Source of the DNA: Rhabdothermincola salaria
Lineage (GTDB): Bacteria > Actinomycetota > Acidimicrobiia > Acidimicrobiales > Acidimicrobilacustridaceae
Assembly: GCF_021246445.1 (NCBI RefSeq)
Contig: NZ_JAJQXW010000001.1
Span: forward strand, 1,816,168-1,880,167
Direction of reading: 5' to 3'
Length of the DNA: 64,000 nt
Below are positions 1 to 64,000 of this stretch, piece by piece. The notes below the pieces were generated by a model, which saw nothing but the letters and a program-made list of their open reading frames with translations, searched no databases and was not told where the DNA came from. The position numbers and the translations under genes were made by a program. The first letter of the stretch is position 1; each line of letters opens with the position of its first letter.

Positions 1-2
1 CC

Positions 3-2228
3 TTGGCCCTCCTGCGGCTCAAGCTGCTCTTCGACGCCTCCCGGCAGGCCGAACGGCACCTGGCCGGCTACCTCACCCTCCCTCTCACCGGGATGTCCAT
101 GAACCGACCCGACGGGCGGTGGCTGGAGGTCAACGACCGGTTGTGCGCCATCCTCGGTCGCCCTCGCGACGAGATGGTGACCCTGCGGTGGGCCGACCTC
201 ACCCATCCCGACGACATCCCGGCATCGATCCAGGCCCATGATCGGCTCCGTCGGGGCGAGTCCGAGCTCGAGACGCTCGACAAGCGCTACCTGCGGCCCG
301 ACGGGAGCGCGGTGTGGTGCCGGGTGGGGCTCTCCGCCGTACGTGACCGACGCGGACGCCTCGACGCCGTCGTCACCGTGGTGGAGGACGTCGACGAGCG
401 CCACCGCGCCGCCGAGCGGCTGGCCCAGCACATGGCCTTCCAGGACCTCATCACCGAGGTGGCCGAGGAGCTGGTCGCCGTGCCGGCCGACGACCTCGAC
501 ACCACGGTCGAGCGAGCCCTGGCCCGGGTGGGCGGTCGTGCCGGCGCCGAGCACGTCTTCGTCGCCGCCGTCGACACCACCACCGAGCGCCCGCTCGTCT
601 TTCGCTGGGACGACCCCGCGGCCCACGCCGATGCCGAGCTGCTCCCTGATCCGGCCACGGCCTCCCAGGCCGCCCTCCGCGGGCGCAAGGGCCTCGACGC
701 CCTGATCGCCGAGGCCGAGAAGCACGGCTGGCGCTCGCTGGTGGTGCACCCGGTCGCCACCGAACCCCCGGTGGTGGGCCTGGCCGGCCTCGGCACCACG
801 AGCGGGGACCGGACCTGGGACGACGAGACCCTGGAGCTGGTGAACGGCCTGGCCGAGGTCATCGGCCGGGCGCTGGCCCGTCGGGCCTACGAGGTGGAGA
901 TCACCCACCAGGCCCTCCACGACGATCTCACCGGGTTGGCCAACCGGGTGCTGTTCCTCGATCGGCTGGCCACCGCCCTGCGCCAGGCCGAACGCCACCG
1001 CCGCTTCCCCAGCGTGCTCTACGTGGACCTCGACCGCTTCAAGGTGATCAACGACAGCCTCGGCCACGACGTCGGCGACCGCGTGCTGCGGGAGGTGGCC
1101 ACCCGGCTGGAGGCCTCGGTGCGGGCCGGCGACACCGCCGCCCGCCTCGGGGGCGACGAGTTCGCGGTGCTGTGCCTGCGCACCGACGACGACGAGGATC
1201 CCGAGACGGCCGCCGCCGAGATCTCCGGGCGCATCCTCGACGCCGTGGCCCGGCCGGTCGAGGTGGCGGGGCGGACTCTGGCCGTGTCGGCCAGTGTGGG
1301 CGTGGTGCACGCCACCCCCGGGGTCACGGCCGACACCATGCTGCGCGACGCCGACGTGGCCATGTACCGGGCCAAGGCGGCCGGGCGCAACCGCATCGAG
1401 ACCTTCACGTCGGCCATGCACGACGAGGCGGTGGCCCGTCTGGCTCTCGAGTCCGAGCTGCGCCGGGCGCTCGACGACGACCAGCTCGAGCTCCACTACC
1501 AGGTCGTGTACCGCATCGAGGACCGACGCCCGGTGGGCATCGAGGCCCTGGTGCGCTGGCGCCACCCGACGCGGGGTCTGCTGTTCCCCGGTCAGTTCCT
1601 CGAGGTGGCCGCCGACGCCGGCCTCGACGGCGAGCTCGACCGCCAGGTCCTGGCCGAGGCCACCCGCACCGCGGCGACGTGGCACCGAAGGGGGGTCGAG
1701 CTCCCGGTCTGGGTGAACATCAGCCCCGGCTTCGCCGGGCGTCCGGAGTTCGTCGACGGCGTGACGGAGGCGCTCACCGAGGCCGAGCTGCCGGCGACGG
1801 CGCTCGGCATCGAGATCACCGAGCGGGCCCTGATCGGCGATCTCACCCGCCTCACCGCCAGCCTGGGCCGCCTGCGCGCCCTGGGCGTCCACCTGGCCAT
1901 CGACGACTTCGGCACCGGCCTGCTGTCGCTGTCGCTGCTGCGGGACCTCCAGATCGAGGACCTCAAGGTGGACCGTGCGTTCATCGACAGCGTCACGGTC
2001 GGCGAGAACGACGGCGAGGTGGTGCGCAGCGTGGTGTCCCTGGCCCACAGCCTGGGTCTGAGCGTGGTGGCCGAGGGGACCGAGACCAGCGAGCAGCTCG
2101 CCGCCTTGACGGCCGCCGGCTGCGACCGGGCCCAGGGCTACCTGCTGGGCCGGCCGGTGCCCTTCGTCGAGCTCACCCTGGTGCAGCACCTCGAGATCCG
2201 CCCGGGGTCAACCGCACCCCGCGAGTGA
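3..2228 (+). CDS. PAS-GAF-GGDEF-EAL cyclic-di-GMP turnover protein (5' end probably outside window)
   Basis: Bifunctional-type cyclic-di-GMP enzyme. In the visible 741 residues a PAS domain (about 30-135) is followed by a GAF-like domain (about 150-295), a GGDEF diguanylate cyclase domain and an EAL phosphodiesterase domain. The GGDEF signature is intact at residues 383-387, with an RxxD product-inhibition site (RAGD) five residues before it. EAL is intact (E514), and the later EAL-domain signatures VNISP, EITE, DDFGTG, LKVDRAFI, a VAEGxE-like loop (VAEGTE) and the QGYLLGRP loop are present, so both activities look competent. No transmembrane segment is visible, but the gene begins at the window edge, so an N-terminal sensor or membrane part may be missing. 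Its 3' end overlaps the convergent SGNH hydrolase gene by 21 bases. Confidence 0.9.
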   Translation: MALLRLKLLFDASRQAERHLAGYLTLPLTGMSMNRPDGRWLEVNDRLCAILGRPRDEMVTLRWADLTHPDDIPASIQAHDRLRRGESELETLDKRYLRPDGSAVWCRVGLSAVRDRRGRLDAVVTVVEDVDERHRAAERLAQHMAFQDLITEVAEELVAVPADDLDTTVERALARVGGRAGAEHVFVAAVDTTTERPLVFRWDDPAAHADAELLPDPATASQAALRGRKGLDALIAEAEKHGWRSLVVHPVATEPPVVGLAGLGTTSGDRTWDDETLELVNGLAEVIGRALARRAYEVEITHQALHDDLTGLANRVLFLDRLATALRQAERHRRFPSVLYVDLDRFKVINDSLGHDVGDRVLREVATRLEASVRAGDTAARLGGDEFAVLCLRTDDDEDPETAAAEISGRILDAVARPVEVAGRTLAVSASVGVVHATPGVTADTMLRDADVAMYRAKAAGRNRIETFTSAMHDEAVARLALESELRRALDDDQLELHYQVVYRIEDRRPVGIEALVRWRHPTRGLLFPGQFLEVAADAGLDGELDRQVLAEATRTAATWHRRGVELPVWVNISPGFAGRPEFVDGVTEALTEAELPATALGIEITERALIGDLTRLTASLGRLRALGVHLAIDDFGTGLLSLSLLRDLQIEDLKVDRAFIDSVTVGENDGEVVRSVVSLAHSLGLSVVAEGTETSEQLAALTAAGCDRAQGYLLGRPVPFVELTLVQHLEIRPGSTAPRE

Positions 2229-2999
2229 TTCGGCGATGGCCTCGACCAGCACCTCGTCGCCGGCCGGGCTCGGGTGCACCTGGTCCTCGAGCAGGACCGG
2301 CTCGGAGCCGTCGGCCCGGCGCAGGATGTCGGCCCAGTCCACGACCCGGATCCTCGGGTCGGAGGCGGCGATCCCCCGCCAGGCGGCGTTGAGCGCCTCG
2401 GCCTCGGGCCAGCGCTCGATGCGACCCTCGTCGCGCCGGCGGTCGGTGACGGTGACCAGGTGCAGGCAGCGCGCGTCGGGATAGGCGGCCACGATCTCGG
2501 TGAGGGCGGCCGTCGATTCGTCGAGGGGGCGCAGGGAGGTCACGTCGTTGGTCCCCAGGTTGATCACCACCTGCTCGACGGGGGGTTCGGCGGCCGCCAC
2601 CTCGAGGGCACCGGCCACCTGCTCCCGCGTGGTGTTGCCCGGCACGGCGTGCAGGCGCAGCTCCCACCCGTCACCCAACCGCTCGTCGAACACGGCGGCG
2701 GCGCCGAAGAAGATCGAGTCGCCGATCAGGGCCAACGCCGGACGATCGCCGTCGGCGCCGAGCACGGTGACCGCACCATCGCCCTCCTCGCCCTCCGACG
2801 CGCCGGCCCCGCCCTCTGCGACGACGTCCGCGGCGACGTCGGCGGCCCCGGTCTCGCCCGCCGACGGTTCGGCCTCGTCGTCGCCGCCCACGACGGCGAC
2901 CCCCACCCAGATCACCACCAGCAGCGCCAACGCCCCGAGCAGGGCCAGCACCGGGGTCCGACGCGGTGGAGCGGACTCGGGGGGCGATCCGGGCGACAT
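2208..2999 (-). CDS. membrane-anchored SGNH/GDSL hydrolase
   Basis: A 263-residue predicted extracellular esterase/lipase of the SGNH family. A short cytoplasmic N-terminus is followed by one hydrophobic segment (about residues 17-38), then an acidic Ala/Gly/Glu-rich linker, then the SGNH domain. Block I is IGDSIFFG (nucleophile Ser), the Gly block is in VPGNTT, block III is NLGTND and the catalytic Asp/His are in DQVHPS near the end. The reading frame stays open for 1.2 kb upstream, but ATG at 2999 gives a normal signal-anchor and length. It is divergent from murT, 64 bases away. The substrate cannot be inferred; acyltransferase or esterase activity on cell-wall material is possible. Confidence 0.85.
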   Translation of the reverse strand: MSPGSPPESAPPRRTPVLALLGALALLVVIWVGVAVVGGDDEAEPSAGETGAADVAADVVAEGGAGASEGEEGDGAVTVLGADGDRPALALIGDSIFFGAAAVFDERLGDGWELRLHAVPGNTTREQVAGALEVAAAEPPVEQVVINLGTNDVTSLRPLDESTAALTEIVAAYPDARCLHLVTVTDRRRDEGRIERWPEAEALNAAWRGIAASDPRIRVVDWADILRRADGSEPVLLEDQVHPSPAGDEVLVEAIAESLAGCG

Positions 3000-3063
3000 G
3001 ACCCGACCACCGTACCGGCGGCGGCTCGGACCGGGCGGCGACGTCGGTACGATCGGCCCCGCC

Positions 3064-4416
3064 GTGACGCCCCCCGACTCCTCCCCCGCCGACCACGACC
3101 TCCTCTCCCCGCGTCCCTGGCGCACCCGCCTCGCCGTGGCGGTGAGCCGAGCCGTCGCCGGCGCGTCGCGGGCGGTGCACTTCGGTTCCGGATCGGTCAT
3201 CGGGGGGCGGGCCGCACTGGCGGTGGACCCGGCGCTGCTGGCCAACCTCACCGCCCGCCGCCCGGTCGCCCTGGTCAGCGCCACCAACGGCAAGACCACC
3301 ACCACCCGGCTGCTCAGCGCTGCGCTCGGCGTCGACCGACCGGTCGTGTCCAACGCGCTGGGCGCCAACATGACCCCGGGCATCGTCGCCGCCCTCGGTC
3401 CGGCCGACCCTCGGGCCACGGCCGTGCTGGAGGTCGACGAGCGCTGGCTCGAACAGGTCCTGGCCGACACCGGCGCGGCGACCGTGGTGCTGTTGAACCT
3501 GAGCCGCGACCAACTCGACCGCACCCAGGAGGTGCGCAAGCTGGCCGAGCGCTGGCGGCGGGCCCTCACCGCCACCCCGCCCCGGCGGGTCGTGGCCAAC
3601 GCCGACGACCCGCTCGTGACCTGGGCCGCCATGGCCGCCCCCGCCGTGGTGTGGGTGGGCACGGGCCAGGACTGGACGGCCGACGCCGCCGGCTGCCCGG
3701 CCTGCTCGGGCCGCATCGCCTTCGAGCCGGGGTCCTGGCACTGCACCGACTGCGCGCTGGCCCGCCCCGAGCCCGAGGTCACCGTGGCGCTGGCCGACGG
3801 GCCCGACCGCGACGAGGGCCAGGAACCCGCCGGCGGATCGGGTCGGGCGACCGCCATGGTGACCCTCCCCGCCGGCACCGTGCCCGTGCCGCTGGCGCTT
3901 CCCGGCCGGGTCAACCGTGTCAACGCCGCCTTCGCCCTGGCCGCGGCTACCGCCATGGGCGCCGATGCCCACCGGGCGGCGTCGGGGTTGGCGGCCGTCA
4001 CCGAGATCGCCGGGCGGTACCGCGTGGCCGACGTGGGCGGCACGTCGGTGCGCCTGGTCCTGGCCAAGAACCCCGCCGGGTGGCACGAGGCCCTCGACCT
4101 GTTGGCGCCCGCCCCCGCCCCGGTGGTGGTGGCCATCAACGCCCGCATCGCGGACGGCCACGACCCCTCGTGGCTGTGGGACGTGCCCTTCGAGCGCCTG
4201 GCCGGCCGCTTCGTGGTGGCCACCGGCGAACGCCGCCACGACCTGGCCGTGCGCCTGCGCTACGCCGACGTCGATCACCGCGTGGCCACCGACCTCGACG
4301 GCGCCGTCGCCGCCGTGCGGGCCCACACCGCGGCGCCCCTCGAGGGTGTCCTCGACGTGGCCGCCAACTACACCGCCTTCCAAGAGTTCCTCGAGCAGGT
4401 CGGAGGTCCGCGGTGA
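3064..4416 (+). CDS. murT: lipid II isoglutaminyl synthase, Mur ligase-like subunit MurT
   Basis: Activates the alpha-carboxyl of D-isoglutamate in lipid II with ATP so that GatD-delivered ammonia can amidate it. Of 450 residues, the central Mur-ligase domain has the P-loop SATNGKTTTT (K77). It carries the four-cysteine zinc ribbon typical of MurT (C211, C214, C227, C230) and ends in a MurT C-terminal (DUF1727-type) domain. GTG 3064 is chosen because the upstream in-frame ATG 2998 would overlap the divergent gene's start codon. A GGAGG ribosome site for gatD lies inside the 3' end, and the last four bases overlap gatD. The pair therefore looks translationally coupled, as is usual for this two-subunit enzyme. 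Confidence 0.93.
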   Translation: MTPPDSSPADHDLLSPRPWRTRLAVAVSRAVAGASRAVHFGSGSVIGGRAALAVDPALLANLTARRPVALVSATNGKTTTTRLLSAALGVDRPVVSNALGANMTPGIVAALGPADPRATAVLEVDERWLEQVLADTGAATVVLLNLSRDQLDRTQEVRKLAERWRRALTATPPRRVVANADDPLVTWAAMAAPAVVWVGTGQDWTADAAGCPACSGRIAFEPGSWHCTDCALARPEPEVTVALADGPDRDEGQEPAGGSGRATAMVTLPAGTVPVPLALPGRVNRVNAAFALAAATAMGADAHRAASGLAAVTEIAGRYRVADVGGTSVRLVLAKNPAGWHEALDLLAPAPAPVVVAINARIADGHDPSWLWDVPFERLAGRFVVATGERRHDLAVRLRYADVDHRVATDLDGAVAAVRAHTAAPLEGVLDVAANYTAFQEFLEQVGGPR

Positions 4417-5216
4417 ACGTGGCCGGCTCCTCCTCCCCCTCGGCGGTCCGCGTCGGCGTGCTGTTCCCCGATCTGCTGGGCACCTACGGCGACGGCGGCA
4501 ACGCCACGGTGCTCACCCAGCGCCTGCACTGGCGGGGCATCCCCACCGAGGTCGTCACCGTCGCCGGCGGCGACATCGCCCCGGACTCCTGCGACGTCTA
4601 CCTGGTCGGCGGCGGCGAGGACGGCCCCCAGACCCAGGCCGCCCGGGAGCTGATCGAGAGCCGGGCGCTGCACCGCGCCGTCGATCGCGGTGCGGCCGTG
4701 CTGGCCGTGTGCGCCGGCATGCAGATCCTCGGCCACCGCTTCCCCGACGCCACCGGCGCCGACCGCACCGGCCTGGGCCTGCTCGACTGCGAGACCGTGC
4801 GCGTCGACCGCCCGCGGGCCGTGGGCGAGCTGCTCACCCCCACCGCCGGCGTCACCGGGCCCGACGGCGTCCACCACGACCTCGGGGTGCTCACCGGCTT
4901 CGAGAACCACGCCGGGCGCACCGTGGTCGGCGGCGGGGCGCAACGGCTCGGCGCCGTCGAGGTGGGCGAGGGCAACGGCGACGGCAGCGAAGGGGTGGTC
5001 GTGGGCCGGGTGGTCGGCACCTACCTGCACGGACCGGTGCTGGCCCGCAACCCCCGCCTGGCCGACCTGTTGCTCGGGTGGGTCGTCGGCCCCGACGCCC
5101 TCGGCCCCCTCGACGACCACGAGGTGGAGGCCCTGCGGGCCGACCGGGTGCGCGCCGCCCGGGCCGGCGAGCTGGCCCCCCGCCGCTCCTGGCGCGACCT
5201 GCTGCGCCGTTCCTGA
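4413..5216 (+). CDS. gatD: lipid II isoglutaminyl synthase, glutamine amidotransferase subunit GatD
   Basis: Class I (CobB/CobQ-like) glutamine amidotransferase that hydrolyses glutamine and passes ammonia to MurT. Of 267 residues, the nucleophile is C100 in AVCAGMQILGH and the catalytic His is H206 in GTYLHGP. The N-terminus FPDLLGTYGDGGN is typical of GatD. GTG 4413 overlaps the murT stop as GTGA and is preceded by GGAGG at 4402-4406. The stop codon sits in the first of three 16-bp tandem repeats that run to the end of the convergent acyl-CoA synthetase gene. Confidence 0.93.
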   Translation: MNVAGSSSPSAVRVGVLFPDLLGTYGDGGNATVLTQRLHWRGIPTEVVTVAGGDIAPDSCDVYLVGGGEDGPQTQAARELIESRALHRAVDRGAAVLAVCAGMQILGHRFPDATGADRTGLGLLDCETVRVDRPRAVGELLTPTAGVTGPDGVHHDLGVLTGFENHAGRTVVGGGAQRLGAVEVGEGNGDGSEGVVVGRVVGTYLHGPVLARNPRLADLLLGWVVGPDALGPLDDHEVEALRADRVRAARAGELAPRRSWRDLLRRS

Positions 5217-5248
5217 GCTGCGCCGTTCCTGAGCTGCGCCGTTCCTCA
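5201..5248. repeat. 16-bp tandem triplication carrying the stop codons of two convergent genes
   Basis: Three head-to-tail copies of gctgcgccgttcctga at 5201-5216, 5217-5232 and 5233-5248; the third ends in tca instead of tga. Copy 1 contains the gatD stop and copy 3 the stop of the convergent acyl-CoA synthetase. Because 16 is not a multiple of three, forward TGA occurs in two frames. Flanking cctgctgcg (5198-5206) and cgcagcagg (5253-5261) can pair around the array, which could help termination. Confidence 0.85.
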
Positions 5249-7144
5249 GCGCCGCAGCAGGGGCGCCAGCTCGTCGAGGACGGTGGGATCGTCGATGGTG
5301 GAGGGCACGTCGACCTCGCGCCCGTCGGCGAGGGCCCGCATGGTGGCGCGCAGCACCTTGCCCGAGCGGGTCTTGGGCAACCGGGAGACCACGATCACCC
5401 GCTTGAACGAGGCCACCGCCCCGATCTCGTCGCGGACCAGGGCCACCAGCTCGGCCTCGATCCGGGCGGGGTCGACGTCGACGCCGGACTTGAGCACCAC
5501 CAGCCCCAACGGCAGCTGGCCCTTCAACTGGTCGGCCACACCGATCACGGCGCACTCGGCCACCATCGGGTGGGTGGCGAGGGTCTCCTCCATGCCCCCG
5601 GTGGAGAGCCGGTGACCGGCCACGTTGATCACGTCGTCGATGCGTCCCATCACGAAGAGGTAGCCGTCGGCGTCGAGGCGGCCCCCGTCGCCGGTGAGGT
5701 AGTAGCCCGGGAAACGTTCGAGGTACGACGACACGAAGCGGTCGTCGTCCTGCCAGAGGGTGGGGAGGCACCCCGGGGGCAGTGGCAACCGGATCACGAT
5801 GGCACCGTCCGTGCCCGGTGGCACCGGCCGGCCGTCGTCGTCGAGCACCTCCACCGCGTAGCCCGGCACCGCCTTGGTGGGCGACCCCGGCTTCACCGGC
5901 AACGGCTCGACCCCCAACAGCTGCGACGCCACCGCCCACCCCGTCTCGGTCTGCCACCAGTGGTCGATGACCGGCACCCCGAGCAGCTCGCCCGCCCAGG
6001 CCAGCGTGTCGGGGTCGGTGCGCTCGCCGGCGAGGAACAAGGCTCGTAGCCGGCTCAGGTCGTGCCCGCCCAGGTGGGCGCCGGCGGCGTCCTCCTTCTT
6101 GATGGCGCGCAGCGCGGTCGGGGCGGTGAACATCACGTCGACCCGGTGGTCGGCCACCACCCGCCAGAAGGCCCCCGGGTCGGGGGTCCCCACCGGCTTG
6201 CCCTCGTAGAGCACGGTGGTGCACCCCGACAACAGCGGGGCGTACACGATGTAGCTGTGGCCCACGACCCAGCCCACGTCGGACGCCGCCCAGAACGTCT
6301 CCCCCGGCGCCATGCCGTAGACGTGGCTCATGCTCCAGCGCAGCGCCACCGCGTGCCCGCCGTTGTCGCGGACCACCCCCTTGGGCTTGCCGGTGGTGCC
6401 CGAGGTGTAGAGCACGTAGAGGGGGTCGGTGGCGGCGACGGGCACGCACGGGTGGGGTTCGGCGCCGGGCACCACGTCGGCCCAGGCCAGGTCGCGGCCG
6501 GCGAGGAGCGAGGCCTCCACCTCGGGTCGCTGCACGATCACGCAGCGTTCGGGCCCGGCCGAACCGGCCAGGTCGAGCGCCCGGTCGAGCAGCGGCTTGT
6601 ACTCGATCACCCGGCTGCCCTCGATGCCGCAGCTGGCCGACACCACCACCTTGGGGCGGGCATCGGCGATGCGCACCGCCAACTCGTGGGCGGCGAAGCC
6701 ACCGAACACCACCGAGTGCACCGCACCGAGGCGGGCGCAGGCCAGCATGGCCACCACCGCCTCGGGGATCATGGGCATGTAGAGCACGACCCGGTCGCCG
6801 GCGGCGACACCGAGGGCGGCCAGCGCCCCGGCGGCGCGGGCCACCTCGTCGCGCAGCTCGGCGTAGGTGACGTGGCGGATCGTCGCGGTGACGGGGCTGT
6901 CGTAGGTGAGGGCGATCTGGTCGCCGCGCAACCGGTCGACGCCGTCGCCTCCGTCGACCCAACGGTCGAGGGCGTTGAAGCAGGTGTTCAGGCGACCGCC
7001 GACGAACCAGCGGGTGAACGGGGCGTCCGAGGCGTCGAGGACCTGATCGGGAGGGGTGTCCCAGTGGATGGCGGCGGCGGCGTCGCCCCAGAAGCCCTCG
7101 GGGTCGGCCAGGCTGGCGGCGTGGAGCTCGTCGAAGGTTCCCAT
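5246..7144 (-). CDS. prpE: propionyl-CoA synthetase-like AMP-forming acyl-CoA ligase
   Basis: Converts a short-chain acid (propionate or acetate) with ATP and CoA to acyl-CoA. The 632-residue length matches PrpE/Acs enzymes. AMP-binding motif YTSGTTGKPKGVV is present, followed by DNGGHAVALRWSM, which resembles PrpE rather than acetyl-CoA synthetase. The downstream block ASDVGWVVGHSYIVYAPL, the YLTGDGG motif and the C-terminal KTRSGKVLR lysine (site of acetylation control in this family) are intact. The start ATG 7144 gives the usual FDELHAASLADPEGFW N-terminus. No propionate catabolic operon surrounds it, so the physiological substrate remains inferred. Confidence 0.87.
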   Translation of the reverse strand: MGTFDELHAASLADPEGFWGDAAAAIHWDTPPDQVLDASDAPFTRWFVGGRLNTCFNALDRWVDGGDGVDRLRGDQIALTYDSPVTATIRHVTYAELRDEVARAAGALAALGVAAGDRVVLYMPMIPEAVVAMLACARLGAVHSVVFGGFAAHELAVRIADARPKVVVSASCGIEGSRVIEYKPLLDRALDLAGSAGPERCVIVQRPEVEASLLAGRDLAWADVVPGAEPHPCVPVAATDPLYVLYTSGTTGKPKGVVRDNGGHAVALRWSMSHVYGMAPGETFWAASDVGWVVGHSYIVYAPLLSGCTTVLYEGKPVGTPDPGAFWRVVADHRVDVMFTAPTALRAIKKEDAAGAHLGGHDLSRLRALFLAGERTDPDTLAWAGELLGVPVIDHWWQTETGWAVASQLLGVEPLPVKPGSPTKAVPGYAVEVLDDDGRPVPPGTDGAIVIRLPLPPGCLPTLWQDDDRFVSSYLERFPGYYLTGDGGRLDADGYLFVMGRIDDVINVAGHRLSTGGMEETLATHPMVAECAVIGVADQLKGQLPLGLVVLKSGVDVDPARIEAELVALVRDEIGAVASFKRVIVVSRLPKTRSGKVLRATMRALADGREVDVPSTIDDPTVLDELAPLLRR

Positions 7145-7259
7145 CGGCGCCGACGCTACCGCCGACCCGGCGGGGCGGTGGGGGCTCGATCGGGGCCGAC
7201 ACGGTCACGTCGGCCCGGTGCGGGGCCGGGTGCTGACGACGGGTGGGCGGGGCCCCGGG

Positions 7260-7754
7260 TCAGGCGAACGTGACGCTGGCCAGCACGGCGTTGACCTCGC
7301 GCACCAGCACGTTGCGGAGCCGGTGGCTGCCGATCACCACGTAGAGGCAGAAGGGCCGTCCCTCGGCGACGAAGAAGCGCTGGAGGCCGGCCTGGCCGGC
7401 GATGCCGCGCTGGAGGGTGTCGGGCGAGAAGTCGTCGCCGGCGAACGGCCACGGGATGGCCTGGCCGGCGAAGAGGGCCGTGGCCGCCTCCTCGACCGGG
7501 TGCTCGAGCAGCGAGATGAAGATCGCGCCCGACTCCATGAGCTCGACGGCACCGCCGCCGAAGTCGCCCCGCACCGGCGGCAGCCCGAAGTTGGCCACGT
7601 GGGCGATGGGCGGCACCGACTCGGCTCCGCCGAACGGGGCCAGCGTCTCCGGTGCCCGGGGGTCGGGCAGCGGGTCCGGGTCGCGGCGGTAGATCTGGGC
7701 GTCCCACCCGTTGGGTGGGGCGACGGTGAGGCCGTGGGCGGACAACGTCGGCAT
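7260..7754 (-). CDS. conserved-looking hypothetical protein (164 aa)
   Basis: No family recognised with certainty. The protein of 164 residues is soluble, with no signal peptide or membrane segment, and starts at ATG 7754 (MPTLSAHGLTVAPP). Pro-rich stretches (DPDPLPDPRAPETLAPF) precede a more compact C-terminal half with LLEHPVEEAATALF and a terminal beta-rich part (FCLYVVIGSHRLRN). It follows the mau-like operon on the same strand after 107 bases, so it could be its last gene or independent. Codon bias matches neighbouring genes. Confidence 0.7.
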   Translation of the reverse strand: MPTLSAHGLTVAPPNGWDAQIYRRDPDPLPDPRAPETLAPFGGAESVPPIAHVANFGLPPVRGDFGGGAVELMESGAIFISLLEHPVEEAATALFAGQAIPWPFAGDDFSPDTLQRGIAGQAGLQRFFVAEGRPFCLYVVIGSHRLRNVLVREVNAVLASVTFA

Positions 7755-7861
7755 GATCCGCCAGTCTGCCACCGAACGACCCGCCGGCGGGAGGCGGCGC
7801 CGGGGTCCGACGCCGACGCCGGCTGCGCGGGGAGGGGCCGCCCGCGTCGTCTCGGCCGGCC

Positions 7862-8461
7862 TCAGGCCAGGGTGACGGTGGCTCCGACCGCCACCACCAC
7901 GACGGCGAGGTCGCCGACCACGGTGGCCACCCGGGCCCACGAGGCCCGGGCCTGGAGGCGGCGGTGGAAGACCACGAGGGCGTCGGGGTCGTGCACCCCC
8001 CGGGCGGCCAGGATCGCCAGGCCGCGCACCAGACCGAAGGTCAGCCCGATCAGGCCCCCCAGCAGCCACGAACCCGACAGCAGGCAGGTCACGAAGACCA
8101 CGTAGACGAGCCCAGCGGTGACGATGGTGGTGAGTCCGGCACCGAGCTGGAGGCCGAACCCGCCGCCGTAGACCCAGCCCCGGTAGGAGGTCATCCAGTC
8201 CTCGTTGACCTGCCGGCCGTAGCGGGGCAGGGGCAGCCGACCCCCGGAGGCGTCGGCCGCGAGCGCACCGAGCGCCACCACGCCCACGACGACGGCGACG
8301 GCCACCTCTCCGATCCAGGCCACCAGCGGGGTGCCCACCAGGCCCAGGAGCGCGCCGAGCAGGGCGCCGCCGAGCGCCGACCCGAGGATGTGGGCGGTGA
8401 CGGTCAACCACCACCGTTGGGCTCGTCCCCGCTCACCGAGCGGAGTGATGCTCGAGAGCAT
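7862..8461 (-). CDS. polytopic membrane protein of the mau-like operon
   Basis: A 199-residue integral membrane protein with four or five hydrophobic segments (about residues 22-45, 50-70, 105-125, 128-150, 175-197) and a conserved-looking loop NEDWMTSYRGWVYGGGFGLQLG. It has a single Cys (in VTCLLSG), so it is not an obvious thiol carrier of the CcdA type. ATG 8461 is preceded by a GAGGGGAG ribosome site. It is the last clear member of a minus-strand set with MauE-like, MauA-like and MauD-like proteins. I infer a role in assembly or electron supply for that set; no reaction can be assigned. Confidence 0.8.
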   Translation of the reverse strand: MLSSITPLGERGRAQRWWLTVTAHILGSALGGALLGALLGLVGTPLVAWIGEVAVAVVVGVVALGALAADASGGRLPLPRYGRQVNEDWMTSYRGWVYGGGFGLQLGAGLTTIVTAGLVYVVFVTCLLSGSWLLGGLIGLTFGLVRGLAILAARGVHDPDALVVFHRRLQARASWARVATVVGDLAVVVVAVGATVTLA

Positions 8462-8470
8462 CGACTCCCC

Positions 8471-8545
8471 TCAGGGCGACCACGTGGAGCGGATGGCCCC
8501 GATGACGGCCGAGACCAGGCCGACGACGACCAGGGCGACGGGCAC
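8471..8545 (-). CDS. possible 24-aa single-span membrane peptide after the MauD-like gene
   Basis: In the same frame as the MauD-like gene, directly after its TAG stop (8549-8551), GTG 8545 opens 24 codons ending at TGA 8471. The peptide VPVALVVVGLVSAVIGAIRS plus four residues is one hydrophobic helix. Its stop overlaps the ribosome site of the next gene (GAGGGGAG), so it would be coupled to it. It may be a small accessory peptide, a C-terminal tail if TAG were read through, or chance. Confidence 0.3.
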   Translation of the reverse strand: MPVALVVVGLVSAVIGAIRSTWSP

Positions 8546-8548
8546 GGC

Positions 8549-9442
8549 CTACGGCAAGGGCGCGTCGCGGGCGTCGGGCCCGGCGGCGGCGTCGTCGTCG
8601 TCTCCGTCGGCGGGATCGTCGTCGGCGATCAGCTGGCTGGGATAGAGGCTGGGGTGGCCGGGGCCGATGCCGGCGGCGCGCAGGTCGCGGTCGGCCCGGG
8701 CGGTGCGCTCCGGGCCGGTGAGGCGGCCGGCGGGGGCCGAGCGGTGCAGCGACGAGCCGTCCACGTCGTGGCCGGCGTCGGCCGCGGCCTGACCCAGGAG
8801 GTTGGCCACCTGGGCCCAGGTGGCCGCCGCCCCTTCGCCGAGCACGGCTCCCGAGGGGCCGTCGACGAGGATGAAGTAGGGGTTGGCCGGCACGCCGTAC
8901 TCGTCGTACGCCGCACTCGACATGAGGGTGGTGACCCCCGTCGGGGCCAGGCCGGCCACCGCGCTCACGCTCTCGGCCTCGGGACCCTTGGTGACGACCA
9001 CCAGGCGGGTGTCGCGCCCGGGCAGTCGGGTGCCCTCGCCGTCGGCGAAGGCCTGCCAGAAGTCGGCGCAGGTGCCACAGCCGCTCGACAGGAACGCCAA
9101 CAAGGTGGTGTGGTCGGTGCCGACCACCCCCGCCACCGTGGCCGCCCCGTCGGGGGTGACGCCGGCGATGTCGTGGGCGTCGGTGCTCACCACGCCGGTC
9201 TGCGATCGCGGCTCGGGCACCCCGGGTCGGGTGCGGATCTCGACCGGAGAGCGCACCCCTCCCGTGGTGGACCCGGTGCCCGACGGGTCGGTGGGGTCGG
9301 CGCCGTCGGCACTCTCGTCGTAGATGCCGGCCCCGAGCTCGTGGAGGCGGCGCAGGATCTCGGCGTGGCTGCGCAGCAGCCCGACGACGAGCACCGCGAG
9401 GAGGGCCACCACGAGGGCCAACAGCACCACGACGACGGTCAC
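8549..9442 (-). CDS. MauD-like membrane-anchored thioredoxin-fold protein
   Basis: A 297-residue thiol-disulfide protein of the type that oxidises or isomerises disulfides of the methylamine dehydrogenase light chain. One N-terminal membrane anchor (residues 3-23) is followed by a Pro/Gly/Asp linker and a thioredoxin-like domain with active site SSGCGTCADFW (C122, C125) and the cis-Pro region VPANPYFILVDG. A charged tail rich in Asp ends the protein, longer than in typical MauD. GTG 9442 overlaps the preceding gene's stop as GTGA. Its place next to a 25-cysteine exported protein and a MauE-like protein makes a dedicated folding role the best inference. Confidence 0.85.
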   Translation of the reverse strand: MTVVVVLLALVVALLAVLVVGLLRSHAEILRRLHELGAGIYDESADGADPTDPSGTGSTTGGVRSPVEIRTRPGVPEPRSQTGVVSTDAHDIAGVTPDGAATVAGVVGTDHTTLLAFLSSGCGTCADFWQAFADGEGTRLPGRDTRLVVVTKGPEAESVSAVAGLAPTGVTTLMSSAAYDEYGVPANPYFILVDGPSGAVLGEGAAATWAQVANLLGQAAADAGHDVDGSSLHRSAPAGRLTGPERTARADRDLRAAGIGPGHPSLYPSQLIADDDPADGDDDDAAAGPDARDAPLP

Positions 9443-11595
9443 GAGACCCTCACCGAGCGGCAGGCCAGGAGCACGTTGTCGCCCCGGCCGCGGTTGATCA
9501 GGTACACGCAGACCGTCCGGGACCCGCGAGACGCCCCGACCGTGACGTCGAAGCCGTGTGACGGCCCGTACAGGGGATGGGCGGCGCCGACGTCGCTGCG
9601 GTTCTTCGATGCCGTGGCGACTCCCGCGCCGACACCGTCGACGTACACGTGCACGTCGATCGGTCCCGCGGTGTCGGGGTCGATGGCCCAGCCCTGCAGC
9701 CGGATGGTGCCGGACCCCCCTCTTGCCACGTCGAGAGACCCGAACGGCGAGCCGCCCACCAACACCGATCGACATCCGATCAGGCTGTTCGAACCGGGGC
9801 CGAGGTTGATGCCGTAGGCGCACACCGTCCGGAGCCCGGAGGAGGCCGGCAGCTCGGCCGAGAAGCCCCGCGCCGACCCGTACCCCGGGTAGGCCGCAGC
9901 CACGTCGGAGCGCCGGCGATCGGCCCGCAGGACGTGGCCGACGCCGTCGACGTACACGTGCACGTCGACGGGGTCGGAGCTGTCGGGGTCGAGGAGCCAA
10001 CCGGCGACGGCGATCTTGCCCGGTCCGGCGCGCACGACGTCGAGGGCACCGAAGGGTGCCCCGGAGAGCACGTTGACGGGCCGCACGGCGATCAAGGCGT
10101 TGGGGCCGGGGCGATCGTTGATGGCGTAGGCGACCAGCTCGTGGCTGCCCGGTGGGGCCGGCACCACGACATCGAAACCGTGGTTGGTGGAAGGGCTGGT
10201 CGAGCTCAGCGCGGGTCGGGGATCGTCGGCGAGCACCGCCAGGCCCTTGCCGGCCACGTAGAGGTGGACCTGGATGGGATCGGTGGTGTCGGGATCGCGC
10301 GCCCAGCCCCGCACCCGCAACCCACCCGGAGCCGGATCGACGCGCTCGACCGTCCCGATCGGGGTTCCCACTTCGATCGTCCGCGACCCGAGCAGCACGT
10401 TGCCCGACCCGCCCCCGACGTTGATGGCGTAGACGTCGACCCGGTGACGCCCCTGCGGGACGTCGATCGTGACCCGGAAGCCGTGGTCGGCGCCCATGCC
10501 GAAGGCGACGTCGAGGTCCGCACGGCGCCGGTCGGCGCGCACCGCCACGCCCTTGCCGGCCACGTACACGTGCACGTCGATGGGGTTCGTGGTGTCGGGA
10601 TCGATCGCCCACCCCTCGACGGTGACCTTGCCCGTTCCGACGGTCACGTTGTCGATGACCCCGAAGGGGTTGCGGCTCACGACGGTGCGGCAACCGATGA
10701 TGCCGTCGGAACCCGGGCCGATGTTGACCGCGACGGCGCAGACCTGGCGCTGGCCGCCCTGGGAGCCGGGCAGGACGACATCGAACCCGTGGTTGGGGCC
10801 CATGCCCGGGTGGGCGGCGGCGATGTCGGACCGAGGGCGGTCGGCGCGCACCACGGCGACGACCTCGCTGTTCATGATGAGCCGGACGTCGACGGAGGCG
10901 TTGGTGTCCCAGTCGATGGCCCACCCCTTGACGCGGATGCCCCCCGAGACCTCGGTGGCGGAGTCGATCTGGCCGGTCACCCCGTGCAGGCAGGAGCGGT
11001 CGTGGGTGGCGGTGGCGTTGTCGACGCGGATGGTGCCGGTGCAGGTGCCGTCGATCTCCCACGGCGCGATGCACGTGACGAGCCGGCAGATGATCGGACC
11101 CACGCACGCCACACCCTGGTTGCACTGGCCGTAGCGGAAGTTGGTGCAGCCGGCCTTGCGGTTGTTGCAGTCGCCGTTGGCGCACCCGCACCCGGTGCCC
11201 GAGCAGGAACCGCTGCACACGCCGCTGCCGCCGCACCCGCAGCCGTTGCAGGGCGCGTTGCAGTCCATGTAGTAGCGGGGGCCGCTGCAGAACCCGGTGC
11301 CGTCGACCTTCCACCAACCGGCGAGCAGCGAACCCGGAGGGCACTGGTTGCGACCGGTGAGGGTGCAGCAGAACTCGGTGTAGCCGTCGCAGCACAACGA
11401 GCCGCACGCGCAGGCCTGCCCCTGGCACGAGCACACCGCGGCGTAGGCGTCGGTGGGGGTGAGGGCATAGGAGACGGGATTGGCGGCGATGGCCGAGCCG
11501 ACCACCGCGCTGCGGGCGAAGAAGCCGCGGCGGCCCATTCGGGCGGAGAGGGCGCCGGCGACCTTGTCGACCAGCGTCGTGGTGGCACGGCTCAT
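9439..11595 (-). CDS. Tat-exported MauA-like cysteine-rich protein with five C-terminal repeats
   Basis: A 718-residue exported protein. Residues 1-52 form a twin-arginine signal (GRRGFF at 21-26, then a hydrophobic stretch). Residues 55-185 hold 25 cysteines and resemble the methylamine dehydrogenase light chain, including CPPGS (85-89), a following Trp pair (W94, W95) and the YYMDC block. The second TTQ-forming Trp of MauA is not found at the expected place. Five repeats of about 102 residues follow (about 206-310, 311-412, 413-514, 515-617, 618-718). Each has a GWAIDPDT-like motif, a PIDVHVYV-like strand and an HGF-like motif (RGF in repeat 4). Repeats 1, 4 and 5 have a paired Cys (C-x15-C). 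It is probably a surface protein; enzymatic activity is doubtful. Confidence 0.85.
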   Translation of the reverse strand: MSRATTTLVDKVAGALSARMGRRGFFARSAVVGSAIAANPVSYALTPTDAYAAVCSCQGQACACGSLCCDGYTEFCCTLTGRNQCPPGSLLAGWWKVDGTGFCSGPRYYMDCNAPCNGCGCGGSGVCSGSCSGTGCGCANGDCNNRKAGCTNFRYGQCNQGVACVGPIICRLVTCIAPWEIDGTCTGTIRVDNATATHDRSCLHGVTGQIDSATEVSGGIRVKGWAIDWDTNASVDVRLIMNSEVVAVVRADRPRSDIAAAHPGMGPNHGFDVVLPGSQGGQRQVCAVAVNIGPGSDGIIGCRTVVSRNPFGVIDNVTVGTGKVTVEGWAIDPDTTNPIDVHVYVAGKGVAVRADRRRADLDVAFGMGADHGFRVTIDVPQGRHRVDVYAINVGGGSGNVLLGSRTIEVGTPIGTVERVDPAPGGLRVRGWARDPDTTDPIQVHLYVAGKGLAVLADDPRPALSSTSPSTNHGFDVVVPAPPGSHELVAYAINDRPGPNALIAVRPVNVLSGAPFGALDVVRAGPGKIAVAGWLLDPDSSDPVDVHVYVDGVGHVLRADRRRSDVAAAYPGYGSARGFSAELPASSGLRTVCAYGINLGPGSNSLIGCRSVLVGGSPFGSLDVARGGSGTIRLQGWAIDPDTAGPIDVHVYVDGVGAGVATASKNRSDVGAAHPLYGPSHGFDVTVGASRGSRTVCVYLINRGRGDNVLLACRSVRVS

Positions 11596-11605
11596 GACGG
11601 TCGGC

Positions 11606-12220
11606 TCATGTGAGGGGGGCCTCCACGGAGAAGGAGCGAACGGGTCGGCCGGTCCCGGCGGAGCCGGGGGTGCGGCGGGCGGCGACGAGCGCCTCGGGCA
11701 GGGCGGTGAGCAGGGCGACCCCGAGGCCCACGGCGACGAACGACACCGACAGGTAGGCGACGCCGGCGGCGGGCAGGTCGGGGCGCATCTCGATGAAGCC
11801 CGGCGCCCCGGTGACCGCGGCGGAGACGGCGACGAGGGCGGCCGCCCCGTCGACGACGGCGTGCACCAGGGTGGGCGGGGCCGACGAGGCCCCGAAGCAG
11901 CCACAGGAGACGGCCGCCTCGCCCGCGGCACGCAGGCGCAGCACCGAGCCGGTGAAGACCACGAACAGCACCGCGGTGGCGGCCGCCAGCCACGGGCCGC
12001 CGAACAGGTAGGTGGCGACCCCGATGGCCACCTCGGCGGCGCCGAGGAGCCGGGCCAGGGCGGGTCGGGCGGGCAGGCGCAGGGCCTCGAGCATGGGCAC
12101 GGTGGCGGCCGGGGCGCGCAGCTTGGCCATCCCTCCCACGGCGAGAACGCCGGCCACGACCCCCAAGAGGCCTCCGAGCACCACGTCGGCCGATGGTAGT
12201 GCCGGTCGCCCGCAGTTCAC
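11606..12220 (-). CDS. MauE/DoxX-like redox-associated membrane protein
   Basis: A 204-residue membrane protein with four to five hydrophobic helices and the CxC motif SCGCFG (C106, C108) characteristic of MauE-like proteins, which are needed for maturation of the disulfide-rich methylamine dehydrogenase light chain. GTG 12220 is the likely start. It is the first gene of the mau-like set. The exported protein gene begins 10 bases after its stop, and the carboxyltransferase gene ends 50 bases upstream, so the set may be co-transcribed with it or use a promoter within that gap. A short cytosolic C-terminal tail (RRTPGSAGTGRP) ends the protein. Confidence 0.85.
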   Translation of the reverse strand: MNCGRPALPSADVVLGGLLGVVAGVLAVGGMAKLRAPAATVPMLEALRLPARPALARLLGAAEVAIGVATYLFGGPWLAAATAVLFVVFTGSVLRLRAAGEAAVSCGCFGASSAPPTLVHAVVDGAAALVAVSAAVTGAPGFIEMRPDLPAAGVAYLSVSFVAVGLGVALLTALPEALVAARRTPGSAGTGRPVRSFSVEAPLT

Positions 12221-12236
12221 CCGAGGGGGCGGGCGG

Positions 12237-12287
12237 TCAGGGGGTGATGACGGTCAGGCGGTGATGACGGTCAGGGGGTGATGGCGG
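12237..12287. repeat. 17-bp tandem triplication giving stop codons in all three minus frames
   Basis: Three adjacent copies at 12237-12253, 12254-12270 and 12271-12287 of tcagggggtgatgacgg (one mismatch each in copies 2 and 3). Each copy begins with tca, a TGA on the minus strand. Copy 3 holds the carboxyltransferase stop. As 17 is not divisible by three, the array supplies a minus-strand stop in every frame just upstream of the MauE-like gene. Confidence 0.85.
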
Positions 12288-13788
12288 TGCGCTGGACGGG
12301 TTCGGGCGGGGCCTGGCGACGCGACAGGGCCCGCCGGAGGGCGTCGAGCAGCACGGTGCGGGTCTCGCGCGGGTCGATGAGCTCGTCGAAGCCGAGGTTG
12401 GCGGCCGACCGGTACGAGGCCTCCAGCTCGGCCTCACGCAGCAGCGTGGCCTCGTCGACGTCGGCACCGGTGGCCCGGCTCATGGCCGCGGCACCCATGG
12501 CCCCGAGGGTGGCCCCGGGATAGGCGAAGGTGGCCGACTGGCCGTCGAAGCCGACCAGGGACATCACCATGGAACCGAAGCCGTAGGCCTTGCGCAGGGT
12601 GAGGTGCAGCTTGGGGCTGGTGGCCTGGGTCTGCGCCGCGAACATGCGCGCTCCGCTGCGCAGCACCCCGGCCCGCTCGGAGGCCCGCCCCGGGAGCATG
12701 CCCGGGTTGTCGGCCAGGAAGACCAGCGGCAGGTGGAAGGAGTCGGCCACGGAGATGAAGTGGGCGGCCTTGTCGGCGGCGTCGGCGTCGACCGACCCGG
12801 CCAGCACGCTGGGCTGGTTGGCCACGATGGCCACCGGATCGCCGCCGAGGTGGGCGAGGGCGCAGATGATGGACGGGCCGAAGCCGGGCTGGACCTCGAA
12901 CCAGTGGCCGTCGTCGACGACCACGTCGAGCACGTCGGCCATGTCGTAGACCCGCCGGGTGTCGCGGGGCACGATGCCGAGCAGCTCGTCGGTGGGCCTC
13001 GGCCCCTGGTCGCCGCCACCGACGCGGGGCGGGTGGCTCCAGGCGCTCGACGGGAAGAACTCGAGGTAGTGGCGCAGCATGTCGAGCGCCGAGGCGTCGT
13101 CCGGCGTGACGTTGTGGATGAGGCCGCTGGCCACGGCCACCGACGGCCCGCCCAGGTCCTCCTTGGAGATCTCCTCGCCGAGCGACTCCTTCACCACCGG
13201 TGGCCCGGCGGTGAACACCGCGCCGTCGGCGGTCATGACGCTGAAGTCGCTCATGGGCACGATGAGGGCACCGTGACCGGCCGAGGGGCCCATGACCGCG
13301 CTGAGCACCGGCACCCGTCCCGAGCACTGGGCCTGGATGAGCAGGTCGGTGGGGGCCCGGCCCCCTCCCCCGCCACCGCGGTGCCCGGCACCCTCCAACA
13401 ACATGAGCAGCGGCATGCGGTCACGCAGCGCCAGCTCGGCGATGCGATAGCGCTTGGAGCTGCTGCCCGGCCCGATCGAGCCGGCGAGGGTGGTGAAGTC
13501 CTCGGCCCCGACCATGACCGGGCGGCCGTCGATGCGGCCGGCGCCGGCCACGATGCCGTCGGACGCGATGGACTCGCCCACCAGCGTGCCGATCTCGCGG
13601 AAGGTGCCGGGGTCGAGCAGGTGCTCGACGCGCTGGCGGGCGTCCATGAGGCCGCGGGCGTGGCGCTTGGCCAACCGCTCCTCGCCGCCCATGGCCCGCG
13701 ACGCGGCTCGGCGCTGCGACAGGTCGGCCAGGGTCGGCCCCCACCCACCGGGCAGGTCGGGGGCCCCGGTGGCGTCGTCGGGGCTCAT
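12271..13788 (-). CDS. acyl-CoA carboxylase carboxyltransferase (beta) subunit
   Basis: Transfers CO2 from biotin carrier protein to an acyl-CoA (acetyl-, propionyl- or methylcrotonyl-type). The 505 residues form the crotonase-like double domain of the AccD/PccB/MccB family. The N-half oxyanion region includes VLSAVMGPSAGHGALIVP and the C-half includes FLADNPGMLPG and KLHLTLRKAYGFGSMVMS. A Gly-rich insertion (AGHRGGGGGGRAPTD) is unusual. ATG 13788 overlaps the upstream SDR stop by four bases, so the two are one operon. No biotin carboxylase is in the window, so substrate cannot be fixed. Its stop lies in a 17-bp tandem repeat. Confidence 0.88.
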   Translation of the reverse strand: MSPDDATGAPDLPGGWGPTLADLSQRRAASRAMGGEERLAKRHARGLMDARQRVEHLLDPGTFREIGTLVGESIASDGIVAGAGRIDGRPVMVGAEDFTTLAGSIGPGSSSKRYRIAELALRDRMPLLMLLEGAGHRGGGGGGRAPTDLLIQAQCSGRVPVLSAVMGPSAGHGALIVPMSDFSVMTADGAVFTAGPPVVKESLGEEISKEDLGGPSVAVASGLIHNVTPDDASALDMLRHYLEFFPSSAWSHPPRVGGGDQGPRPTDELLGIVPRDTRRVYDMADVLDVVVDDGHWFEVQPGFGPSIICALAHLGGDPVAIVANQPSVLAGSVDADAADKAAHFISVADSFHLPLVFLADNPGMLPGRASERAGVLRSGARMFAAQTQATSPKLHLTLRKAYGFGSMVMSLVGFDGQSATFAYPGATLGAMGAAAMSRATGADVDEATLLREAELEASYRSAANLGFDELIDPRETRTVLLDALRRALSRRQAPPEPVQRTAITP

Positions 13789-14672
13789 GCGTCGGCGGGG
13801 ACCGGGGTCTCGCCCTCGCCCGCGGCCTCGATCTCGGCTTCGACCTCTTCTTCGGCCTCCTCGGCGGCGGCGCTCACCGACTCCTGGCCGTCCGGGCGGG
13901 GCGGGCGCATGTCGGGGAAGGCCCGCAGGGTGTGCCCACCGTCGACGGTGAGGTGCTGGCCGGTGACCCAGCTCGACTCCGGCCCGGCCAGGTAGCGGAT
14001 GGCCTGGGCGATGTCGTCCGCCTCACCGCCGCGGGCGAGGGGTTGGTTGGCCAGGAAGGCCGCCATCATGTCGTCGTCGGCGAACAGACCGGTGGTGCTG
14101 GCGGTGCGGGTGAGCCCGGGACGCACCGAGTTCACCCGGATGCCCTCCTCGCCGAGCTCGTCGGCGGCCACCTCGACGAGCGCGTCGACGGCGGCCTTGC
14201 CGGTCTTGTACGAGGCCAGGCCCTTTGTGGAGAAGGCCGCGGCGGTGGACGACACGGCCACGATGGAGCCGCCGGGCGGCATCGCCGGCACGGCGTACTT
14301 GAGCAGGAGGAACACCGGGCGCACGTTGCGGTCGACCTCGGCACTGAACTGGTCGGGGTCGTAGTCGACGAGGCGGGAGGGGCTCCCTCCTCCGGGCACC
14401 GTCACCGCGATCTCGAGGCTGTCGCCGTCGGCCGCGAAGGCCACGGCATCGGCCACGTCCATGGGGCGCAGGGTGTCGCAGGGGCAGGGGTGCACCTCGA
14501 GGCCCTCGGCCGCCAGGACGCGCAGGGCGTCGACCAAGCGCTGCTCGTCGCGCCCGGCGATGGTGACCCGGCAGCCGTCGGCCGCCAGCAGGCGCGCCGT
14601 GGCCAGGCCGATACCGCTGCTGCCGCCGATCACCAGGGCGTGGGTGCCGTCGAGGGGTGCGTCGCTCGTCAT
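13785..14672 (-). CDS. short-chain dehydrogenase/reductase, with acidic C-terminal tail
   Basis: NAD(P)-dependent oxidoreductase of 295 residues. The cofactor loop GGSSGIGLATA (about 16-26), the VSSTAAA Ser region and the YKTGK catalytic Tyr/Lys are all present, with the usual C-terminal TGQHLTVDGG. After the normal SDR end come about 40 extra residues, very rich in Glu/Ala (EEAEEEVEAEIEAAGEG), with no obvious function. It is coupled to the carboxyltransferase gene by an ATGA overlap, suggesting a shared acyl-CoA pathway. Confidence 0.88.
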   Translation of the reverse strand: MTSDAPLDGTHALVIGGSSGIGLATARLLAADGCRVTIAGRDEQRLVDALRVLAAEGLEVHPCPCDTLRPMDVADAVAFAADGDSLEIAVTVPGGGSPSRLVDYDPDQFSAEVDRNVRPVFLLLKYAVPAMPPGGSIVAVSSTAAAFSTKGLASYKTGKAAVDALVEVAADELGEEGIRVNSVRPGLTRTASTTGLFADDDMMAAFLANQPLARGGEADDIAQAIRYLAGPESSWVTGQHLTVDGGHTLRAFPDMRPPRPDGQESVSAAAEEAEEEVEAEIEAAGEGETPVPADA

Positions 14673-14760
14673 GGCGCGTGTCTAGCAGTCCCCTCTCGAG
14701 GGCTGCAGCGGCACCCGCTCTCCTCCTGGTGACGACACCGCTGCCGACCACTACGGTCGG

Positions 14761-14787
14761 CCGATCCCGGCAGGGGGCCGGGATCGG
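14761..14787 (+). promoter_or_regulatory. 10-bp stem-loop in the sulfotransferase leader
   Basis: CCGATCCCGG (14761-14770) and CCGGGATCGG (14778-14787) form a perfect 10-bp stem with a seven-base loop. It ends just before the purine-rich ribosome site (about 14788-14794) of the gene starting at 14801. A TACGGT hexamer at 14753-14758 could be its -10. The position suggests a leader structure affecting translation or a terminator of upstream antisense transcription. Confidence 0.5.
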
Positions 14788-14800
14788 GGGAGGGACGACG

Positions 14801-15970
14801 ATGCAGTTCGATGCCGACGGGTTCGAAGAGCGAGCCAGCGAGGCCGCCGGCGGTCTCACCGACTTCGGGCACCCCTCCTACCGGGAGGCCCTCGAGGTGT
14901 TCCTGGGTTCGGCGGGCGCCGATGGCGCCCTGAACGCCATCGGTGAGGCCTCGGTGGAGGCCATGGCGATCGGTTCGCTCACCAACCGTCTGCGGGTCAC
15001 CGACTGGCACGCCCGCCACCCCGAGGTGGGGGCGGCGTCGGTCGAATCGCCGATCTTCCTCATCGGGTTGCCCCGCACCGGCACCACCGCGCTCAGCCAC
15101 CTGTTGGGGGCCGACCCCGCGAACCGCTCGCTGCTGGCCTGGGAGGCCAACGAGTCGGTGCCTCCGCCGACCGCCCAGGGCTACCGGGAGGACCCCCGCT
15201 TCGTCGCCGCCATGGAGGCGCCGAACATGCTCGACCTCATCAACCCCGAGTTCAAGGCCATCCACTTCGACCCGCCCGACATGCCGGTCGAGTGCGCCAC
15301 CGTGCTGGGCCAGCACTTCACCAGCCTCCACCTGGCCACCGTGTACAACGTCGAGACGTACCGCCGGTGGCTGTTCGCGGCCGACCACACCGAGGCCTAC
15401 CGCTACCACCGCCAGGTGCTGCAGGTGCTCCAGTCGCAGTGCCCGGGCCAGTGGCAGCTCAAGTCGCCGGTGCACCTGGTGGACCCGTCCGCCCTCGCCG
15501 CCGTCTACCCCGACGCCCGGTTCGTGCTCACCCACCGCGACCCGGTGCGGGTGACGGCATCGGTGCTGAGCCTGGTGCGGTCGCTCACCGGCACCTTCAG
15601 CGACGCCGACCGCACCGCCTACATCGCCGAGGCCTGGACCGACGTGGTGGTCACGCTGCTCGAGCGCCAGAGCGCCTTCCGCGACGCCATGGAGGCCCGG
15701 GGCAAGGGGGGTAGCTTCGTCGACGTGGCCTACGCCGACCTGGTGGCCGACCCGATGGGCACGGTCACCACCGTCTACGAGCAGCTCGGCCAGCGCCTCT
15801 CGCCGGAGGCCAGCGACGCCATGCACCGCCACGCCGCCACCCACACCCAGGGGGCCCACGGCTCCCACCAGTACTCCCTCGACGACTTCGGCGTGTCACC
15901 CGACGCCCTGGCCGAACGCTTCGCCGACTACACGACTCGCTACGCCGCCCACCTGGAGGCACCCCGATGA
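14801..15970 (+). CDS. sulfotransferase family protein
   Basis: PAPS-dependent sulfotransferase of the bacterial Sulfotransfer_3-like group, 389 residues. The 5'-phosphosulfate loop is GLPRTGTTAL (about residues 88-97) and the 3'-phosphate region is FVLTHRDPVRVTASV. The start ATG 14801 has a strong GGGGGAGGG ribosome site; the in-frame upstream codons lack one. It is translationally coupled to the following amidase (ATGA overlap). Two related genes occur at 36.9 and 39.6 kb. The acceptor (sterol, lipid or xenobiotic) is unknown. Confidence 0.87.
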   Translation: MQFDADGFEERASEAAGGLTDFGHPSYREALEVFLGSAGADGALNAIGEASVEAMAIGSLTNRLRVTDWHARHPEVGAASVESPIFLIGLPRTGTTALSHLLGADPANRSLLAWEANESVPPPTAQGYREDPRFVAAMEAPNMLDLINPEFKAIHFDPPDMPVECATVLGQHFTSLHLATVYNVETYRRWLFAADHTEAYRYHRQVLQVLQSQCPGQWQLKSPVHLVDPSALAAVYPDARFVLTHRDPVRVTASVLSLVRSLTGTFSDADRTAYIAEAWTDVVVTLLERQSAFRDAMEARGKGGSFVDVAYADLVADPMGTVTTVYEQLGQRLSPEASDAMHRHAATHTQGAHGSHQYSLDDFGVSPDALAERFADYTTRYAAHLEAPR

Positions 15971-17406
15971 CCGATCTCGCCGAGCTCCTCGACACTCGCG
16001 ACGTCCTCGACCTGGCCTGGATGGTCGTCAACGGCGAGATCGCCCCTCGCGAGCTGGTGGAGGCCTCGATCGCCCGGATCGAGGAACGCAACCCGGCCCT
16101 GAACGCCGTGGTGGCCACCCGCTTCGAGCAGGCGCTCGCCGAGGTCGACGCCGGGCTTCCCGAGGGCCCCCTCAAGGGCGTGCCCTTCGTGGTCAAGGAC
16201 CTGGGCTGCGACGTGGCCGGCCTGCCCGCCACCCGCGGCAGCCGGCTCTTCGCCGACGTCGTCGCCGCCGAGGACAGCGAGCTCACCCGGCGCTACCGGA
16301 CCGCCGGGCTGGTGATCCTGGGCAACACCAACTCCCCCGAGTTCGGCAAGAACGCCAGCACCGAACCCCTGCTGCACGGACCCACCCGCAACCCGTGGCG
16401 CACCACCCACTCCACGGGCGGGTCCAGCGGGGGTACCGCGGCCGCCGTGGCGGGGGGCATGGTGCCGGCCGGGCACGGCAACGACGGCGGCGGATCCATC
16501 CGCATCCCGTCGTCGGCCTGCGGGTTGTTCGGGCTCAAGCCCACGCGGGCCCGCACGCCGTCGTGGCCGGCGCCGTCGTTCTTCTCGTATCCGCTCTCGG
16601 TCGGCCATGCCCTCACCCGATCCGTGCGCGACAGCGCCGCCATCCTCGACGCCACCGCCGGAGGGATGCCCGGCGACCCGTTCAACGCGCCCCCCACCCC
16701 GCGGGCAGGCACGTTCATGGCCGTGTTGGCCGAGCCTCCGCACCCGTTGCGCATCGGGTTCTCCACCTCCTCGGTGGCGGGCAACCCGGCCGACCCGGCC
16801 GTGGCCGCCGCCGTCGAGCGGATGGCGAAGGTGTGCGCCGAGCTCGGCCACGAGGTCACCGAGGCCCGCCCGGTCTACGACCCGGGCCAGGTCGTCGAGG
16901 CCGTCTCGGTGGTGATGGGCGCCATGTCGGCGGCTCAGGTCGAGGAGCGGCTGGCCGAGCTGGGCCGGGAGCTGGGCGACGACGACCTCGAGCCCTTCGT
17001 CCGCTTCATGCACGAGCGCAGCCTGCAGATGTCGGCGCAGGATCTCAACCGCGCCCTGCAGGGCATCGAGGTGGTGAGCCGGTCGGTGGCCGACTTCTTC
17101 GTCGACCACGACCTGTGGCTGTGCCCCACGCTGAACCCCCGGGTGCCCGAGTTGGGCTGGCTCGACACCACCAGCCCCGAGGCCATGTTCACCCGGGCGG
17201 GGGCGTACAGCGAGATGACCGCCCCCGCCAACGTCACCGGCATGCCGGCCATGTCGGTGCCCGCCGGCCACGACGACGACGGCCTGCCCATCGGCGCCCA
17301 GTTCGTGGCCACCCACAACCGCGAGGGCATCTTGTTGCAGGTGGCCTCCCAGATCGAAGAGGCCGCCCCGTGGCCCAAGATCGCCCCCTGGCCCCCGCCT
17401 GGCTGA
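15967..17406 (+). CDS. amidase-signature family hydrolase
   Basis: Hydrolyses carboxamides through a Ser-cisSer-Lys triad. In 479 residues the Lys is in FVVKDLG, the Gly/Ser-rich signature STGGSSGGTAAAVAGG carries the cis-Ser, and GNDGGGSIRIPSS holds the nucleophile region. Length is typical. It overlaps the sulfotransferase gene by four bases and is probably co-expressed with it. Specific substrate is unknown; enantioselective amidases and 6-aminohexanoate-cyclic-dimer hydrolases share this pattern. Confidence 0.9.
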   Translation: MTDLAELLDTRDVLDLAWMVVNGEIAPRELVEASIARIEERNPALNAVVATRFEQALAEVDAGLPEGPLKGVPFVVKDLGCDVAGLPATRGSRLFADVVAAEDSELTRRYRTAGLVILGNTNSPEFGKNASTEPLLHGPTRNPWRTTHSTGGSSGGTAAAVAGGMVPAGHGNDGGGSIRIPSSACGLFGLKPTRARTPSWPAPSFFSYPLSVGHALTRSVRDSAAILDATAGGMPGDPFNAPPTPRAGTFMAVLAEPPHPLRIGFSTSSVAGNPADPAVAAAVERMAKVCAELGHEVTEARPVYDPGQVVEAVSVVMGAMSAAQVEERLAELGRELGDDDLEPFVRFMHERSLQMSAQDLNRALQGIEVVSRSVADFFVDHDLWLCPTLNPRVPELGWLDTTSPEAMFTRAGAYSEMTAPANVTGMPAMSVPAGHDDDGLPIGAQFVATHNREGILLQVASQIEEAAPWPKIAPWPPPG

Positions 17407-17428
17407 CCCGGCGACCCGGTGACCCGGG
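17405..17428. repeat. 8-bp tandem repeat after the amidase stop
   Basis: Three copies of gacccgg plus one variable base (c, t, g) at 17405-17412, 17413-17420 and 17421-17428, starting within the amidase TGA codon. It lies between convergent genes and may be a slippage product like the longer arrays at 5201 and 12237. Confidence 0.6.
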
Positions 17429-17436
17429 AGCGGGTG

Positions 17437-18189
17437 TCAGTCGACGGCTGTCGTCCCGCCGTCGACGACGATGGAGGCGCCGGTGATGAACGACGCCGCG
17501 TCGGACAACAGGAACGCCACCGGGGCGCCGATCTCCTCCGGCTGGCCCACCCGGCCGAGCACCGACGAGTTGGAGAACTCCTCGCGCAGGCCCGGCACCT
17601 CGAGGGCGTCGGCCAGCATCGGCGTCTCGATGTAGCCGGGGCACACGGCGTTGACCCGCACCCCTTCGGGGCCGAGCTGGGCGGCCATGGACCGCACCGC
17701 ACCGAGGAGTCCGGCCTTGGAGGCGCAGTAGGCGGGGATGGCACCGTTGCCGATCCACCCCTCGATCGACGAGATGCCGACGACGGCCGCCCCCGACACC
17801 GAGCGCAGCTCGGGCAACAGGGCCTGGGTGAGCAGCGGGAAGGCCCGCAGGTTCACGTCGAGCACGGCGTCCCAGGCGTCGGCGTCGAGCTGGCCGAGGC
17901 CGTCGGCGCGCACCACACCGGCGGCGTGCACGAGACCGCCGATGGGCCCCACCACCTGACGGCTGGCGTCGATGGCGGCGTCGAAGGCGGCGGCGTCGGT
18001 GACGTCGATCTGGTGGCCGTGGGCGGCCACCCCGAACTCCTCGGCGATGGCCGCGGCTTCGGCGGCGGCCCGGTCACCGTCGAGGTCCCACAGGGCCACC
18101 CCTCGGCCCTGGGCGGCGACGGCGCGGGCGCTGGCCCGACCGATCCCCGACGCCCCACCGGTGATGACCACTGCGCCCATCGCGTGCAT
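17437..18189 (-). CDS. short-chain dehydrogenase/reductase
   Basis: Classical SDR of 250 residues: TGGASGIGRASA cofactor loop, VHAAGVV in the NNAG position, ISSIEG catalytic Ser, YCASK catalytic Tyr/Lys and a PG-ET segment before the C-terminal VVDGG. ATG 18189 has a GGGGGAAG site close by; ATG 18180 is the alternative. It is divergent from the next SDR, 119 bases away, suggesting a shared control region. Substrate is unknown (3-oxoacyl-ACP/CoA or secondary alcohol). Confidence 0.9.
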   Translation of the reverse strand: MHAMGAVVITGGASGIGRASARAVAAQGRGVALWDLDGDRAAAEAAAIAEEFGVAAHGHQIDVTDAAAFDAAIDASRQVVGPIGGLVHAAGVVRADGLGQLDADAWDAVLDVNLRAFPLLTQALLPELRSVSGAAVVGISSIEGWIGNGAIPAYCASKAGLLGAVRSMAAQLGPEGVRVNAVCPGYIETPMLADALEVPGLREEFSNSSVLGRVGQPEEIGAPVAFLLSDAASFITGASIVVDGGTTAVD

Positions 18190-18308
18190 CTGCTTCCCCC
18201 ATCGATCTCGTCGGGCCCGCCTGGTGCCGGCCCGGCGGCAGTCGAGCGCGGGCCCTGCGGATCTGTCAAGGTGCCCGACGGATCCGACGCCGACCCAGGG
18301 GGAGCTCG

Positions 18309-19082
18309 ATGACCGACGGCCGCTTCGACGACAAGGTGGCGATCGTGACCGGTGCCGGACGAGGGATGGGCGAGGCCATCGCCCGCCGCCTGGTCGCCGA
18401 AGGGGCGAGGGTGGTGCTCACCGACGTGCTCACCGACGAGGGGGAGGCGGTGGCCGCCGACCTCGGCGGCGCGGCGCGGTTCCTCACCCACGACGTCACC
18501 GACGCCGATGGCTGGACGGCGGCGGTGGAGCTGGCCGGCACCGCCTTCGGGCGCCTCGACGTGTTGGTCAACAACGCCGGCGTCTACTGGCGGCGCCCCC
18601 TCGAGGACGAGACCGCCGACCGGTTGCGCCGGGCGTTCGACGTCAACGCCATCGGCCCGTTCCTCGGCCTGCAGGCCGTCCTCCCGGCGTTCCGCCAGCA
18701 CGGAGGCGGGGCGGTCGTGAACGTGGTGTCCCTCGCCTCGGTGCACGGCTACGCGTGGCAGGGCGCCTACGGCGCGTCGAAGTGGGCCCTGCGGGGCCTC
18801 ACCCGCACCGCGGCCCAGGAGCTCGGGCCCGAGGGCGTCCGCGTCAACGCGGTGATGCCCGGGCCCATCGAGACGTCGATGCTGCCGCCGGACACCACCG
18901 GCATGGGCGACGCCCGCTTCGCGGGCATCCCCCTGCAACGGGCCGGCCAACCCGAGGAGGTGGCCTCGGTCGTCTGCTACCTGGCCTCCGACGACGCCTC
19001 GTACGTGTCGGGCGCCGAGGTCGTGGTCGACGGCGGATCGTCGTCGGCGCCGGCCGCCACCCCGCGCCCCACGGGGGACTGA
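18309..19082 (+). CDS. short-chain dehydrogenase/reductase
   Basis: Classical SDR of 257 residues: TGAGRGMGEAIA cofactor loop, NNAGVY, VSLASVHG Ser block, YGASK catalytic motif, PGPIETSM and VVDGGSSS at the end. An additional Pro/Ala tail follows the usual terminus. A GGGGGAG ribosome site precedes ATG 18309. Its stop overlaps the next gene's ATG (TGATG), so it is co-translated with a SnoaL-like protein. This SDR plus NTF2-fold pairing is common in steroid or polycyclic catabolism; that link is inference only. Confidence 0.9.
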   Translation: MTDGRFDDKVAIVTGAGRGMGEAIARRLVAEGARVVLTDVLTDEGEAVAADLGGAARFLTHDVTDADGWTAAVELAGTAFGRLDVLVNNAGVYWRRPLEDETADRLRRAFDVNAIGPFLGLQAVLPAFRQHGGGAVVNVVSLASVHGYAWQGAYGASKWALRGLTRTAAQELGPEGVRVNAVMPGPIETSMLPPDTTGMGDARFAGIPLQRAGQPEEVASVVCYLASDDASYVSGAEVVVDGGSSSAPAATPRPTGD

Positions 19083-19720
19083 TGGTGGGCCCCGACGCCG
19101 CCGATCCCAGCCGGACCACCGACGATCCCGGCCCACCCACCGACGCCGGCCAGACCCCCGACGCCGGCCGGCCTGCGCAGTCGGCCCGGGCCACCGATCC
19201 CGCGACCCTGGCCCGCCTGGTCGACGTCGAGGCCATCCGCGACGTGGTGCGCCACTACTGCCGGGGCATCGACCGCATGGACCTGGCCCTGGTGCGCTCC
19301 TGCTACCACCCCGACGCCATCGACGACCACGGCACGTTCGTGGGCACCGTCGACGAGTACCTGGCCTGGGTCGAGCGCCTGCTCGGCCGCTACGACGCCA
19401 CCTTCCACCTGGTCGCCAACCAGCTGGTGGAGGTCGAGGGCGACCTGGCCCGATCCGAGACCTACGGCATCGCCCACCACCGCTCGAGCGATCCCGACCC
19501 GAAGCTGAACCTCACCATCGGCTTCCGGTTCCTCGACCGCTTCGAACGCCGCGACGCCAACGGATGGCGCATCGCCCGGCGGGTGGCCACCACCGAGTGG
19601 GTGCAGGCCGTGACCCCCGAGCAGGCCTGGCCGATCCCCGACGGCATCGGGGTCGGCCGTCGCGGTCCTGACGACCCCCTCTACGGCCTCGTCCCCGGGT
19701 TCCCCACCCACGGCGCCTGA
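19082..19720 (+). CDS. SnoaL-like (NTF2-fold) protein
   Basis: A 212-residue protein. About 45 residues of Pro/Ala/Asp-rich low-complexity sequence precede a SnoaL_4-type domain that starts at LVDVEAIRDVVRHYCRGIDRMD and contains the usual YHPDAIDDHG turn and a terminal WRIARR strand. Such proteins are small cyclases, isomerases, dehydratases or dioxygenase beta-subunit relatives. The start overlaps the SDR stop codon. The long disordered N-terminal part is atypical and could mean that translation really starts later, near 19217. Confidence 0.82.
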   Translation: MVGPDAADPSRTTDDPGPPTDAGQTPDAGRPAQSARATDPATLARLVDVEAIRDVVRHYCRGIDRMDLALVRSCYHPDAIDDHGTFVGTVDEYLAWVERLLGRYDATFHLVANQLVEVEGDLARSETYGIAHHRSSDPDPKLNLTIGFRFLDRFERRDANGWRIARRVATTEWVQAVTPEQAWPIPDGIGVGRRGPDDPLYGLVPGFPTHGA

Positions 19721-19743
19721 TCGCCCCTCACCCGGGAGGGCGA
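19721..19743 (+). terminator. hairpin after the SnoaL-like gene
   Basis: TCGCCC plus TC (with one bulged C) pairs with GAGGGCGA around an acccgg loop, starting at the base after the stop codon. No U-tract follows. It separates the SDR/SnoaL operon from the bfd promoter. Confidence 0.5.
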
Positions 19744-19751
19744 ACAGGGGG

Positions 19752-19784
19752 TTGACCAACTCACTCTCGTTAGGCAGACTTAAC
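19752..19784 (+). promoter_or_regulatory. bfd promoter with a candidate DtxR/IdeR-type iron box
   Basis: A -35 TTGACC at 19752-19757 and a weak -10 cagact at 19775-19780 are spaced 17 bases. Overlapping the -10 is the imperfect palindrome GTTAGGCAGACTTAAC (19769-19784), resembling the actinobacterial iron-regulator consensus (TTAGGTTAG-type half sites). It sits 52 bases upstream of bfd. Iron-responsive control of the bfd-bfr pair is inferred. Confidence 0.5.
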
Positions 19785-19835
19785 GGAAGCGTTCGGATCA
19801 CCGAATGCCTCGAGTTCGCCACAGGTGGGTCCCGC

Positions 19836-20042
19836 GTGATCATCTGCCACTGTCGAGGAGTCAACGACCGCAAGGTCCGCAAGGCCGTCGACAAGGGCGC
19901 GCGCACGATCGACGAGATCGGTGACGTCTGTGGTGCCGGCACCCGCTGCGGCGGATGCCATCCGGCTCTGGCAGAGTTGCTGGCAGCCCGCACCGGCCAG
20001 CCGGTCGAGCAGATCTACGGAATCCGCGTCGCCGTCGCCTGA
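19836..20042 (+). CDS. bfd: bacterioferritin-associated ferredoxin (Bfd)
   Basis: A 68-residue [2Fe-2S] protein of the BFD family that reduces bacterioferritin to release stored iron. The four cluster cysteines are in ICHCRG near the N-terminus and in the CGGC motif of GTRCGGCHP. GTG 19836 places CHC at residues 4-6 as in known Bfd; an upstream in-frame TTG would add 28 residues that overlap the promoter. bfr follows 36 bases later. Confidence 0.92.
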   Translation: MIICHCRGVNDRKVRKAVDKGARTIDEIGDVCGAGTRCGGCHPALAELLAARTGQPVEQIYGIRVAVA

Positions 20043-20078
20043 TTTCAGGGGCGGCCCACCCCCCTGGGAGCGAACCTC

Positions 20079-20552
20079 GTGAACGGCAACCCCGACGTCA
20101 TCGAGATCCTCAACGAGGTCCTGACCGCCGAGCTCACGGCGATCAACCAGTACTTCATCGACGGCAAGATGTGCGAGAACTGGGGCTACGAGCGCCTCGG
20201 CCACCAGTTCCGCGACGAGTCGATCGACGAGATGAAGGACGCCGAGGCCCTCATCGAGCGCATCCTCTACCTCGACGGCGTACCCAACCTGCAGCGCCTG
20301 GGCGCGGTGCGGGTGGGCGAGACCGTCCCCGAGAAGCTCAAGCTGGCCCTCGAGGTGGAGACGGAGGCCGTCGAGCGCCTCACCCGGGGCATCGAGCTGT
20401 GCAGCGACCGCCACGACCACGGCTCGCGGGAGCTGCTCGAGCACATCCTCGAGGGCGAGGAGGAGCACGCCGACTGGCTGGACGCCCAGCTCAACCTCAT
20501 CGAGCAGCTCGGCGTCGAGAACTACCTGACCCAGCAGATCCACAAGAGCTGA
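20079..20552 (+). CDS. bfr: bacterioferritin with Asp replacing a ferroxidase His
   Basis: Heme-containing ferritin that oxidises and stores iron as a 24-mer. The 157 residues match family length. Ferroxidase ligands E18, E51, E94, E127 and H130 and heme ligand M52 are present, but the usual His54 is Asp (DEMKDAE instead of DEMKHAE). GTG 20079 with a GGGAG site gives E18 in its canonical position. Located after bfd and ended by a strong composite hairpin. Altered iron-oxidation kinetics are possible but untested. Confidence 0.95.
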
Positions 20553-20570
20553 GCCCTCCCGACGGTCGAT

Positions 20571-20617
20571 GACGCCGTCCGGCCGGGACCACCACGGGTC
20601 CCCGACCGGGCGGCGTC
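20571..20617 (+). terminator. strong composite hairpin after bfr
   Basis: Outer stem GACGCCG/CGGCGTC (20571-20577 with 20611-20617) continues through a G-U pair and CCGG/CCGG. A small internal loop is followed by GGGACC/GGTCCC around a six-base loop. About 18 base pairs in total, 19 bases after the bfr stop, without a U-tract. Confidence 0.65.
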
Positions 20618-20636
20618 GCCGCGCCAGGCTGGGACC

Positions 20637-20825
20637 ATGGCCGAACCACCCACCACTGCGCATCCCGGGCCCACCCCGGTGAGCGCCGCCGCCCCTCCGG
20701 CCGGCTGCGCCCGATCACCGCTCGGCACGTTCATCGACTGCCCCCACTGCGGCGGCGACATGGCTCCCGAGCACGCCCACTTCCGTTGCACCGGGTGCGG
20801 GTGGCGCGACTCCTGCTGCGACTGA
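20637..20825 (+). CDS. small zinc-ribbon protein (62 aa)
   Basis: A 62-residue protein with an Ala/Pro-rich N-terminus and a zinc-ribbon made of CPHCGGDM and CTGCGW, ending in SCCD. Likely a structural zinc-binding peptide; partner unknown. It sits between the bfr terminator hairpin and the phosphotransferase gene, and codon positions show normal GC bias, supporting a real gene. ATG 20637 is the first start in frame. Confidence 0.65.
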   Translation: MAEPPTTAHPGPTPVSAAAPPAGCARSPLGTFIDCPHCGGDMAPEHAHFRCTGCGWRDSCCD

Positions 20826-20951
20826 CCGCGGCGGAGGACGCTCGGCCCGATCCTGCGGGACAGGCCCCCGACCCGACGGCGTAGAGTGCGACGTCGGTCA
20901 CCCGGAGGTCGGGTGCCGTTCACCGATTCGCCAGGTCCAGGGGGGCACCAC

Positions 20952-22055
20952 ATGCCGGTCGAAGGTCAACGCGATCCCGCAGAGGTCAAGGTCGCACTCG
21001 AGCGGTGGCTCGCCGACAAGATGCCCGAAGCGTCCGGCGTGGAGATCACCAGCCTCGAGGTGCCGCAGTCGAGCGGCTTCTCCAACGAGACGTTCCTGCT
21101 CGACGCCCGCTGGACCAACCCCGACGGCACCGACGAGGCCGCCGAGCTGGTGCTGCGCAGCCAGCCCCTGGTGCACAAGCTGTTCCCGGAGAGCGAACTG
21201 CTGGCCCACCAGTACGAGGTCATGCAGGCCCTGTACGACACCGACGTGCCCGTGCCCCGCACCCGGTGGGCCGAGGACGACCCGGCGGTGCTGGGCGCCC
21301 CGTTCTTCGTGATGGACCGCCTCCACGGGCTGGTCCCGGGCGACGCCCCGCCCTACACGGTCGAGGGCTTCGTGGTCGACATGACCGTCGACGAGCGCAA
21401 CGAGTGGCACCGCAACGCGGTCGAGGTGCTCACCCGGGTGGGCAAGGTCGACTGGCAGGCCGTGGGCCTGCACCACCTCGACCAGACCCACCACGGCGAG
21501 CTCGGACCGGAGCAGCGGCGCAACTACTTCGCCAGCTATCTGGAGTGGGCCACCAAGGGCGAGCAGCACCCGATCGCCCACCCGGCGTTCGAGTGGCTGA
21601 TGGCCAACTGGCCCGACGACGGCGAGCACACCGCCCTGTGCTGGGGCGACGCCCGCCCCGGCAACCAGATGTACCGCGGCACCGAGGTCATCGGGGTCTT
21701 CGACTGGGAGATGGTGTCGCTCGGCAACCCCGAGTCCGATCTCGGGTGGTGGCTCTTCCTGCAGCGCTACTCCACCGAGGGCAACGGTGCACCGCTCCTC
21801 GAGGGCATGCTCGACCGGGCCCAGACGATCGCCGAGTGGGAGCGCCACATGGGCCGCCCGGCCACGCACGTCGACTTCTACGAGGTGCTCGGCGGCTTCC
21901 AGTTCTGCCTCGTCATGGTGAAGCTGGCCGAGATGTACTCCATGTCGTTGGGTCCCGCGGCGCTCACCATGGCCGTGCACAACCCGGTGGCCGCCATCAC
22001 CGCCGAGCTGATCGGCATCGACATGCCGCCCGCTCCGGAGCCGGCCTCGGCCTGA
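20952..22055 (+). CDS. aminoglycoside phosphotransferase-fold (APH/ACAD10-like) kinase
   Basis: A 367-residue protein-kinase-like phosphotransferase. The small N-lobe carries the SGFSNET nucleotide loop, the catalytic loop is CWGDARPGNQM (Brenner motif with catalytic Asp) and the metal-binding DFG-equivalent is VFDWEM. This subgroup is frequent beside acyl-CoA dehydrogenases in actinobacteria and may phosphorylate hydroxyacyl compounds; here none is adjacent. ATG 20952 follows a GGGGGCACC stretch. A TAGAGT hexamer at 20882-20887 could be the -10. Confidence 0.87.
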   Translation: MPVEGQRDPAEVKVALERWLADKMPEASGVEITSLEVPQSSGFSNETFLLDARWTNPDGTDEAAELVLRSQPLVHKLFPESELLAHQYEVMQALYDTDVPVPRTRWAEDDPAVLGAPFFVMDRLHGLVPGDAPPYTVEGFVVDMTVDERNEWHRNAVEVLTRVGKVDWQAVGLHHLDQTHHGELGPEQRRNYFASYLEWATKGEQHPIAHPAFEWLMANWPDDGEHTALCWGDARPGNQMYRGTEVIGVFDWEMVSLGNPESDLGWWLFLQRYSTEGNGAPLLEGMLDRAQTIAEWERHMGRPATHVDFYEVLGGFQFCLVMVKLAEMYSMSLGPAALTMAVHNPVAAITAELIGIDMPPAPEPASA

Positions 22056-22062
22056 GGCCGGC
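22040..22062 (+). terminator. hairpin spanning the phosphotransferase stop codon
   Basis: GCCGGCCTC (22040-22048) pairs perfectly with GAGGCCGGC (22054-22062) around a five-base loop. The TGA stop (22053-22055) lies across the loop and the 3' arm. No U-tract. Confidence 0.55.
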
Positions 22063-22068
22063 CTCCCG

Positions 22069-22090
22069 CCGAGGTCACTCCCGACCTCGG
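22069..22090 (+). terminator. second hairpin after the phosphotransferase gene
   Basis: CCGAGGTC (22069-22076) pairs with GACCTCGG (22083-22090) around actccc. It lies seven bases after the first hairpin, so the transcript end carries two tandem stem-loops. Confidence 0.5.
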
Positions 22091-22146
22091 ACCGTCTCCC
22101 CGTCGCGCCCCGCCGGGGCGCCCTCGAAGCCGATGGAGTGCCGTCG

Positions 22147-23187
22147 TTGAAGTTCTCGTTGTCGTTGCCGTTGCTGAAGGACCTGTCGGCCCCGGACCCG
22201 TTCCGGGAGACCTTCGACCTCGCCGTGCTGGCGGAGGAGTGCGGCTTCGACACGGTCACCATCGGCCACCACCACTTCATGCCGGGCAACATGGCCGACC
22301 CCCTCACCTTCCTCGCCGCGGTGGCGGCGCGCACCTCCACGCTCCGGGTGGGCACCGGCATCTTCCAGCTGCCCGTGCACAACCCGGTGCGGGTGGCCGA
22401 GCAGGTGGCCACCATCGACCAGCTGTCCGGTGGGCGCATCTCGCTCGGAGTGGGGCTCGGGTGGTGGCCCCTCGAGTACCAGGTGCACGGGTCGGACTTC
22501 CGCCAGCGCGGCGCCCGCATGGAGGAGGCCCTGCGCATCCTCAAGCTGGTGTGGACCGAGGAGGAGACCTCCTACGACGGCCGCTTCTGGTCGTTCCCCG
22601 AGCTCACCGTGCACCCCCGCCCGGTGCAGGACCCGCACCCGCCGTTGTGGGTGGCCGGCGTGGCCGACGCCGCCGTGGACCGGGCCGCCCGGTTGGGCGA
22701 CGCCTGGTTGTGCGGGCCGGTGCAGTCACTCGGCAAGGCCCTGTCGTGCCTGGAGGTCTACCGGGCGTCGTGCGCGGCGGCCGGCACCACGCCGGACTGG
22801 GTGCTGCGGCGCTACGCGTGGGTGGGCGCCGACCGTCGCCAGGTGATGGACGAGGTGCTGCCCGAGTACGTGGGCGGGCTCATGGAGCACTGGCGCGAGT
22901 CGGTGGAGGACGACGAGGAGAAGGCCCTCTTCGCCCGCATCGACGCCGGCGAGGACGTGCCCGCCGAGGAGATCGCCGCCGACCGCCTGCTCTTCGGCGC
23001 CCCCGACGACGTCATCGCCCAGGTCCAGCGCTACCGCGACCTCACCGGCTGCGAGCACGTGCACGCCGCCTTCGGCGCCGGGCTGCCCGGAGCCAGCGCC
23101 AAGGCCTCGCTCGGCGGGTTCGACGACATCGCTGAGATGATCCGCCTCTACGGCCGCGAAGTCATCCCCGCCTTCCCCACCACCTGA
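22147..23187 (+). CDS. LLM-class (luciferase-like) F420/flavin-dependent oxidoreductase
   Basis: A TIM-barrel monooxygenase/reductase of about 346 residues in the bacterial luciferase-like family. Features are the KFSLSLPL start, the HHHFMPGN segment, the GTGIFQLPVHNPVRVAEQ block and the GLGWWPLEYQ region; many actinobacterial members use F420. TTG 22147 is preferred because GGAG lies eight bases upstream and family members begin MKF; GTG 22138 is the alternative. Substrate unknown. It stands alone after the double hairpin. Confidence 0.85.
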   Translation: MKFSLSLPLLKDLSAPDPFRETFDLAVLAEECGFDTVTIGHHHFMPGNMADPLTFLAAVAARTSTLRVGTGIFQLPVHNPVRVAEQVATIDQLSGGRISLGVGLGWWPLEYQVHGSDFRQRGARMEEALRILKLVWTEEETSYDGRFWSFPELTVHPRPVQDPHPPLWVAGVADAAVDRAARLGDAWLCGPVQSLGKALSCLEVYRASCAAAGTTPDWVLRRYAWVGADRRQVMDEVLPEYVGGLMEHWRESVEDDEEKALFARIDAGEDVPAEEIAADRLLFGAPDDVIAQVQRYRDLTGCEHVHAAFGAGLPGASAKASLGGFDDIAEMIRLYGREVIPAFPTT

Positions 23188-23457
23188 CCAGCGAACCGGC
23201 TCGACCCAGCCGCCCGCCGACCGGGGTGTGGCCGGGCACCGAGACGGCGCGGGCCAGCCCGCCGACCCCGCCGAGCCCGCCGCCCGACCACGAGATCCAT
23301 CTTCCCAGACCCCTGCGACACGAACGTCCGTACGGGCCGACGGGGCCCGGGCCGGGCGGGGATGCGGCGGGCCCGCCGGGCCGATGCGTCCGGCCGTGCG
23401 ACGGCGGGTGTCGACGCTCGACCGTGGCCGGCAGAAGCCGGCGACCGTCAGCCGTCG

Positions 23458-23880
23458 TCAGCGGCCGAGCATCCCGTACGCATGGGTGGGACGCAGGCGC
23501 AGCACCAGGCGCTGGTCGGCCACCATGGCGGCGCGGTACTCGTCCCAGTCGCCGTGCTCGCCCTGCATGGCGCGGTACAGCTCGACGAGCTCGTCGACGG
23601 TGGCGTCGTGGGGATCGGTGGCCACGGGGCTCAGGTCGGCGTCGCCCTCCACCACCACGTAGGACCAGAAGTCGTCGGCGCTCACGTGCAGCGACACCCG
23701 GGGGTCGCGTCGCATGTTGCGGGTCTTGGCCCGGTCGTCGGTGACGCTGACGCGTACGACATCGTCGTCGCCGACCACGTAGATGATGTTCGAGCTCTGC
23801 GGGCGGCCGTCGGACTTGAGGGTGACGAGCACCCCGTTGCGACGTTCGCGGAGGTAGGCCATGGCGGCGGTGAGGTCCAT
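23458..23880 (-). CDS. PPOX-class F420-dependent oxidoreductase (Rv1155-like)
   Basis: A 140-residue split-barrel flavin/F420-binding protein. Family features are LRERRNGVLVTLKSDGRPQSS at the start, the strand-turn RVSVTDDRAKTRNMRRDPRVSLHV, and DDFWSYVVVEG. These enzymes reduce substrates such as biliverdin or tetrapyrroles with F420H2. ATG 23880 matches family length; ATG 23913 would add 11 residues. It is divergent from pirin with a 12-bp palindrome between them. The 270 bases downstream (23188-23457) hold only GC-rich palindromic sequence and no recognisable gene. Confidence 0.87.
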   Translation of the reverse strand: MDLTAAMAYLRERRNGVLVTLKSDGRPQSSNIIYVVGDDDVVRVSVTDDRAKTRNMRRDPRVSLHVSADDFWSYVVVEGDADLSPVATDPHDATVDELVELYRAMQGEHGDWDEYRAAMVADQRLVLRLRPTHAYGMLGR

Positions 23881-23935
23881 GGACTGGCCAACGCCGCCCG
23901 GCCCCGGCGGCATTCCGCTCGGGAAGGCGGAACAT

Positions 23936-23947
23936 TTGCGCGCGCAA
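23936..23947. promoter_or_regulatory. TTGCGCGCGCAA palindrome between PPOX and pirin genes
   Basis: A perfect 12-bp inverted repeat located 16 bases before the pirin start codon and 56 bases upstream of the PPOX start. TTGC-n-GCAA palindromes are common operators of MarR-type and related repressors; a shared redox-related regulator is a guess. Confidence 0.4.
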
Positions 23948-23963
23948 TGACGTTGGAGGAGAC

Positions 23964-24926
23964 ATGCCCGCCATCACCGTCACCGACCCCCTGGTGCTCC
24001 CCCGCCTCACCCGGCCGGGGCCCGACGTGACCCCGCGCCCGGTGCGCGACGTGATCGCCGCGCACCACGCCGTCGAGGGTGCCGGCTTCGAGGTGTGGCG
24101 CCCCTTCCCCGGCGGGGTGCACACCGCCGACAGCGACCCCTTCTTCCTCCTCGACCAGCTCGGTCCGGTGGACTACGCCCCCAACGAGCCCGTCGGCGCG
24201 CCGTGGCACCCCCACCGGGGGTTCGAGACGGTCACCTACGTGCTCGACGGGGTCATCGAGCACCACGACTCCCACGGTGGGGGCGGCGTCATCGGCGAGG
24301 GCGACACCCAGTGGATGACGGCCGGCGCCGGGATCCTGCACGACGAGGTGCCCACCGAGGCCTTCACCCGCTCGGGCGGACGCACCCACGGGGTGCAGCT
24401 GTGGGTGAACCTGCCGGCACGCGACAAGTTCGCCGAGCCCCGCTACCAGGCCATCGGCCGCAACGACCTCACCCTGCTCTCCAGCCCCGACGGCGGCGCC
24501 CTCGTGCGCCTCATCGCCGGCGACCTCGACGGCCACGAGGGCCCCGGCTCGACCTACACGCCCATCACCTACGCCCATGTCAGCCTCCAGCCGGGCGCCA
24601 CGCTGGAGCTGAACTGGAACCCGGCGTTCAACGCCATGGCCTACGTGCTCGGCGGCCACGGCTTCGCCGGCACCGAACGCCGACCGGTCGACAACCACCA
24701 GTTGGCCCTGTTCGGCCCGGGCGACGCCCTGCGCATCGAGGCCGCCGGCCACCAGACCGACGAGTTCCCCCAGCTCGAGGTGCTGGTGCTGGGCGGGCTG
24801 CCCATCAAGGAGCCCGTCGCCCACTACGGCCCGTTCCTCATGAACACCCGGGCGCAGCTGCTCGAGGCGGTCGAGGACTTCAACGCGGGCCGCCTCGGCA
24901 CCGTCCCCGCCCGCCCCCGGTCCTGA
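23964..24926 (+). CDS. pirin family protein
   Basis: A 320-residue bicupin of the pirin/YhaK family. The metal-binding N-terminal cupin has PHRGFETVTYVLDG, HHDSHG and MTAGAGILHDE, giving the expected three His and one Glu. Some pirins are quercetinases, others redox-sensitive regulators. ATG 23964 follows GGAGGAG. The heliorhodopsin gene starts 64 bases after its stop; co-transcription is possible. Confidence 0.92.
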   Translation: MPAITVTDPLVLPRLTRPGPDVTPRPVRDVIAAHHAVEGAGFEVWRPFPGGVHTADSDPFFLLDQLGPVDYAPNEPVGAPWHPHRGFETVTYVLDGVIEHHDSHGGGGVIGEGDTQWMTAGAGILHDEVPTEAFTRSGGRTHGVQLWVNLPARDKFAEPRYQAIGRNDLTLLSSPDGGALVRLIAGDLDGHEGPGSTYTPITYAHVSLQPGATLELNWNPAFNAMAYVLGGHGFAGTERRPVDNHQLALFGPGDALRIEAAGHQTDEFPQLEVLVLGGLPIKEPVAHYGPFLMNTRAQLLEAVEDFNAGRLGTVPARPRS

Positions 24927-24990
24927 CCGGGGCCGCCGCCGGTCGGCCCGAGCCCAGCACGGGCGATGCGGTCGCCCTACTGTGCCGCGC

Positions 24991-25800
24991 ATGGCCACCG
25001 ACCTGGACCGATCCGCCGCGGCCACCCCCGAGGAACAGGGCCGCCTGAGCAACCTGCGCGCCTGGAACCTCGGCGTGGGGGTGGTGCACCTCGCCCAGGG
25101 CGTGGCGATCCTGGTGCTCAGCACCTCGTTCGCCATCCCCATCGTCGCCAACGTGCCCACCGGGCCGCCGGGTGCCCCCATCACCGACTCGGTGACCTTC
25201 TTCGACTTCAGCCTGCCCCTGGGCATCGCCCTCTTCTTGTTCCTCGCCGCCGCCGACCACCTGTTGATGGTCGTTCCCCCGGTGCGGCAGTGGTACGAGG
25301 CCAACCTGCGCCGGGGTCGCAACTACGCCCGCTGGATCGAGTACTCGGTGAGCGCCTCGCTGATGATCGTGCTGATCGGGCTGCTCACCGGGATCAACGA
25401 CCTCTATGCCGTGATCGCCCTCTTCGGCGTCAACGCCGCCATGATCCTGTTCGGACTGGTGATGGAGCAGGTCAACCCCGAAGACCGTGAGTCGGTGAAC
25501 TGGTGGCCGTTCGTGTTCGGCTGCATCGCCGGCATCGTGCCCTGGATCGTCATCACCATCTCGCTCATCACGGCGACCCAGCAGGCCGGTGACGGTGACG
25601 GGGTGCCCACCTTCGTCTACGTGATCTTCGTGACCCTGTTCGTGCTGTTCAACACCTTCGCCATCAACCAGTGGCTGCAGTACCGGGGCAAGGGACGCTT
25701 CGCCGACTACCTGTACGGCGAGAAGGTGTACCTGGTGCTGAGCCTGACGGCCAAGACGGCCCTGGCCTGGCAGATCTTCGGCGGCACCCTGGCCGACTGA
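24991..25800 (+). CDS. heliorhodopsin
   Basis: A seven-helix retinal protein of the heliorhodopsin family (inverted topology relative to type 1 rhodopsins), 269 residues. Retinal-Schiff-base lysine is K255 in SLTAKTALAW, the counterion is E117 in RWIEYSVSAS, and H33 and H90 correspond to H23 and H80 of the characterised 48C12 protein with a constant offset of ten. No retinal or carotenoid gene is in the window. It follows pirin and ends in a hairpin. A light-sensing or regulatory rather than pumping role is usual for the family. ATG 24991 is chosen over GTG 24982. Confidence 0.95.
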   Translation: MATDLDRSAAATPEEQGRLSNLRAWNLGVGVVHLAQGVAILVLSTSFAIPIVANVPTGPPGAPITDSVTFFDFSLPLGIALFLFLAAADHLLMVVPPVRQWYEANLRRGRNYARWIEYSVSASLMIVLIGLLTGINDLYAVIALFGVNAAMILFGLVMEQVNPEDRESVNWWPFVFGCIAGIVPWIVITISLITATQQAGDGDGVPTFVYVIFVTLFVLFNTFAINQWLQYRGKGRFADYLYGEKVYLVLSLTAKTALAWQIFGGTLAD

Positions 25801-25811
25801 CGCTCAGTCGG
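25793..25811 (+). terminator. hairpin spanning the heliorhodopsin stop codon
   Basis: CCGACTGA (25793-25800) and TCAGTCGG (25804-25811) form a perfect 8-bp stem with a cgc loop; the TGA stop is the end of the 5' arm. No U-tract. The rest of the 274-base gap to 26075 shows no convincing gene or further signal. Confidence 0.6.
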
Positions 25812-26074
25812 GGGACGGATCGCGAACCCGCTCGGGCAACAACAGCACGGCGCCGACGAGGAAGCGGCGAGCGTAGAGGTCGGAGGGCATCAGCCGGCGC
25901 CGCACGGCCGGTCCCGACGGGCCGAGTCGACGGCGTGATCGGGACGGTCGATGCGGAGGAGCGCCACGGTCTGGGGGATGCAGGGGTGGTGCACGAGGAG
26001 ACGGCGGCCGCCGTGGCGTCGGCGGGGCGGTTGGGCCATGGTGGGGGTCGAGAGCTCCGAGGAAGGGACCGAGG

Positions 26075-26842
26075 ATGGGCACCAAGTCGGCGAAGACCGC
26101 TCCGGACGTGCGCACCATGCGCCGGGCGCTGGAGGTGCCCGCCGACGCCGAGACCTTCGCCGAGGACGAGCTGCTGGGCCTACCCGACCCGGTGGCCCGG
26201 TGGTTCCGGGCCGCCATCGCGCCGGGGGTCCCGCTGGCTCGGGCCGTGCACCTGACCATGGCCGGTCACATCCGCCTCGGCGAGCGGTGGTGGCCGTTCC
26301 GGGCGACCGAGACCCTCGCGCCGGGCCTCGGGTTCGTGTGGCCGGCCTCGGTGCGGGGGGTCATCCGGGGCTCGGACCACTTCTTCGACGGCCAGGGAGC
26401 GCTCGACTGGCGCCTCCTCGGGCGCAAGGTGGTCGTGCACGCCGACGGTCCGGACGTCAGCCGCTCCGCCGCCGGGCGCGGCGCGGCCGAGTCGGTGTGG
26501 GCGCCCACCGCCCTGCTCCCCCGCTTCGGGACGACGTGGCGGGCCCTCGACGACAGCCACCTGGTCGTCACCTGCTCGATGGGCGACGAGACCGTCGACG
26601 TGCACCTCCACGTCGACGCCGACGGACGGTTGCTGCGGTTCTGGTTCGAGCGGTGGGGCGACCCCGACGAGTCCGGCACGTGGCGGCGGGTGCCGTTCGG
26701 CGGCGATGCCCTGGGCTGGGCCACCTTCGACGGGGTCACCATCGCCAACGAGGGCCGCATCGGCTGGTGGTACGGCTCGCCCCGCTTCGCCGAGGGGGAG
26801 TTCTTCCGCTACCAGATCACCGACCTCGAACTGGTGCGCTGA
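26075..26842 (+). CDS. DUF6544-like protein
   Basis: A 255-residue soluble protein resembling the DUF6544 family, found in actinobacteria and other soil bacteria with no known reaction. Visible features: LPDPVARWFRAAI near the N-terminus, a beta-rich core with MAGHIRLGERWWPFRATE and a C-terminal RWGDPDESGTWRRVPFGG. No signal peptide or membrane helix. ATG 26075 follows GGGACCGAGG. Family assignment is from memory of sequence style and is moderately certain. Confidence 0.72.
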   Translation: MGTKSAKTAPDVRTMRRALEVPADAETFAEDELLGLPDPVARWFRAAIAPGVPLARAVHLTMAGHIRLGERWWPFRATETLAPGLGFVWPASVRGVIRGSDHFFDGQGALDWRLLGRKVVVHADGPDVSRSAAGRGAAESVWAPTALLPRFGTTWRALDDSHLVVTCSMGDETVDVHLHVDADGRLLRFWFERWGDPDESGTWRRVPFGGDALGWATFDGVTIANEGRIGWWYGSPRFAEGEFFRYQITDLELVR

Positions 26843-26893
26843 GGCCGGAGCCCCTCGGTCGGGCTGGCACGGGACGATCTCAGGCGGGGCGGC

Positions 26894-29134
26894 CTACGCC
26901 TCGACGCGGGCCGGGGCATGGGCCGTCCCCGACTGCTCGCCGCCGAGTGGGTCGGCACCCTCGGCACCCTCGGCGGTCTCGGCCACCGCGGCCGGCGGCT
27001 CTCCCTCGACGTCGAGGTGGGGCAGGAGCCGGTCGAGCCAACGGGGCAACCACCAGTTGGGGTCGCCCACCAGGGCCATGGTGGAGGGCACCAGCACCAT
27101 GCGCACGATGGTGGCGTCGAGGGCCACCGCGGTGGCCAGACCCACCCCCATCATCTTCACGATCGGGTCGGGGCTGGCCACGAAACCCAGGAAGACACTG
27201 ATCATGATGAGGGCGGCGGCGGTGATGACCTTGGCCGTGGCGCCCAGTCCCTCCACCACGCTGTCGATGTTGCTGTGGCCCCGGTGGTACTCCTCTCGGA
27301 TGCGACTGAGGATGAACACCTCGTAGTCCATCGACAGCCCGAAGAGGATGGCGAACATCATCATGGGCACGAACGAGGCGATGGGGACCGCCTCGTCGAG
27401 CCCGATGAGGCTGCGGCCCCACCCCCACTGGAACACGGCGACGACCACGCCGTAGGCGGCGCCGATGGCCAGGAGGTTGAGCAGGGCCGCCTTGAGGGGC
27501 ACGAGGATCGAGCGGAACACGACCATCAACAACAGGAACGAAACGGTGACGACGCCGAAGATGAACCAGGGCAGGCGTTCGCCGATGCGGTCGGACTGGT
27601 CGATGAACCGGGCGGTCGGCCCACCGACGGCGACCTGGGCGTCGGTGCCGTCGGTGACGGCCGGCAGGGTGGTGTCGCGCAGACGGTGGACCAGGTCGGA
27701 GGTGGCGACGTCCTGGGGCTTGGTGGTGGGGATCACCGTGACGAGGGCGGTGTCGCCGGCCGCGTTCATCTGCGCGGGGGAGACGGCCTCGACCCCGGGA
27801 TCCTCGCCGACGGCAGCCGACACCTGGTCGGCCACGACGGCGTCGGGGTCGGCACCGAGATCGATCACCAGGGCCAGCGGCCCGTTGAACCCGTCGCCGA
27901 AGCCGTCGGCCAGCAGGTCGTAGGCCTGGCGGTGGGTGGTGTCGGTCGGGGCCGAACCGGCGTCGGCCTGGCCCAGCTGCATGTCGAGGGCGGGGACGGC
28001 CAGCACCAGCAGCACGGCGGTGGCGGCCACGGCCGACCGCCACGGGTGGTGGGCCACCCAGTGGGCCCAGCGAACCCAGCCGCCGCGCCGGGTCTCGGGG
28101 GCCACGGGGACGCCGGCCCGGTCGCGCCGGGCGAGGATCCGGGTGCCGGCCAGACCGAGCAGGGCGGGCAGCAGGGTGACGGCGACCACCACCGCGACGG
28201 CGACCACCAGGGCGGCGGCGTAGCCGAGGGCGGCGACGAAGGGGATGCCGGCGAACTGCAGGCCGAGGATGGCCACGACCACGGTGGAGCCGGCGATGAC
28301 GACGGCCTTGCCGGCGGTGGCGTTGGTGCGGGCGATGGACTCGTGCACGTCCATGCCGGCGGCGACGTTGTCGCGGTGGCGGCTCAGGACGAACAGGGCG
28401 TAGTCGATGCCCACGCCGAGCCCGATCATGGTGCCGAGCTTGGAGGCCATGCTGGGGATCTCGATGACGCCGGCCAGCAGGGCGACGAGGCCGAGGCCGG
28501 TGAACAGCCCGAGCAGGGCCGTGAGCAGCGGCAGGCCCATGGCGGTGACGCTGCGGAACATGACGAAGAGGATGATCAGGGCGGCCACGATGCCGATGGC
28601 CTCGGCCGGCCCGGTGGACTCCTCCTTCAGCACCGTGGGCAGCTCGCCGCCGTACTCGACGGTGACGACGCTGCCGGCGGCGGCCTGGCGCGTGTCGACG
28701 AGGTCGTCGAGGGTGCCGCGGCCGAGCTCGGCGGTCGACGCGTCGAACTGCACGGAGGCGAACGCGGTGGTGCCGTCGGCGGAGATGCTCATGGGGTTGG
28801 CGAGCGGGTCGGTCACGCCCACCACCCCGGGCACCCCGGCGACGGCGTCGGTGGTGGCCGCGATGGCACCGGCGGCCTCGGGATCGGTGACGGCCCCCTC
28901 GTCGACGTGGAAGACGACGAGGGCGGTGGCGCCGGACCGCTCGGGGAAGCGCTCTTCGAGGAGGTCGCTGGCCGCCTGCGACTCGACGCCGGGGACGGAG
29001 AAATCGTCCACGGCGTCGCCCCCGATGGTGCGGCTGGACACGCCGATGACGAGGGCGACGACGACCCAGCCGAGCACCACCCAGCGGGCCCGACGGGCCG
29101 AGAACGAACCGGTGCGGTGCAACCATCTGCCCAT
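26894..29134 (-). CDS. MMPL-family (RND) transporter
   Basis: A 746-residue proton-driven exporter of lipids or hydrophobic compounds. Two symmetric halves each have one N-terminal membrane helix, an external loop, and a five-helix bundle. Helix signatures include GLGVGIDYALFVLSRHRD in the first half and FGLSMDYEVFILSRIREE in the second, with the proton-relay Asp-Tyr pairs intact. A cytosolic tail rich in Glu/Ala ends the protein. It is divergent from a TetR regulator across a palindrome-rich 116 bases, a standard arrangement for MMPL export controlled by its substrate. Confidence 0.93.
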   Translation of the reverse strand: MGRWLHRTGSFSARRARWVVLGWVVVALVIGVSSRTIGGDAVDDFSVPGVESQAASDLLEERFPERSGATALVVFHVDEGAVTDPEAAGAIAATTDAVAGVPGVVGVTDPLANPMSISADGTTAFASVQFDASTAELGRGTLDDLVDTRQAAAGSVVTVEYGGELPTVLKEESTGPAEAIGIVAALIILFVMFRSVTAMGLPLLTALLGLFTGLGLVALLAGVIEIPSMASKLGTMIGLGVGIDYALFVLSRHRDNVAAGMDVHESIARTNATAGKAVVIAGSTVVVAILGLQFAGIPFVAALGYAAALVVAVAVVVAVTLLPALLGLAGTRILARRDRAGVPVAPETRRGGWVRWAHWVAHHPWRSAVAATAVLLVLAVPALDMQLGQADAGSAPTDTTHRQAYDLLADGFGDGFNGPLALVIDLGADPDAVVADQVSAAVGEDPGVEAVSPAQMNAAGDTALVTVIPTTKPQDVATSDLVHRLRDTTLPAVTDGTDAQVAVGGPTARFIDQSDRIGERLPWFIFGVVTVSFLLLMVVFRSILVPLKAALLNLLAIGAAYGVVVAVFQWGWGRSLIGLDEAVPIASFVPMMMFAILFGLSMDYEVFILSRIREEYHRGHSNIDSVVEGLGATAKVITAAALIMISVFLGFVASPDPIVKMMGVGLATAVALDATIVRMVLVPSTMALVGDPNWWLPRWLDRLLPHLDVEGEPPAAVAETAEGAEGADPLGGEQSGTAHAPARVEA

Positions 29135-29177
29135 GGGAGGGCCTCCTGCCGTCGAGTGGTCCTCAGCCTACCGTTTT

Positions 29178-29206
29178 TTGCAGTCCCTGCAAGTTTGCAG
29201 TGACTG
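29178..29206. promoter_or_regulatory. palindromic operator region between MMPL and TetR genes
   Basis: TTGCAGtccCTGCAA (29178-29192) is a perfect interrupted palindrome, and CAGTGACTG (29198-29206) is a second one; TTGCAGT occurs twice as a direct repeat. On the minus strand TTGCAG (29192-29187) and TAGGCT (about 29170-29165), 16 bases apart, could be the MMPL promoter, so regulator binding would block it. Confidence 0.5.
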
Positions 29207-29250
29207 ATACGGTATTCCTGTCCGCCCGTTGACCCGGAGGCCGTCTGCCC

Positions 29251-29838
29251 GTGGCCGAGAGCCTGCGAGAACGCAAGAAGGTCGAGACCCGCCGCCGGTT
29301 GGAGGATGCCGCACTGGACCTGTTCGACCGCGACGGGTTCGATGCCACCACCGTCGACGCCATCGCGGCCGAGGCGGGCATCTCCCCCCGCACCTTCTTC
29401 CACTACTTCGCCACCAAGGAGGACGTGGTCGTCGCCGACCACGGCGACCGTCTGGCCCGCATCATCGCCGTGCTGGGTGGCCAACCCCCCGGGCTGGCGC
29501 CCTGGTCGGCGCTCGAGCACTCGTTCGTGGAGGTGGCCGCCGACTACGAGTCCGAGAAGGACCAGCTGCTGCGCCGCTTCCGGATCATGGCCGGCTCCCC
29601 GACCGTGTTCGCCCGGTCTCTCCACCTGCAGGCCGGCTGGGAGGTCTCCCTGGCCGATGCCCTGGCGTCGCGCATCGGCGACCCGGGCCACCCCGACCTC
29701 ACCACCCGACTCATGGCCGGTGCCGCCCTCGCCTCGATGCGCGCCTCGCTACAGGAGTGGTTGGCAAGCGACGGGGAGCCACAGCTCCCCGGGCTGGTGA
29801 CCGCCTGCTTCGAGCGCCTCGGAGCCGGGTTGCGCTGA
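29251..29838 (+). CDS. TetR-family transcriptional regulator
   Basis: A 195-residue regulator with an N-terminal helix-turn-helix: GFDATTVDAIAAEAGISPRTFFHYFATKED is the classic TetR pattern (about residues 31-60). The C-terminal ligand domain (LRRFRIMAGSPTVFARSLHLQ) resembles the MftR/acyl-binding style of TetR_C. GTG 29251 is supported by GGAGG at 29236-29240. Divergent to the MMPL exporter, so it probably represses it and itself. Confidence 0.92.
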   Translation: MAESLRERKKVETRRRLEDAALDLFDRDGFDATTVDAIAAEAGISPRTFFHYFATKEDVVVADHGDRLARIIAVLGGQPPGLAPWSALEHSFVEVAADYESEKDQLLRRFRIMAGSPTVFARSLHLQAGWEVSLADALASRIGDPGHPDLTTRLMAGAALASMRASLQEWLASDGEPQLPGLVTACFERLGAGLR

Positions 29839-29954
29839 CCGGCCCACTGCGCCGGAGGGGCAACCGAGCGGCGCCGAGGGTGGCGTGCGGGGAGGCGGGC
29901 GGTCGGCGAGGGTAGAGACCGTCGAAGCTTGTCCGCAGCCGTCTGGAGCCCACC

Positions 29955-31577
29955 GTGAGCATCCCACCCGTCGAGACGTTCGACCCCGCCGACGAGCTCC
30001 GGGGCCAGCGTGCCCCCCACCCGGCGCCGACCCGCTGGTCCAGCGCCGAGCGCATCGAGCGCCTGGCCGGGCTGGTGACGACGGTGGGTGAACGGCCCCA
30101 CCAGCCCTCCCATGCCCCCTACGACGGGCGGCTCGTCGGCGAGGTGCCGACCTGCGACGCCGACGACGTCGAGCTCGCCGTGCAGCGGGCCCGGTCCGCG
30201 CAGAAGGGGTGGGCGGACCGCTCGTTCGAGGAGCGCCGCCAGGTGCTCCTGCGCTTCCACGACCTGGTCCTCGCCCACCAGGACGACCTGCTCGACCTCA
30301 CCCAACTCGAGACGGGCAAGGCTCGACTCTCGGCGTTCGAGGAACTCCTCGACGTGGCCATGACGGCCCGCTACTACGCCAACACCGCCGAGCGGCACCT
30401 GCGCCCCCGGCGCCGCCAGGGTGCCCTGCCGGGTCTCACCCGCACCACCGTGGTGCACCACCCCAAGGGCGTGATCGGGGTGATCAGCCCCTGGAACTAC
30501 CCGCTCACGCTCGCCGTCAGCGACGCGGTGCCCGCCCTCATGGCCGGCAACGCCGTGGTGCTCAAGCCCGACGCCCAGACCCCGTTCACCGCGCTCGCCG
30601 CGGTCGAGCTGCTCTACGAGGCCGGGGTCCCCCACGACGTGTTCGGCGTGGTCACCGGGGCGGGCTCGACGCTCGGGACACCCATGATCGAGCGGGTCGA
30701 CTACCTGATGTTCACCGGCTCCACCGCCACCGGGCGCATCGTGGCCGAGCAGTGCGGGCGCCACCTCATCGGCTTCTCGGCCGAGCTCGGCGGCAAGAAC
30801 CCCATGATCGTGCTGGCCGACGCCGACGTGGACACCACGGTCGAGGCGGCCGTGCGGGCCTGCTTCTCCAACACCGGGCAGCTGTGCATCAGCATCGAGC
30901 GCATGTACGTCGAGGACGCCGTGTACGACCGGTTCGTGCCTGCGCTCGTCGAGCGGGTGGCGTCGATGTCGGTGGGCGCCGGGTTCGACTGGGAGCACGA
31001 GGTGGGGTCGCTGGTCAGCGAACAGCAGCTCGAGGTCGTCAACGCCCACGTCGACGACGCGGTGGCCAAGGGCGCCCGGGTGCTCACCGGGGGCCGGGCC
31101 CGACCCGACCTCGGGCCGCTGTTCTACGAGCCCACCCTGCTCACCGACGTCACCGACGACATGGAGCTGGCCCGCACCGAGACGTTCGGGCCGGTCGTGG
31201 CCGTCCAACGCGTCCGCGACGCCGAGGAGGCCCTCGAGTTGGCCAACGACACCACCTACGGCCTCAACGCCAGCGTGTGGACCGACGGCACCCGGGGTGA
31301 GGCGCTCGCCCGGCGCATCCGGGCCGGCACGGTGAACGTGAACGAGGGCTACGCGGCCACGTGGGGCTCGATCGACGCCCCGATGGGCGGCATGAAGGAG
31401 TCGGGCGTGGGGCGCCGCCACGGCCACGAAGGCATCGTGAAGTACACCGAACCCCAGACCATCGCCGTGCAGCGGCTGCTGCCGATCGGCCCGCGACCGG
31501 GGATGCCGGTGGCGGCCTACGCCAAGGTGATGTCCGGCGCCCTGTCCGCCCTGCGGCGCCTGCCCCTGCGTCGCTGA
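29955..31577 (+). CDS. gabD2: succinate-semialdehyde dehydrogenase, GabD2 type
   Basis: NAD(P)-dependent aldehyde dehydrogenase of 540 residues, close in layout to mycobacterial GabD2. Motifs: ISPWNYPL, KPDAQTPFTA, FTGSTATGR, catalytic ELGGKNP Glu and NTGQLCISIE Cys, and ETFGPVVAV. Converts succinic semialdehyde or a related aldehyde to the acid. GTG 29955 is preceded by a weak site. It is a single-gene unit; the oxidase gene begins 135 bases later behind its own leader. Substrate assignment within the family is likely but not certain. Confidence 0.87.
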   Translation: MSIPPVETFDPADELRGQRAPHPAPTRWSSAERIERLAGLVTTVGERPHQPSHAPYDGRLVGEVPTCDADDVELAVQRARSAQKGWADRSFEERRQVLLRFHDLVLAHQDDLLDLTQLETGKARLSAFEELLDVAMTARYYANTAERHLRPRRRQGALPGLTRTTVVHHPKGVIGVISPWNYPLTLAVSDAVPALMAGNAVVLKPDAQTPFTALAAVELLYEAGVPHDVFGVVTGAGSTLGTPMIERVDYLMFTGSTATGRIVAEQCGRHLIGFSAELGGKNPMIVLADADVDTTVEAAVRACFSNTGQLCISIERMYVEDAVYDRFVPALVERVASMSVGAGFDWEHEVGSLVSEQQLEVVNAHVDDAVAKGARVLTGGRARPDLGPLFYEPTLLTDVTDDMELARTETFGPVVAVQRVRDAEEALELANDTTYGLNASVWTDGTRGEALARRIRAGTVNVNEGYAATWGSIDAPMGGMKESGVGRRHGHEGIVKYTEPQTIAVQRLLPIGPRPGMPVAAYAKVMSGALSALRRLPLRR

Positions 31578-31712
31578 CCGTCCGGTTTCGGGCGCGATGG
31601 CGAGGTCCGGACCGGACGCGGCCCCTCTACCCTCGGGGGTGGACGAGGACCGGGCGGTCCCGTGGTCCGCCTCGGTGCCCTCGTGTCCGTCGACACGACC
31701 CAGAGGAGACAC

Positions 31713-32423
31713 ATGTCCGAGCGCATCGGCCCCGTGACCGCCGCGATCGGGGAGCGAAAGCCCTTCGGCCCCATGGAACGCCTCGACCACGATCGCCTCG
31801 TCGAGGAGCAGCGGGCCACCATGGGCACCCCGAGGCGCCGGGCGTCGCTCAGCGCCCGCGGCCTGTTCGCGGTGATGGACCTGCTCTACGGCGAAGCGCG
31901 GACCCTCGAGAAGTTCCGGGTCCTCGAGCTGGTGGCCCGGGTGCCGTACCAGGCCTGGGAGAACGTCGCCTACGTCGCCGTCACCCACACCTCCCGCCAG
32001 ACCGGTTTCGCCCGGCGGGTGTTCGACCGGGTGCGCACCGCCCGCTTCGAGCAGGACAACGAGCAGTGGCACCTGCTCATCCTCGAGGAGCTCACCAGCG
32101 GTGACCGGCGCCCCTGGATCCGCACCCGCATCGTGCCCCAGCTGCTGGCCTTCGCCTACTACCAGCTGTCGTGGTTCATGTTCGCGGTGAACCCGCACTG
32201 GAGCTACCGGCTCAACGCGGACTTCGAGGATCACGCCGAGCACGAGTACGCCCTGCTCGTCGACGAGCACCCCGAGTGGGAGACCGAGCGCTACGAGGGC
32301 CAGTTCACCGAGGACTTCGGGGCCTTCGACAGCCTCGCCGACCTCTTCCGCCAGATCGGTTACGACGAGCGCCTCCACAAGGAGGAGAGCGAGCTGCTGT
32401 TGGACCGCGCCCGCTTCGGTTGA
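31713..32423 (+). CDS. alternative oxidase/PTOX-like di-iron quinol oxidase
   Basis: A 236-residue membrane-bound di-iron carboxylate protein resembling plastid terminal oxidase and alternative oxidase. All six predicted iron ligands can be placed: E72 in LELVARVPY, E117 and H120 in NEQWHLL, E172 in FEDHAEHEY, E219 and H222 in DERLHKEE. FRVLELVARVPYQAWE and HLLILEEL closely follow the PTOX pattern, including an adjacent YYQLSWFMFAVNP segment. Likely oxidises quinol and reduces O2 to water without pumping protons. ATG 31713 has an AGGAGA site; TACCCT at 31625-31630 could be the -10. Confidence 0.85.
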   Translation: MSERIGPVTAAIGERKPFGPMERLDHDRLVEEQRATMGTPRRRASLSARGLFAVMDLLYGEARTLEKFRVLELVARVPYQAWENVAYVAVTHTSRQTGFARRVFDRVRTARFEQDNEQWHLLILEELTSGDRRPWIRTRIVPQLLAFAYYQLSWFMFAVNPHWSYRLNADFEDHAEHEYALLVDEHPEWETERYEGQFTEDFGAFDSLADLFRQIGYDERLHKEESELLLDRARFG

Positions 32424-32564
32424 GCGACGACCCGATCACCGACAGGACCGATGCGGCGCCCGATCGGGTAGGACCCTGCGAGATCTCGCGCGCCGCACCG
32501 ACGGCACGTGGGGACGACCACCGACCGGCCCGAACGACCGATCACGACGACCCAGGAGGCGACG

Positions 32565-32981
32565 ATGGCCCTGACCCGCAACAAGAAGAAGTCGATCCCC
32601 GCCAAGGCAGTGGATGTGCTGCCCACCAAGGCCGTGGCGGCGCTGCCGGCCAAGGCGGCGAAACGGGTCGGCAAGAAGCGCTGGCACGACATGGAGTCGA
32701 GCCAACGGGCGACGCTCGTGGCTGCCGGTGTGGTGCAGGTCTCCATGGCGGCCGCCGCGTGGATCGACCTGGCCCGCCGACCGTCCGAGAAGGTGCGGGG
32801 CCCCAAGGCCCTGTGGGCCCTGGTCATCTCGGTCAACGTCGTCGGTCCCGTGCTCTACCTCCTGGCCGGCCGCACCTCCGGAGACGCGCCGTCCTCCGAC
32901 CGCCACTCCTCGGACAGCGGCTCCTCCGATGCCGGATCGTCCGATGCCTCCGAGGACGACCACGCGCTGACCGGCAGCTAG
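32565..32981 (+). CDS. PLDc_N-type small membrane protein
   Basis: A 138-residue protein: basic Lys/Ala-rich N-terminus (residues 1-40), one hydrophobic segment (about 48-65), then WALVISVNVVGPVLYLLAGR, the helix typical of the phospholipase D N-terminal membrane (PLDc_N) domain, and a Ser/Asp-rich disordered tail. No phospholipase domain follows. ATG 32565 has a perfect AGGAGG site. The downstream 215 bases hold a weak GCGATCG/CGATCGC inverted repeat (32981-33009) and no gene. Confidence 0.78.
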   Translation: MALTRNKKKSIPAKAVDVLPTKAVAALPAKAAKRVGKKRWHDMESSQRATLVAAGVVQVSMAAAAWIDLARRPSEKVRGPKALWALVISVNVVGPVLYLLAGRTSGDAPSSDRHSSDSGSSDAGSSDASEDDHALTGS

Positions 32982-33196
32982 CGATCGCCTCACCCCCGGG
33001 CTCGATCGCGAGCGGAGCCGTGTCGACGCAATCGCCGAGCGACGGTCGATCCCCGGCGGGCACTGGGCGCACCCGAGGAGCATCCCCTCCGCGGCGGCCG
33101 GCCAAGGAGCATCATGGGGCCCGGCTCACCACCTGGTGAGCGGGGCACCGGCGGGGATCCCACCGATGCCTCTCCGACAGGCGACCGGAGACAACG

Positions 33197-33559
33197 GTGA
33201 CCCCAGAACCACGACCTCCCGCCGGCTGGTACGCCGATCCGTCCAACCCGGGCGGCCAGAGGTACTGGGACGGAACCGCCTGGACCGCCAACGCCGCCGC
33301 CGGGGGGATGGCCGGGGTGCCCTCGGCCCGCACCGAACCACTGGCCATCTGGTCGCTGGTGCTGTCGATCCTCGGCTTCGCCTGCGGGCTGAGCGCCATC
33401 GGCGGGATCATCTGCGGCCACCTGGCCCTGGGGGCGATCAAGCGCAACGGCACCGGCGGCAAGGGCCTGGCCATCGCCGGGCTGGTGATCGGCTACCTCT
33501 TCGTCGCCGCCTTCGTCGCCGTCGTGTTGCTGGTCTTCCTGGGCAGGTCGACCACGTAG
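33197..33559 (+). CDS. DUF2510-DUF4190 membrane protein
   Basis: A 120-residue protein. The N-terminal DUF2510 motif PPAGWYADPSNPGGQRYWDG is cytosolic. A DUF4190 domain with two membrane helices (about 46-70 and 92-116) and the intervening GHLALGAIKRNGTGGKGLAIAGL follows. Such proteins are common in actinobacteria without known function. GTG 33197 follows GGAG. It is convergent with the SRPBCC gene, 25 bases apart. Confidence 0.87.
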   Translation: MTPEPRPPAGWYADPSNPGGQRYWDGTAWTANAAAGGMAGVPSARTEPLAIWSLVLSILGFACGLSAIGGIICGHLALGAIKRNGTGGKGLAIAGLVIGYLFVAAFVAVVLLVFLGRSTT

Positions 33560-33584
33560 GAGACCGGTCGGCCAGCCGCCCGCC

Positions 33585-34097
33585 TCAGCGGCGGGGCTGC
33601 TCGGCCAGGGCCTTGATGCCGTCGAGGGTGGCCGCCATGTTGGCCCGCCACTCCTCGAGGCGGGCGGCCACGATGCCCTCCTCGCGGTCGGGGCGGGCCT
33701 CGACGGCCATCGTGAGCCCGGACGTCGCGGTACCGACCTTGGCCCACATGGTCAGCTGCGTCGCGCCCGCCCCTCGGGGTTCGAGGTCGAAGCGCCACCG
33801 GGCGATGGGCTGGTCCACGTCGCCCACGCTCCACTCGAAGCGCCGTTGGGGCTCGAGGGCGGTGACCGTGCTCGTGGTCTCCCACTCCACCGGCTCGGTG
33901 CCGAACAGCCGTCGGTTGCGCCCGACGAAGCGGGCACCGAGGGCGGGCCCGTCGACGTCGTCGAGCCAGTGGGCGCCCTGGAGCTCACCCGAGAACCGGG
34001 CCGGCAGCTCGATGTCGGTGACCAGCGCCCACAGCGGGGCCGGCTCGGTGAGCACCGTGACGTCCACGCTGATCTCGGGTTCGTCGGCTTGACGCAT
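33585..34097 (-). CDS. SRPBCC-family (polyketide cyclase/START-like) protein
   Basis: A 170-residue helix-grip protein that probably binds a hydrophobic ligand. Typical start ISVDVTVLTEPAPLWALVTDIELPARFS and the C-terminal long helix EEGIVAARLEEWRANMAATLDGIKALAE are visible. ATG 34097 has an AGGAGG site at proper spacing. It follows the SnoaL-like gene on the same strand, 76 bases apart, so the two may form a small operon. Confidence 0.88.
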   Translation of the reverse strand: MRQADEPEISVDVTVLTEPAPLWALVTDIELPARFSGELQGAHWLDDVDGPALGARFVGRNRRLFGTEPVEWETTSTVTALEPQRRFEWSVGDVDQPIARWRFDLEPRGAGATQLTMWAKVGTATSGLTMAVEARPDREEGIVAARLEEWRANMAATLDGIKALAEQPRR

Positions 34098-34173
34098 GGC
34101 TGACCTCCTCTGGCCGGGGGCGACCCTAGAGCCGGGACCGGGACCGGGGCGGCCGGGCGGCCGGGGCCGGCGG

Positions 34174-34665
34174 TCAGGACCCGTCGAAGGTCTCGGTACG
34201 CTGCACCACGCTGGTGAAGGTGCGCTCGGCGATCTGCCAGCCGGTGTCGGTGCGCACCACCACGTCGTCGTAGTAGCCGGCGCCCCGGATGGCCCCCGTG
34301 GCGTCGGGGAGCACCAGGAGCACGTCGACGTAGCTGCGGGCCTCGGCCCGGTCGGTGCCGGTACCGGTGCCGGTACCGGTGCCGGTACCGGTGCCGGTGC
34401 CGGACGCAGGCGACCCACCGGGCGGCCGGACGTCGATGTTGGTGATGCGGTGCATGGTGGGGCCGAAGGCGGCGTGGACCTGGTCCATCCAGGTGGTGAT
34501 CTCCTCGGCGCCGTGCCAGGTGCCGATGTCGCCGTAGTCGGCGGTGCAGTCCTCGGTGAAGCAGGAGCGGAACAGCGCCCAGTCCCGCCGATCGATGCCG
34601 GAGGCGTAGCGCACCAGCACCTCACCGATGTCGTGGACGTCGTCGCGGCTCAGGCCTGCACCCAT
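34174..34665 (-). CDS. SnoaL-like (NTF2-fold) protein with a Gly-Thr repeat insertion
   Basis: A 163-residue SnoaL_4-type protein: EVLVRYASGIDRRDWALFRSCF, ADYGDIG, MHRITNIDVR and YVDVLLVLPD are standard. Between the NIDVR and DRAEAR strands lies an Ala/Ser/Gly-Thr stretch of nine Gly-Thr dipeptides encoded by a 12-bp tandem repeat. ATG 34665 gives a normal N-terminus; the frame extends further upstream without need. Function is not predictable beyond the fold. Confidence 0.85.
   Translation of the reverse strand: MGAGLSRDDVHDIGEVLVRYASGIDRRDWALFRSCFTEDCTADYGDIGTWHGAEEITTWMDQVHAAFGPTMHRITNIDVRPPGGSPASGTGTGTGTGTGTGTGTDRAEARSYVDVLLVLPDATGAIRGAGYYDDVVVRTDTGWQIAERTFTSVVQRTETFDGS
34354..34403. repeat. 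in-frame 12-bp tandem repeat in the SnoaL-like gene
   Basis: Just over three and a half units of ggtgccggtacc followed by ggtgccggtgcc remnants. The period is a multiple of three, so the reading frame is kept; it encodes a (Gly-Thr)9 loop on the minus strand. Confidence 0.85.
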
Positions 34666-34783
34666 CGCTCCCCCTCGGCTCGTGCCCCGGCAGTGTCGCG
34701 CAGACACCAGGGCCGAGCGGAGGGACACGACCGCGATCGCTGGGCACCAACTGATCGTCGGTCGGTGTGGAAGGCTCGCCGCC

Positions 34784-35617
34784 ATGGCTGACATCGACGA
34801 GGACGCGGCTGCCGTCCAGCGCCACATCTGGACCATCGGCGACTACCCGGCGGTGGCCCGCCGGATGTTCGAGGTGGCCGAGTCCACGGTGGAGCTCGCC
34901 GGCATCGACGCCGGCCAGCGGGTGCTCGACGTGGCCACCGGCGACGGCAACGCCGCCTTGCTGGCCGTGCGCCGGGGCGCGTCGGTCGTTGGCGTCGACC
35001 TCACCCCGGCCCAGCTCGACAAGGCCCTGACCCGGTTGGCGGCCGAGGGGGTGACGGTGGAGCTGCGCCCCGGCGACGCCCAGGCGCTCGACATCGGCGA
35101 CGACGAGTTCGACGTGGTCATCAGCGTCCTCGGCATGATCTTCGCTCCCGACCACGCCGCCGCCCTGCGCGAGATGGTCCGGGTGTGCCGCCCCGGGGGC
35201 ACGGTGGCGGCGGCGGCATGGGCCGAGGGCGGGTGGATGGGCCGGTGGCGCGCCGCGGTGGCCGAGCAGCTGGCCCCGGGCTCCGCACCCACTCCTGCAC
35301 CGAACGCCGGGCCCGACGCATGGGGCGATCCCGACGAGGTCCGCCGCCGCTTCGCCGCCGTGGGTCTCGACGTCGAGCTCCACGAGCGGGTGCTCGACTG
35401 GTCGTTCCCCTCGCCGGAGGCGGCCCTCGACTTCTACCTCGAGGCGTCCGGGCCCTTCATCGCCTTCATGGACGGCATGCGCCGACGGGGCCTGCAGGAC
35501 GAGGCCCGCCAGCTCCTGCACCAGTGCATGGTCGACGCCGACACCTCCTCGTCGGCAGAGGCCGGCTGCCACCTCGAGTCCCCCTACCTGGTGATGGTCG
35601 CCCGCCTCCCCCGGTAG
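34784..35617 (+). CDS. class I SAM-dependent methyltransferase
   Basis: A 277-residue UbiE/Methyltransf_11-like enzyme. Motif I is VLDVATGDGNAALLA, the acidic loop is VVGVDLTPAQL, and DVVISVLGMIFAPDHAAALREMVRVCRPGG covers the post-motifs. Substrate unknown; the family covers quinone, lipid and natural-product methylation. ATG 34784 follows GGAAGG. Divergent from the SnoaL-like gene. Confidence 0.9.
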   Translation: MADIDEDAAAVQRHIWTIGDYPAVARRMFEVAESTVELAGIDAGQRVLDVATGDGNAALLAVRRGASVVGVDLTPAQLDKALTRLAAEGVTVELRPGDAQALDIGDDEFDVVISVLGMIFAPDHAAALREMVRVCRPGGTVAAAAWAEGGWMGRWRAAVAEQLAPGSAPTPAPNAGPDAWGDPDEVRRRFAAVGLDVELHERVLDWSFPSPEAALDFYLEASGPFIAFMDGMRRRGLQDEARQLLHQCMVDADTSSSAEAGCHLESPYLVMVARLPR

Positions 35618-35629
35618 CCGGCCAGCCGG

Positions 35630-36859
35630 TCACCAGATGCGGCGGAGTTGGGCGCCTTCGCGACGGAGGCGCAGCTGGTGGCGACGCTCGTCGGGGGTGA
35701 CCACCGGGGTGTCGGCCGGGAGGTGGTCGCGGACCTCGGCGAAGGGCACCTTGATCAGCATGGGGTCGGGGTAGTCGCTGCCCCGGTTGACCCGCATCTG
35801 GATGACACCCCAGGGGAGGTTGCCCTTGTCGAGCCAGTTGGGCACGCCGGGGTCGCGTCGGGAGATGACGGCCCGGAAGCGGCCGTCGGTGTCGACGCGG
35901 GCCTGGGCGTCGTTGAGGCTGGACTGGCGGTTGACCCAGTCGACGGTGGCGAAGCGGTCGTCGGCCACCAGCGCCTGCCAGTAGCGGCTCTCGCGGGGCA
36001 GGGCGGTGTCGAGGATGAGGGCCTCGTCGTCGTCGATCTCGTGGATGGCGTCGTAGTAGGCCTGGGTGGGCAGCCCACCCAGGGTGTCGATCTTGGTGGA
36101 CCGGGCGATGTGGTTCACCCCGTGGTGCTCGCGGTACCAACGGACCAGGTCCATGTCGAACTCGATCATCCCGGTGACCCAGTCGGCCAGCTCGGAGAAG
36201 CGTCGGGCCCGGTCCTCGGGGGTCATGTCCCAGGCGTCGGTGTCGGCGCCGCCGTCGTCGAGGCGGTTGATGGCCACCTGGGCGTCGACCTCGGCGTTCC
36301 AGTCGCAGGCGCACTTGCGCATGAGGAGGCGCACGGTGCCGGGGTTCAGCTCCCACCAGTCGCCGTCGTGGCCGGCGGGCCGTTCGGGGCTGAGGACCAC
36401 CCGGAACGAGCCGTCGGGACCGAGCGCGAGGTCGTCGAGGTCGTGGGTGGCGCTCGCCGGCCCGGCCTCCACCACGCTGGTGGGGCTCATGATGTCGTAG
36501 CCCATCTGGGTGATCTCGACGAAGCGCGAGGTGCCACGACGCCCCGAGAGCTCGTAGACCCCGGTCGCGTCGATCTCGGTGGTGGAGTACACGTAGTCGG
36601 GGTCGGGGCCGCCCTGGTTGTAGGCGTAGTTCCACAGGGGCATGAACACCGGTCGGCGGGCGTCGGTGTACACGCGGCACAGGTAGCCGCCCGACAGGAT
36701 CGACAACGCCAGGCCGTACATGTCCTGGCGTTCGGCCTCGGTGGCGCCGTCGGGGCGCCAGAGGTCGACGAGGTGGTCGCCGACGTGGTCGAGCAGAGCC
36801 ATCTGGTCGGCCCAGCTGGGCAGGGCCGAGGCGCCGGGTGCGGGGTGGGGGCTGGTCAT
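35630..36859 (-). CDS. DUF1214-domain protein
   Basis: A 409-residue protein whose last third is a DUF1214 domain (ESRYWQALVADDRFATVDWVN, DGRFRAVISRRDPGVPNWLD, GVIQMRVNR). The N-terminal part carries YGLALSILSGGYLCRVYTDARRPVF and a VEITQMGYDI strand. No signal peptide. It follows the second sulfotransferase by 37 bases on the same strand and is presumably co-transcribed. DUF1214 proteins are often beside lipid or sterol genes, but the reaction is unknown. Confidence 0.85.
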   Translation of the reverse strand: MTSPHPAPGASALPSWADQMALLDHVGDHLVDLWRPDGATEAERQDMYGLALSILSGGYLCRVYTDARRPVFMPLWNYAYNQGGPDPDYVYSTTEIDATGVYELSGRRGTSRFVEITQMGYDIMSPTSVVEAGPASATHDLDDLALGPDGSFRVVLSPERPAGHDGDWWELNPGTVRLLMRKCACDWNAEVDAQVAINRLDDGGADTDAWDMTPEDRARRFSELADWVTGMIEFDMDLVRWYREHHGVNHIARSTKIDTLGGLPTQAYYDAIHEIDDDEALILDTALPRESRYWQALVADDRFATVDWVNRQSSLNDAQARVDTDGRFRAVISRRDPGVPNWLDKGNLPWGVIQMRVNRGSDYPDPMLIKVPFAEVRDHLPADTPVVTPDERRHQLRLRREGAQLRRIW

Positions 36860-36896
36860 GGGGTTGGTCTCCTGATGGGGCCGGCGGTCGGGGCGG

Positions 36897-38102
36897 TCAG
36901 CCCTCGAGGGCGACGTCGAAGCGGTCGATGTAGGCGGCGTAGTCGGCGCGGATCTGCGGGGCGGACAGGCCGAACTGCTCGGCGGTGTAGCGGTGGGCGC
37001 CGTGGGCGCCGGCGCGATTGGCGGCGTGCCACTCGGCGATGGAGCGCTCGACCTCGGGACGCAGCTCGAGGCCCAGCCAGTCGTAGGTGCGGGCCACGGT
37101 GGCGAAGGGGTCGGCGACCAGGTCGACGTGGTGGACGTCGAGGAAGCGTTCCTCCCCCAGGCGGGCCCGGGCGGCCATGGCGTGGTCCATGCCGATGCGC
37201 AGGTGCTCGGAGACCTCGCGGCCGGCGCGGTGCAGGTCGGGCTCGGTGCGGGGCTCGGGGAAGATGCTGGTCACCAGGCTGGTGTAGGAGGGCACCACCT
37301 TGGCCGGGTCGCGGTGGGTCATCACGAAGCGGATGTCGGGGTAGGCGGCGACGATCGCCTCGAGGTGGAACTTGTGGTGCGGGGCCTTGAACAGCCAGAG
37401 GTCCGGGGGTCGCCGGGACTGCAGGAGGGTGACCACCCGACGGTGGTAGGCGAAGGTTTCGGTGCTGTCGGCCCGCCGCCACCAGTCGTGGTAGCCCCAC
37501 ACCGGCAACGTCATCTGCTGGCCGTGGAACGCCATGCCCAGCACTTCGCTGTCCTCGGTGGTGGCGTCGAGGTCGTAGAGGTGCATGGCCTTGAGCTCGG
37601 CCGGCACCTGCTCGTTGTCGGCCGCGGCCTGCAGGCGGCGGGGGTCGTCGGCCTCGCCGTCGAGGGTGGGCGGCGGCACGGGGCGGGCCTGCTCCCAGCC
37701 CCGCAGGCACCGGAACTGGGGGTCGAGCGAGAGCATGTTGGCCAGCGCGGTGGTGCCCGTGCGGGGCAGCCCGATGATGTCGACGGGGCCCCGCAGCTCC
37801 AGCCCCTCGAGTTCGGGGTGCTCGGCATACCAGGCCTCCACCTCGAGGCGGTTGACGAGTCGTTGGCGCAGCCGGTCGAGCACGGCGGGGTCGGTGGTGG
37901 GGCTCAGGTCGGCGTCGTGGGTGAGGCTGTCGAGCAACGCGTCGAGGCCGTCCCGGAAGTCGCCGGGTCCGAAGTCGTCGAGGCCGGTGGCGGCCATCGC
38001 CTCGGCCAGGAGCTGCTCGCTGGTGGGATAGCGGCCCTTCGTGTCGGGCGCGGCCTCGCTCGTGGGCGTGGCGGTGGTCGGCGTCTCGTCGTCGGTCGAC
38101 AT
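36897..38102 (-). CDS. sulfotransferase family protein
   Basis: PAPS-type sulfotransferase of 401 residues. Phosphosulfate loop IGLPRTGTTALANML; second nucleotide region FVMTHRDPAKVVPSY. The first 30 residues are Thr/Asp-rich and disordered. ATG 38102 is used; the longer reading from 38141 lacks a better ribosome site. It is upstream of the DUF1214 gene. Together with genes at 14.8 and 39.6 kb it forms a dispersed paralogous set. Confidence 0.87.
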   Translation of the reverse strand: MSTDDETPTTATPTSEAAPDTKGRYPTSEQLLAEAMAATGLDDFGPGDFRDGLDALLDSLTHDADLSPTTDPAVLDRLRQRLVNRLEVEAWYAEHPELEGLELRGPVDIIGLPRTGTTALANMLSLDPQFRCLRGWEQARPVPPPTLDGEADDPRRLQAAADNEQVPAELKAMHLYDLDATTEDSEVLGMAFHGQQMTLPVWGYHDWWRRADSTETFAYHRRVVTLLQSRRPPDLWLFKAPHHKFHLEAIVAAYPDIRFVMTHRDPAKVVPSYTSLVTSIFPEPRTEPDLHRAGREVSEHLRIGMDHAMAARARLGEERFLDVHHVDLVADPFATVARTYDWLGLELRPEVERSIAEWHAANRAGAHGAHRYTAEQFGLSAPQIRADYAAYIDRFDVALEG

Positions 38103-38204
38103 GGTGAACCCCCTGCCGTCCGGGCTATCACACGACGCCACCGGGCCGGGACGGCCCGCGACGATCCCCGCGCCGACGTGAGCAGCCCCGGCGCCGGGGG
38201 CGGG

Positions 38205-38909
38205 TCACTCCTCGGGGGCGGGTTGGTCGATGTCGTCCACGTCCTCTTGGAGCTGGGTGAGCGACGCGACGGCCTGGGTGCAGATCTGGTCGGCGTTGGC
38301 CAGGGCGGCGTCGAACGCGGTGCGCGGGGCCTCGGGCGGGGCACCGACGAGCTCGATGGCGCGGTTGGCGACCTCGCCTCGGGCGTCGGCGCAACGCTGC
38401 ATCTCGGTGGCCACGACCGGCCCCCGCTCGGCGATCTCGCGCAAGGTCTCGCGGTCGGTGGCCACGAGGAAGCCCTCGATGGTGCTGGCCTCGAGCTCCC
38501 CGCCCAGCTCCTCGACCTGGGTGCGCAGCGTCTCGGCCTGGGCGGCCAGCGAGGTGGCTTCCGCCTCGGAGTCGCGCAGGGCCCGTTCGGTGGCGTCGAG
38601 CTCCTCGCTCAGCCGGCCGACGTCGTCCTGCCAGGTGGCGAGCTGGTCGCGGGCGTCGGCCGCCTCGTCGCGTTGGGTGACGGCCCAGAAGCCCAGCGCC
38701 AGGATGACCACCAGGGCGAGGACGCCGCCCACCCAGACCAGGGCCGACCCGCTCACCCGGTTGCGGATCTTCATCGGTTCCCGCACGTAGGGCAGGTCGT
38801 CGGAGCCCACGCCGTGGGCGTCCTCGGGCACCGGCATGGGTGGGTGCGGGGTCACTGCGCCGGGCGGCACGTCCTGGTTGGCGGGGCGGGGACGTTCGGG
38901 TTGATCCAA
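38205..38909 (-). CDS. single-span membrane protein with coiled coil
   Basis: A 234-residue protein: Pro-rich cytosolic N-terminus (1-45), one membrane helix (about 55-80), then a long coiled coil (about 82-145, RDQLATWQDDVGRLSEELDA onward) and an acidic tail. TTG 38909 is supported by AAGGA eight bases upstream on the minus strand; no ATG fits the helix layout as well. A GATACT hexamer about 40 bases upstream may be the -10. Family not recognised; a scaffold or envelope role is possible. Confidence 0.72.
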   Translation of the reverse strand: MDQPERPRPANQDVPPGAVTPHPPMPVPEDAHGVGSDDLPYVREPMKIRNRVSGSALVWVGGVLALVVILALGFWAVTQRDEAADARDQLATWQDDVGRLSEELDATERALRDSEAEATSLAAQAETLRTQVEELGGELEASTIEGFLVATDRETLREIAERGPVVATEMQRCADARGEVANRAIELVGAPPEAPRTAFDAALANADQICTQAVASLTQLQEDVDDIDQPAPEE

Positions 38910-39149
38910 CGGGCTGGTCCTTCGTGAGGCGCGGCGAGCCGACGACGCCCGCACTCCCCCAGTATCACCGCATCCCTCTCCCTTTCCGGTGACCCGCCGG
39001 CTCGGCGAGTACGTCGGCTCGGAGCCGGTGCGCCGCCACCTGCGTCGCCACCGACGTCGCCACCGACCCCGCCACCGGGCCCGTCGACCCGGCCGTGGGG
39101 CGCGGCGCCGAGCCCCCCGTCCGACTCCCCCGCCCCGCGGGGAGGGCCG

Positions 39150-39548
39150 ATGGTAGGTTCCGAGATCATGAGGCGAACCGCAGCGATTCTGATCATGGCG
39201 GTGATGGCCCTGGTGACGCTGGCCTGCGGGGGAAGCGACGACTCGTCGGACTCCGAGGCCGGACCCACCACCGAAGCCGCCGCCGACGCCACCACGAGCA
39301 GCGCGGCGACGGAGGACGGCACCGGGGGCGAGGACCTCGCCATCGGCGACGCCGGCCTGGAGACCGCCATCCGCTCGGGACTCGAAGCCGCCGGGCTCGA
39401 GGTCACCGACATCGTCGTGGCCGACGACGTCGCCACCGTCACCTTGGCGACGGCCACCACCTCCCAGCGCGCCGTCGCCTGCGCGGCGGTCGGGTCGTTC
39501 GTGGGCACGACCGTCCTGGTGGTCGACGGCGACGAAGAGGAGTGCTGA
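39150..39548 (+). CDS. small lipoprotein
   Basis: A 132-residue exported lipoprotein: signal peptide MRRTAAILIMAVMALVTLAC with lipobox cysteine, a Ser/Thr/Asp-rich linker (SDDSSDSEAGPTTEAAADAT), and a small C-terminal domain with two Cys (AVACAAVG and terminal EEC). ATG 39150 has GGAGGG only three bases away; ATG 39168 is an alternative that begins the signal directly. Function unknown. Confidence 0.72.
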   Translation: MVGSEIMRRTAAILIMAVMALVTLACGGSDDSSDSEAGPTTEAAADATTSSAATEDGTGGEDLAIGDAGLETAIRSGLEAAGLEVTDIVVADDVATVTLATATTSQRAVACAAVGSFVGTTVLVVDGDEEEC

Positions 39549-39635
39549 GCCGCTCACCCCTCCCTGGGCCCGCCGCTGCGTAGGGTGTCGGCCGTCGAGA
39601 CGTGAGGTCGGGGGACCTCCGGGGGGAGGACGACG

Positions 39636-40859
39636 ATGCACACGCGACCCGATTGGGTGCGGCGGATGAACGCCATGGCGATGGGGGCCGGCGGGGCGGC
39701 GGACCTGGTGCCGCTCGACGCCGACGACCTGATGGCGCGGGCGGCCGTCTCGACCGGCCTGGAGGACTTCGGCACCGGCAGCTGGGAGGAGGCCTACCGG
39801 CGCCTGGTCGACTCGTTGAACGACGAGGCCGAGCTGCACGTCGTGGGGCGGTTGCAGACCCGCTACGACCTGTTGACCCAGCTGCGGGTACGCCTCCAGG
39901 TGCTCGACGCGGTGGCCGGGGACCCGTCGATCACCGAACAGGAGGTCACCGCCCCGGTGTTCGTCACCGGCCCGGCGCGGTCGGGCACCAGCATCCTGCA
40001 CGAGCTGTTGAGCCAGGACCCGAACCTGCGCGGCCCGCTGGGTTGGGAGATGGTGCAGCCCTTCGCCCCCTCGGATGGTCCCGACGAGCGAGCGGCCTAC
40101 ACCGAGCCGTCGTTCGACCTGTGGAGTGACGTGTCGCCCGAGTTCGCCGCGGTGCACGAGCTGGCGTCGACGCTGCCCGAGGAGTGCATCTGGTTGATGG
40201 CCCCGGACTTCGCTCTGGGCTACTGGGCCACCTGCACCAACGTGCCCAGCTTCATGATGTGGCGGGCCATGAGCGATCCGTTGTCCGGCTATGAGATGCA
40301 CCGGACGATGCTGCAGGTCCTCCAGCACGGCACCGGGCCCACCACGTGGGCGTTGAAGTCGCCAGTGCACATGGGCCGGTTGTCGACGTTGTTCGCGGTC
40401 TACCCCGACGCCCGGGTGATCCACACCCACCGTGACCCGGCCAAGGTGGTGCCCTCCACGGTGAGCACGGTGGCCAACGGGCGCTGGCTGCGCTCCGACG
40501 CGGTGGACCCCAAGGAGGTGGCCGTCACCACCGGGTTCGGCATGACGATGATGCTCGACACCACCATGAACGAGCGCACCACCGGCGCAGTGCCGGCCGA
40601 CCAGGTGACCGACCTGCACTACCTCGACCTGTTGCGCGACCCGGTGGGCGCCATCGGCGGCGCCTACGAGCGGCTGGGCATCCCGTTCACCGACGAGCTC
40701 CCAGGACGCATCACCGGCTACCTCGACGCCCGCCCGCAGGACAAGCACGGGGTGCACCGCTACTCCGCCGCCGACTTCGGCCTCGACGCGGAGGAGATCC
40801 GCCAGGGCGCCGCCGCCTACATCGACCACTACGGCGTGGAGCCCGAACCGACCGCCTGA
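39636..40859 (+). CDS. sulfotransferase family protein
   Basis: A 407-residue PAPS-type sulfotransferase with phosphosulfate loop GPARSGTSILHELLS and HTHRDPAKVVPSTV. The N-terminal helical part (SWEEAYRRLVDSLNDEAELHVVGRLQTR) resembles the other two paralogues. ATG 39636 has a GGGGGGAGG site preceded by a GAGGTC/GACCTC hairpin (39604-39619). A TAGGGT hexamer at 39581-39586 could be the -10. The acceptor is unknown. Confidence 0.87.
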   Translation: MHTRPDWVRRMNAMAMGAGGAADLVPLDADDLMARAAVSTGLEDFGTGSWEEAYRRLVDSLNDEAELHVVGRLQTRYDLLTQLRVRLQVLDAVAGDPSITEQEVTAPVFVTGPARSGTSILHELLSQDPNLRGPLGWEMVQPFAPSDGPDERAAYTEPSFDLWSDVSPEFAAVHELASTLPEECIWLMAPDFALGYWATCTNVPSFMMWRAMSDPLSGYEMHRTMLQVLQHGTGPTTWALKSPVHMGRLSTLFAVYPDARVIHTHRDPAKVVPSTVSTVANGRWLRSDAVDPKEVAVTTGFGMTMMLDTTMNERTTGAVPADQVTDLHYLDLLRDPVGAIGGAYERLGIPFTDELPGRITGYLDARPQDKHGVHRYSAADFGLDAEEIRQGAAAYIDHYGVEPEPTA

Positions 40860-40902
40860 CCGCCGGCCCGGCGACGCCCGGAGCCAGCCCGTGGTCAGGC
40901 GG
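40852..40902. terminator. inverted repeat joining the stop codons of two convergent genes
   Basis: CCGCCTGAC (40852-40860) and GTCAGGCGG (40894-40902) are perfectly complementary; each arm contains the TGA of one gene (sulfotransferase and DUF222-HNH). The 33-base loop can form shorter GC pairs. Possible bidirectional terminator. Confidence 0.5.
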
Positions 40903-42766
40903 CGCGGACGAGTTGGTGGGCTCGGTGGCGGATGAGGGCGTGGACGGCGTCGTCGTCGAGGGGTTCGCCGTTGGTGTCGTGGGGGCCGAGGGCGCCGCTG
41001 GTGAGCAGGGCCACGACCTCGTGGAGCACCTCGGCGATCTCGGTCAGCTCGGCGCTCTCGGAGGCCCCAGCCGTCGGGGTGTTGCGCTGCCCGGGACGTC
41101 GCGGGGGTCTTGTGGACTCGCCCGGTACTGCGGGTGGGGTCGGATCGGCGGCGTGGTCGGAGGTGGGTTCCGCCCCATCGGGGTCCGACGGTCGGGTGGT
41201 GGTGCCATCGTCCCCGGTGCTCGGGGTGGTTCCGTCGGTGGGCTTGGTGCTCGCCCTGACCGGCTCGAAGACGTCGATGAAGTCGCCGGACACCACCAGT
41301 TCGCCGCCGCTACCAGGGGCGCCGTCGGGCCGCGCCTCGTCGGTGCGGGTGGGTGGGGTGAAGGGGTGGGGGGTGAGGGCGTCGATGGTGGGGTGGTCGA
41401 GGGGGAGGCGGGGTGGTCGGGTGCGTCTCGGGGGCGGTGAGAGCATGGGTGGGCGATCGGGGAACGTGAACACCACGGTGCCGTCGGGTTCGACGGTGAG
41501 CCCGTGGCCTTTGCGGTGCACGAGACCGTGGTGAGCGCCGCAGAGGGCGACCAGCCTGGCGATGTCGGTTCCACCGCCGTCGGCCCAGGCGTCGATGTGG
41601 TGGATGTCGGCCCACGCCGCCGGGGCGTCACAGCCGGGGAACCGGCAGGTGCCGTCACGGGCCAGGATCGCGTCACGCAACGTGGGGGTGGCCAGGCGGA
41701 TCGACCGGCCGTGATCGATCACCTGACCCTGGGCCAGCAACAACCGGGCCAGGGTGGTGCCCTCCCCGAACAGATCGTTGACCACCTCGGGGGTCAGGCT
41801 GCGACCTTCGATGGTGCGCAAGGCGGTGGATCCCCGGGCCAGAGCGTGGGTGAGGAACGCCCGAGTCGCGGCGCCGTACCCGTGCAGGGCGCACCACGCG
41901 CCCAGTTGCTCGGCCGTGGTGATGCCGGCGCCCCACAACACCCCGGCGGCAAGGCCGTCGAGGTCGACGGTGACCAGGATGTGGGGGTGCTGACGACCCG
42001 GGCGGGTCCCCTCGCTGGGATGGTGGTCGAGGAAGAACCGGGCCATGTCCACCCACGCGTCCCCCCGACGTTGCGCGGCGGTGCGCACCTCACCCGGCTC
42101 ATCCTCGGTCTCCGCGACCCGGAGGGCGTTCTCGATCACCGTGGCATCACCCGGGGCGAAGTTCGCTCGCTGCTCGGCCCGGTCGCCGAGGGTGCGTGAC
42201 CACTGGGCCTCCGACGGCGGCACCACCGGTGGGGCCTCCAACCGGGCCGGATCCGCCGAGGTGACCGCATCAGCGCAAGCCACCCAGTCCTCGATCACCA
42301 CCTTCGTGTCCGCCAACGACAACCCCACCAGCACCGGCGAACACTCGGCGTCGTGCTCGGCGTACAGATCGACCAGACCCTTGGGGATCAACCGGACGAC
42401 CATCTCCACCTGCGCCCCGGTCAACGCACCATCGGCCCACAACGACCGCATGGTCGACCAGACGGCCATGCGGGCCACCCGCACCAACAACGACCGAGCC
42501 GCCGGTTCGGTCAACCCCAGACGGGCCCGCACCCACGACGCCTTGGTCGGGAACCCCTCCACCCGGTGACCGTCGGCGGCGAAGAACCCCACCAGACCCA
42601 CCACCCGCACCGCCTCCAACCCATCGATACGCCGCGACAACGCCACCAACTCGTCATCGGAGACCGGCACGTCGACCGAGATGTCCGCATCAGGCTCACC
42701 GCCGTGGCCCACCGCGCTGAGGTCGGCGGTGTCGCCCAACCCCCCGGTCGCAGCCCCTTCGAACAT
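40895..42766 (-). CDS. DUF222/13E12-repeat protein with HNH endonuclease domain
   Basis: A 623-residue member of the actinobacterial 13E12 repeat family. The N-terminal DUF222 domain (about 35-330) precedes an HNH nuclease motif with CRFPGCD, DIHHIDAWADGG and LVALCGAHHGLVH (zinc-binding Cys and HNH His). About 190 low-complexity Pro/Thr/Asp residues follow, then a helical tail. Some mycobacterial members are LexA-regulated; here a candidate SOS box lies 13-28 bases upstream of the start codon. No second copy is in the window. It may be a selfish or DNA-repair-linked nuclease. Confidence 0.9.
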   Translation of the reverse strand: MFEGAATGGLGDTADLSAVGHGGEPDADISVDVPVSDDELVALSRRIDGLEAVRVVGLVGFFAADGHRVEGFPTKASWVRARLGLTEPAARSLLVRVARMAVWSTMRSLWADGALTGAQVEMVVRLIPKGLVDLYAEHDAECSPVLVGLSLADTKVVIEDWVACADAVTSADPARLEAPPVVPPSEAQWSRTLGDRAEQRANFAPGDATVIENALRVAETEDEPGEVRTAAQRRGDAWVDMARFFLDHHPSEGTRPGRQHPHILVTVDLDGLAAGVLWGAGITTAEQLGAWCALHGYGAATRAFLTHALARGSTALRTIEGRSLTPEVVNDLFGEGTTLARLLLAQGQVIDHGRSIRLATPTLRDAILARDGTCRFPGCDAPAAWADIHHIDAWADGGGTDIARLVALCGAHHGLVHRKGHGLTVEPDGTVVFTFPDRPPMLSPPPRRTRPPRLPLDHPTIDALTPHPFTPPTRTDEARPDGAPGSGGELVVSGDFIDVFEPVRASTKPTDGTTPSTGDDGTTTRPSDPDGAEPTSDHAADPTPPAVPGESTRPPRRPGQRNTPTAGASESAELTEIAEVLHEVVALLTSGALGPHDTNGEPLDDDAVHALIRHRAHQLVRAA

Positions 42767-42778
42767 GCGGCCATGCTA

Positions 42779-42794
42779 TCAGACACACGTTCGA
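42779..42794 (-). promoter_or_regulatory. candidate LexA (SOS) box upstream of the DUF222-HNH gene
   Basis: TCAGACacacGTTCGA matches 10 of 12 fixed positions of the actinobacterial consensus TCGAACnnnnGTTCGA. On the minus strand it overlaps a GATAGC-like -10 just before the start codon, an ideal position for repression. Confidence 0.5.
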
Positions 42795-42933
42795 GATCCA
42801 CCCTGTTCGCCATTTCTTTTCCTGCATTCACACCTGTCGAACCGCTCCTCACCGGTGGTGTCCCTGCCGGCACCTCCCGTGACCACATCGGGGGAATCCG
42901 GGACTGTCCCAGACGCTTCGTACCGTCGGGGAC

Positions 42934-44073
42934 ATGGCCAAGAAGGGACGACATCGCCAACCATCGACCCCACCGGGCCCACCGCGTCCCAGGGCCGACC
43001 ACCTGCGTCTGGTCGGCGGCCGTGGTGCGCCCACCGGCCGACCCACCGACGATCGGGCGGAGGCCAGCCGGGGCGATCCGCCGCCGGGAACATGGACTCC
43101 CGAGCGGGTGAAGGTGGAGCTCGAGCTGTTCTACGACGCACCGCAGGGGCGTCCACTCACCTACGAGGAGCGCTACGGGCTGGGCGCCCTCCTCGAGGGC
43201 GACCGCCCGGCCCTCTCCCACGACGGTACGTGCGGCGTCCGGTTCGTCCACCGGGCCATGGATCCCGCCACGCTCGACACCGTCGACGGCCTCGTGCCCC
43301 TCTTCATGCAGGAGTTCCCCCGAGGCCTCCGGGCATGGGTGCGCTTCTGTCGCAGCCGGACCCCCGACTCGAACGCCGAGCTCACCGTGTTCCTCCTCGA
43401 CGAGATCGACCGTCTGGAACCCGCATGGCGGGCCGGCCTGCACCTCTTGGAAGAACGCCGCCGGGCGAACCGACCAGGTGTGCTCCGGGCGCTCGACGAG
43501 ATCGCCGCCGATCTCGGTGGCCACGAGGCGCTCGCCCGGCTCACCGACGATCCCCTGCCGGACGAGCCGCTCGACACCGCCGGCCTCGACGACCCGACGG
43601 CGGCCTTCGTCACTGAGGTCGCGGCACTCTGCGATGCCTTCTTCAGCCTCGAGATCCACCGTGAACTGCGCACTGTCGCCCGCCGCCTCGTCGCCCTCTT
43701 CGCCCACCGCGGCGGGCCGGCGTTCCGCCGTCCGAAGCCAGGCTCCGTCGCGGCGGCGGTCTGTCATCTTGCCATCCACGGCAACCGCCTCCGGGTCCGC
43801 CGCTTCGGCTACTTCGAGATCGCCTCGATCGCCTACGTCTGCGGCGTCAGCCCCTCGGGGGTAAGCAAGCGCGCCACCGCCCTGCTGGCCCTGGCCCACA
43901 TCGAGCAGCCCGCCCCTGATCCGGAGGAGGCGGAGCTCCCGCGCCGGATGCGCAGGCGGCGTCCGATCCGACTCGGCGATGCCCAGCTGCTGGTGTCGGG
44001 CACCCGCCGTTGGTACCTCTCTCGGGCCGCGCAGCTGGAGGACCGCCTGGCCGAGACCGCCCACCTGGCGTAG
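42934..44073 (+). CDS. unrecognised protein with a TFIIB-like/DUF6398-like helix-turn-helix region
   Basis: A 379-residue cytosolic protein. A basic, Pro-rich N-terminus (1-50) is followed by helical sequence with ELELFYDAPQGRPLTYEERY. Near residues 270-325 it reads PKPGSVAAAVCHLAIHGN then FEIASIAYVCGVSPSGVSKR, a layout like the cyclin-repeat helix-turn-helix of TFIIB and of bacterial DUF6398 proteins. A basic C-terminal part (PRRMRRRRPIRLGD) could contact nucleic acid. It is divergent from the DUF222-HNH gene and ends before a 10-bp hairpin. Family assignment is tentative; nucleic-acid binding is inference. Confidence 0.72.
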   Translation: MAKKGRHRQPSTPPGPPRPRADHLRLVGGRGAPTGRPTDDRAEASRGDPPPGTWTPERVKVELELFYDAPQGRPLTYEERYGLGALLEGDRPALSHDGTCGVRFVHRAMDPATLDTVDGLVPLFMQEFPRGLRAWVRFCRSRTPDSNAELTVFLLDEIDRLEPAWRAGLHLLEERRRANRPGVLRALDEIAADLGGHEALARLTDDPLPDEPLDTAGLDDPTAAFVTEVAALCDAFFSLEIHRELRTVARRLVALFAHRGGPAFRRPKPGSVAAAVCHLAIHGNRLRVRRFGYFEIASIAYVCGVSPSGVSKRATALLALAHIEQPAPDPEEAELPRRMRRRRPIRLGDAQLLVSGTRRWYLSRAAQLEDRLAETAHLA

Positions 44074-44156
44074 ATCTCCGCCCACGATCCACGATCCGCT
44101 CAGGCCACGGGTCAGCGGGGTGGTGGGGTGGCGGAACGCTCGGGCGCACACGGCGA

Positions 44157-44180
44157 GGGCCCGCCCCGGAGGGCGGGCCC
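44157..44180. terminator. 10-bp GC stem-loop between convergent genes
   Basis: GGGCCCGCCC (44157-44166) and GGGCGGGCCC (44171-44180) pair perfectly around cgga. It lies between the unknown 379-aa gene and the convergent glycine-rich gene and could terminate both; no U-tract. Confidence 0.65.
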
Positions 44181-44222
44181 GTCGTCGGTCCTCGTTCACC
44201 CGGCCGCAGGAGCCGGGACCAG

Positions 44223-45275
44223 TCACCCGGTGAAGCGGGGGGTGACCACGGCCGGCTGAGCCGCGGTCGTGGTGGTCGTGGTGGTCTCGATGGGCTGGGG
44301 CAGGCAGGAGGTGTCGCCCTCGATCCAGGCCAGCACGACGAAACCGTCGCCCGGGGCCGGGCTGGGGCTGACCTCGGAGCCGGCGGGCGCCAGGTTGCCG
44401 CCGCCACCACCACCGGCGCCGACCGAGCCGTAGCCGGGGTAGCCGCCGCCACCACCGAGGTAGCCGCCACCGCCGCCACCGCCGCCGTCGCCGGAGGTGC
44501 CGCCGGTGCCACCGGTGAGGGCGTCACCCGCGGTGGGGGCCGTGTCGAGGAAGAGCTCGTCGCCGCCCAGGTAGGTGCCGGCCGCACCGGGGCTGCCCGC
44601 CGTGCCCGCTCCGCCACCGGTGCCGAAGAGGTCGTCGACGTCCTCACCCTGGTAGCCATCGGTCCCCGGGGCACCGCCGTTGCCGCCGTCGACGCCGTCA
44701 CCACCGGGTCCGGCCGCACCACCACCGCCGCCACCGCCACCGATCACCAGCGGGGTGTCGGCCTCGGTGAGCCACGAGGCGCCGCCACCGCCGCCACCGC
44801 CGGAACCTTCGCCGGCACCACCGGCGCCGCCGGAGGCGATGTCGCCGTCACCGCCGCCACCACCGAGCCCGGCGACGGTGTACGCCTCGATCTCGAGCGG
44901 CCGCTCCTGGTCGCCGTCCGCGCCGGCCTGGCCCACGAAGATCGAGAGGGTCTGGCCGGGGGTGACGACCATCTCACCGAACACGGTGCCGCCGAGGCCA
45001 CCGCTGCCGCCGGCCGCAACCGGGCCTTCCCCACCGAAGTCGCCGCCGGCGCCGCCGGCGCCGCCGCCCACGCCGTAGCCGAGGCACTGCACGTCGGCGG
45101 GCACGGTCCAGGTCTCGACCTCACCCGTGTACTCGAAGGAGGCTTCCTCGCCGGCGTCCTGGGCACCGGCGGGCCCGAAGGCCAGGCCCGGCAACAGCAG
45201 GCCGGCGACGGCCACGCCACCGACGGCGGCGATCCGGCCGGTGCGGCGACGCAGGGGACGCGCAGAGTTCGACAT
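44223..45275 (-). CDS. exported glycine-rich protein
   Basis: A 350-residue secreted protein. Signal peptide (about 1-38, ending LAFGPAGAQD) precedes EYTGEVETWTVPADVQCLGYGVGGG, the start of a glycine-rich domain (ALK-type, PF12810-like) with long Gly/Ala runs between LGGTVFGEMVVTPGQTLSIFVG and VIGGGGGGGG blocks, then a Thr-rich tail. The layout follows bacterial glycine-rich surface proteins rather than PE-PGRS. The tail ends TPRFTG without a hydrophobic anchor, so no sortase signal. ATG 45275 has GGAGGAA. Confidence 0.82.
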   Translation of the reverse strand: MSNSARPLRRRTGRIAAVGGVAVAGLLLPGLAFGPAGAQDAGEEASFEYTGEVETWTVPADVQCLGYGVGGGAGGAGGDFGGEGPVAAGGSGGLGGTVFGEMVVTPGQTLSIFVGQAGADGDQERPLEIEAYTVAGLGGGGGDGDIASGGAGGAGEGSGGGGGGGASWLTEADTPLVIGGGGGGGGAAGPGGDGVDGGNGGAPGTDGYQGEDVDDLFGTGGGAGTAGSPGAAGTYLGGDELFLDTAPTAGDALTGGTGGTSGDGGGGGGGGYLGGGGGYPGYGSVGAGGGGGGNLAPAGSEVSPSPAPGDGFVVLAWIEGDTSCLPQPIETTTTTTTAAQPAVVTPRFTG

Positions 45276-45386
45276 CGAGGGTTCCTCCCAGGTGTGGGCG
45301 GAGTGCCTCCCCGCCGCCGGCGAACTTAGCCCGTGGCGCCGCCGGGATGAGGGAAGAGCTGCCGTCGCCGGGGCGACCGTGATCGG

Positions 45387-46070
45387 ATGGTCGGCATGCG
45401 CATGTACGAGGAACTGCTCTTGTTGGTCCTGCACGACGAGAAGGGCACCCCGAAGGGCACCTACGCCAACCTGGCGTTGGCTGCGGGGGTGCTGGGCGAG
45501 CTCGTCACCGAGGGGCGCCTCGAGGTGGCCGACGACAAGAAGGGCACCGTGACGGTGGCGGACGCCTCCCCCACCGGGGAGGCGGTCATGGACAGGGTCC
45601 TCGACAAGATCGCCTCGGCCCGTCGTCCTCGGCCGCTGAAGTCGTGGATCGACCGGATCGCCGACATGCGGGGGCTGCGCGACCGGGTGGCGGAGCCGCT
45701 GGTCGAACAGGGGGTGCTGCACGAGGAGTCCACCAAGGTGCTGGGCCTGTTCACCAGGACGCGCTACCCGGAGGCCGATCCCGAACCCGAACAGGAGCTG
45801 GTCGAACGGTTGCGCCGGGCGGTGTTCGGCGACGGCGCCACCAGCGAGGTCGACGAGCAGACGTGCCTGGTGGTGGCGGTGGCGTCGTCGGCGGAGCTGC
45901 TGCCCCGGATCTTCGGCCGCAAGGAGGTGGCCGGGCGCAAGGACCGCATCGCCGCGTTGGCCGCCGACGAGCGCCTCGGCGAGGCCACCCGCAAGGCCGT
46001 CGAGCAGTTGCAGGCAGCGATCGTGGTGGCGGTCACCGCCGCGGCGGCGTCCTCCGCCGCCAGCTCGTGA
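45387..46070 (+). CDS. GPP34 (GOLPH3-like) phosphoprotein
   Basis: A 227-residue member of the GPP34/GOLPH3 family, in eukaryotes a phosphatidylinositol-4-phosphate-binding Golgi protein; widespread in actinobacteria with unknown role. Typical opening MYEELLLLVLHDEKGTPKG, the helix AGVLGELVTEGRLEV, and LVEQGVLHEE are visible; the C-terminus is Ala/Ser-rich. ATG 45387, 45396 or 45402 could be the start. Convergent with the AMIN-like lipoprotein. Confidence 0.88.
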   Translation: MVGMRMYEELLLLVLHDEKGTPKGTYANLALAAGVLGELVTEGRLEVADDKKGTVTVADASPTGEAVMDRVLDKIASARRPRPLKSWIDRIADMRGLRDRVAEPLVEQGVLHEESTKVLGLFTRTRYPEADPEPEQELVERLRRAVFGDGATSEVDEQTCLVVAVASSAELLPRIFGRKEVAGRKDRIAALAADERLGEATRKAVEQLQAAIVVAVTAAAASSAASS

Positions 46071-46182
46071 CGGAGAGGGTGCCCTACGGCCCGGGGACGA
46101 CGGCGCGCACCAGCGGGGCGAGCAGCACCCCGCAGGCGGCCACCACGGCTGGGATTCCGCCCGACCGGCCGGGATGCCGGTG

Positions 46183-46199
46183 GAGGCTCCCGGAGCCTC
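46183..46199 (-). terminator. hairpin at the stop codon of the AMIN-like lipoprotein
   Basis: GAGGCTC (46183-46189) and GAGCCTC (46193-46199) form a 7-bp stem with a ccg loop; the minus-strand stop (46198-46200) is in one arm. Confidence 0.5.
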
Positions 46200-47322
46200 A
46201 GCTGCCGTCGGAGACGATGTCCACGACGAGGCGGGTCGGGTCGTCGTACATGGCCACCGCGAAGGGGTCGGGGGTGTCCACGCCGACCACCCAGGACATG
46301 GTGGCCTCGAAGTCCCCGACGAAGACCAGCTCGTTCACGATGCCCTGGTCGATGGCGATGCGCTCGGGGCCGTCGTAGGTGACCCGGGGCTCGTCGCCGC
46401 GCAGGCTCACGGTGCGGGCGGGCGTCAGCCGCAGCTCGAGGCGGGCGTCGCCCTCCACCGCCACGGGTTGCCCGCTACCGGGGCGGCGCACCGGTTCGTC
46501 GACGTAGCTCACCCGGTAGGCGGGCGGGCTGTCGCCCTCCTCGAACTCGAGCACGATGCGGTGGAACCCGTCGTGGGTGGCCTGGCGCACGGCCACGAGG
46601 TGCCGGACTGGCCCATCAGCCCTCGGGAAGCCCTCGCTCTGCACGTCGTCGGGGCCGGGCGTCCCCACCGGCTCGATGCCCTCGTCGGGCGGGGCGGTCG
46701 TGGTGGTGGTGGGCGCCGGGTCGTCGACGAGGTCGATGGTGAGGCTCTCGACCATGCGGTCGAGCACGCGTTGGGCCTCGGCGAAGCCGGGCTCGGTGTC
46801 GGGGATGTCGTGGGTCTGGGCGATGAGGGTCTCGCCGCCCAGGTCGATCGACCAGCGCACCACGCTCAACCCCTCGTTGTGGAGGCCCTCGCCGGTGGCC
46901 ACCAGCTCCTGGCGCAGGGCGGTGCGGCCGTCGACGGTGGCGTCGCGGCGATCGGACTCGACGAAGGCGGGCGAGTCGCTCACCACCGTGGCGAACGGTG
47001 CGGGTTCGGCGAAGAACGACAGCGCGATGGTGGTGGGCACCTCGGTGGCCTCGGGCACCTCGAAGGGCTCGGGGTCGAACAGCGAGCAGGGCGGCACGAC
47101 GGTGCCGTCGTTCACCGCCCAGGCTTCGGGGTGGGCCACCCGGTAGGCCACCTCGGGGTTCTCGCAGGTGGTCCAGGCGGGTTCGCCGTCGACGGTGGTC
47201 GAGCTGGTGGACGTGGTCGACTCGGTGGTGGTGGGGTCGTCGGGGGCCGCGTCATCACCGTCGCTGCTGCAGGCGGCGGCCACGAGGGTGAGCGCGGCGA
47301 AGAGGGCGAGGAGTCGTCGCAT
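46198..47322 (-). CDS. AMIN-like domain lipoprotein
   Basis: A 374-residue lipoprotein: signal peptide with lipobox VAAAC (Cys18), Thr/Ser linker, a first domain (about 50-200, WTTCENPEVAYRVAHPEAW onward, a PsbP/LpqN-like start) and a C-terminal AMIN-like domain (about 235-374: VRHLVAVRQATHDGFHRIVLEF, DEPRVTYDGPERI, PTRLVVDIVSD). AMIN-like domains are thought to bind peptidoglycan or envelope polymers. ATG 47322 gives a clean signal. Confidence 0.85.
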   Translation of the reverse strand: MRRLLALFAALTLVAAACSSDGDDAAPDDPTTTESTTSTSSTTVDGEPAWTTCENPEVAYRVAHPEAWAVNDGTVVPPCSLFDPEPFEVPEATEVPTTIALSFFAEPAPFATVVSDSPAFVESDRRDATVDGRTALRQELVATGEGLHNEGLSVVRWSIDLGGETLIAQTHDIPDTEPGFAEAQRVLDRMVESLTIDLVDDPAPTTTTTAPPDEGIEPVGTPGPDDVQSEGFPRADGPVRHLVAVRQATHDGFHRIVLEFEEGDSPPAYRVSYVDEPVRRPGSGQPVAVEGDARLELRLTPARTVSLRGDEPRVTYDGPERIAIDQGIVNELVFVGDFEATMSWVVGVDTPDPFAVAMYDDPTRLVVDIVSDGS

Positions 47323-47389
47323 GCCGCGCGCGCTACCCGACAGCCCGCCGAGGGATGCCCCGGGGCCGCCGGCGGCCGACTGCGGTGGG

Positions 47390-48430
47390 TCAGTTGGTGG
47401 AGGCCACGGTCGCCGGGTCGGGGGCGCCGACGGCGGCGCGCAGCGCCTCGGTCATGTGCTGGGTGAAGCGGCGAGAGGCGCTGGCGTCGGGCTTGAAGCG
47501 TTCGGCGGCGTGGTACATGCCGGGGGTGATGTGCACCTCGCAGGCCACACCGGCGGCGCGGAGGCGCTCGGCGTAGTCGACGTCCTCGTCGTGGAAGAGG
47601 TCGAGGGCGCCGACGCCGATCCACGTCGGGGGCAGACCGGCGAGGTCGTCGGTGCGGGCGGCCGCCGCGTAGGGCGGCAGGGAGGCGTAGGTGGGGATGT
47701 GGCCGAGGTAGGAAGCCCACCCGAACCGGTTGGACTCGGGGGTCCACAGCAGCTGGCCCCGACCCTCGTGGTCGCGGCGCAGCGAGGTGCGGTCGTCGAT
47801 CATCGGATAGGCCAGCAACTGGAAGGCGATGGGCGGTCCACCGTCGTCGCGGGCCCGTTGGGCGAGCGAGGCGGCCAGTCCCCCACCGGCGCTGCCACCG
47901 CCGACGGCCACCCGGGCGGCGTCGATGCCGAGGGTGCCCGCATGGTCGTGCACCCAGCGCAGGGCGGTGTGGCAGTCGTCGAGCGGAGCGGGGAACGGGT
48001 GCTCGGGGGCGAGGCGGTAGTCGACGCTGACCACCACGATCCCGAGGTCGCGAGCCAGGGTGGAGCAGAAGTCGTTGTCCATCTCGGGCTGGCCGAGGAC
48101 GAGCCCGCCGCCGTGGATCCACACCAGGGCGCCGGCCGGTTCGGTGAGCTGGTCGGGCCGGTAGACGAGCACGCGCACGTCGTCGGCCCCGTCGGCGGTG
48201 GCGATGCGGTCGTCGACGGACACGCCGTCGGCCACGGGCGTGGGGCGCGACGGCAGGGAGCGCATGAACCGCAGACCCCGCTCGCTGGTGAGCGACAAGG
48301 GCAGGGCGAGCGCGGGGACGCGCAGCTCGGGGTCGCAGTCGGCCAGGCGGGTGTCGGCCTTCTTGCGCCCGAACGCCACCCCCGCTCCGATCCCTGCGGC
48401 CACCACTGTCAGCTTCATGAGCTTGCCCAT
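47390..48430 (-). CDS. alpha/beta hydrolase, hormone-sensitive-lipase type esterase
   Basis: A 346-residue esterase. N-terminal hydrophobic helix (about 5-22) may anchor it. HSL oxyanion motif WIHGGGLVLG, nucleophile in VGGGSAGGGLAA, and acid/His in LDLFHDED and PGMYHAAERF are intact. Acts on short-chain acyl esters. ATG 48430 has a perfect GGAGGAA site; ATG 48448 is upstream without one. A 14-bp GC palindrome (47364-47377) lies in the gap below it. Confidence 0.88.
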   Translation of the reverse strand: MGKLMKLTVVAAGIGAGVAFGRKKADTRLADCDPELRVPALALPLSLTSERGLRFMRSLPSRPTPVADGVSVDDRIATADGADDVRVLVYRPDQLTEPAGALVWIHGGGLVLGQPEMDNDFCSTLARDLGIVVVSVDYRLAPEHPFPAPLDDCHTALRWVHDHAGTLGIDAARVAVGGGSAGGGLAASLAQRARDDGGPPIAFQLLAYPMIDDRTSLRRDHEGRGQLLWTPESNRFGWASYLGHIPTYASLPPYAAAARTDDLAGLPPTWIGVGALDLFHDEDVDYAERLRAAGVACEVHITPGMYHAAERFKPDASASRRFTQHMTEALRAAVGAPDPATVASTN

Positions 48431-48550
48431 GGGGTTCCTCCTGGTCATTGGGGTGCATCGTTCGTCGTTCGACCCTTCTACCAGCGCAGCACGGTCGGCG
48501 TCGGGGCGCCCCCCTCGACGACGGACCCGACGGGAGGACCCGCCGGAGCG

Positions 48551-48997
48551 TCAGTGGCGGTGGCGGTCCCACCAGCGGCGACCCACCCGGATGGCCTCGG
48601 TGGCCACGAGGGCCCAGGCCACGAGCAGCGGCTGGAAGACCAGTCGCACTGCTCGCTCGGCGTCGGTGTCGAGCCCGAAGCCGTCGTTGCCCTCGACGAA
48701 CTGGGCGATGTTGCCGGGGAACACGGCCACGAAGAAGGCGGCGGTGACGCCGCCCACGAGGGCCCGGCGGGGTTGGCGCCACTGGGTCACCAGCGCCACG
48801 CCGAGGGCCAACTCGACCACGCCCGAGACCAGCACCACCACGTCGGGGTCGGCGGGGAACCACGACGGGACCTGGGCCTGGAACTCGTCGCGCTGGAAGG
48901 TGAGGTGGCCGGTGCCGGCGACGAGCAGCGCGGCCCCGAGGAGTCCTTGCCCGACGGCTCGGACACGACGGCCGGCGCGGGCGTCACCGTTCTTCAC
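48551..48997 (-). CDS. DoxX-family membrane protein
   Basis: A four-helix DoxX-like protein of about 148 residues: LLGAALLVAGTGHLTFQRDEFQAQVPSWFP is the family start, with VSGVVELALGVALV and the FFVAVFPGNIAQFV helix. GTG 48997 is preferred because GAAGG lies at proper distance; GTG 49066 would add 23 polar residues. DoxX proteins take part in thiol or thiosulfate redox processes, but no partner is visible here. Confidence 0.8.
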   Translation of the reverse strand: MKNGDARAGRRVRAVGQGLLGAALLVAGTGHLTFQRDEFQAQVPSWFPADPDVVVLVSGVVELALGVALVTQWRQPRRALVGGVTAAFFVAVFPGNIAQFVEGNDGFGLDTDAERAVRLVFQPLLVAWALVATEAIRVGRRWWDRHRH

Positions 48998-49155
48998 GGG
49001 GACCTTCTCGGTGGCGGGACCATCCCCGCCGACGGTACCGAGCCGGGGTCCGGCCACCAACGACACACCGGGACCGCCCCCTGGACGAGGGCGGTCCCAT
49101 GCCGTCCGTCGAGACGGCTCGGTAGGCGACCGATGGCGTCAGGGAGGAACGGCCC

Positions 49156-49192
49156 TTGACGGATTCCGACCGCTGTTCGATACTCCGAACAG
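49156..49192 (+). promoter_or_regulatory. sigma70-type promoter with TetR-type operator CTGTTCG-n6-CGAACAG
   Basis: TTGACG (49156-49161), 17-base spacer, GATACT (49179-49184) make a good promoter. The perfect palindrome CTGTTCGATACTCCGAACAG (49173-49192) covers the -10 and expected start site. The regulator gene begins at its end, implying autorepression and perhaps a leaderless transcript. Confidence 0.65.
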
Positions 49193-49857
49193 TGTTAGAA
49201 GAACCGGTGCGAGATCGACGAGCGGAACGACACGCGGCGACGAGGGCGGAGATCCTCGACGCCGCCTGGACCCAGGTGCGCGAGCACGGCCTGGCCGCGC
49301 TGTCGCTGCGGGACCTGGCTCGCAGCGTGGGGATGCGGGCGCCGTCGCTGTACAGCTACTTCGACTCCAAGAACGCCATCTACGACGCCATGTACGCCCA
49401 GGCGGCGCAGCAGTTCGTCGACGAACAGCAGGCGGCGCTGCCCCTCCCCGACGACCCCGTCGAGGCGCTGAAGACCATGCTGCGCTTCTTCGTGGAGTTC
49501 TGCGCGGCGGACATCGCCCGCTACCAGCTGGTGTTCCAACGCACCATCCCCGGGTTCGAGCCGTCGCCCGAGTCCTTTCGGATCTCCCAGGAGAACCTGG
49601 CCGAGGTGGCCGAGAGGCTGGCCCGCTGCGGGGTGGACGATCCCGAGATGCTGGACCTGTTCACCGCCCTCGGCACCGGCCTCACCGACCAGCAGCTGTC
49701 CAACGACCCCGGCGGCGACCGTTGGATCCGGCTGATCGACGACGCCGCCGAGATGTTCCACGACCACCTGACCAAGCGAGCCCAGAAGGCAGACCAGGAA
49801 GCAACGGCACCCTCCCGCAAGGGCACGGGCCGGTCGAAGGGGAGGCGAGCAGGATGA
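49192..49857 (+). CDS. TetR-family regulator, autoregulated
   Basis: TetR-type regulator of about 221 residues. Helix-turn-helix: LAALSLRDLARSVGMRAPSLYSYFDSKNAIYDAMY (about 36-70). WHG-type C-terminal ligand domain and a basic Lys/Arg/Ser tail. An in-frame TTG at 49156 would lie on the -35 element, so GTG 49192 (possibly leaderless) or GTG 49207 is the real start. Its stop overlaps the isomerase start as ATGA, giving a three-gene operon with the two enzymes it presumably controls. Confidence 0.9.
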   Translation: MLEEPVRDRRAERHAATRAEILDAAWTQVREHGLAALSLRDLARSVGMRAPSLYSYFDSKNAIYDAMYAQAAQQFVDEQQAALPLPDDPVEALKTMLRFFVEFCAADIARYQLVFQRTIPGFEPSPESFRISQENLAEVAERLARCGVDDPEMLDLFTALGTGLTDQQLSNDPGGDRWIRLIDDAAEMFHDHLTKRAQKADQEATAPSRKGTGRSKGRRAG

Positions 49858-50612
49858 CCACGACACGGGTGGAGACGATCAGGCCGATCGCCCGGGAGGA
49901 GGTGGAATCGCTGGCGGCCACGGAGTATCGACGGGTGGCCGACCAGCTCCGACGCCTCGGGCCCGACGACTGGTCGCAGCCGACGGCGTGCCCGCTGTGG
50001 GACGTGCGGGCCATGGCCGCCCACAGCGCCGGGATGATGGCCACCTTCACCGGCTACGGGGCGATGTTCCGCACCATGCGGGCGGCGTCGAAGGAGGCCA
50101 AGCGGTCGGGCGGGCCCCGGGTCGACGGGCTCACGGCCACCCAGGTGGCCGAGCGGGCCGACGCCACCACCGACGACCTGATCGCCGAGATCGACCGGCT
50201 GGGCCCGGTCGCCGCGCGGTGGCGGGCCACCCGGCCGGCGCTGATGCGGCGCATGCCGATGAAGGAGGAGGTCGGTGGCGTGCCCGAGACGTGGCGCATG
50301 GGCTACCTGCTCGAGACCATCCTCACCCGCGACCCGTGGATGCACCGGGTCGACGTGGCCGACGCCACCGGAGCCGAGGTGGAGCTCACCGCCGAGCACG
50401 ACGGGCGCATCGTGGCCGACGTGGTGGCCGAGTGGGCCCGCCGCCACGGGCAGGCGTTCGTGCTGGAGCTCACCGGGCCGGGTCCGCTGCAGGTCGTCTA
50501 CCAGCAGGGCACCGACGGCGAGCACGTCGCCATCGACGCCCTGGAGTTCTGTCGCATCCTGTCGGGCCGTGCCACCGGGGCCGGCTTGCTCACCCAGGAG
50601 GTCCCGTTCTGA
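49854..50612 (+). CDS. mycothiol-dependent maleylpyruvate isomerase/DinB-like protein
   Basis: A 252-residue protein of the maleylpyruvate isomerase family (DinB-like four-helix bundle with a metal site). N-terminal domain: EYRRVADQLRRLGPDDWSQPTACPLWDVRAMAAHSAGMM, with the usual His; later metal His candidates in DPWMHRVDVADA. Such enzymes use mycothiol for isomerisation or thiol transfer. Second gene of the TetR operon; its stop overlaps the MBL start (TGATG). Confidence 0.88.
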   Translation: MTTTRVETIRPIAREEVESLAATEYRRVADQLRRLGPDDWSQPTACPLWDVRAMAAHSAGMMATFTGYGAMFRTMRAASKEAKRSGGPRVDGLTATQVAERADATTDDLIAEIDRLGPVAARWRATRPALMRRMPMKEEVGGVPETWRMGYLLETILTRDPWMHRVDVADATGAEVELTAEHDGRIVADVVAEWARRHGQAFVLELTGPGPLQVVYQQGTDGEHVAIDALEFCRILSGRATGAGLLTQEVPF

Positions 50613-51328
50613 TGGAATCCCGAGTCACCGAGGTCGCCCCCGACACCTACCAGCTCTCGAGCTTCGTGGGGGCTCCCGTCGGCTTCAACCAGTACCTGGT
50701 CGCCGCCGAGGAGCCCTTGCTGTTCCACACCGGCATGCGGGCCACGTTCGGTGCCGTGTCCGCCGGGGTGGGCTCGGTGCTGCCGGTGGAGTCGTTGCGG
50801 TGGGTGAGCTTCGGCCACGTGGAGGCCGACGAGTCGGGGTCGCTGAACGAGTGGCTGGCCGTGGCCCCCCACGCCACGCCGGTGCAGGGCCAGATCGGGT
50901 GCATGGTGTCGGTCGAGGACCTGGCCGACCGAGCGCCCCGACCACTGGCTCACGGCGAGACGCTCGACATCGGCGGCCACGTGGTGCAGTGGTTCGACAC
51001 GCCCCACGTGCCCCACGCCTGGGAGGCGGGGGTGCTCTACGACGTCACCGCCAAGACGTTGTTCTGCGGCGACCTGTTCACCCGGTTCGGGGAGTTCGAG
51101 GCGACCAGCGACGACGACATCGTGGGCCCGGCGGTGGAGGCCGAGGACATGGCGCCGGGCGGGCTGTCGCTGCACCCGGCCAGCGGGCGGATCATCCGGG
51201 AGCTGGCCGAGCTCGACGTGCAGACGCTGGCGCTGATGCACGGCCCGGCCTTCAGCGGCGACTGCCGCGCCGCCCTCTTGGCCCTGGCCGATGACGTCGA
51301 CGCCCGCATCGCTCGGCTGTCGAACTAG
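50612..51328 (+). CDS. MBL-fold protein of the oxygen-binding di-iron (ODP/FDP-like) type
   Basis: A 238-residue metallo-beta-lactamase-fold protein. Metal motif GHVEADES (HxExD, the flavodiiron pattern) followed by ligands in TPHVPHAWE, FCGDLF and LMHGPAFSG, as in ODP domains that bind O2 or NO. No flavodoxin domain is attached, so it may sense rather than reduce. Translationally coupled to the isomerase and thus under the TetR repressor. Confidence 0.88.
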   Translation: MESRVTEVAPDTYQLSSFVGAPVGFNQYLVAAEEPLLFHTGMRATFGAVSAGVGSVLPVESLRWVSFGHVEADESGSLNEWLAVAPHATPVQGQIGCMVSVEDLADRAPRPLAHGETLDIGGHVVQWFDTPHVPHAWEAGVLYDVTAKTLFCGDLFTRFGEFEATSDDDIVGPAVEAEDMAPGGLSLHPASGRIIRELAELDVQTLALMHGPAFSGDCRAALLALADDVDARIARLSN

Positions 51329-51372
51329 AGGTCGCTGAGCCACGGGGCTGCCGAAGGCCCCGAGGGAGTCGG

Positions 51373-51786
51373 TCACGCCCCCTCTCCCCCATCGGGCTCG
51401 TCGAGCTGGTCGAGTCGTTGCAGCAACCAGCCGGGGCCGACGACGTCGGCGCCGGTGGTACGGACCCGTTCGGCGAGCGCCCGGTCGGCGGTGACGACGA
51501 TCGCCCCGTGGTGGCTCGCCTCGGCGACGGCGGCGATGGTGTCGTCGCCCTCGCCGGGGGCGTGCACGACCGTCACCCCGTCGAGGTCGTCCTCTGTCAC
51601 GCCACGGCGGCTCTGCCCCTCGAGCACGATCGTGACGGGCGGATCGAGCAGCCCGTCGGCCACACCGGCTCGGACCCGGTCCGTGAACGTGCGGGCCGCG
51701 CCGGGCCGGTCCCGCCACCACCCGTCGGGTCGGGAACCGATCACGTTGGCGGCATCGATCACCAGCACGGCACAAGGCTCGCGCAC
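51373..51786 (-). CDS. PIN/NYN-like ribonuclease-fold protein
   Basis: A 137-residue protein with the N-terminal VIDAANVIGSRPDGWWRDR and the central GDDTIAAVAEA and VVTADRALAERV, as in PIN/NYN-like nuclease folds where the acidic residues bind Mg2+. Some relatives are annotated NTP pyrophosphohydrolase without evidence. GTG 51786 is the first possible start. Divergent from the dioxygenase-like gene. Conventional toxin-antitoxin partner not seen next to it. Confidence 0.8.
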   Translation of the reverse strand: MREPCAVLVIDAANVIGSRPDGWWRDRPGAARTFTDRVRAGVADGLLDPPVTIVLEGQSRRGVTEDDLDGVTVVHAPGEGDDTIAAVAEASHHGAIVVTADRALAERVRTTGADVVGPGWLLQRLDQLDEPDGGEGA

Positions 51787-51870
51787 CCGGTCCGGGCGGA
51801 GAGCGCCGCCGGTCGGGGCGACTCGACCGGCCGGCCTCCGGGGCGACGCCGAGCACTACCCTCGCCGCTC

Positions 51871-52830
51871 ATGGGAACGACGGTGGTGGAGCTCGACCGG
51901 GTCTTCGACGACGACGGCTTCATCCTCGACATGGTGCACGCCAACGCCCCGTACTGGACGACCCTGCGCTACGTGACCCCACCGACCGAGGGAACCGGTC
52001 CGAAGCCGCCGGGGTCGCCGTGGTTCCGCGGCGACTGGGCCTTCGGGGGCCGCCCGCTGGTGGAGGGCGCCGAGCGCATCCTGGCCCACGAGCCGTTCCA
52101 CGCCGCCGCCCGGGAGGTGTTCGCCGGCGGCGACCCGGGTGCGGTGGTCCGGCCGTGGAGCGTGTACCTGAACCTCAACACCGCCGGGCGCATCGCCGAC
52201 ACCGGCCACCTCGACGTGCCGCTGTACCGGGGCATCGACCGCAACGAGTGCGGGGTGCAGATCTGCCACGTGATGCGCGAGTCCGGCCTGTTCGAGCGCT
52301 GGCGGGTGCCGGTGGCCACCGCGGTGAGCTGGTTCAGCGACCAGGAGGGCGGGGCGTTCACGTACTGGGCGGACGGGCCCGACGAGCTCCCGGCCCGCCA
52401 CGCGCCGCCGTTTCGCAACACCGCCCTGGTGAGCGACAACGACACCATGCACCACCGGGTCGAGGCCGTGGGCCACACCGAGGCCGCCCCCGGGATCACG
52501 GTCGACTCGCTGCTGGCGCCGTCGCCCGGTGATCCTCGTCGCTGGGAGATCGTGGAGGACGGGGCCGTGCTGGGCACCTACGACGTGGCCGACGTCCGCC
52601 TCAGCGTCTCGTGGAAGGCGATGGTGTTCGCCGATGCCGACGACGCCCGTCGCCACGACGAGCACACCGACGACCTCACCCTGGCGCACGTGGCCGAGCT
52701 GTTGGGCGACGACCTGGCCGGTCGTGGCGTCGCTCACCCGCTCGACGCCGAGACGCTGCTCGAGCCGTCGAGCATGCAGGTGCTGTTGGACGCCTACCCC
52801 CGCCGTCCGCCGAGGCAGCCGCCGGCCTGA
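51871..52830 (+). CDS. probable Fe(II)/2-oxoglutarate-type dioxygenase
   Basis: A 319-residue protein. HLDVPLYRG (H113, D115) and the later NDTMHHRVEAVG (H194/H195) give an HxD...H facial triad about 80 residues apart, with FRNTALVSDND before it, consistent with a cupin-type 2OG oxygenase. No subfamily recognised. ATG 51871 is clear. It stands between the PIN-like gene (divergent) and an NTF2-like gene. Confidence 0.65.
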   Translation: MGTTVVELDRVFDDDGFILDMVHANAPYWTTLRYVTPPTEGTGPKPPGSPWFRGDWAFGGRPLVEGAERILAHEPFHAAAREVFAGGDPGAVVRPWSVYLNLNTAGRIADTGHLDVPLYRGIDRNECGVQICHVMRESGLFERWRVPVATAVSWFSDQEGGAFTYWADGPDELPARHAPPFRNTALVSDNDTMHHRVEAVGHTEAAPGITVDSLLAPSPGDPRRWEIVEDGAVLGTYDVADVRLSVSWKAMVFADADDARRHDEHTDDLTLAHVAELLGDDLAGRGVAHPLDAETLLEPSSMQVLLDAYPRRPPRQPPA

Positions 52831-52969
52831 GTCGGCGCTCGCCCGAACCGCGGTGACGACGACCGTGAGACCAGTGGGGCTCGACCACCGGGTCCGACGC
52901 CGCGTCCGCCCCTAGATTCCCCTGGGGCGTCCGTGGGGGGCGACACCGCGACGGGGGAGGACACGACCG

Positions 52970-53521
52970 ATGACGCTGGACCCGAACAAGATCTGGGGGC
53001 TGCTCGAGGAGCGCCTGGCCGCCGAGACCGACCCGGTGGTGCGCCGCAACCTGGAGCTGGTGATCGCCCACGGCAAGGCCGAGGCCACCCTCGACCTCGA
53101 CGGCGTGCTGGCCACCCTGTGCCCGAACCCGCGATACGTGGCCCACTCGAGCCCCGATCTGGAGCTGGTGAACCCGACGACCACCGAGGGCGTGCGGGCC
53201 TTCTACCAGGCCACGATCGTCGACACCGACGCCCACCGCATCGAGCACGCGGTGGACCGGGTGATCGCCGATCGCACCGGCGTGTACACCGAGGGCGTCA
53301 TCAAGATCGCCTACCCGGGGTGGGTGCTGGCCCACCGGGGCATCGAGGTCGACGACCCCGACGCCTACTACCTGTACGTGTCGCGCATGGCCATCGTGTG
53401 GCCGGTGGACCCCGAGACCGGGCTGTTGGTCGGCGAGGAGAGCTGGGCCGAGGGCGACGGCTTCGCCGGCATCGCCGAGCGCAAGATCAGCCTCGACGAG
53501 GTGGAGCCGGTCCGGGTCTGA
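52970..53521 (+). CDS. NTF2-like (SnoaL-type) hypothetical protein
   Basis: A 183-residue protein with the order typical of SnoaL-like domains: HGKAEATLDLDGVLATLCPNPRYV at the front, GVRAFYQATI in the middle, then VDRVIADRTGVYTEGVI and a final strand with VGEESWAEGDGF. Function unknown. ATG 52970 has GGGGGAGG; a CCCTAGATT stretch with TAGATT (52913-52918) may be its -10. Confidence 0.75.
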   Translation: MTLDPNKIWGLLEERLAAETDPVVRRNLELVIAHGKAEATLDLDGVLATLCPNPRYVAHSSPDLELVNPTTTEGVRAFYQATIVDTDAHRIEHAVDRVIADRTGVYTEGVIKIAYPGWVLAHRGIEVDDPDAYYLYVSRMAIVWPVDPETGLLVGEESWAEGDGFAGIAERKISLDEVEPVRV

Positions 53522-53573
53522 CGCTCCGGGATACCGGCGCCCGAGTCGTCACCGGGCCGACCCGCACCGCCGT

Positions 53574-53972
53574 TCAGCGGCTGATGTCGGCCCTCCGGTC
53601 GTCGACGAGTCCGCCGAGTCGGCCCAGCGCCAGGCGGCAGACGGCGAGGTAGGGCGCCGCCGGCAAGGCAACGCCGAAGCCCACGCGGCACCGCTGCGGC
53701 CCGATGGCCTCCACGCGGTGGTCCGTGGCCGGAACCGTGGCCACCTTCCAGGCCCAGCGGGTGCCTGGTTCGAAGGTCGTGATCTCGAAGGGCAGGGTCA
53801 CGCCCACCGCCGTGGTGACGGTGCCGCGCACCCCCTCGGCCAGCTCGTCGGCGTCGAGGGCCGCGCTCCGCACCGACGGCCCCCACCGGGGCCAGGCGTC
53901 GGTGTCGACGAGGAGGTCCCAGAGCATCGTCGCCGGTGCGTCGTACTCGGCCCAGGTCCACAGCGTCTTCAC
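53574..53972 (-). CDS. SRPBCC-family protein
   Basis: A 132-residue helix-grip protein: MKTLWTWAEYDAPATMLWDLLVDTDAWPRWGPSV is the standard opening, ending in an Arg-rich helix LALGRLGGLVDDRR. GTG 53972 overlaps the MpaB-like gene stop as GTGA, so both are made together. A ligand-binding or membrane-lipid role is plausible but unproven. Confidence 0.85.
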   Translation of the reverse strand: MKTLWTWAEYDAPATMLWDLLVDTDAWPRWGPSVRSAALDADELAEGVRGTVTTAVGVTLPFEITTFEPGTRWAWKVATVPATDHRVEAIGPQRCRVGFGVALPAAPYLAVCRLALGRLGGLVDDRRADISR

Positions 53973-54925
53973 GAGGCGACCGTGTCGGGGGTCTCGGGCA
54001 TCTCGGGTCGCCGTTCGTCGTCGAGGTGGGCGTCGGCGGGGAGGGGCTGGCGGAACAGCCCCTTCGGCACGGGGGCGCCGCCGCGGACGAGGGCGAGGTG
54101 CCACGACGGGGAGGCGCCGAGCGTCCAGCGCAGGGCGCCGAGGGTGGTGCGCCCCACCTGGGCGGCGCCCGGTCGCGGCGACAGGCCGGTCATGTCGACC
54201 ATCCACTCGGGGAGGGTCGCCACCGCGGCCTCGAACAGGAGGCGGTAGCCGACCCGCACCGGTAGGGCGAGCGGCGGGTCGCGCAGGAAGTCGATGGAGG
54301 CCTGCTGGGCCGACGAGGGCGCGACCGCGTCGAGGTCGCGGATCCAGTTCCGCAGGTCCGGGGCGGTGGGCGGCAGCGGGCGGGCGCCGAGCAGGGCGCC
54401 GATCCGGGTCTGCTCGGCGACGAAGCGGTCGGCGTCGGCGTCGGAGAGCGGCTCGGGCCCGTAGGCCTGGTAGGCGGCGAGGAAGGAGTCGGTGAGGGCG
54501 TTGTGCACCCAGGCGGCCATCTCGGGGTGACCGGCGCGGTACGGCCGCTGGCGGTCGGAGTGGCCGTGCACGGGGCGGTGGGCGGCGCGGACCCCGGCGA
54601 CGGCGGCCTCGACCTCGGGCATGGCCCCGTAGGTCGTCTCGGTGACGTAGGCGGCCGTGCGCGAGAGCCGGCCGAGCGGGTCGGCCCGGTAGCGCGAGTG
54701 CTGCTCGACCCCGGCCACCACCTCGGGGTGGGCGGTCTGCATCACGAGGGCGCGGATGCCGCCGACGAAGACCGAGGCGTCGCCCATCACCCGCCACGAG
54801 ACCGAGTCCGGTCCCAGCAACCCGGGATCGCCCGGATGCTCGAGCGTGTGGGCGAGAGGCCGGGGTCCGTGGGCGAACAGCTGGCCGGTCGCCTCGACGA
54901 CGCGATCCTTGAGGGCGTCGATCAC
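53969..54925 (-). CDS. MpaB/DUF2236-family oxygenase
   Basis: A 318-residue alpha-helical protein of the DUF2236 family, related to latex-clearing protein and MpaB heme oxygenases. DSVSWRVMGDASVFVGGIRALVMQTAHPEVVAGV contains the family's Arg and His-Pro motif; WVHNALTDSFLAAY supplies a further His. GTG 54925 is chosen; the frame stays open to 55135 over a GC-rich leader. The upstream gap has an AT-rich GAATATTC palindrome (55074-55081), a possible promoter. Confidence 0.85.
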   Translation of the reverse strand: MIDALKDRVVEATGQLFAHGPRPLAHTLEHPGDPGLLGPDSVSWRVMGDASVFVGGIRALVMQTAHPEVVAGVEQHSRYRADPLGRLSRTAAYVTETTYGAMPEVEAAVAGVRAAHRPVHGHSDRQRPYRAGHPEMAAWVHNALTDSFLAAYQAYGPEPLSDADADRFVAEQTRIGALLGARPLPPTAPDLRNWIRDLDAVAPSSAQQASIDFLRDPPLALPVRVGYRLLFEAAVATLPEWMVDMTGLSPRPGAAQVGRTTLGALRWTLGASPSWHLALVRGGAPVPKGLFRQPLPADAHLDDERRPEMPETPDTVAS

Positions 54926-55144
54926 GACGAGGCCCCGCCGAGGTGGTGTTCCGCCGCGGCACCGGAGCGCGCGGCCGTGGCCGTGGTGGCGGGTGCTGGA
55001 CGGAGAGGAGTGGGCACTGCCGGCCCTCCACGGATCGACGAGACGTACTCCAGTCGGAACCGTGATCAGTGCTGAATATTCCGCTCCTCCTGAAGCGGCT
55101 GTGCCGGCGCTGACCGTAGGGCCGGGCGCCTCCACCGCTGGTGG

Positions 55145-55996
55145 CTACAGCTCGCCGCGGGCGATGAGCTCGACGGGGTCCTGCACCTCCACGGTGCCGA
55201 GGTAGCCGCCGCCGGTGGCGATGGCGTCGTGGGCGGCGTAGCCGAGCAGCTCCTGGGCGTCGCGGGGCAGGGTGCGGGCCACCTCGAGCGGGGTGGCCAG
55301 GTACTGGTTCTCCTCGGTGCGCAACCACCCGAGGCAGAAGCTGAGGTGCATGCCTCGGCGCCACCCGTCGGTGGTGTTGGAACCGCCGGCGTGGATGGTC
55401 GAGCCGAGGTACACGACGGCGGAGCCGGCCGGCATCTCGGCGGCCACCCACTCGTCGTCGGTGGGCTGGCGGTCGCGGTCGTCCCAGCGGTGGCTCCCGG
55501 GGACCACGACGGTGGCGCCGTTGTCGGCGGTGAAGTCCACGAGGGCGATGACCGAGGCCACCTGGACCTCGGGGTGCGGCGTCGGGAGCTGGTTCCACAC
55601 CAGCTCGTCGCGGTGGGGCCACTGGCGCACCGAACCGGGGCCGCGGTCCATGACGTGGGCGAGGTTGAGCTGGTAGCGGGCGCAGTTCGGCAGCAGGACC
55701 TCGTCGCACACGCCCCGCAGGACAGGGTTGGTCATGACCTCGGCGGCGAAGACGGGCGACTTGCCGGCCACGCCGACGACGTGGCGGGTCTTGTCGCCGA
55801 AGAAGCCGGCCACGGCTTGGTTCACGAACCGGCCGTCGTCGGGTCGAGCCCGCTCGAGCAGCGGGTCGAGCTCGGCGTTGAAGCGGGCGAGGAGGTCGTC
55901 GTCGAGCAGGCCGTCCACGATCACCACCCCGTCCGCCTCGAGGACCGCGACGACGTCGGCCACGGGTTCGTCGGCCTTCACGTGTTGGACGCCCAT
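55145..55996 (-). CDS. phytanoyl-CoA dioxygenase-family (PhyH) protein
   Basis: A 283-residue Fe(II)/2-oxoglutarate oxygenase. Iron triad: WPHRDELVW (HxD) and STIHAGGSN (distal His), with the 2OG-binding Arg in DGWRRGMHLSF. VVVPGSHRWDDRDR is the usual PhyH strand. Typical length. Substrate unknown; in actinobacteria such enzymes hydroxylate lipids or alkaloids. ATG 55996 follows a weak site; the gene is alone between divergent-spaced neighbours on the same strand. Confidence 0.9.
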   Translation of the reverse strand: MGVQHVKADEPVADVVAVLEADGVVIVDGLLDDDLLARFNAELDPLLERARPDDGRFVNQAVAGFFGDKTRHVVGVAGKSPVFAAEVMTNPVLRGVCDEVLLPNCARYQLNLAHVMDRGPGSVRQWPHRDELVWNQLPTPHPEVQVASVIALVDFTADNGATVVVPGSHRWDDRDRQPTDDEWVAAEMPAGSAVVYLGSTIHAGGSNTTDGWRRGMHLSFCLGWLRTEENQYLATPLEVARTLPRDAQELLGYAAHDAIATGGGYLGTVEVQDPVELIARGEL

Positions 55997-56040
55997 CGGG
56001 TTCCCTCCCGTCCCCCTCGGCCACGTTAGGGCGTGGCCGC

Positions 56041-57744
56041 TCAGCCGTCGGTCGTGAACAGCGGGTTGGGGCGGCCGGGCAGCTCACGGGGCTCGCCGGG
56101 GCCGCGGGCGATGACCGAGCACTCGAGGCCCTCGGGCGGGGCCACGAGGTCGACGAGGTAGTCGATGATGGCCACGTCGAGGCACGCTTCCGGCGGGCCG
56201 TCGCCGGCCAGCTCCAGCGGGAACGACCCGTGCACGGCGCCGTCGACCACGACCAGTCGGCCCTCGGGGAGGGCGGCGACCATGCGCTCGGCGGTGACCA
56301 GCGGCGTGGCGCCATCGTGGGTCGTGTTCACCACCACGATGAGCGGCAGCCCCTCGGCCGTGACCGCAGTGTTGGTGCCTGTCGGCGGGGTGGGCCAGGT
56401 GAGGCAGGTGGCGGCGGCTTCCACTGCGCCGGCACCGAAGCGGGGAGCCTCGGCCGCGACCCTCGCCTCGGCGGCCTCGAGCTGCTCGCGGGTCGGCGTG
56501 GGGTAGTCGGCGCAGTTGATGGCGTGGAACGACCCCTCGGCAGCCAGCGGGTTCACGATCGGCCGCTCGAAGCCGGGGTCGTCGGGGTCGTCGGCATCCT
56601 CGGGGTCCTCGGGACCGTCCCCGGCGAGCGGGAGGGCGCAGGCACCGGCCACGACCTCGAGCACCTCGTTCTGGGGCTTGTCGACGAATCCGGGTTCGGC
56701 GAGGGCGGCCAGGCAGTGGGCCAGGCCGTCGTAGGCGGGCTGACCCCGGTAGAAGATGGCGTTGGGCGCGGCGGTGAGCACCTCGGCGAACTGCTCCCCT
56801 TCGGCCGTGCCCGAGAGGAACTCGGCCCGGAGGGCTGCGAAGGCGCCGGCGGGGTCACCGCTGGAGTGGAAGGCACAGGCCGCGTCGGCGGCGCACTCGG
56901 CGAGGAAGCGGTCGAAGGCCTTCTCGCGGCCGATGGCCATCTCGACGAAGCGGTCGACCAGCGGGGCGGTGGGGTCGGCGGCGCCGTCGAGCACCATGGC
57001 CCGCACCCGGTCGGGGAAGAGGTCGGCGTAGCGGGCGCCCAGCAGGGTGCCGTAGGAGTAGCCGTAGTAGGTGATCTGCTCCTCGCCGAGGGCCTCGCGG
57101 ACGTGGTCGATGTCGCGGGCCACGTTGTCGGTGCCCACCGCACCGAGCAAGGCGCCGGTGTCGCGCAGGCAGGCGGAGGAGAAGACGGTGCTCTGCACCA
57201 GGAAGGCCTCGAACTCGTCGTCGGTGGGGGTGAGGTCGACGCCGTCGGGGACGGGGCCGCAGACGACCCTTCCGCTCTGGCCCACGCCGCGGGGGTCCAT
57301 GCCCACCACGTTGAAGCGGCTGGTGATGGCCTCGGGCAGGGTGCTCGCCCAGGCCTCGGTCTCGGGGACGGTCTCCCCGCCGGGGCCGCCGAAGTTCACG
57401 AACAGCGAGCCGATGGGGTCGGGCTCGGTGGCGGGCACGACCTCGACGGCCAGGCGCAGCGTCTCGCCGTCGGGGTCGTCGTAGTCGATGGGGGCCTCGA
57501 TGGTGGTGCAGACCACGTCGCCGGGATCGGGCTCGTCGTCGGGGTCCAGGCAGTCGGCCCACGAGAGCGAGGTGTCCGAGCCCGGAAGGGCGGCGACGGC
57601 GACGCTGTTGGCGCCACCAGTGCGGTTGCTGTCGCTGTTCTCGGACGTGGCGGTGTCGTCGGACGTGCACGAGGCGGCGAGCAGGGCGAGGGCGGCCAGG
57701 AGGAGCACCACCGCACTCGGTCGTGGTGCGCGGTGCTGTCGCAT
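56041..57744 (-). CDS. exported alpha/beta hydrolase, tripeptidyl aminopeptidase (SlpD) type
   Basis: A 567-residue lipoprotein peptidase. Signal peptide with lipobox LAASC (Cys26), Asp/Ser linker, then an alpha/beta hydrolase core: FVNFGGPGGETV oxyanion region, nucleophile YYGYSYGTLLGA, C-terminal TAP domain with LIVVVNTTHDGATPLVTAERM (Asp) and GAVHGSF (His). Releases tripeptides or similar from N-termini outside the cell. An Asp/Pro-rich insertion (DGPEDPEDADDPDDPGF) is unusual. Confidence 0.9.
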   Translation of the reverse strand: MRQHRAPRPSAVVLLLAALALLAASCTSDDTATSENSDSNRTGGANSVAVAALPGSDTSLSWADCLDPDDEPDPGDVVCTTIEAPIDYDDPDGETLRLAVEVVPATEPDPIGSLFVNFGGPGGETVPETEAWASTLPEAITSRFNVVGMDPRGVGQSGRVVCGPVPDGVDLTPTDDEFEAFLVQSTVFSSACLRDTGALLGAVGTDNVARDIDHVREALGEEQITYYGYSYGTLLGARYADLFPDRVRAMVLDGAADPTAPLVDRFVEMAIGREKAFDRFLAECAADAACAFHSSGDPAGAFAALRAEFLSGTAEGEQFAEVLTAAPNAIFYRGQPAYDGLAHCLAALAEPGFVDKPQNEVLEVVAGACALPLAGDGPEDPEDADDPDDPGFERPIVNPLAAEGSFHAINCADYPTPTREQLEAAEARVAAEAPRFGAGAVEAAATCLTWPTPPTGTNTAVTAEGLPLIVVVNTTHDGATPLVTAERMVAALPEGRLVVVDGAVHGSFPLELAGDGPPEACLDVAIIDYLVDLVAPPEGLECSVIARGPGEPRELPGRPNPLFTTDG

Positions 57745-57846
57745 GTGACGTCCTCGTCTCTCTGCCGCGGTCCCCCGCCGGGCAGGGCCAGGGTAGGTCG
57801 TGGCCGCGTGAGGTTCGGGCCCACCCTCTCGGAGGGGCGCCTGCGG

Positions 57847-59487
57847 TCAGACCGGGCGGGGGCGGAGGCCGAGGCGGTCGGCGAGGGGTTCGGGGCCGAC
57901 GACGACGAGCTCGGTGACGGCGCGGCTGACGCCGACGTAGAGGACCATGAGGTCGTCCTCGTCGTCGGGACCGGCGAGGATCAGGGTGTCGAACTCGAGG
58001 CCCTTGAGGCGGTGGACGTTCTCGCACACCACCTCGTCGGGGTCGAGGCGCTCGTCGTGGGCCACGAGGTCGAGGGCGCGACGCAGGGCCTGGCGCACGT
58101 CGGTGTGGAAGGTGCCCACGCAGATACCGGCGGGGTCGCGGCCCTCGTCGTCGATGAGGCGGCTGAGCTCGGCGCCGACGGCGGCGACCACGGCGTCGAG
58201 GTCCGCGGCGGGGCGCCAGTGCACCCCGAGGCCGTCGGGGCTGGCCGCCGGGGCGGGGGCGCCGCCGAGCTTGTAGCGCAGGATGCGGGCGATGGGCAGG
58301 GCGTTGCGGCAGTTGTTCAGCAGCTCGGCGCGCACCCAGCCGTCGTCGGGGTGGGGGATGACGAAGCCCCGGTCGAAGAGGGCTTGCTCCTCATCGGCGA
58401 GCAGCAGCATGCGGCGCCGGCCGTCGGGGTCGAGGAGGGCGGCCAGCTGGGCCAGCCAGGCGGGGCTGAAGTCCTGGGCCTCGTCGACGACGATCGTGTC
58501 GTAGGCGGCACCGACGAGGGGCCAGTGCTTGTGGAGGTGGCCGACGGCCACGTTGTCCCACCAGAAGGCGTCGGCGTCGTCGGGGATGGTGAGGCGGGGC
58601 ATGCCGGGCAGGCCGAGGGAGAAGCGCAGGAAGGCCCCGGTGTCGAGGTCCTCGACCGGTTCGCCGTCGGAGCCACACATCTCGTCGGCCATGCAGCGGG
58701 CGAGGGGTTCGTTGAAGCAGGTGAGCAGCACCCGGTCGCCCTCGTTCCACGCCCGCCAGGCCCAGCCGACGGCCAGGCGGGTCTTGCCGGTGCCGGCGCC
58801 GCCGGTGACGACCACCCGGCGGTTGGCCATGAGGGGGACGAGGGCACCGACCTGGGTCTCGCAGAGCTCACGGAGGCGTTCGCGGGTGGCGGTGGTGCGG
58901 GCTTCGGGGTCCCAGGCGAAGTCGACGTCGGGGCGCAGCAGGGCGACGATGCCCTCGAGCTGGGTTTGGGTGAGCGGCGTGGACCAGCGCCGCAGCAGGG
59001 CCAGGTGCTCGACGGCGTCGGTGACGGCACCGCCACCGGCCAGGTTCTCCGAGACGAGCACCTGGGCCGGGTCGACGTCGGTGGGGAGGTTGCCGTCGAC
59101 GGCGCGGGTGTTGGGCAGGGCGATGCCGTACTCGACCTCGAGGTGGTCGAGGCCGTCGACCTCCTTGCGGATGCGGCGGCGCAGGGCGTAGGCGTTGTCC
59201 TTGGCCTGGGCGACGGGCTGGGGCTTGAGGGGCGTGCCCTCCTGGCCGACCCACTGGCCCTGGCGGATGGCCATGCGGTGGCCCTTCACCTCCAGCAACA
59301 CGACGCCCATCTCGGGGTGGACGAGCACGATGTCGCTCTGGTGGTCCTTGGCTTTCGTGTGCAGGCCGACGTCGGGGATGACGAGCCAGCTGTCGAACAG
59401 GCCGTCAACGAGGGCTCGCACGACCACCCGCTCGGCGTCGTTGGCCAGCGTGTCGAGGTCGAAGTCCTCGGGGATCAGAGTGCCCAT
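57847..59487 (-). CDS. NERD-domain UvrD-like helicase
   Basis: A 546-residue protein combining an N-terminal NERD nuclease-related domain (about 15-130; SDIVLV and VVLLEVKGHR give the D...ExK restriction-nuclease-like pattern) with a compact SF1 helicase: Walker A GGAGTGKTRLA, DEAQDF Walker B, LADEEQALFDRG and LYVGVSRAVTELVVVG. Probably a DNA-processing or defence-type enzyme. ATG 59487 is clear. The unknown 255-aa gene lies 178 bases upstream on the same strand. Confidence 0.88.
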   Translation of the reverse strand: MGTLIPEDFDLDTLANDAERVVVRALVDGLFDSWLVIPDVGLHTKAKDHQSDIVLVHPEMGVVLLEVKGHRMAIRQGQWVGQEGTPLKPQPVAQAKDNAYALRRRIRKEVDGLDHLEVEYGIALPNTRAVDGNLPTDVDPAQVLVSENLAGGGAVTDAVEHLALLRRWSTPLTQTQLEGIVALLRPDVDFAWDPEARTTATRERLRELCETQVGALVPLMANRRVVVTGGAGTGKTRLAVGWAWRAWNEGDRVLLTCFNEPLARCMADEMCGSDGEPVEDLDTGAFLRFSLGLPGMPRLTIPDDADAFWWDNVAVGHLHKHWPLVGAAYDTIVVDEAQDFSPAWLAQLAALLDPDGRRRMLLLADEEQALFDRGFVIPHPDDGWVRAELLNNCRNALPIARILRYKLGGAPAPAASPDGLGVHWRPAADLDAVVAAVGAELSRLIDDEGRDPAGICVGTFHTDVRQALRRALDLVAHDERLDPDEVVCENVHRLKGLEFDTLILAGPDDEDDLMVLYVGVSRAVTELVVVGPEPLADRLGLRPRPV

Positions 59488-59665
59488 CGTGGTGACTGCC
59501 CTTCTCGACTGCCGGTGGCCGTCGCTCCGCCGCTTTCCGTCCTCGCCGCTGGTCCAGGGCGGGGCGTCAGCGAGCCTGCCACGCCCAACGACCGCAGGGG
59601 GCGACCGCTCGCGCCGGGCACCAAGCTGTCCTCCCTCCGTCGAAGCGGTCGGATCCCTCGCGGAC

Positions 59666-60433
59666 TCAATCCGGCTGCAGCCAGGGGCTGAGGTCGTGGT
59701 CGGTGGTGAGCTCGTCGTCCTCGAGGGGTCGCCACGACTCGTCGTCGATCCGGATGATCGGTGAGGGTCCGGTGCTCGCGAGGCCGTTGCCGTGGATGGC
59801 CGCCAGCTCGACGAGCCGGACCGGCACGGGTTCGGACTCCAGGTAGATCGCGCCCTCGGGCTGGGCCCAGGTGGTCCCGTCCGGGTGGAGGAGCTTGCCG
59901 ACGTCGGGGAGGTCGCCCATGCCGCTGGCGAACCAGAAGGCCCACTCCACCGGCACCTCCCTGGTCAGATGAGCGAGAGCGCGCTCGATGGCATCGTCGT
60001 CGCGGGTGACGCCGAGCCGTAGCGCCGGCCGAGTCCGACCGGTGGCGCGCACCAGGGCCATCGACCACTCCGTCGGGCCGTCGCCGCGGCGTGCGCTCGA
60101 GTCGACAAGAGCGCGGACCGCCACGACGGCTCGTCCGAGGTCCTCGTCGTCGACGACCACGACGAGGCCGCCGTCCACCTGACCGGTGACGAACATGCCC
60201 ATTCGAGAGAGCCCGGCCTGATCCCGGGCGGCAAAGCCACGTTGGCCCCGGTCGATGGTCAGCCAGTCCGTCGAGCACCAACGGGCGCCGCGGGTGAGGT
60301 CGGGATCCGGTCGATAGGGCACGCGATGGCCGTTGAACCGGGAGTGGCGTTGGCCGGCGGCGACGTAGCCGAGGACGGTGTTGCAGCCGAACACCCACTC
60401 GATCTCGGGGGCGTTGGACTCGTGGGGGTGCAT
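59666..60433 (-). CDS. hypothetical protein (255 aa)
   Basis: Not recognised. A 255-residue soluble protein. N-terminal part IEWVFGCNTVLGYVAAGQRHSRFNGHRVPY, a middle VTGQVDGGLVVVVDDEDLGRAVVAVRALV and an acidic C-terminus LEDDELTTDHDLSPWLQPD. ATG 60433 has GGAGGA at good spacing. It is upstream of the NERD helicase on the same strand, so could be functionally linked, though the gap is 178 bases. No signal or membrane helix. Confidence 0.65.
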   Translation of the reverse strand: MHPHESNAPEIEWVFGCNTVLGYVAAGQRHSRFNGHRVPYRPDPDLTRGARWCSTDWLTIDRGQRGFAARDQAGLSRMGMFVTGQVDGGLVVVVDDEDLGRAVVAVRALVDSSARRGDGPTEWSMALVRATGRTRPALRLGVTRDDDAIERALAHLTREVPVEWAFWFASGMGDLPDVGKLLHPDGTTWAQPEGAIYLESEPVPVRLVELAAIHGNGLASTGPSPIIRIDDESWRPLEDDELTTDHDLSPWLQPD

Positions 60434-60576
60434 CGGGTGTCCTCCTCCGGGACACCGCCGAGGCGTCCCACCTTTGCCGTGTGGATGGGGCCGGCTCTTC
60501 CCTCGGGGCACCGCTGGTGGACGGTTGCCGGGACGACGGGCCGAGTACCCGAGTCGTCGTCCGCTCTTGAGCCACT

Positions 60577-60600
60577 TCTCACCCTACGCAGGGGGTGAGA
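60577..60600 (-). terminator. hairpin downstream of the protease relic
   Basis: TCTCACCC (60577-60584) and GGGTGAGA (60593-60600) form a perfect 8-bp stem around an eight-base loop, 26 bases beyond the relic's stop on the minus strand. Confidence 0.5.
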
Positions 60601-60626
60601 CAGCGCCCGTGGGGGCCGCCGATCCG

Positions 60627-60824
60627 TCACTCACACGCAACGACCGGTCGGAACTGGACCGGGTTCGCCACGAGGCTCTTGACGACACCGATGGGGATCA
60701 CCAGCGAGTACCCCGTTTCCGTCTCGATGGCGAACACGACACCAACCACGTCTCCGTTCGCGTCGAGGAGCGGACCGCCCGAGTTGCCCGGCTCGACTCG
60801 GGCGGTGGTGCGCATCACTCGGAA
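60627..60824 (-). pseudogene. 5'-truncated trypsin-like serine protease (C-terminal relic)
   Basis: Sixty-odd codons read TTARVEPGNSGGPLLDANG then VVGVVFAIETETGYSLVIPIGVVKSLV, the catalytic-Ser strand and final strands of a chymotrypsin-fold periplasmic protease (MarP/HtrA style). The Asp and His parts are missing: upstream in frame is a TAG and then the region is used by a plus-strand gene. A translated 63-residue product from ATG 60818 would be inactive. Best read as a relic of deletion or rearrangement, with its terminator still in place. Confidence 0.75.
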
Positions 60825-60962
60825 CTACGGGGTTGGACGGCCTGCGTCGGCGACGCCGCGTACTCTGACGGCGCGGGGTCGTTGTCACACGTCGACGACC
60901 AAAGCAGCTGACGGCGGTCAGCTCCCAGTGTCGTCGTCGGGCGACAGAAGGCGGAAGACAAC

Positions 60963-61655
60963 ATGAGCGACACACCACCCCCGGCGGACGGATGGCGGCA
61001 AGGCCCCGACGGCAAGTGGTACGGACCTGACGACGAGGTACCCGTTGCCGCATCGCAGCGGATGCCCCCCGCCGAGGCGCCAGACGCGGAGGGCCACCTC
61101 TCGCCGCCGGCGATCAACCAGGCCGACGAGACACGCCGACGACCTCTCGTCATCGGTGGCATCGTGGCCGCAGCGGTCGTCAGCTTGGGCGCCTTGGCCC
61201 TCGCCCTCGTTGTGGCCAGCGAAGACGACGGGCTGACCCTGACGGGCGAGTTCGCCTTGTCGGACACGGACAGCATCCGGGGAGGTCCCGAGACCTGTAG
61301 CGGCACCGGGGGCTACTCGGACTTCGGGCCCGGGATGAACGTGACCGTCCGCAACGGTTCCGGCGAGATCGTCGCCTCAGGAACCAGCGCCAACATCGTC
61401 ATCGACGAGTACTTCGGCGACAACGCCACCGAGGAAAGGGGCGACGGACGCAGCGATGACGACAGCGACGACATGTCCCCCGAGGAGCTGGCGGACCTGA
61501 TGTTCGAGTTCCTTGGCTGCACGGTCGTGTTCGAGGTCGACGTGCCGAGCGAAGACTTCTACGTGATCGAGGTCGGGCGGCGCGGTGAGCTGAGCTACAG
61601 CCGGACCGAACTCGAAGAGCGAAACTGGAACGTGTCGCTCAGTCTGGGAGACTGA
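60963..61655 (+). CDS. single-span membrane protein (230 aa)
   Basis: Unknown function. Cytosolic Pro-rich N-terminus with GWRQGPDGKWYGPDD, a Trp motif related to the short WY repeats (DUF2510-like) of actinobacterial membrane proteins; one helix (about 62-85, VIGGIVAAAVVSLGALALAL); external domain with two Cys (ETCSGTGG and LGCTVVFEV), probably disulfide-bonded, and an Asp/Glu-rich loop. ATG 60963 follows GGAAG. The N-terminus abuts the protease relic on the opposite strand. Confidence 0.75.
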   Translation: MSDTPPPADGWRQGPDGKWYGPDDEVPVAASQRMPPAEAPDAEGHLSPPAINQADETRRRPLVIGGIVAAAVVSLGALALALVVASEDDGLTLTGEFALSDTDSIRGGPETCSGTGGYSDFGPGMNVTVRNGSGEIVASGTSANIVIDEYFGDNATEERGDGRSDDDSDDMSPEELADLMFEFLGCTVVFEVDVPSEDFYVIEVGRRGELSYSRTELEERNWNVSLSLGD

Positions 61656-61834
61656 ACCGAGACGACGCCAAGCACGTGGACGCTTCGCGCCGCCACCAGG
61701 CGGAACCAGTCGCGGAACGAACGCAGGGCGGCCGATGGGGCTCGTCGAACGCTCCGCACCTGGCAACCACGGTCCCTGCGCTGACCGCCTGGTCCGGGCT
61801 CCTCGGTGTCCCAACCTGCGGCGACAATGGCTCC

Positions 61835-63292
61835 ATGAGTCGAATCGAAGGCCACAGCCGCGAAGACCGTTCCATCGGCGCGCTTCTGGGCCTCGCCGCC
61901 GGTGATGCGGTGGGCACGACCGTCGAGTTCCGGGCCCCCGGGAGCTTCGCGCCACTTACGGACATGGTCGGCGGCGGGCCGTTCCGGCTCCAGCTAGGTG
62001 AGTGGACCGACGACACCTCCATGGCGCTGTGCATGGCCGAGTCGCTCGTCGACTGCGACGAGCTCGACCTCGCCGACCACCTCCGGCGCTACGTGCTCTG
62101 GCGAGACCAGGGGTATCTGGCGTCCAACGGTCGCTGCTTCGACATCGGCGGCACCGTCGCCGGCCAGCTTCGCCGCTTCGAGCGCACCGGCGAGGCTGTC
62201 GACCCCCAGCCTGACGAGGACGCCGCTGCCAACGGCTCTCTCATGCGACTGGCACCGGTCCCGATCCGCTGGCACACCGACATCGCCGAGGCCGCCGAAC
62301 GCTCCGGGGAGTCGAGCCGGTCCACGCACGCCGCAACCCGCCCCGTCGACGCCTGCCGGGTGCTGGGCGCCATGACGGCCGCTCTCATCGGAGGGATGCC
62401 GGCCGAGGAGGTCCTCGACCCCGACTTCTGGTCGTGGGGTCCATTGCACCCGGAGATCGAGGCCGTGGCCCGTGGGTCGTGGCGGGACCGGCAGCCTCCG
62501 CAGATCCGAGGCACCGGGTACTGCGTCGACGCCCTCGAGGCGGCCATCTGGGCCGTGGCCGGCGCGCAGGACTTCGCCGACGCCGTGTTGCGGGCGGCAA
62601 ACCTCGGCGACGACGCCGACACCACCGCCGCCATCGCCGGCCAGCTCGCCGGTGCCCGCTGGGGAGCATCCGGGATCCCCGCCGACTGGCGAGACGTACT
62701 GGCGCTCGGCAGCCGCATCACCGAGCTGGGCCGGCAGCTCCACGCCCGGGGAGCCGGGGCGACTCCGCCCGTGCCGTGGGCGCACGACGACCACCACCAC
62801 GCCTGGTGGGTCGAACCGGGTGCCGTCCTCGCCGGCGAGTACCCCGCCACCCGTCGCGGGCCGGTCGCCACCCGGGCCAAGGTCGACCTGCTGGTCGATG
62901 CCGGCGTGCACACCTTCATCGACCTCACCACACCGGAAGACCAGCTGACCCTGTACGCCCCGGTGCTCGCCGAGGTGGGCACCGCTCGCGGCCTCGACCT
63001 CGAGCACGTCCCGGTCCCCATCCCCGACCTCGACATCACCACCGACGCCGAGTACGACCGTCTGGTCCAGCTGATCGGCATCCATCGCGAGCGCGGCGTG
63101 GTGTACGTGCACTGCTGGGGCGGCATCGGCCGCACCGGCACCGTCATCGGCTGCCTGCTCGCCGACCAGGGCCACGACTTCGACTCGATCACCACCCGCC
63201 TGAGTGACATGCGCGCCGGAACCCGCAAGGCCCATCGACCCGCGCCCGAGACCGCCGAACAGGTCGACGTGCTGCGGCGGCGAGGCCGGTAG
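61835..63292 (+). CDS. ADP-ribosylglycohydrolase fused to a dual-specificity/tyrosine phosphatase
   Basis: A 485-residue bifunctional protein. N-terminal ARH/DraG domain (about 1-305): LLGLAAGDAVGTTVEF, WTDDTSMAL, NGSLMRLAP and GDDADTTAAIAGQLAGA carry the Mg2+-binding acidic residues. C-terminal phosphatase (about 325-485): general-acid loop PIPDLD and P-loop VHCWGGIGRTGT with nucleophile C427. The two would remove ADP-ribose and phosphate (or phospho-ribose products) in sequence. ATG 61835 gives a standard ARH start; upstream extension to GTG 61676 is unlikely. Confidence 0.9.
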   Translation: MSRIEGHSREDRSIGALLGLAAGDAVGTTVEFRAPGSFAPLTDMVGGGPFRLQLGEWTDDTSMALCMAESLVDCDELDLADHLRRYVLWRDQGYLASNGRCFDIGGTVAGQLRRFERTGEAVDPQPDEDAAANGSLMRLAPVPIRWHTDIAEAAERSGESSRSTHAATRPVDACRVLGAMTAALIGGMPAEEVLDPDFWSWGPLHPEIEAVARGSWRDRQPPQIRGTGYCVDALEAAIWAVAGAQDFADAVLRAANLGDDADTTAAIAGQLAGARWGASGIPADWRDVLALGSRITELGRQLHARGAGATPPVPWAHDDHHHAWWVEPGAVLAGEYPATRRGPVATRAKVDLLVDAGVHTFIDLTTPEDQLTLYAPVLAEVGTARGLDLEHVPVPIPDLDITTDAEYDRLVQLIGIHRERGVVYVHCWGGIGRTGTVIGCLLADQGHDFDSITTRLSDMRAGTRKAHRPAPETAEQVDVLRRRGR

Positions 63293-63310
63293 CAACGCTG
63301 GTCAAGCCGG

Positions 63311-63961
63311 TCAGTTGAAGAAGTTGTCGACGCTCGTGACGTCGCACACCAGCTCGACGTCCTCTTCGATGTTCGTCGTGACATCCCATCGGGCAGTGTC
63401 CCCAGGTGCCAGGTCGAAGACGATGTCCGCCAGGTCCTCGATGAGCACATCATCAGAGGCGTCGCGGAACTCGACGTCGATGGTGAAGTTCTTCTCCGAA
63501 CCCGAGGTGTTCGCGATCGTGCCCTCGAAGGTCACGAAGCCGAACTGGTCGGTCGCGCAGCTCGACCCATCGATGGTCAGCTCATAGGTGTCCGAATCGG
63601 CTTGCCCACCGAGGTCGTCGACGGCTTCGTCGGCGGCGAAGATGAAGAGCACCGCGATCAGGACTGCGCCGATCGACCCGATGACGCCGAGCACGATCCC
63701 GGCGATGCTCATGCCCTTGCCGACGCCGATCTCCTTGGCCCGGTTGAGGCCGACGAACCCGAAGACGATGGCGAGGATGCCGGCGATCGGGCCCAGGCAG
63801 AAGAACGTCAGGATCCCGAACACCAAAGAGGCGACCGCCATGCCGTTGGACTGGCCCTTCGGTGGCGGCCCTCCCGGCGGCGTCGAGCCGTACGGGGACG
63901 GAGGTGGTGGACCAGCCGGAGGCGGTCCGCCGAAACCCGGAGGTGGTGGTGGATTCGTCAC
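63311..63961 (-). CDS. DUF4190-type membrane protein with extracellular beta domain
   Basis: A 216-residue protein. Pro/Gly-rich N-terminus (1-38), DUF4190 domain with two helices (about 42-70, 84-110) around GLNRAKEIGVGKGMSIAGI, then an external domain (about 120-216) with strands FVTFEGTIANTSGSEKNFTIDVEF and LAPGDTARWDVTTN, of the FxLYD/DUF4352-like type, with two Cys. GTG 63961 has GGGGAGAA upstream. Its own upstream region leaves the window. Confidence 0.85.
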   Translation of the reverse strand: MTNPPPPPGFGGPPPAGPPPPSPYGSTPPGGPPPKGQSNGMAVASLVFGILTFFCLGPIAGILAIVFGFVGLNRAKEIGVGKGMSIAGIVLGVIGSIGAVLIAVLFIFAADEAVDDLGGQADSDTYELTIDGSSCATDQFGFVTFEGTIANTSGSEKNFTIDVEFRDASDDVLIEDLADIVFDLAPGDTARWDVTTNIEEDVELVCDVTSVDNFFN

Positions 63962-64000
63962 TTCTGGTTCTCCCCTGTCGATCTTGCGATCGTGCCCGAG

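Follow-up and report, generated by a model that had tools for sequence, protein, structure and literature searches.

What do homologues of mauD, mauE and mauF do in a bacterium that appears to have no methylamine dehydrogenase? The question is raised by a locus of the actinobacterium Rhabdothermincola salaria, which we analysed within a stretch of 64,000 nucleotides (hereafter the window; all coordinates refer to it).

A five-gene mau-like cassette without MauB

At 7260-12220 on the minus strand the window carries a cassette of five genes, listed here in the order MauE-like, Tat/Cys-rich, MauD-like, MauF-like and a fifth gene termed G5.

11606-12220, minus strand: MauE-like membrane protein, 204 aa, GTG start, CxC (PF07291, E 2.4e-13)
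9439-11595, minus strand: Tat-signal Cys-rich protein, 718 aa, a head followed by five GWAIDPDT-type repeats (no Pfam family)
8549-9442, minus strand: MauD-like thioredoxin with hydrophobic N-terminus, 297 aa, CxxC (hhalign to MauD)
7862-8545, minus strand: MauF-like membrane protein, 227 residues with one predicted selenocysteine (read-through translation from a GTG start at 8545, which follows the stop of the MauD-like gene by 3 nt)
7260-7754, minus strand: G5, 164 aa, PsbP/Mog1/LpqN-like predicted fold (structure model; no signal peptide by eye)

The original prediction, made from the DNA letters, described four consecutive minus-strand genes, all of which are real and in the order given, and read them as the maturation part of the mau system put to another use. 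Our analysis bears this out in part: a MauD/MauE/MauF unit stands without MauB and adjoins a Cys-rich protein that has a Tat signal and continues into repeats; what had been overlooked is the putative selenocysteine codon, the identity of MauF and the fifth gene. The possibility that relatives do not keep these genes together, raised at the same time, was examined by synteny, and the genes are conserved together: a tblastn search with the proteins of the window as queries recovers the full set of five in 46 of 80 related loci, and profile searches recover it in 17 of 20 regions of further genomes, a co-occurrence that is not due to chance. Each of the three remaining regions is without one gene; two of these begin at a contig end (L111 and L126), and in the third (L108) the MauF gene lies on another contig. 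As a side observation on the loci retrieved, any TGA in the other cassette genes falls at the end of a matched stretch or close to it.

Two of the proteins agree with their first description. First, the MauE-like protein, for which a CxC had been noted, scores 50.9 bits against PF07291 (curated cut-off 27) and aligns with MauE over 146 columns (hhalign, 96.1%), and the CxC is present in 65 of 65 family members. Second, the MauD-like thioredoxin, whose GTG start overlaps the stop of the preceding gene (GTGA), has the expected CxxC, which is kept in all 74 members and sits in an S[GS]CxxC context in 56 of the 74. Despite a score of 16.6 bits against the NCBIfam MauD model TIGR02661, under its cut-off of 188.6, the protein is by profile still a MauD homologue, with an hhalign value of 98.1% over 181 columns against five real MauD proteins. 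The mauF, mauE and mauD genes of Paracoccus denitrificans (NC_008688.1, locus L081) give profile matches over most of each protein, and that mau operon likewise adjoins a Tat-signal, disulfide-rich small protein; the cassette differs from it in having no MauB and in its extra gene of predicted PsbP/Mog1 fold.

That the cassette belongs to a true methylamine dehydrogenase operon with its remaining genes elsewhere, as the MauD, MauE and MauF homologues might suggest, is next to impossible and already refuted as far as MauB goes, since PF06433 has no match in any of 41 cassette genomes, that of the window included (both plasmid control records ring), nor in 148 genomes of the class, where no control rang, and the TTQ residues are missing. 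The absence of MauB noted at first for the window thus extends to the whole genome, where a mauB gene at another place had been envisaged.

An in-frame TGA in the mauF-like gene predicted to encode selenocysteine

The original prediction placed a further membrane protein at 7862-8461. The gene is real, but these bounds cut it short: it runs through an in-frame stop codon to 8545, and it is this TGA that makes the mauF-like gene look shorter than its true length. Read through, the protein aligns with two MauF proteins over 176 columns (hhalign, 98.9%).

8471-8473, minus strand: in-frame TGA, predicted selenocysteine U25 in WSPUG (codon comparison of 103 distinct sequences)

The TGA stands exactly where the WSP(C/U)G motif has its redox Cys; in P. 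denitrificans MauF the motif reads STWSPCG, with TGC as the Cys codon. Among the 103 distinct sequences the codon at this position is TGA in 73 and TGC or TGT in 30, with no other codon found. The reading frame is open for 20 codons upstream of the TGA in 57 of 57 loci, and W, S, P, C/U and G are invariant in all 57 rows of an alignment that includes two MauF proteins and in which a few rows are the same genome twice. It could be argued that the TGA is an ordinary stop, given that an ATG at 8461 lies four codons past it and is where mechanical ORF calling begins, and that the upstream resemblance reflects chance or a remnant that has decayed. We consider this very improbable, as all 57 of 57 loci conserve WSP ahead of the TGA while its codons vary synonymously, the replacements are Cys codons and never TAA, TAG or others, and the motif is common to MauF. 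The comparison of sequences strongly indicates, instead, that the MauF-like membrane protein is a selenoprotein (Sec-MauF), the TGA at 8473-8471 being read as selenocysteine by means of the hairpin behind it.

Transmembrane thiol carriers of the CcdA/DsbD type have an SPC motif, by which MauF presumably groups with them, and the MauF-like protein has a weak DsbD_2 match below the cut-off. However, CcdA/DsbD proteins have two redox Cys in the membrane domain, whereas alignment of the MauF-like family with two MauF proteins leaves only one invariant Cys/Sec column, predicted to be Sec in the window; because this single residue is kept, the protein is not an ordinary two-Cys CcdA. Sec-MauF has no NCBIfam match at E up to 10, and a 2026 review does not include it in its table of 119 selenoprotein families. 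In the plasmid collection the protein of the window has no match, and the version from a distant clade matches one known MauF. TsoB (NF045694), listed in PMC13188914, is a rhodanese/DsbD fusion-like selenoprotein that resembles Sec-MauF in combining selenocysteine, a DsbD-like part and an operon context, but it has two Sec, a UxxxxU motif and the rhodanese fusion.

A covarying hairpin behind the TGA

Two hairpins follow the TGA.

8447-8462, minus strand: first hairpin, GATGCT/AGCATC, between the TGA and the SECIS-like hairpin (99.0% of cells paired)
8427-8445, minus strand: SECIS-like hairpin with a stem of 8 bp and the triloop GGU, its loop 33 nt past the TGA (covariation in which both sides change)

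The bacterial SECIS model, as given in PMC13188914 (section 5), has a loop of 3-9 nt with a G among its first two nucleotides, 16-37 nt behind the UGA. A hairpin of this description is present in 55 of 58 TGA loci, the other three failing under the criteria used, and in 3 of 15 Cys loci; 28% of synonymous shuffles also yield one. Compensating double changes are seen in 66 cells as against 16 in shuffled data, RNAalifold recovers the covarying structure unprompted, and the first hairpin shows a C-G to G-C exchange in nine sequences. A second set includes 10 Cys loci, of which 5 have some hairpin, at positions different from that of the SECIS-like one. Taken alone, the window gives a weaker signal: its SECIS-like hairpin lies outside the minimum-energy fold, 14 of 200 shuffles fold equally well, and an Rfam search of 8200-8600 gave a single match at chance level.

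Selenocysteine machinery and history of the codon

The genome of the window has selA, selB and tRNA-Sec. SelA is matched in 63 of 63 TGA genomes (61 over the cut-off) and in 3 of 20 Cys genomes; in these counts the codon status of five distant TGA genomes (G291, G349, G225, G163 and G371) and of two Cys genomes (those of L022 and L080) comes from the 'stops inside' column with no sequence read, and G083 and the genome of L027, inferred to be identical from their coordinates and scores, are counted once. At 58 bits or more, tRNA-Sec is found in 24 of 27 TGA genomes, 1 of 10 Cys genomes and 1 of 5 others. No tRNA-Sec over the cut-off was found in the remaining three TGA genomes (L023, L029 and L031), and weak matches over the cut-off turned up in four genomes with neither TGA nor selA; tRNA-Sec is thus a noisy correlate, because the model also matches other tRNAs. 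The SelB-like protein of L027 scores under the selB cut-off. In L109, genes for tRNA-Sec, SelD, SelA and a SelB-like protein directly adjoin the cassette.

The codon state changed only twice on the MauF tree and seven times on the head tree, two of the seven being forced by well supported branches; both trees were built by a 'quick' method and have several long branches. Because changes are so few, Fisher values for codon against SelA are descriptive and not phylogenetically independent, and a test on independent pairs had too few pairs for significance.

The Tat-signal Cys-rich protein and its relation to MauA

The protein encoded between the MauE-like and MauD-like genes starts with a Tat signal, and the twin Arg is present in 81 of 81 Cys-rich proteins. 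Its repeat cores lie at aa 224, 328, 430, 532 and 635.

About 10981-11439, minus strand: Cys-rich head, aa 53-205, 26 Cys (sequence count)

The first count of 25 Cys came near, the head holding 26 and the whole protein 32. The MauA-like label fared less well: the protein is indeed a Tat-signal Cys-rich one, but it is not MauA by sequence. PF02975 (MauA), which a real MauA matches at 2e-53, is found in 0 of 22 head-family members at E up to 10 and in 0 of 53 at E up to 0.001. Other routes to such a match were rejected in turn. First, phmmer and hmmsearch against solved structures returned chance-level matches only. Second, hhalign with one MauA failed, and the mature head against five MauA scored 18.9, exceeded by 3 of 60 column shuffles (up to 25.6). 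Third, with the Tat signal included hhalign gave 91.8%, but the alignment covered the signal only.

The light chains of methylamine and aromatic amine dehydrogenases (MADH/AADH; MauA, AauB) are like the head in their Tat-type signal and many Cys and in a weak fold match; they differ from it in that the head has no sequence-family match, lacks the TTQ partner Trp, and has 26 Cys and variable C-terminal domains. When the head model was compared with 122 chains, four had a Z of at least 2, all of them MADH/AADH light chains (Z 2.5-2.6 over 67-78 residues); the Foldseek list for the model contains no MADH chain. Kinship to MauA is weak, and only this comparison of a predicted fold points to it.

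The same matches, being the four best for the head model, bear on a further alternative, namely, that the head is a redox enzyme with a new Trp-derived cofactor at W94-W95, built by the operon as mau genes build TTQ. Both residues are invariant in 101 of 101 rows (one genome, G083/L027, entered twice), and hhalign places CPPGT..W at the site of the MauA quinone Trp, in an alignment that is not significant. We nevertheless find this improbable: none of the 101 rows has a Trp within 24 residues of FRYGxC, where the second TTQ Trp would be expected from an equally non-significant correspondence of sites; there is no MauB; the cassette has no recognisable cofactor-making enzyme; and adjacent Trp residues may simply be structural.

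Four heads carried a flag for one TGA inside, and selenocysteine in the head was considered and rejected, the TGA being the natural stop; the head therefore also exists as a stand-alone protein. The same flag was raised in the head of G117. Head counts exclude G075, which has the Tat stretch only. The head alignments A1, A2 and A5 comprise 22, 50 and 53 rows out of 81 heads (80 loci plus the window), A3 comprises 53 of 71 G5 proteins, and A4 33 of 58 MauF-like proteins.

G5 as a candidate client chaperone

G5 belongs to no Pfam or NCBIfam family. It is found in 51 of 247 genomes of the class, 50 of which also have the head. Its structure model (pLDDT 92.7) resembles Tsi3 (VIA-align Z 7.5), LpqN (6.2), PsbP (6.0) and EagT6 (5.1), all below Z 8. 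G5 would thus share a predicted fold with PsbP/Mog1/LpqN/EagT6 (DUF1795-type) proteins, from which it differs by having no sequence-family match and by being linked to a Tat Cys-rich client. Because of this strict link, and because Eag-type chaperones have that fold, G5, apparently cytoplasmic, most likely keeps hold of the head until its export by Tat, and is possibly a client chaperone.

A proposed selenium-dependent maturation module

We propose a module in which Sec-MauF takes part in maturing an exported Cys-rich protein, a reading to which, on genomic evidence, we assign a probability of about 0.75. The hairpin just past the TGA would direct selenocysteine into the MauF-like protein. At the membrane, MauD (CxxC), MauE (CxC) and Sec-MauF would together make up a short relay of thiols and a selenol, which would mature the disulfides of a disulfide-rich client exported by Tat. 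This relay most likely works by supplying MauD with electrons in a CcdA/DsbD-like manner, and MauD would serve as disulfide isomerase on the 26-Cys head. Once matured, the head may act as a compact scaffold and display variable repeats or lectin-like domains, at its C-terminal side, on the outside of the cell.

The sequence by itself does not settle which way the electrons flow, and we favour the reductive direction at little better than even odds. The same core could serve an oxidase system that forms disulfides, or metal delivery, or protection of the client from oxidation. Although CcdA/DsbD systems, with which MauF would be grouped by its motif and the sub-threshold DsbD_2 match, are reducing, the MauF-like protein has one Cys/Sec only, unlike two-Cys CcdA. 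PMC7794033 offers the speculation that MauE helps to form disulfides in the beta subunit of MADH. We judge these variants, taken together, unlikely but worth keeping in view.

If the proposed maturation module is real, the selenoproteins gain a predicted integral-membrane family with a single Sec, one that gene callers taking TGA as stop would truncate across a large phylum. The module would also give mauD, mauE and mauF a role separable from methylamine dehydrogenase, open to direct test through natural Sec/Cys pairs and several candidate clients, and offer one reason why these genomes keep costly Sec machinery.

More tentatively, Sec-MauF, MauD and MauE may constitute a general pathway of Actinomycetota for selenium-dependent maturation outside the cytoplasm, serving three or more families of Tat-exported Cys-rich clients derived from one MauA-fold ancestor, and methylamine dehydrogenase maturation in Pseudomonadota would then be a specialised Cys-only offshoot; we would not yet bet on this wider scenario. 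In the distant clade, the same Sec-MauF lies next to other Cys-rich proteins exported by Tat, and MauE or MauD is in most cases nearby.

The cassette membrane gene is a MauF homolog with an in-frame TGA codon

The genes under study form a compact cassette on one strand:

7260-12220, (-): five-gene cassette of MauE-like, Tat/Cys-rich, MauD-like, membrane protein and G5 genes

The MauD-like gene starts with GTG, overlapping the stop of the preceding gene, and a 3-nt gap separates the MauD-like stop from the start of the membrane gene. The MauE-like protein has a Pfam match over cut-off, and the MauD-like protein a weak NCBIfam MauD match; no Pfam match (E up to 1) was obtained for the Cys-rich protein, the MauD-like protein or G5. 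By eye, an acyl-CoA/acetyl-CoA synthetase-like gene, also kept in the relatives' loci L001 and L002, adjoins the cassette, and carboxyltransferase- and SDR-like genes flank its other side (flanking stretches: window 5246-7144 and 12271-14672).

On profile comparison, the membrane gene is MauF: aligned by hhalign with two annotated MauF (from Paracoccus and Indioceanicola), its family scores 98.9% across 176 columns, versus 0.2% with MauE. The original prediction listed it as a further membrane protein; the gene is real, but its called start lies too late, as the MauF motif STWSPCG aligns just upstream, on the window sequence STWSP-TGA-G. A tally of this codon over all loci, in which some genomes are counted twice and two MauF are included, gives TGA in 75, Cys in 20 and cut off in four; no codon but TGA, TGC or TGT was found. 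Among 103 distinct rows, the window and the distant clade of Sec-MauF relatives included, 73 have TGA and 30 Cys. Before the TGA, 57/57 distinct TGA loci keep 20 codons of open frame and an invariant W, S and P, though the S and P codons vary. Because TGA serves as a normal stop elsewhere within these same operons, the genetic code is not reassigned. In locus L118, about 1.3 kb (11621 to 12943) separates the MauF-like gene from the MauD frame of the cassette.

A SECIS-like hairpin lies behind the TGA codon

Hairpins were searched with the constraints of the published bacterial SECIS model (PMC13188914, section 5), tightened to at least 6 bp and 4 G-C. A hairpin is present in 55/58 TGA loci and 3/15 Cys loci, compared with 28% and 20%, respectively, in synonymous shuffles. 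Its position is fixed: in 45 loci it has a GGN triloop at 33 nt, and in 10 loci a GGUC loop at 29 nt. The 33-nt spacing recurs in the distant clade with other stem letters and GUC, GUU or GUG loops (9/12 distant TGA loci read). In a second locus set, 12/13 TGA loci, one of them (L189) cassette-type, and 5/10 Cys loci had qualifying hairpins, those of the Cys loci at other positions. Covariation was assessed on 52 sequences, 43 cassette-type and nine distant; six distant loci and those with the 29-nt spacing were left out. RNAalifold, unprompted, draws two hairpins for this set; paired cells reach 94.1%, and double changes number 66, versus 16.2 when shuffled and 3-18 when slid. For example, CUC-GAG becomes UUC-GAA, a Leu-to-Phe change accompanied by a synonymous Glu change. 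For the window sequence alone, the minimum-energy fold differs from the hairpin structure (z -1.6).

Selenocysteine machinery and history of the codon

The window's own genome encodes the machinery for selenocysteine:

G000:C4:200365-201537: selA, own genome

There, selB adjoins selA, and a tRNA-Sec lies on contig C2, confirmed by ARAGORN as tRNA-SeC. In the first 42 genomes, selA was over cut-off in 27/27 with TGA, 1/10 with Cys and 1/5 without mauF nearby; the corresponding figures were 26/27, 1/10 and 1/5 for selB, and 24/27, 1/10 and 1/5 for tRNA-Sec (at least 58 bits), with no tRNA-Sec over cut-off in TGA genomes L023, L029 and L031. The five genomes without nearby mauF have it elsewhere, without TGA (sequence read for three). 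In the second 42 genomes, selA matched in 37/37 with TGA (35 over cut-off; it is split in two in G168 and at a contig end in G330) and 1/5 with Cys. Combined, with G083 and the genome of L027 counted once, selA was found in 63/63 TGA genomes (61 over cut-off) versus 3/20 Cys genomes, but since the codon state changes only twice on the MauF tree and seven times on the head tree (two of the seven forced by supported branches), its associations with selA, selB and tRNA-Sec are not independent counts.

In the genome of L027, labelled Microthrixaceae, Sec genes directly adjoin the cassette (SelD, 1.2e-106; SelA, 7.4e-135; SelB-like, 1.6e-59, below cut-off):

L109:962-5710: tRNA-SeC, selD, selA and selB-like genes beside the cassette

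Judging by this layout, such genomes may keep Sec in large part for the sake of MauF. In genome G226, about 0.8 kb separates selA from the head, the Cys-rich N-terminal part of the Tat-signal protein.

The MauF tree groups the 26 cassette-type Cys rows in a single clade (support 98), though the heads of their genomes are scattered. In the genomes with heads nearest the window's (L001, L002 and G035), a Cys mauF belonging to this clade sits outside the cassette, and no selA match was found:

L168, L190, L193: Cys mauF loci of the genomes of G035, L001 and L002

It looks as if Cys mauF displaced the Sec gene upon Sec loss.

The cassette is conserved without MauB

Genome contigs were scanned with the head, and the best 80 of 83 relatives were used. 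Most carry an Acidimicrobiia or other Actinomycetota label; L025 is labelled Acidobacteria and L017 Thermoanaerobacterales, which may reflect misbinning. By tblastn with the window's proteins, these 80 loci hold MauD in 75, G5 in 71, MauE in 65 and the membrane gene in 60, with all five genes together in 46/80. Gene order varies, E-A-D-F-G5 being commonest (n=30); contig ends cut some of the incomplete loci, and in several mauF lies elsewhere in the genome. By profile, the head occurs in 21/296 phylum genomes and, as a single copy, in 51/247 class genomes, both counts leaving out G075, which has the Tat stretch only (22 phylum genomes with it). Of 20 regions around profile matches, 17 hold the complete set of five genes, and L108, L111 and L126 lack one each. 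G5 occurs in 51 of the same 247 class genomes; 50 have both, G144 the head only and G072 G5 only (partial match). The synteny of the four genes extends to relatives. So does the reported absence of MauB: PF06433 found none in 41 cassette genomes, own included, with 2/2 plasmid controls positive. Searches of the own genome (0/1) and class genomes (0/148) were also negative, with no positive control responding in either.

The Cys-rich head and its distant counterparts

The twin Arg is kept in 81/81 and the Trp pair W94-W95 in 101/101 rows; a Trp near the TTQ partner site is absent in 101/101. With the head model (pLDDT 79), Foldseek returned nothing of note, and VIA-align on its 122 chains left only four reaching Z 2, each a MADH or AADH light chain. 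The C-terminal parts of 53 members include FG-GAP (4), ricin-type lectin (3), SLH (2), DUF4214, Big_7 and DUF5818 (1 each); the window protein's repeats match no Pfam family, and four heads stand alone. One head (G117:C57:11178-11801) was flagged with a TGA inside.

As for mechanism, a predicted Sec codon in conserved context, the Cys motifs and the gene linkage are read directly from sequence. Sec would be inserted at the TGA of MauF, and a relay among MauF, MauE and MauD, somewhat more likely reductive than not, may act on a client that would be displayed at the surface. G5 could be a chaperone, because it follows the head and not the distant clients. Streptomyces peptide clusters are noted to have mauE and mauD without other mau genes (PMC7794033). 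Table 1 of PMC13188914 has no MauF-like or WSPUG family, and no report of a Sec MauF is among the literature matches listed, a scope outside which most subscription journals lie.

MauF by profile is found in 50/296 phylum genomes, versus 21 with the head. In 20 MauF regions (19 distant), MauE is present in 15 and MauD in 11 (E 1e-3), and NCBIfam adds one more MauD, that of L172 (9.2e-26, under the model's cut-off); G5 and head are in 0/20. TGA is present in 15/19 distant MauF. Within 4 kb, 15/19 distant loci have a Tat-signal 10-Cys protein (CGHTYTTGSCPHP ... GGGWSRCC ... DCCS ... VFCI; no Pfam or NCBIfam match for that of L175), 2/19 a third Cys-rich type, and 2/19 (L174, L186) no Tat/Cys-rich protein by sequence pattern:

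L175:8343-8873, with L169-L173, L176-L181, L184, L185 and L187: 10-Cys Tat family beside MauF, mostly TGA
L182:7215-8645 and L183 near 6954: third Cys-rich Tat type with a long C-terminal part fused, near Sec-MauF of a divergent clade

Read by eye, a W..CC...DCC pattern appears common to MauA and the distant-clade proteins. Repeats of the GYWLVASDGGIFAFGDA type are fused to heads such as L049, L059 and L076, and also occur in a separate protein (L182:5380-6234) near a distant Sec-MauF.
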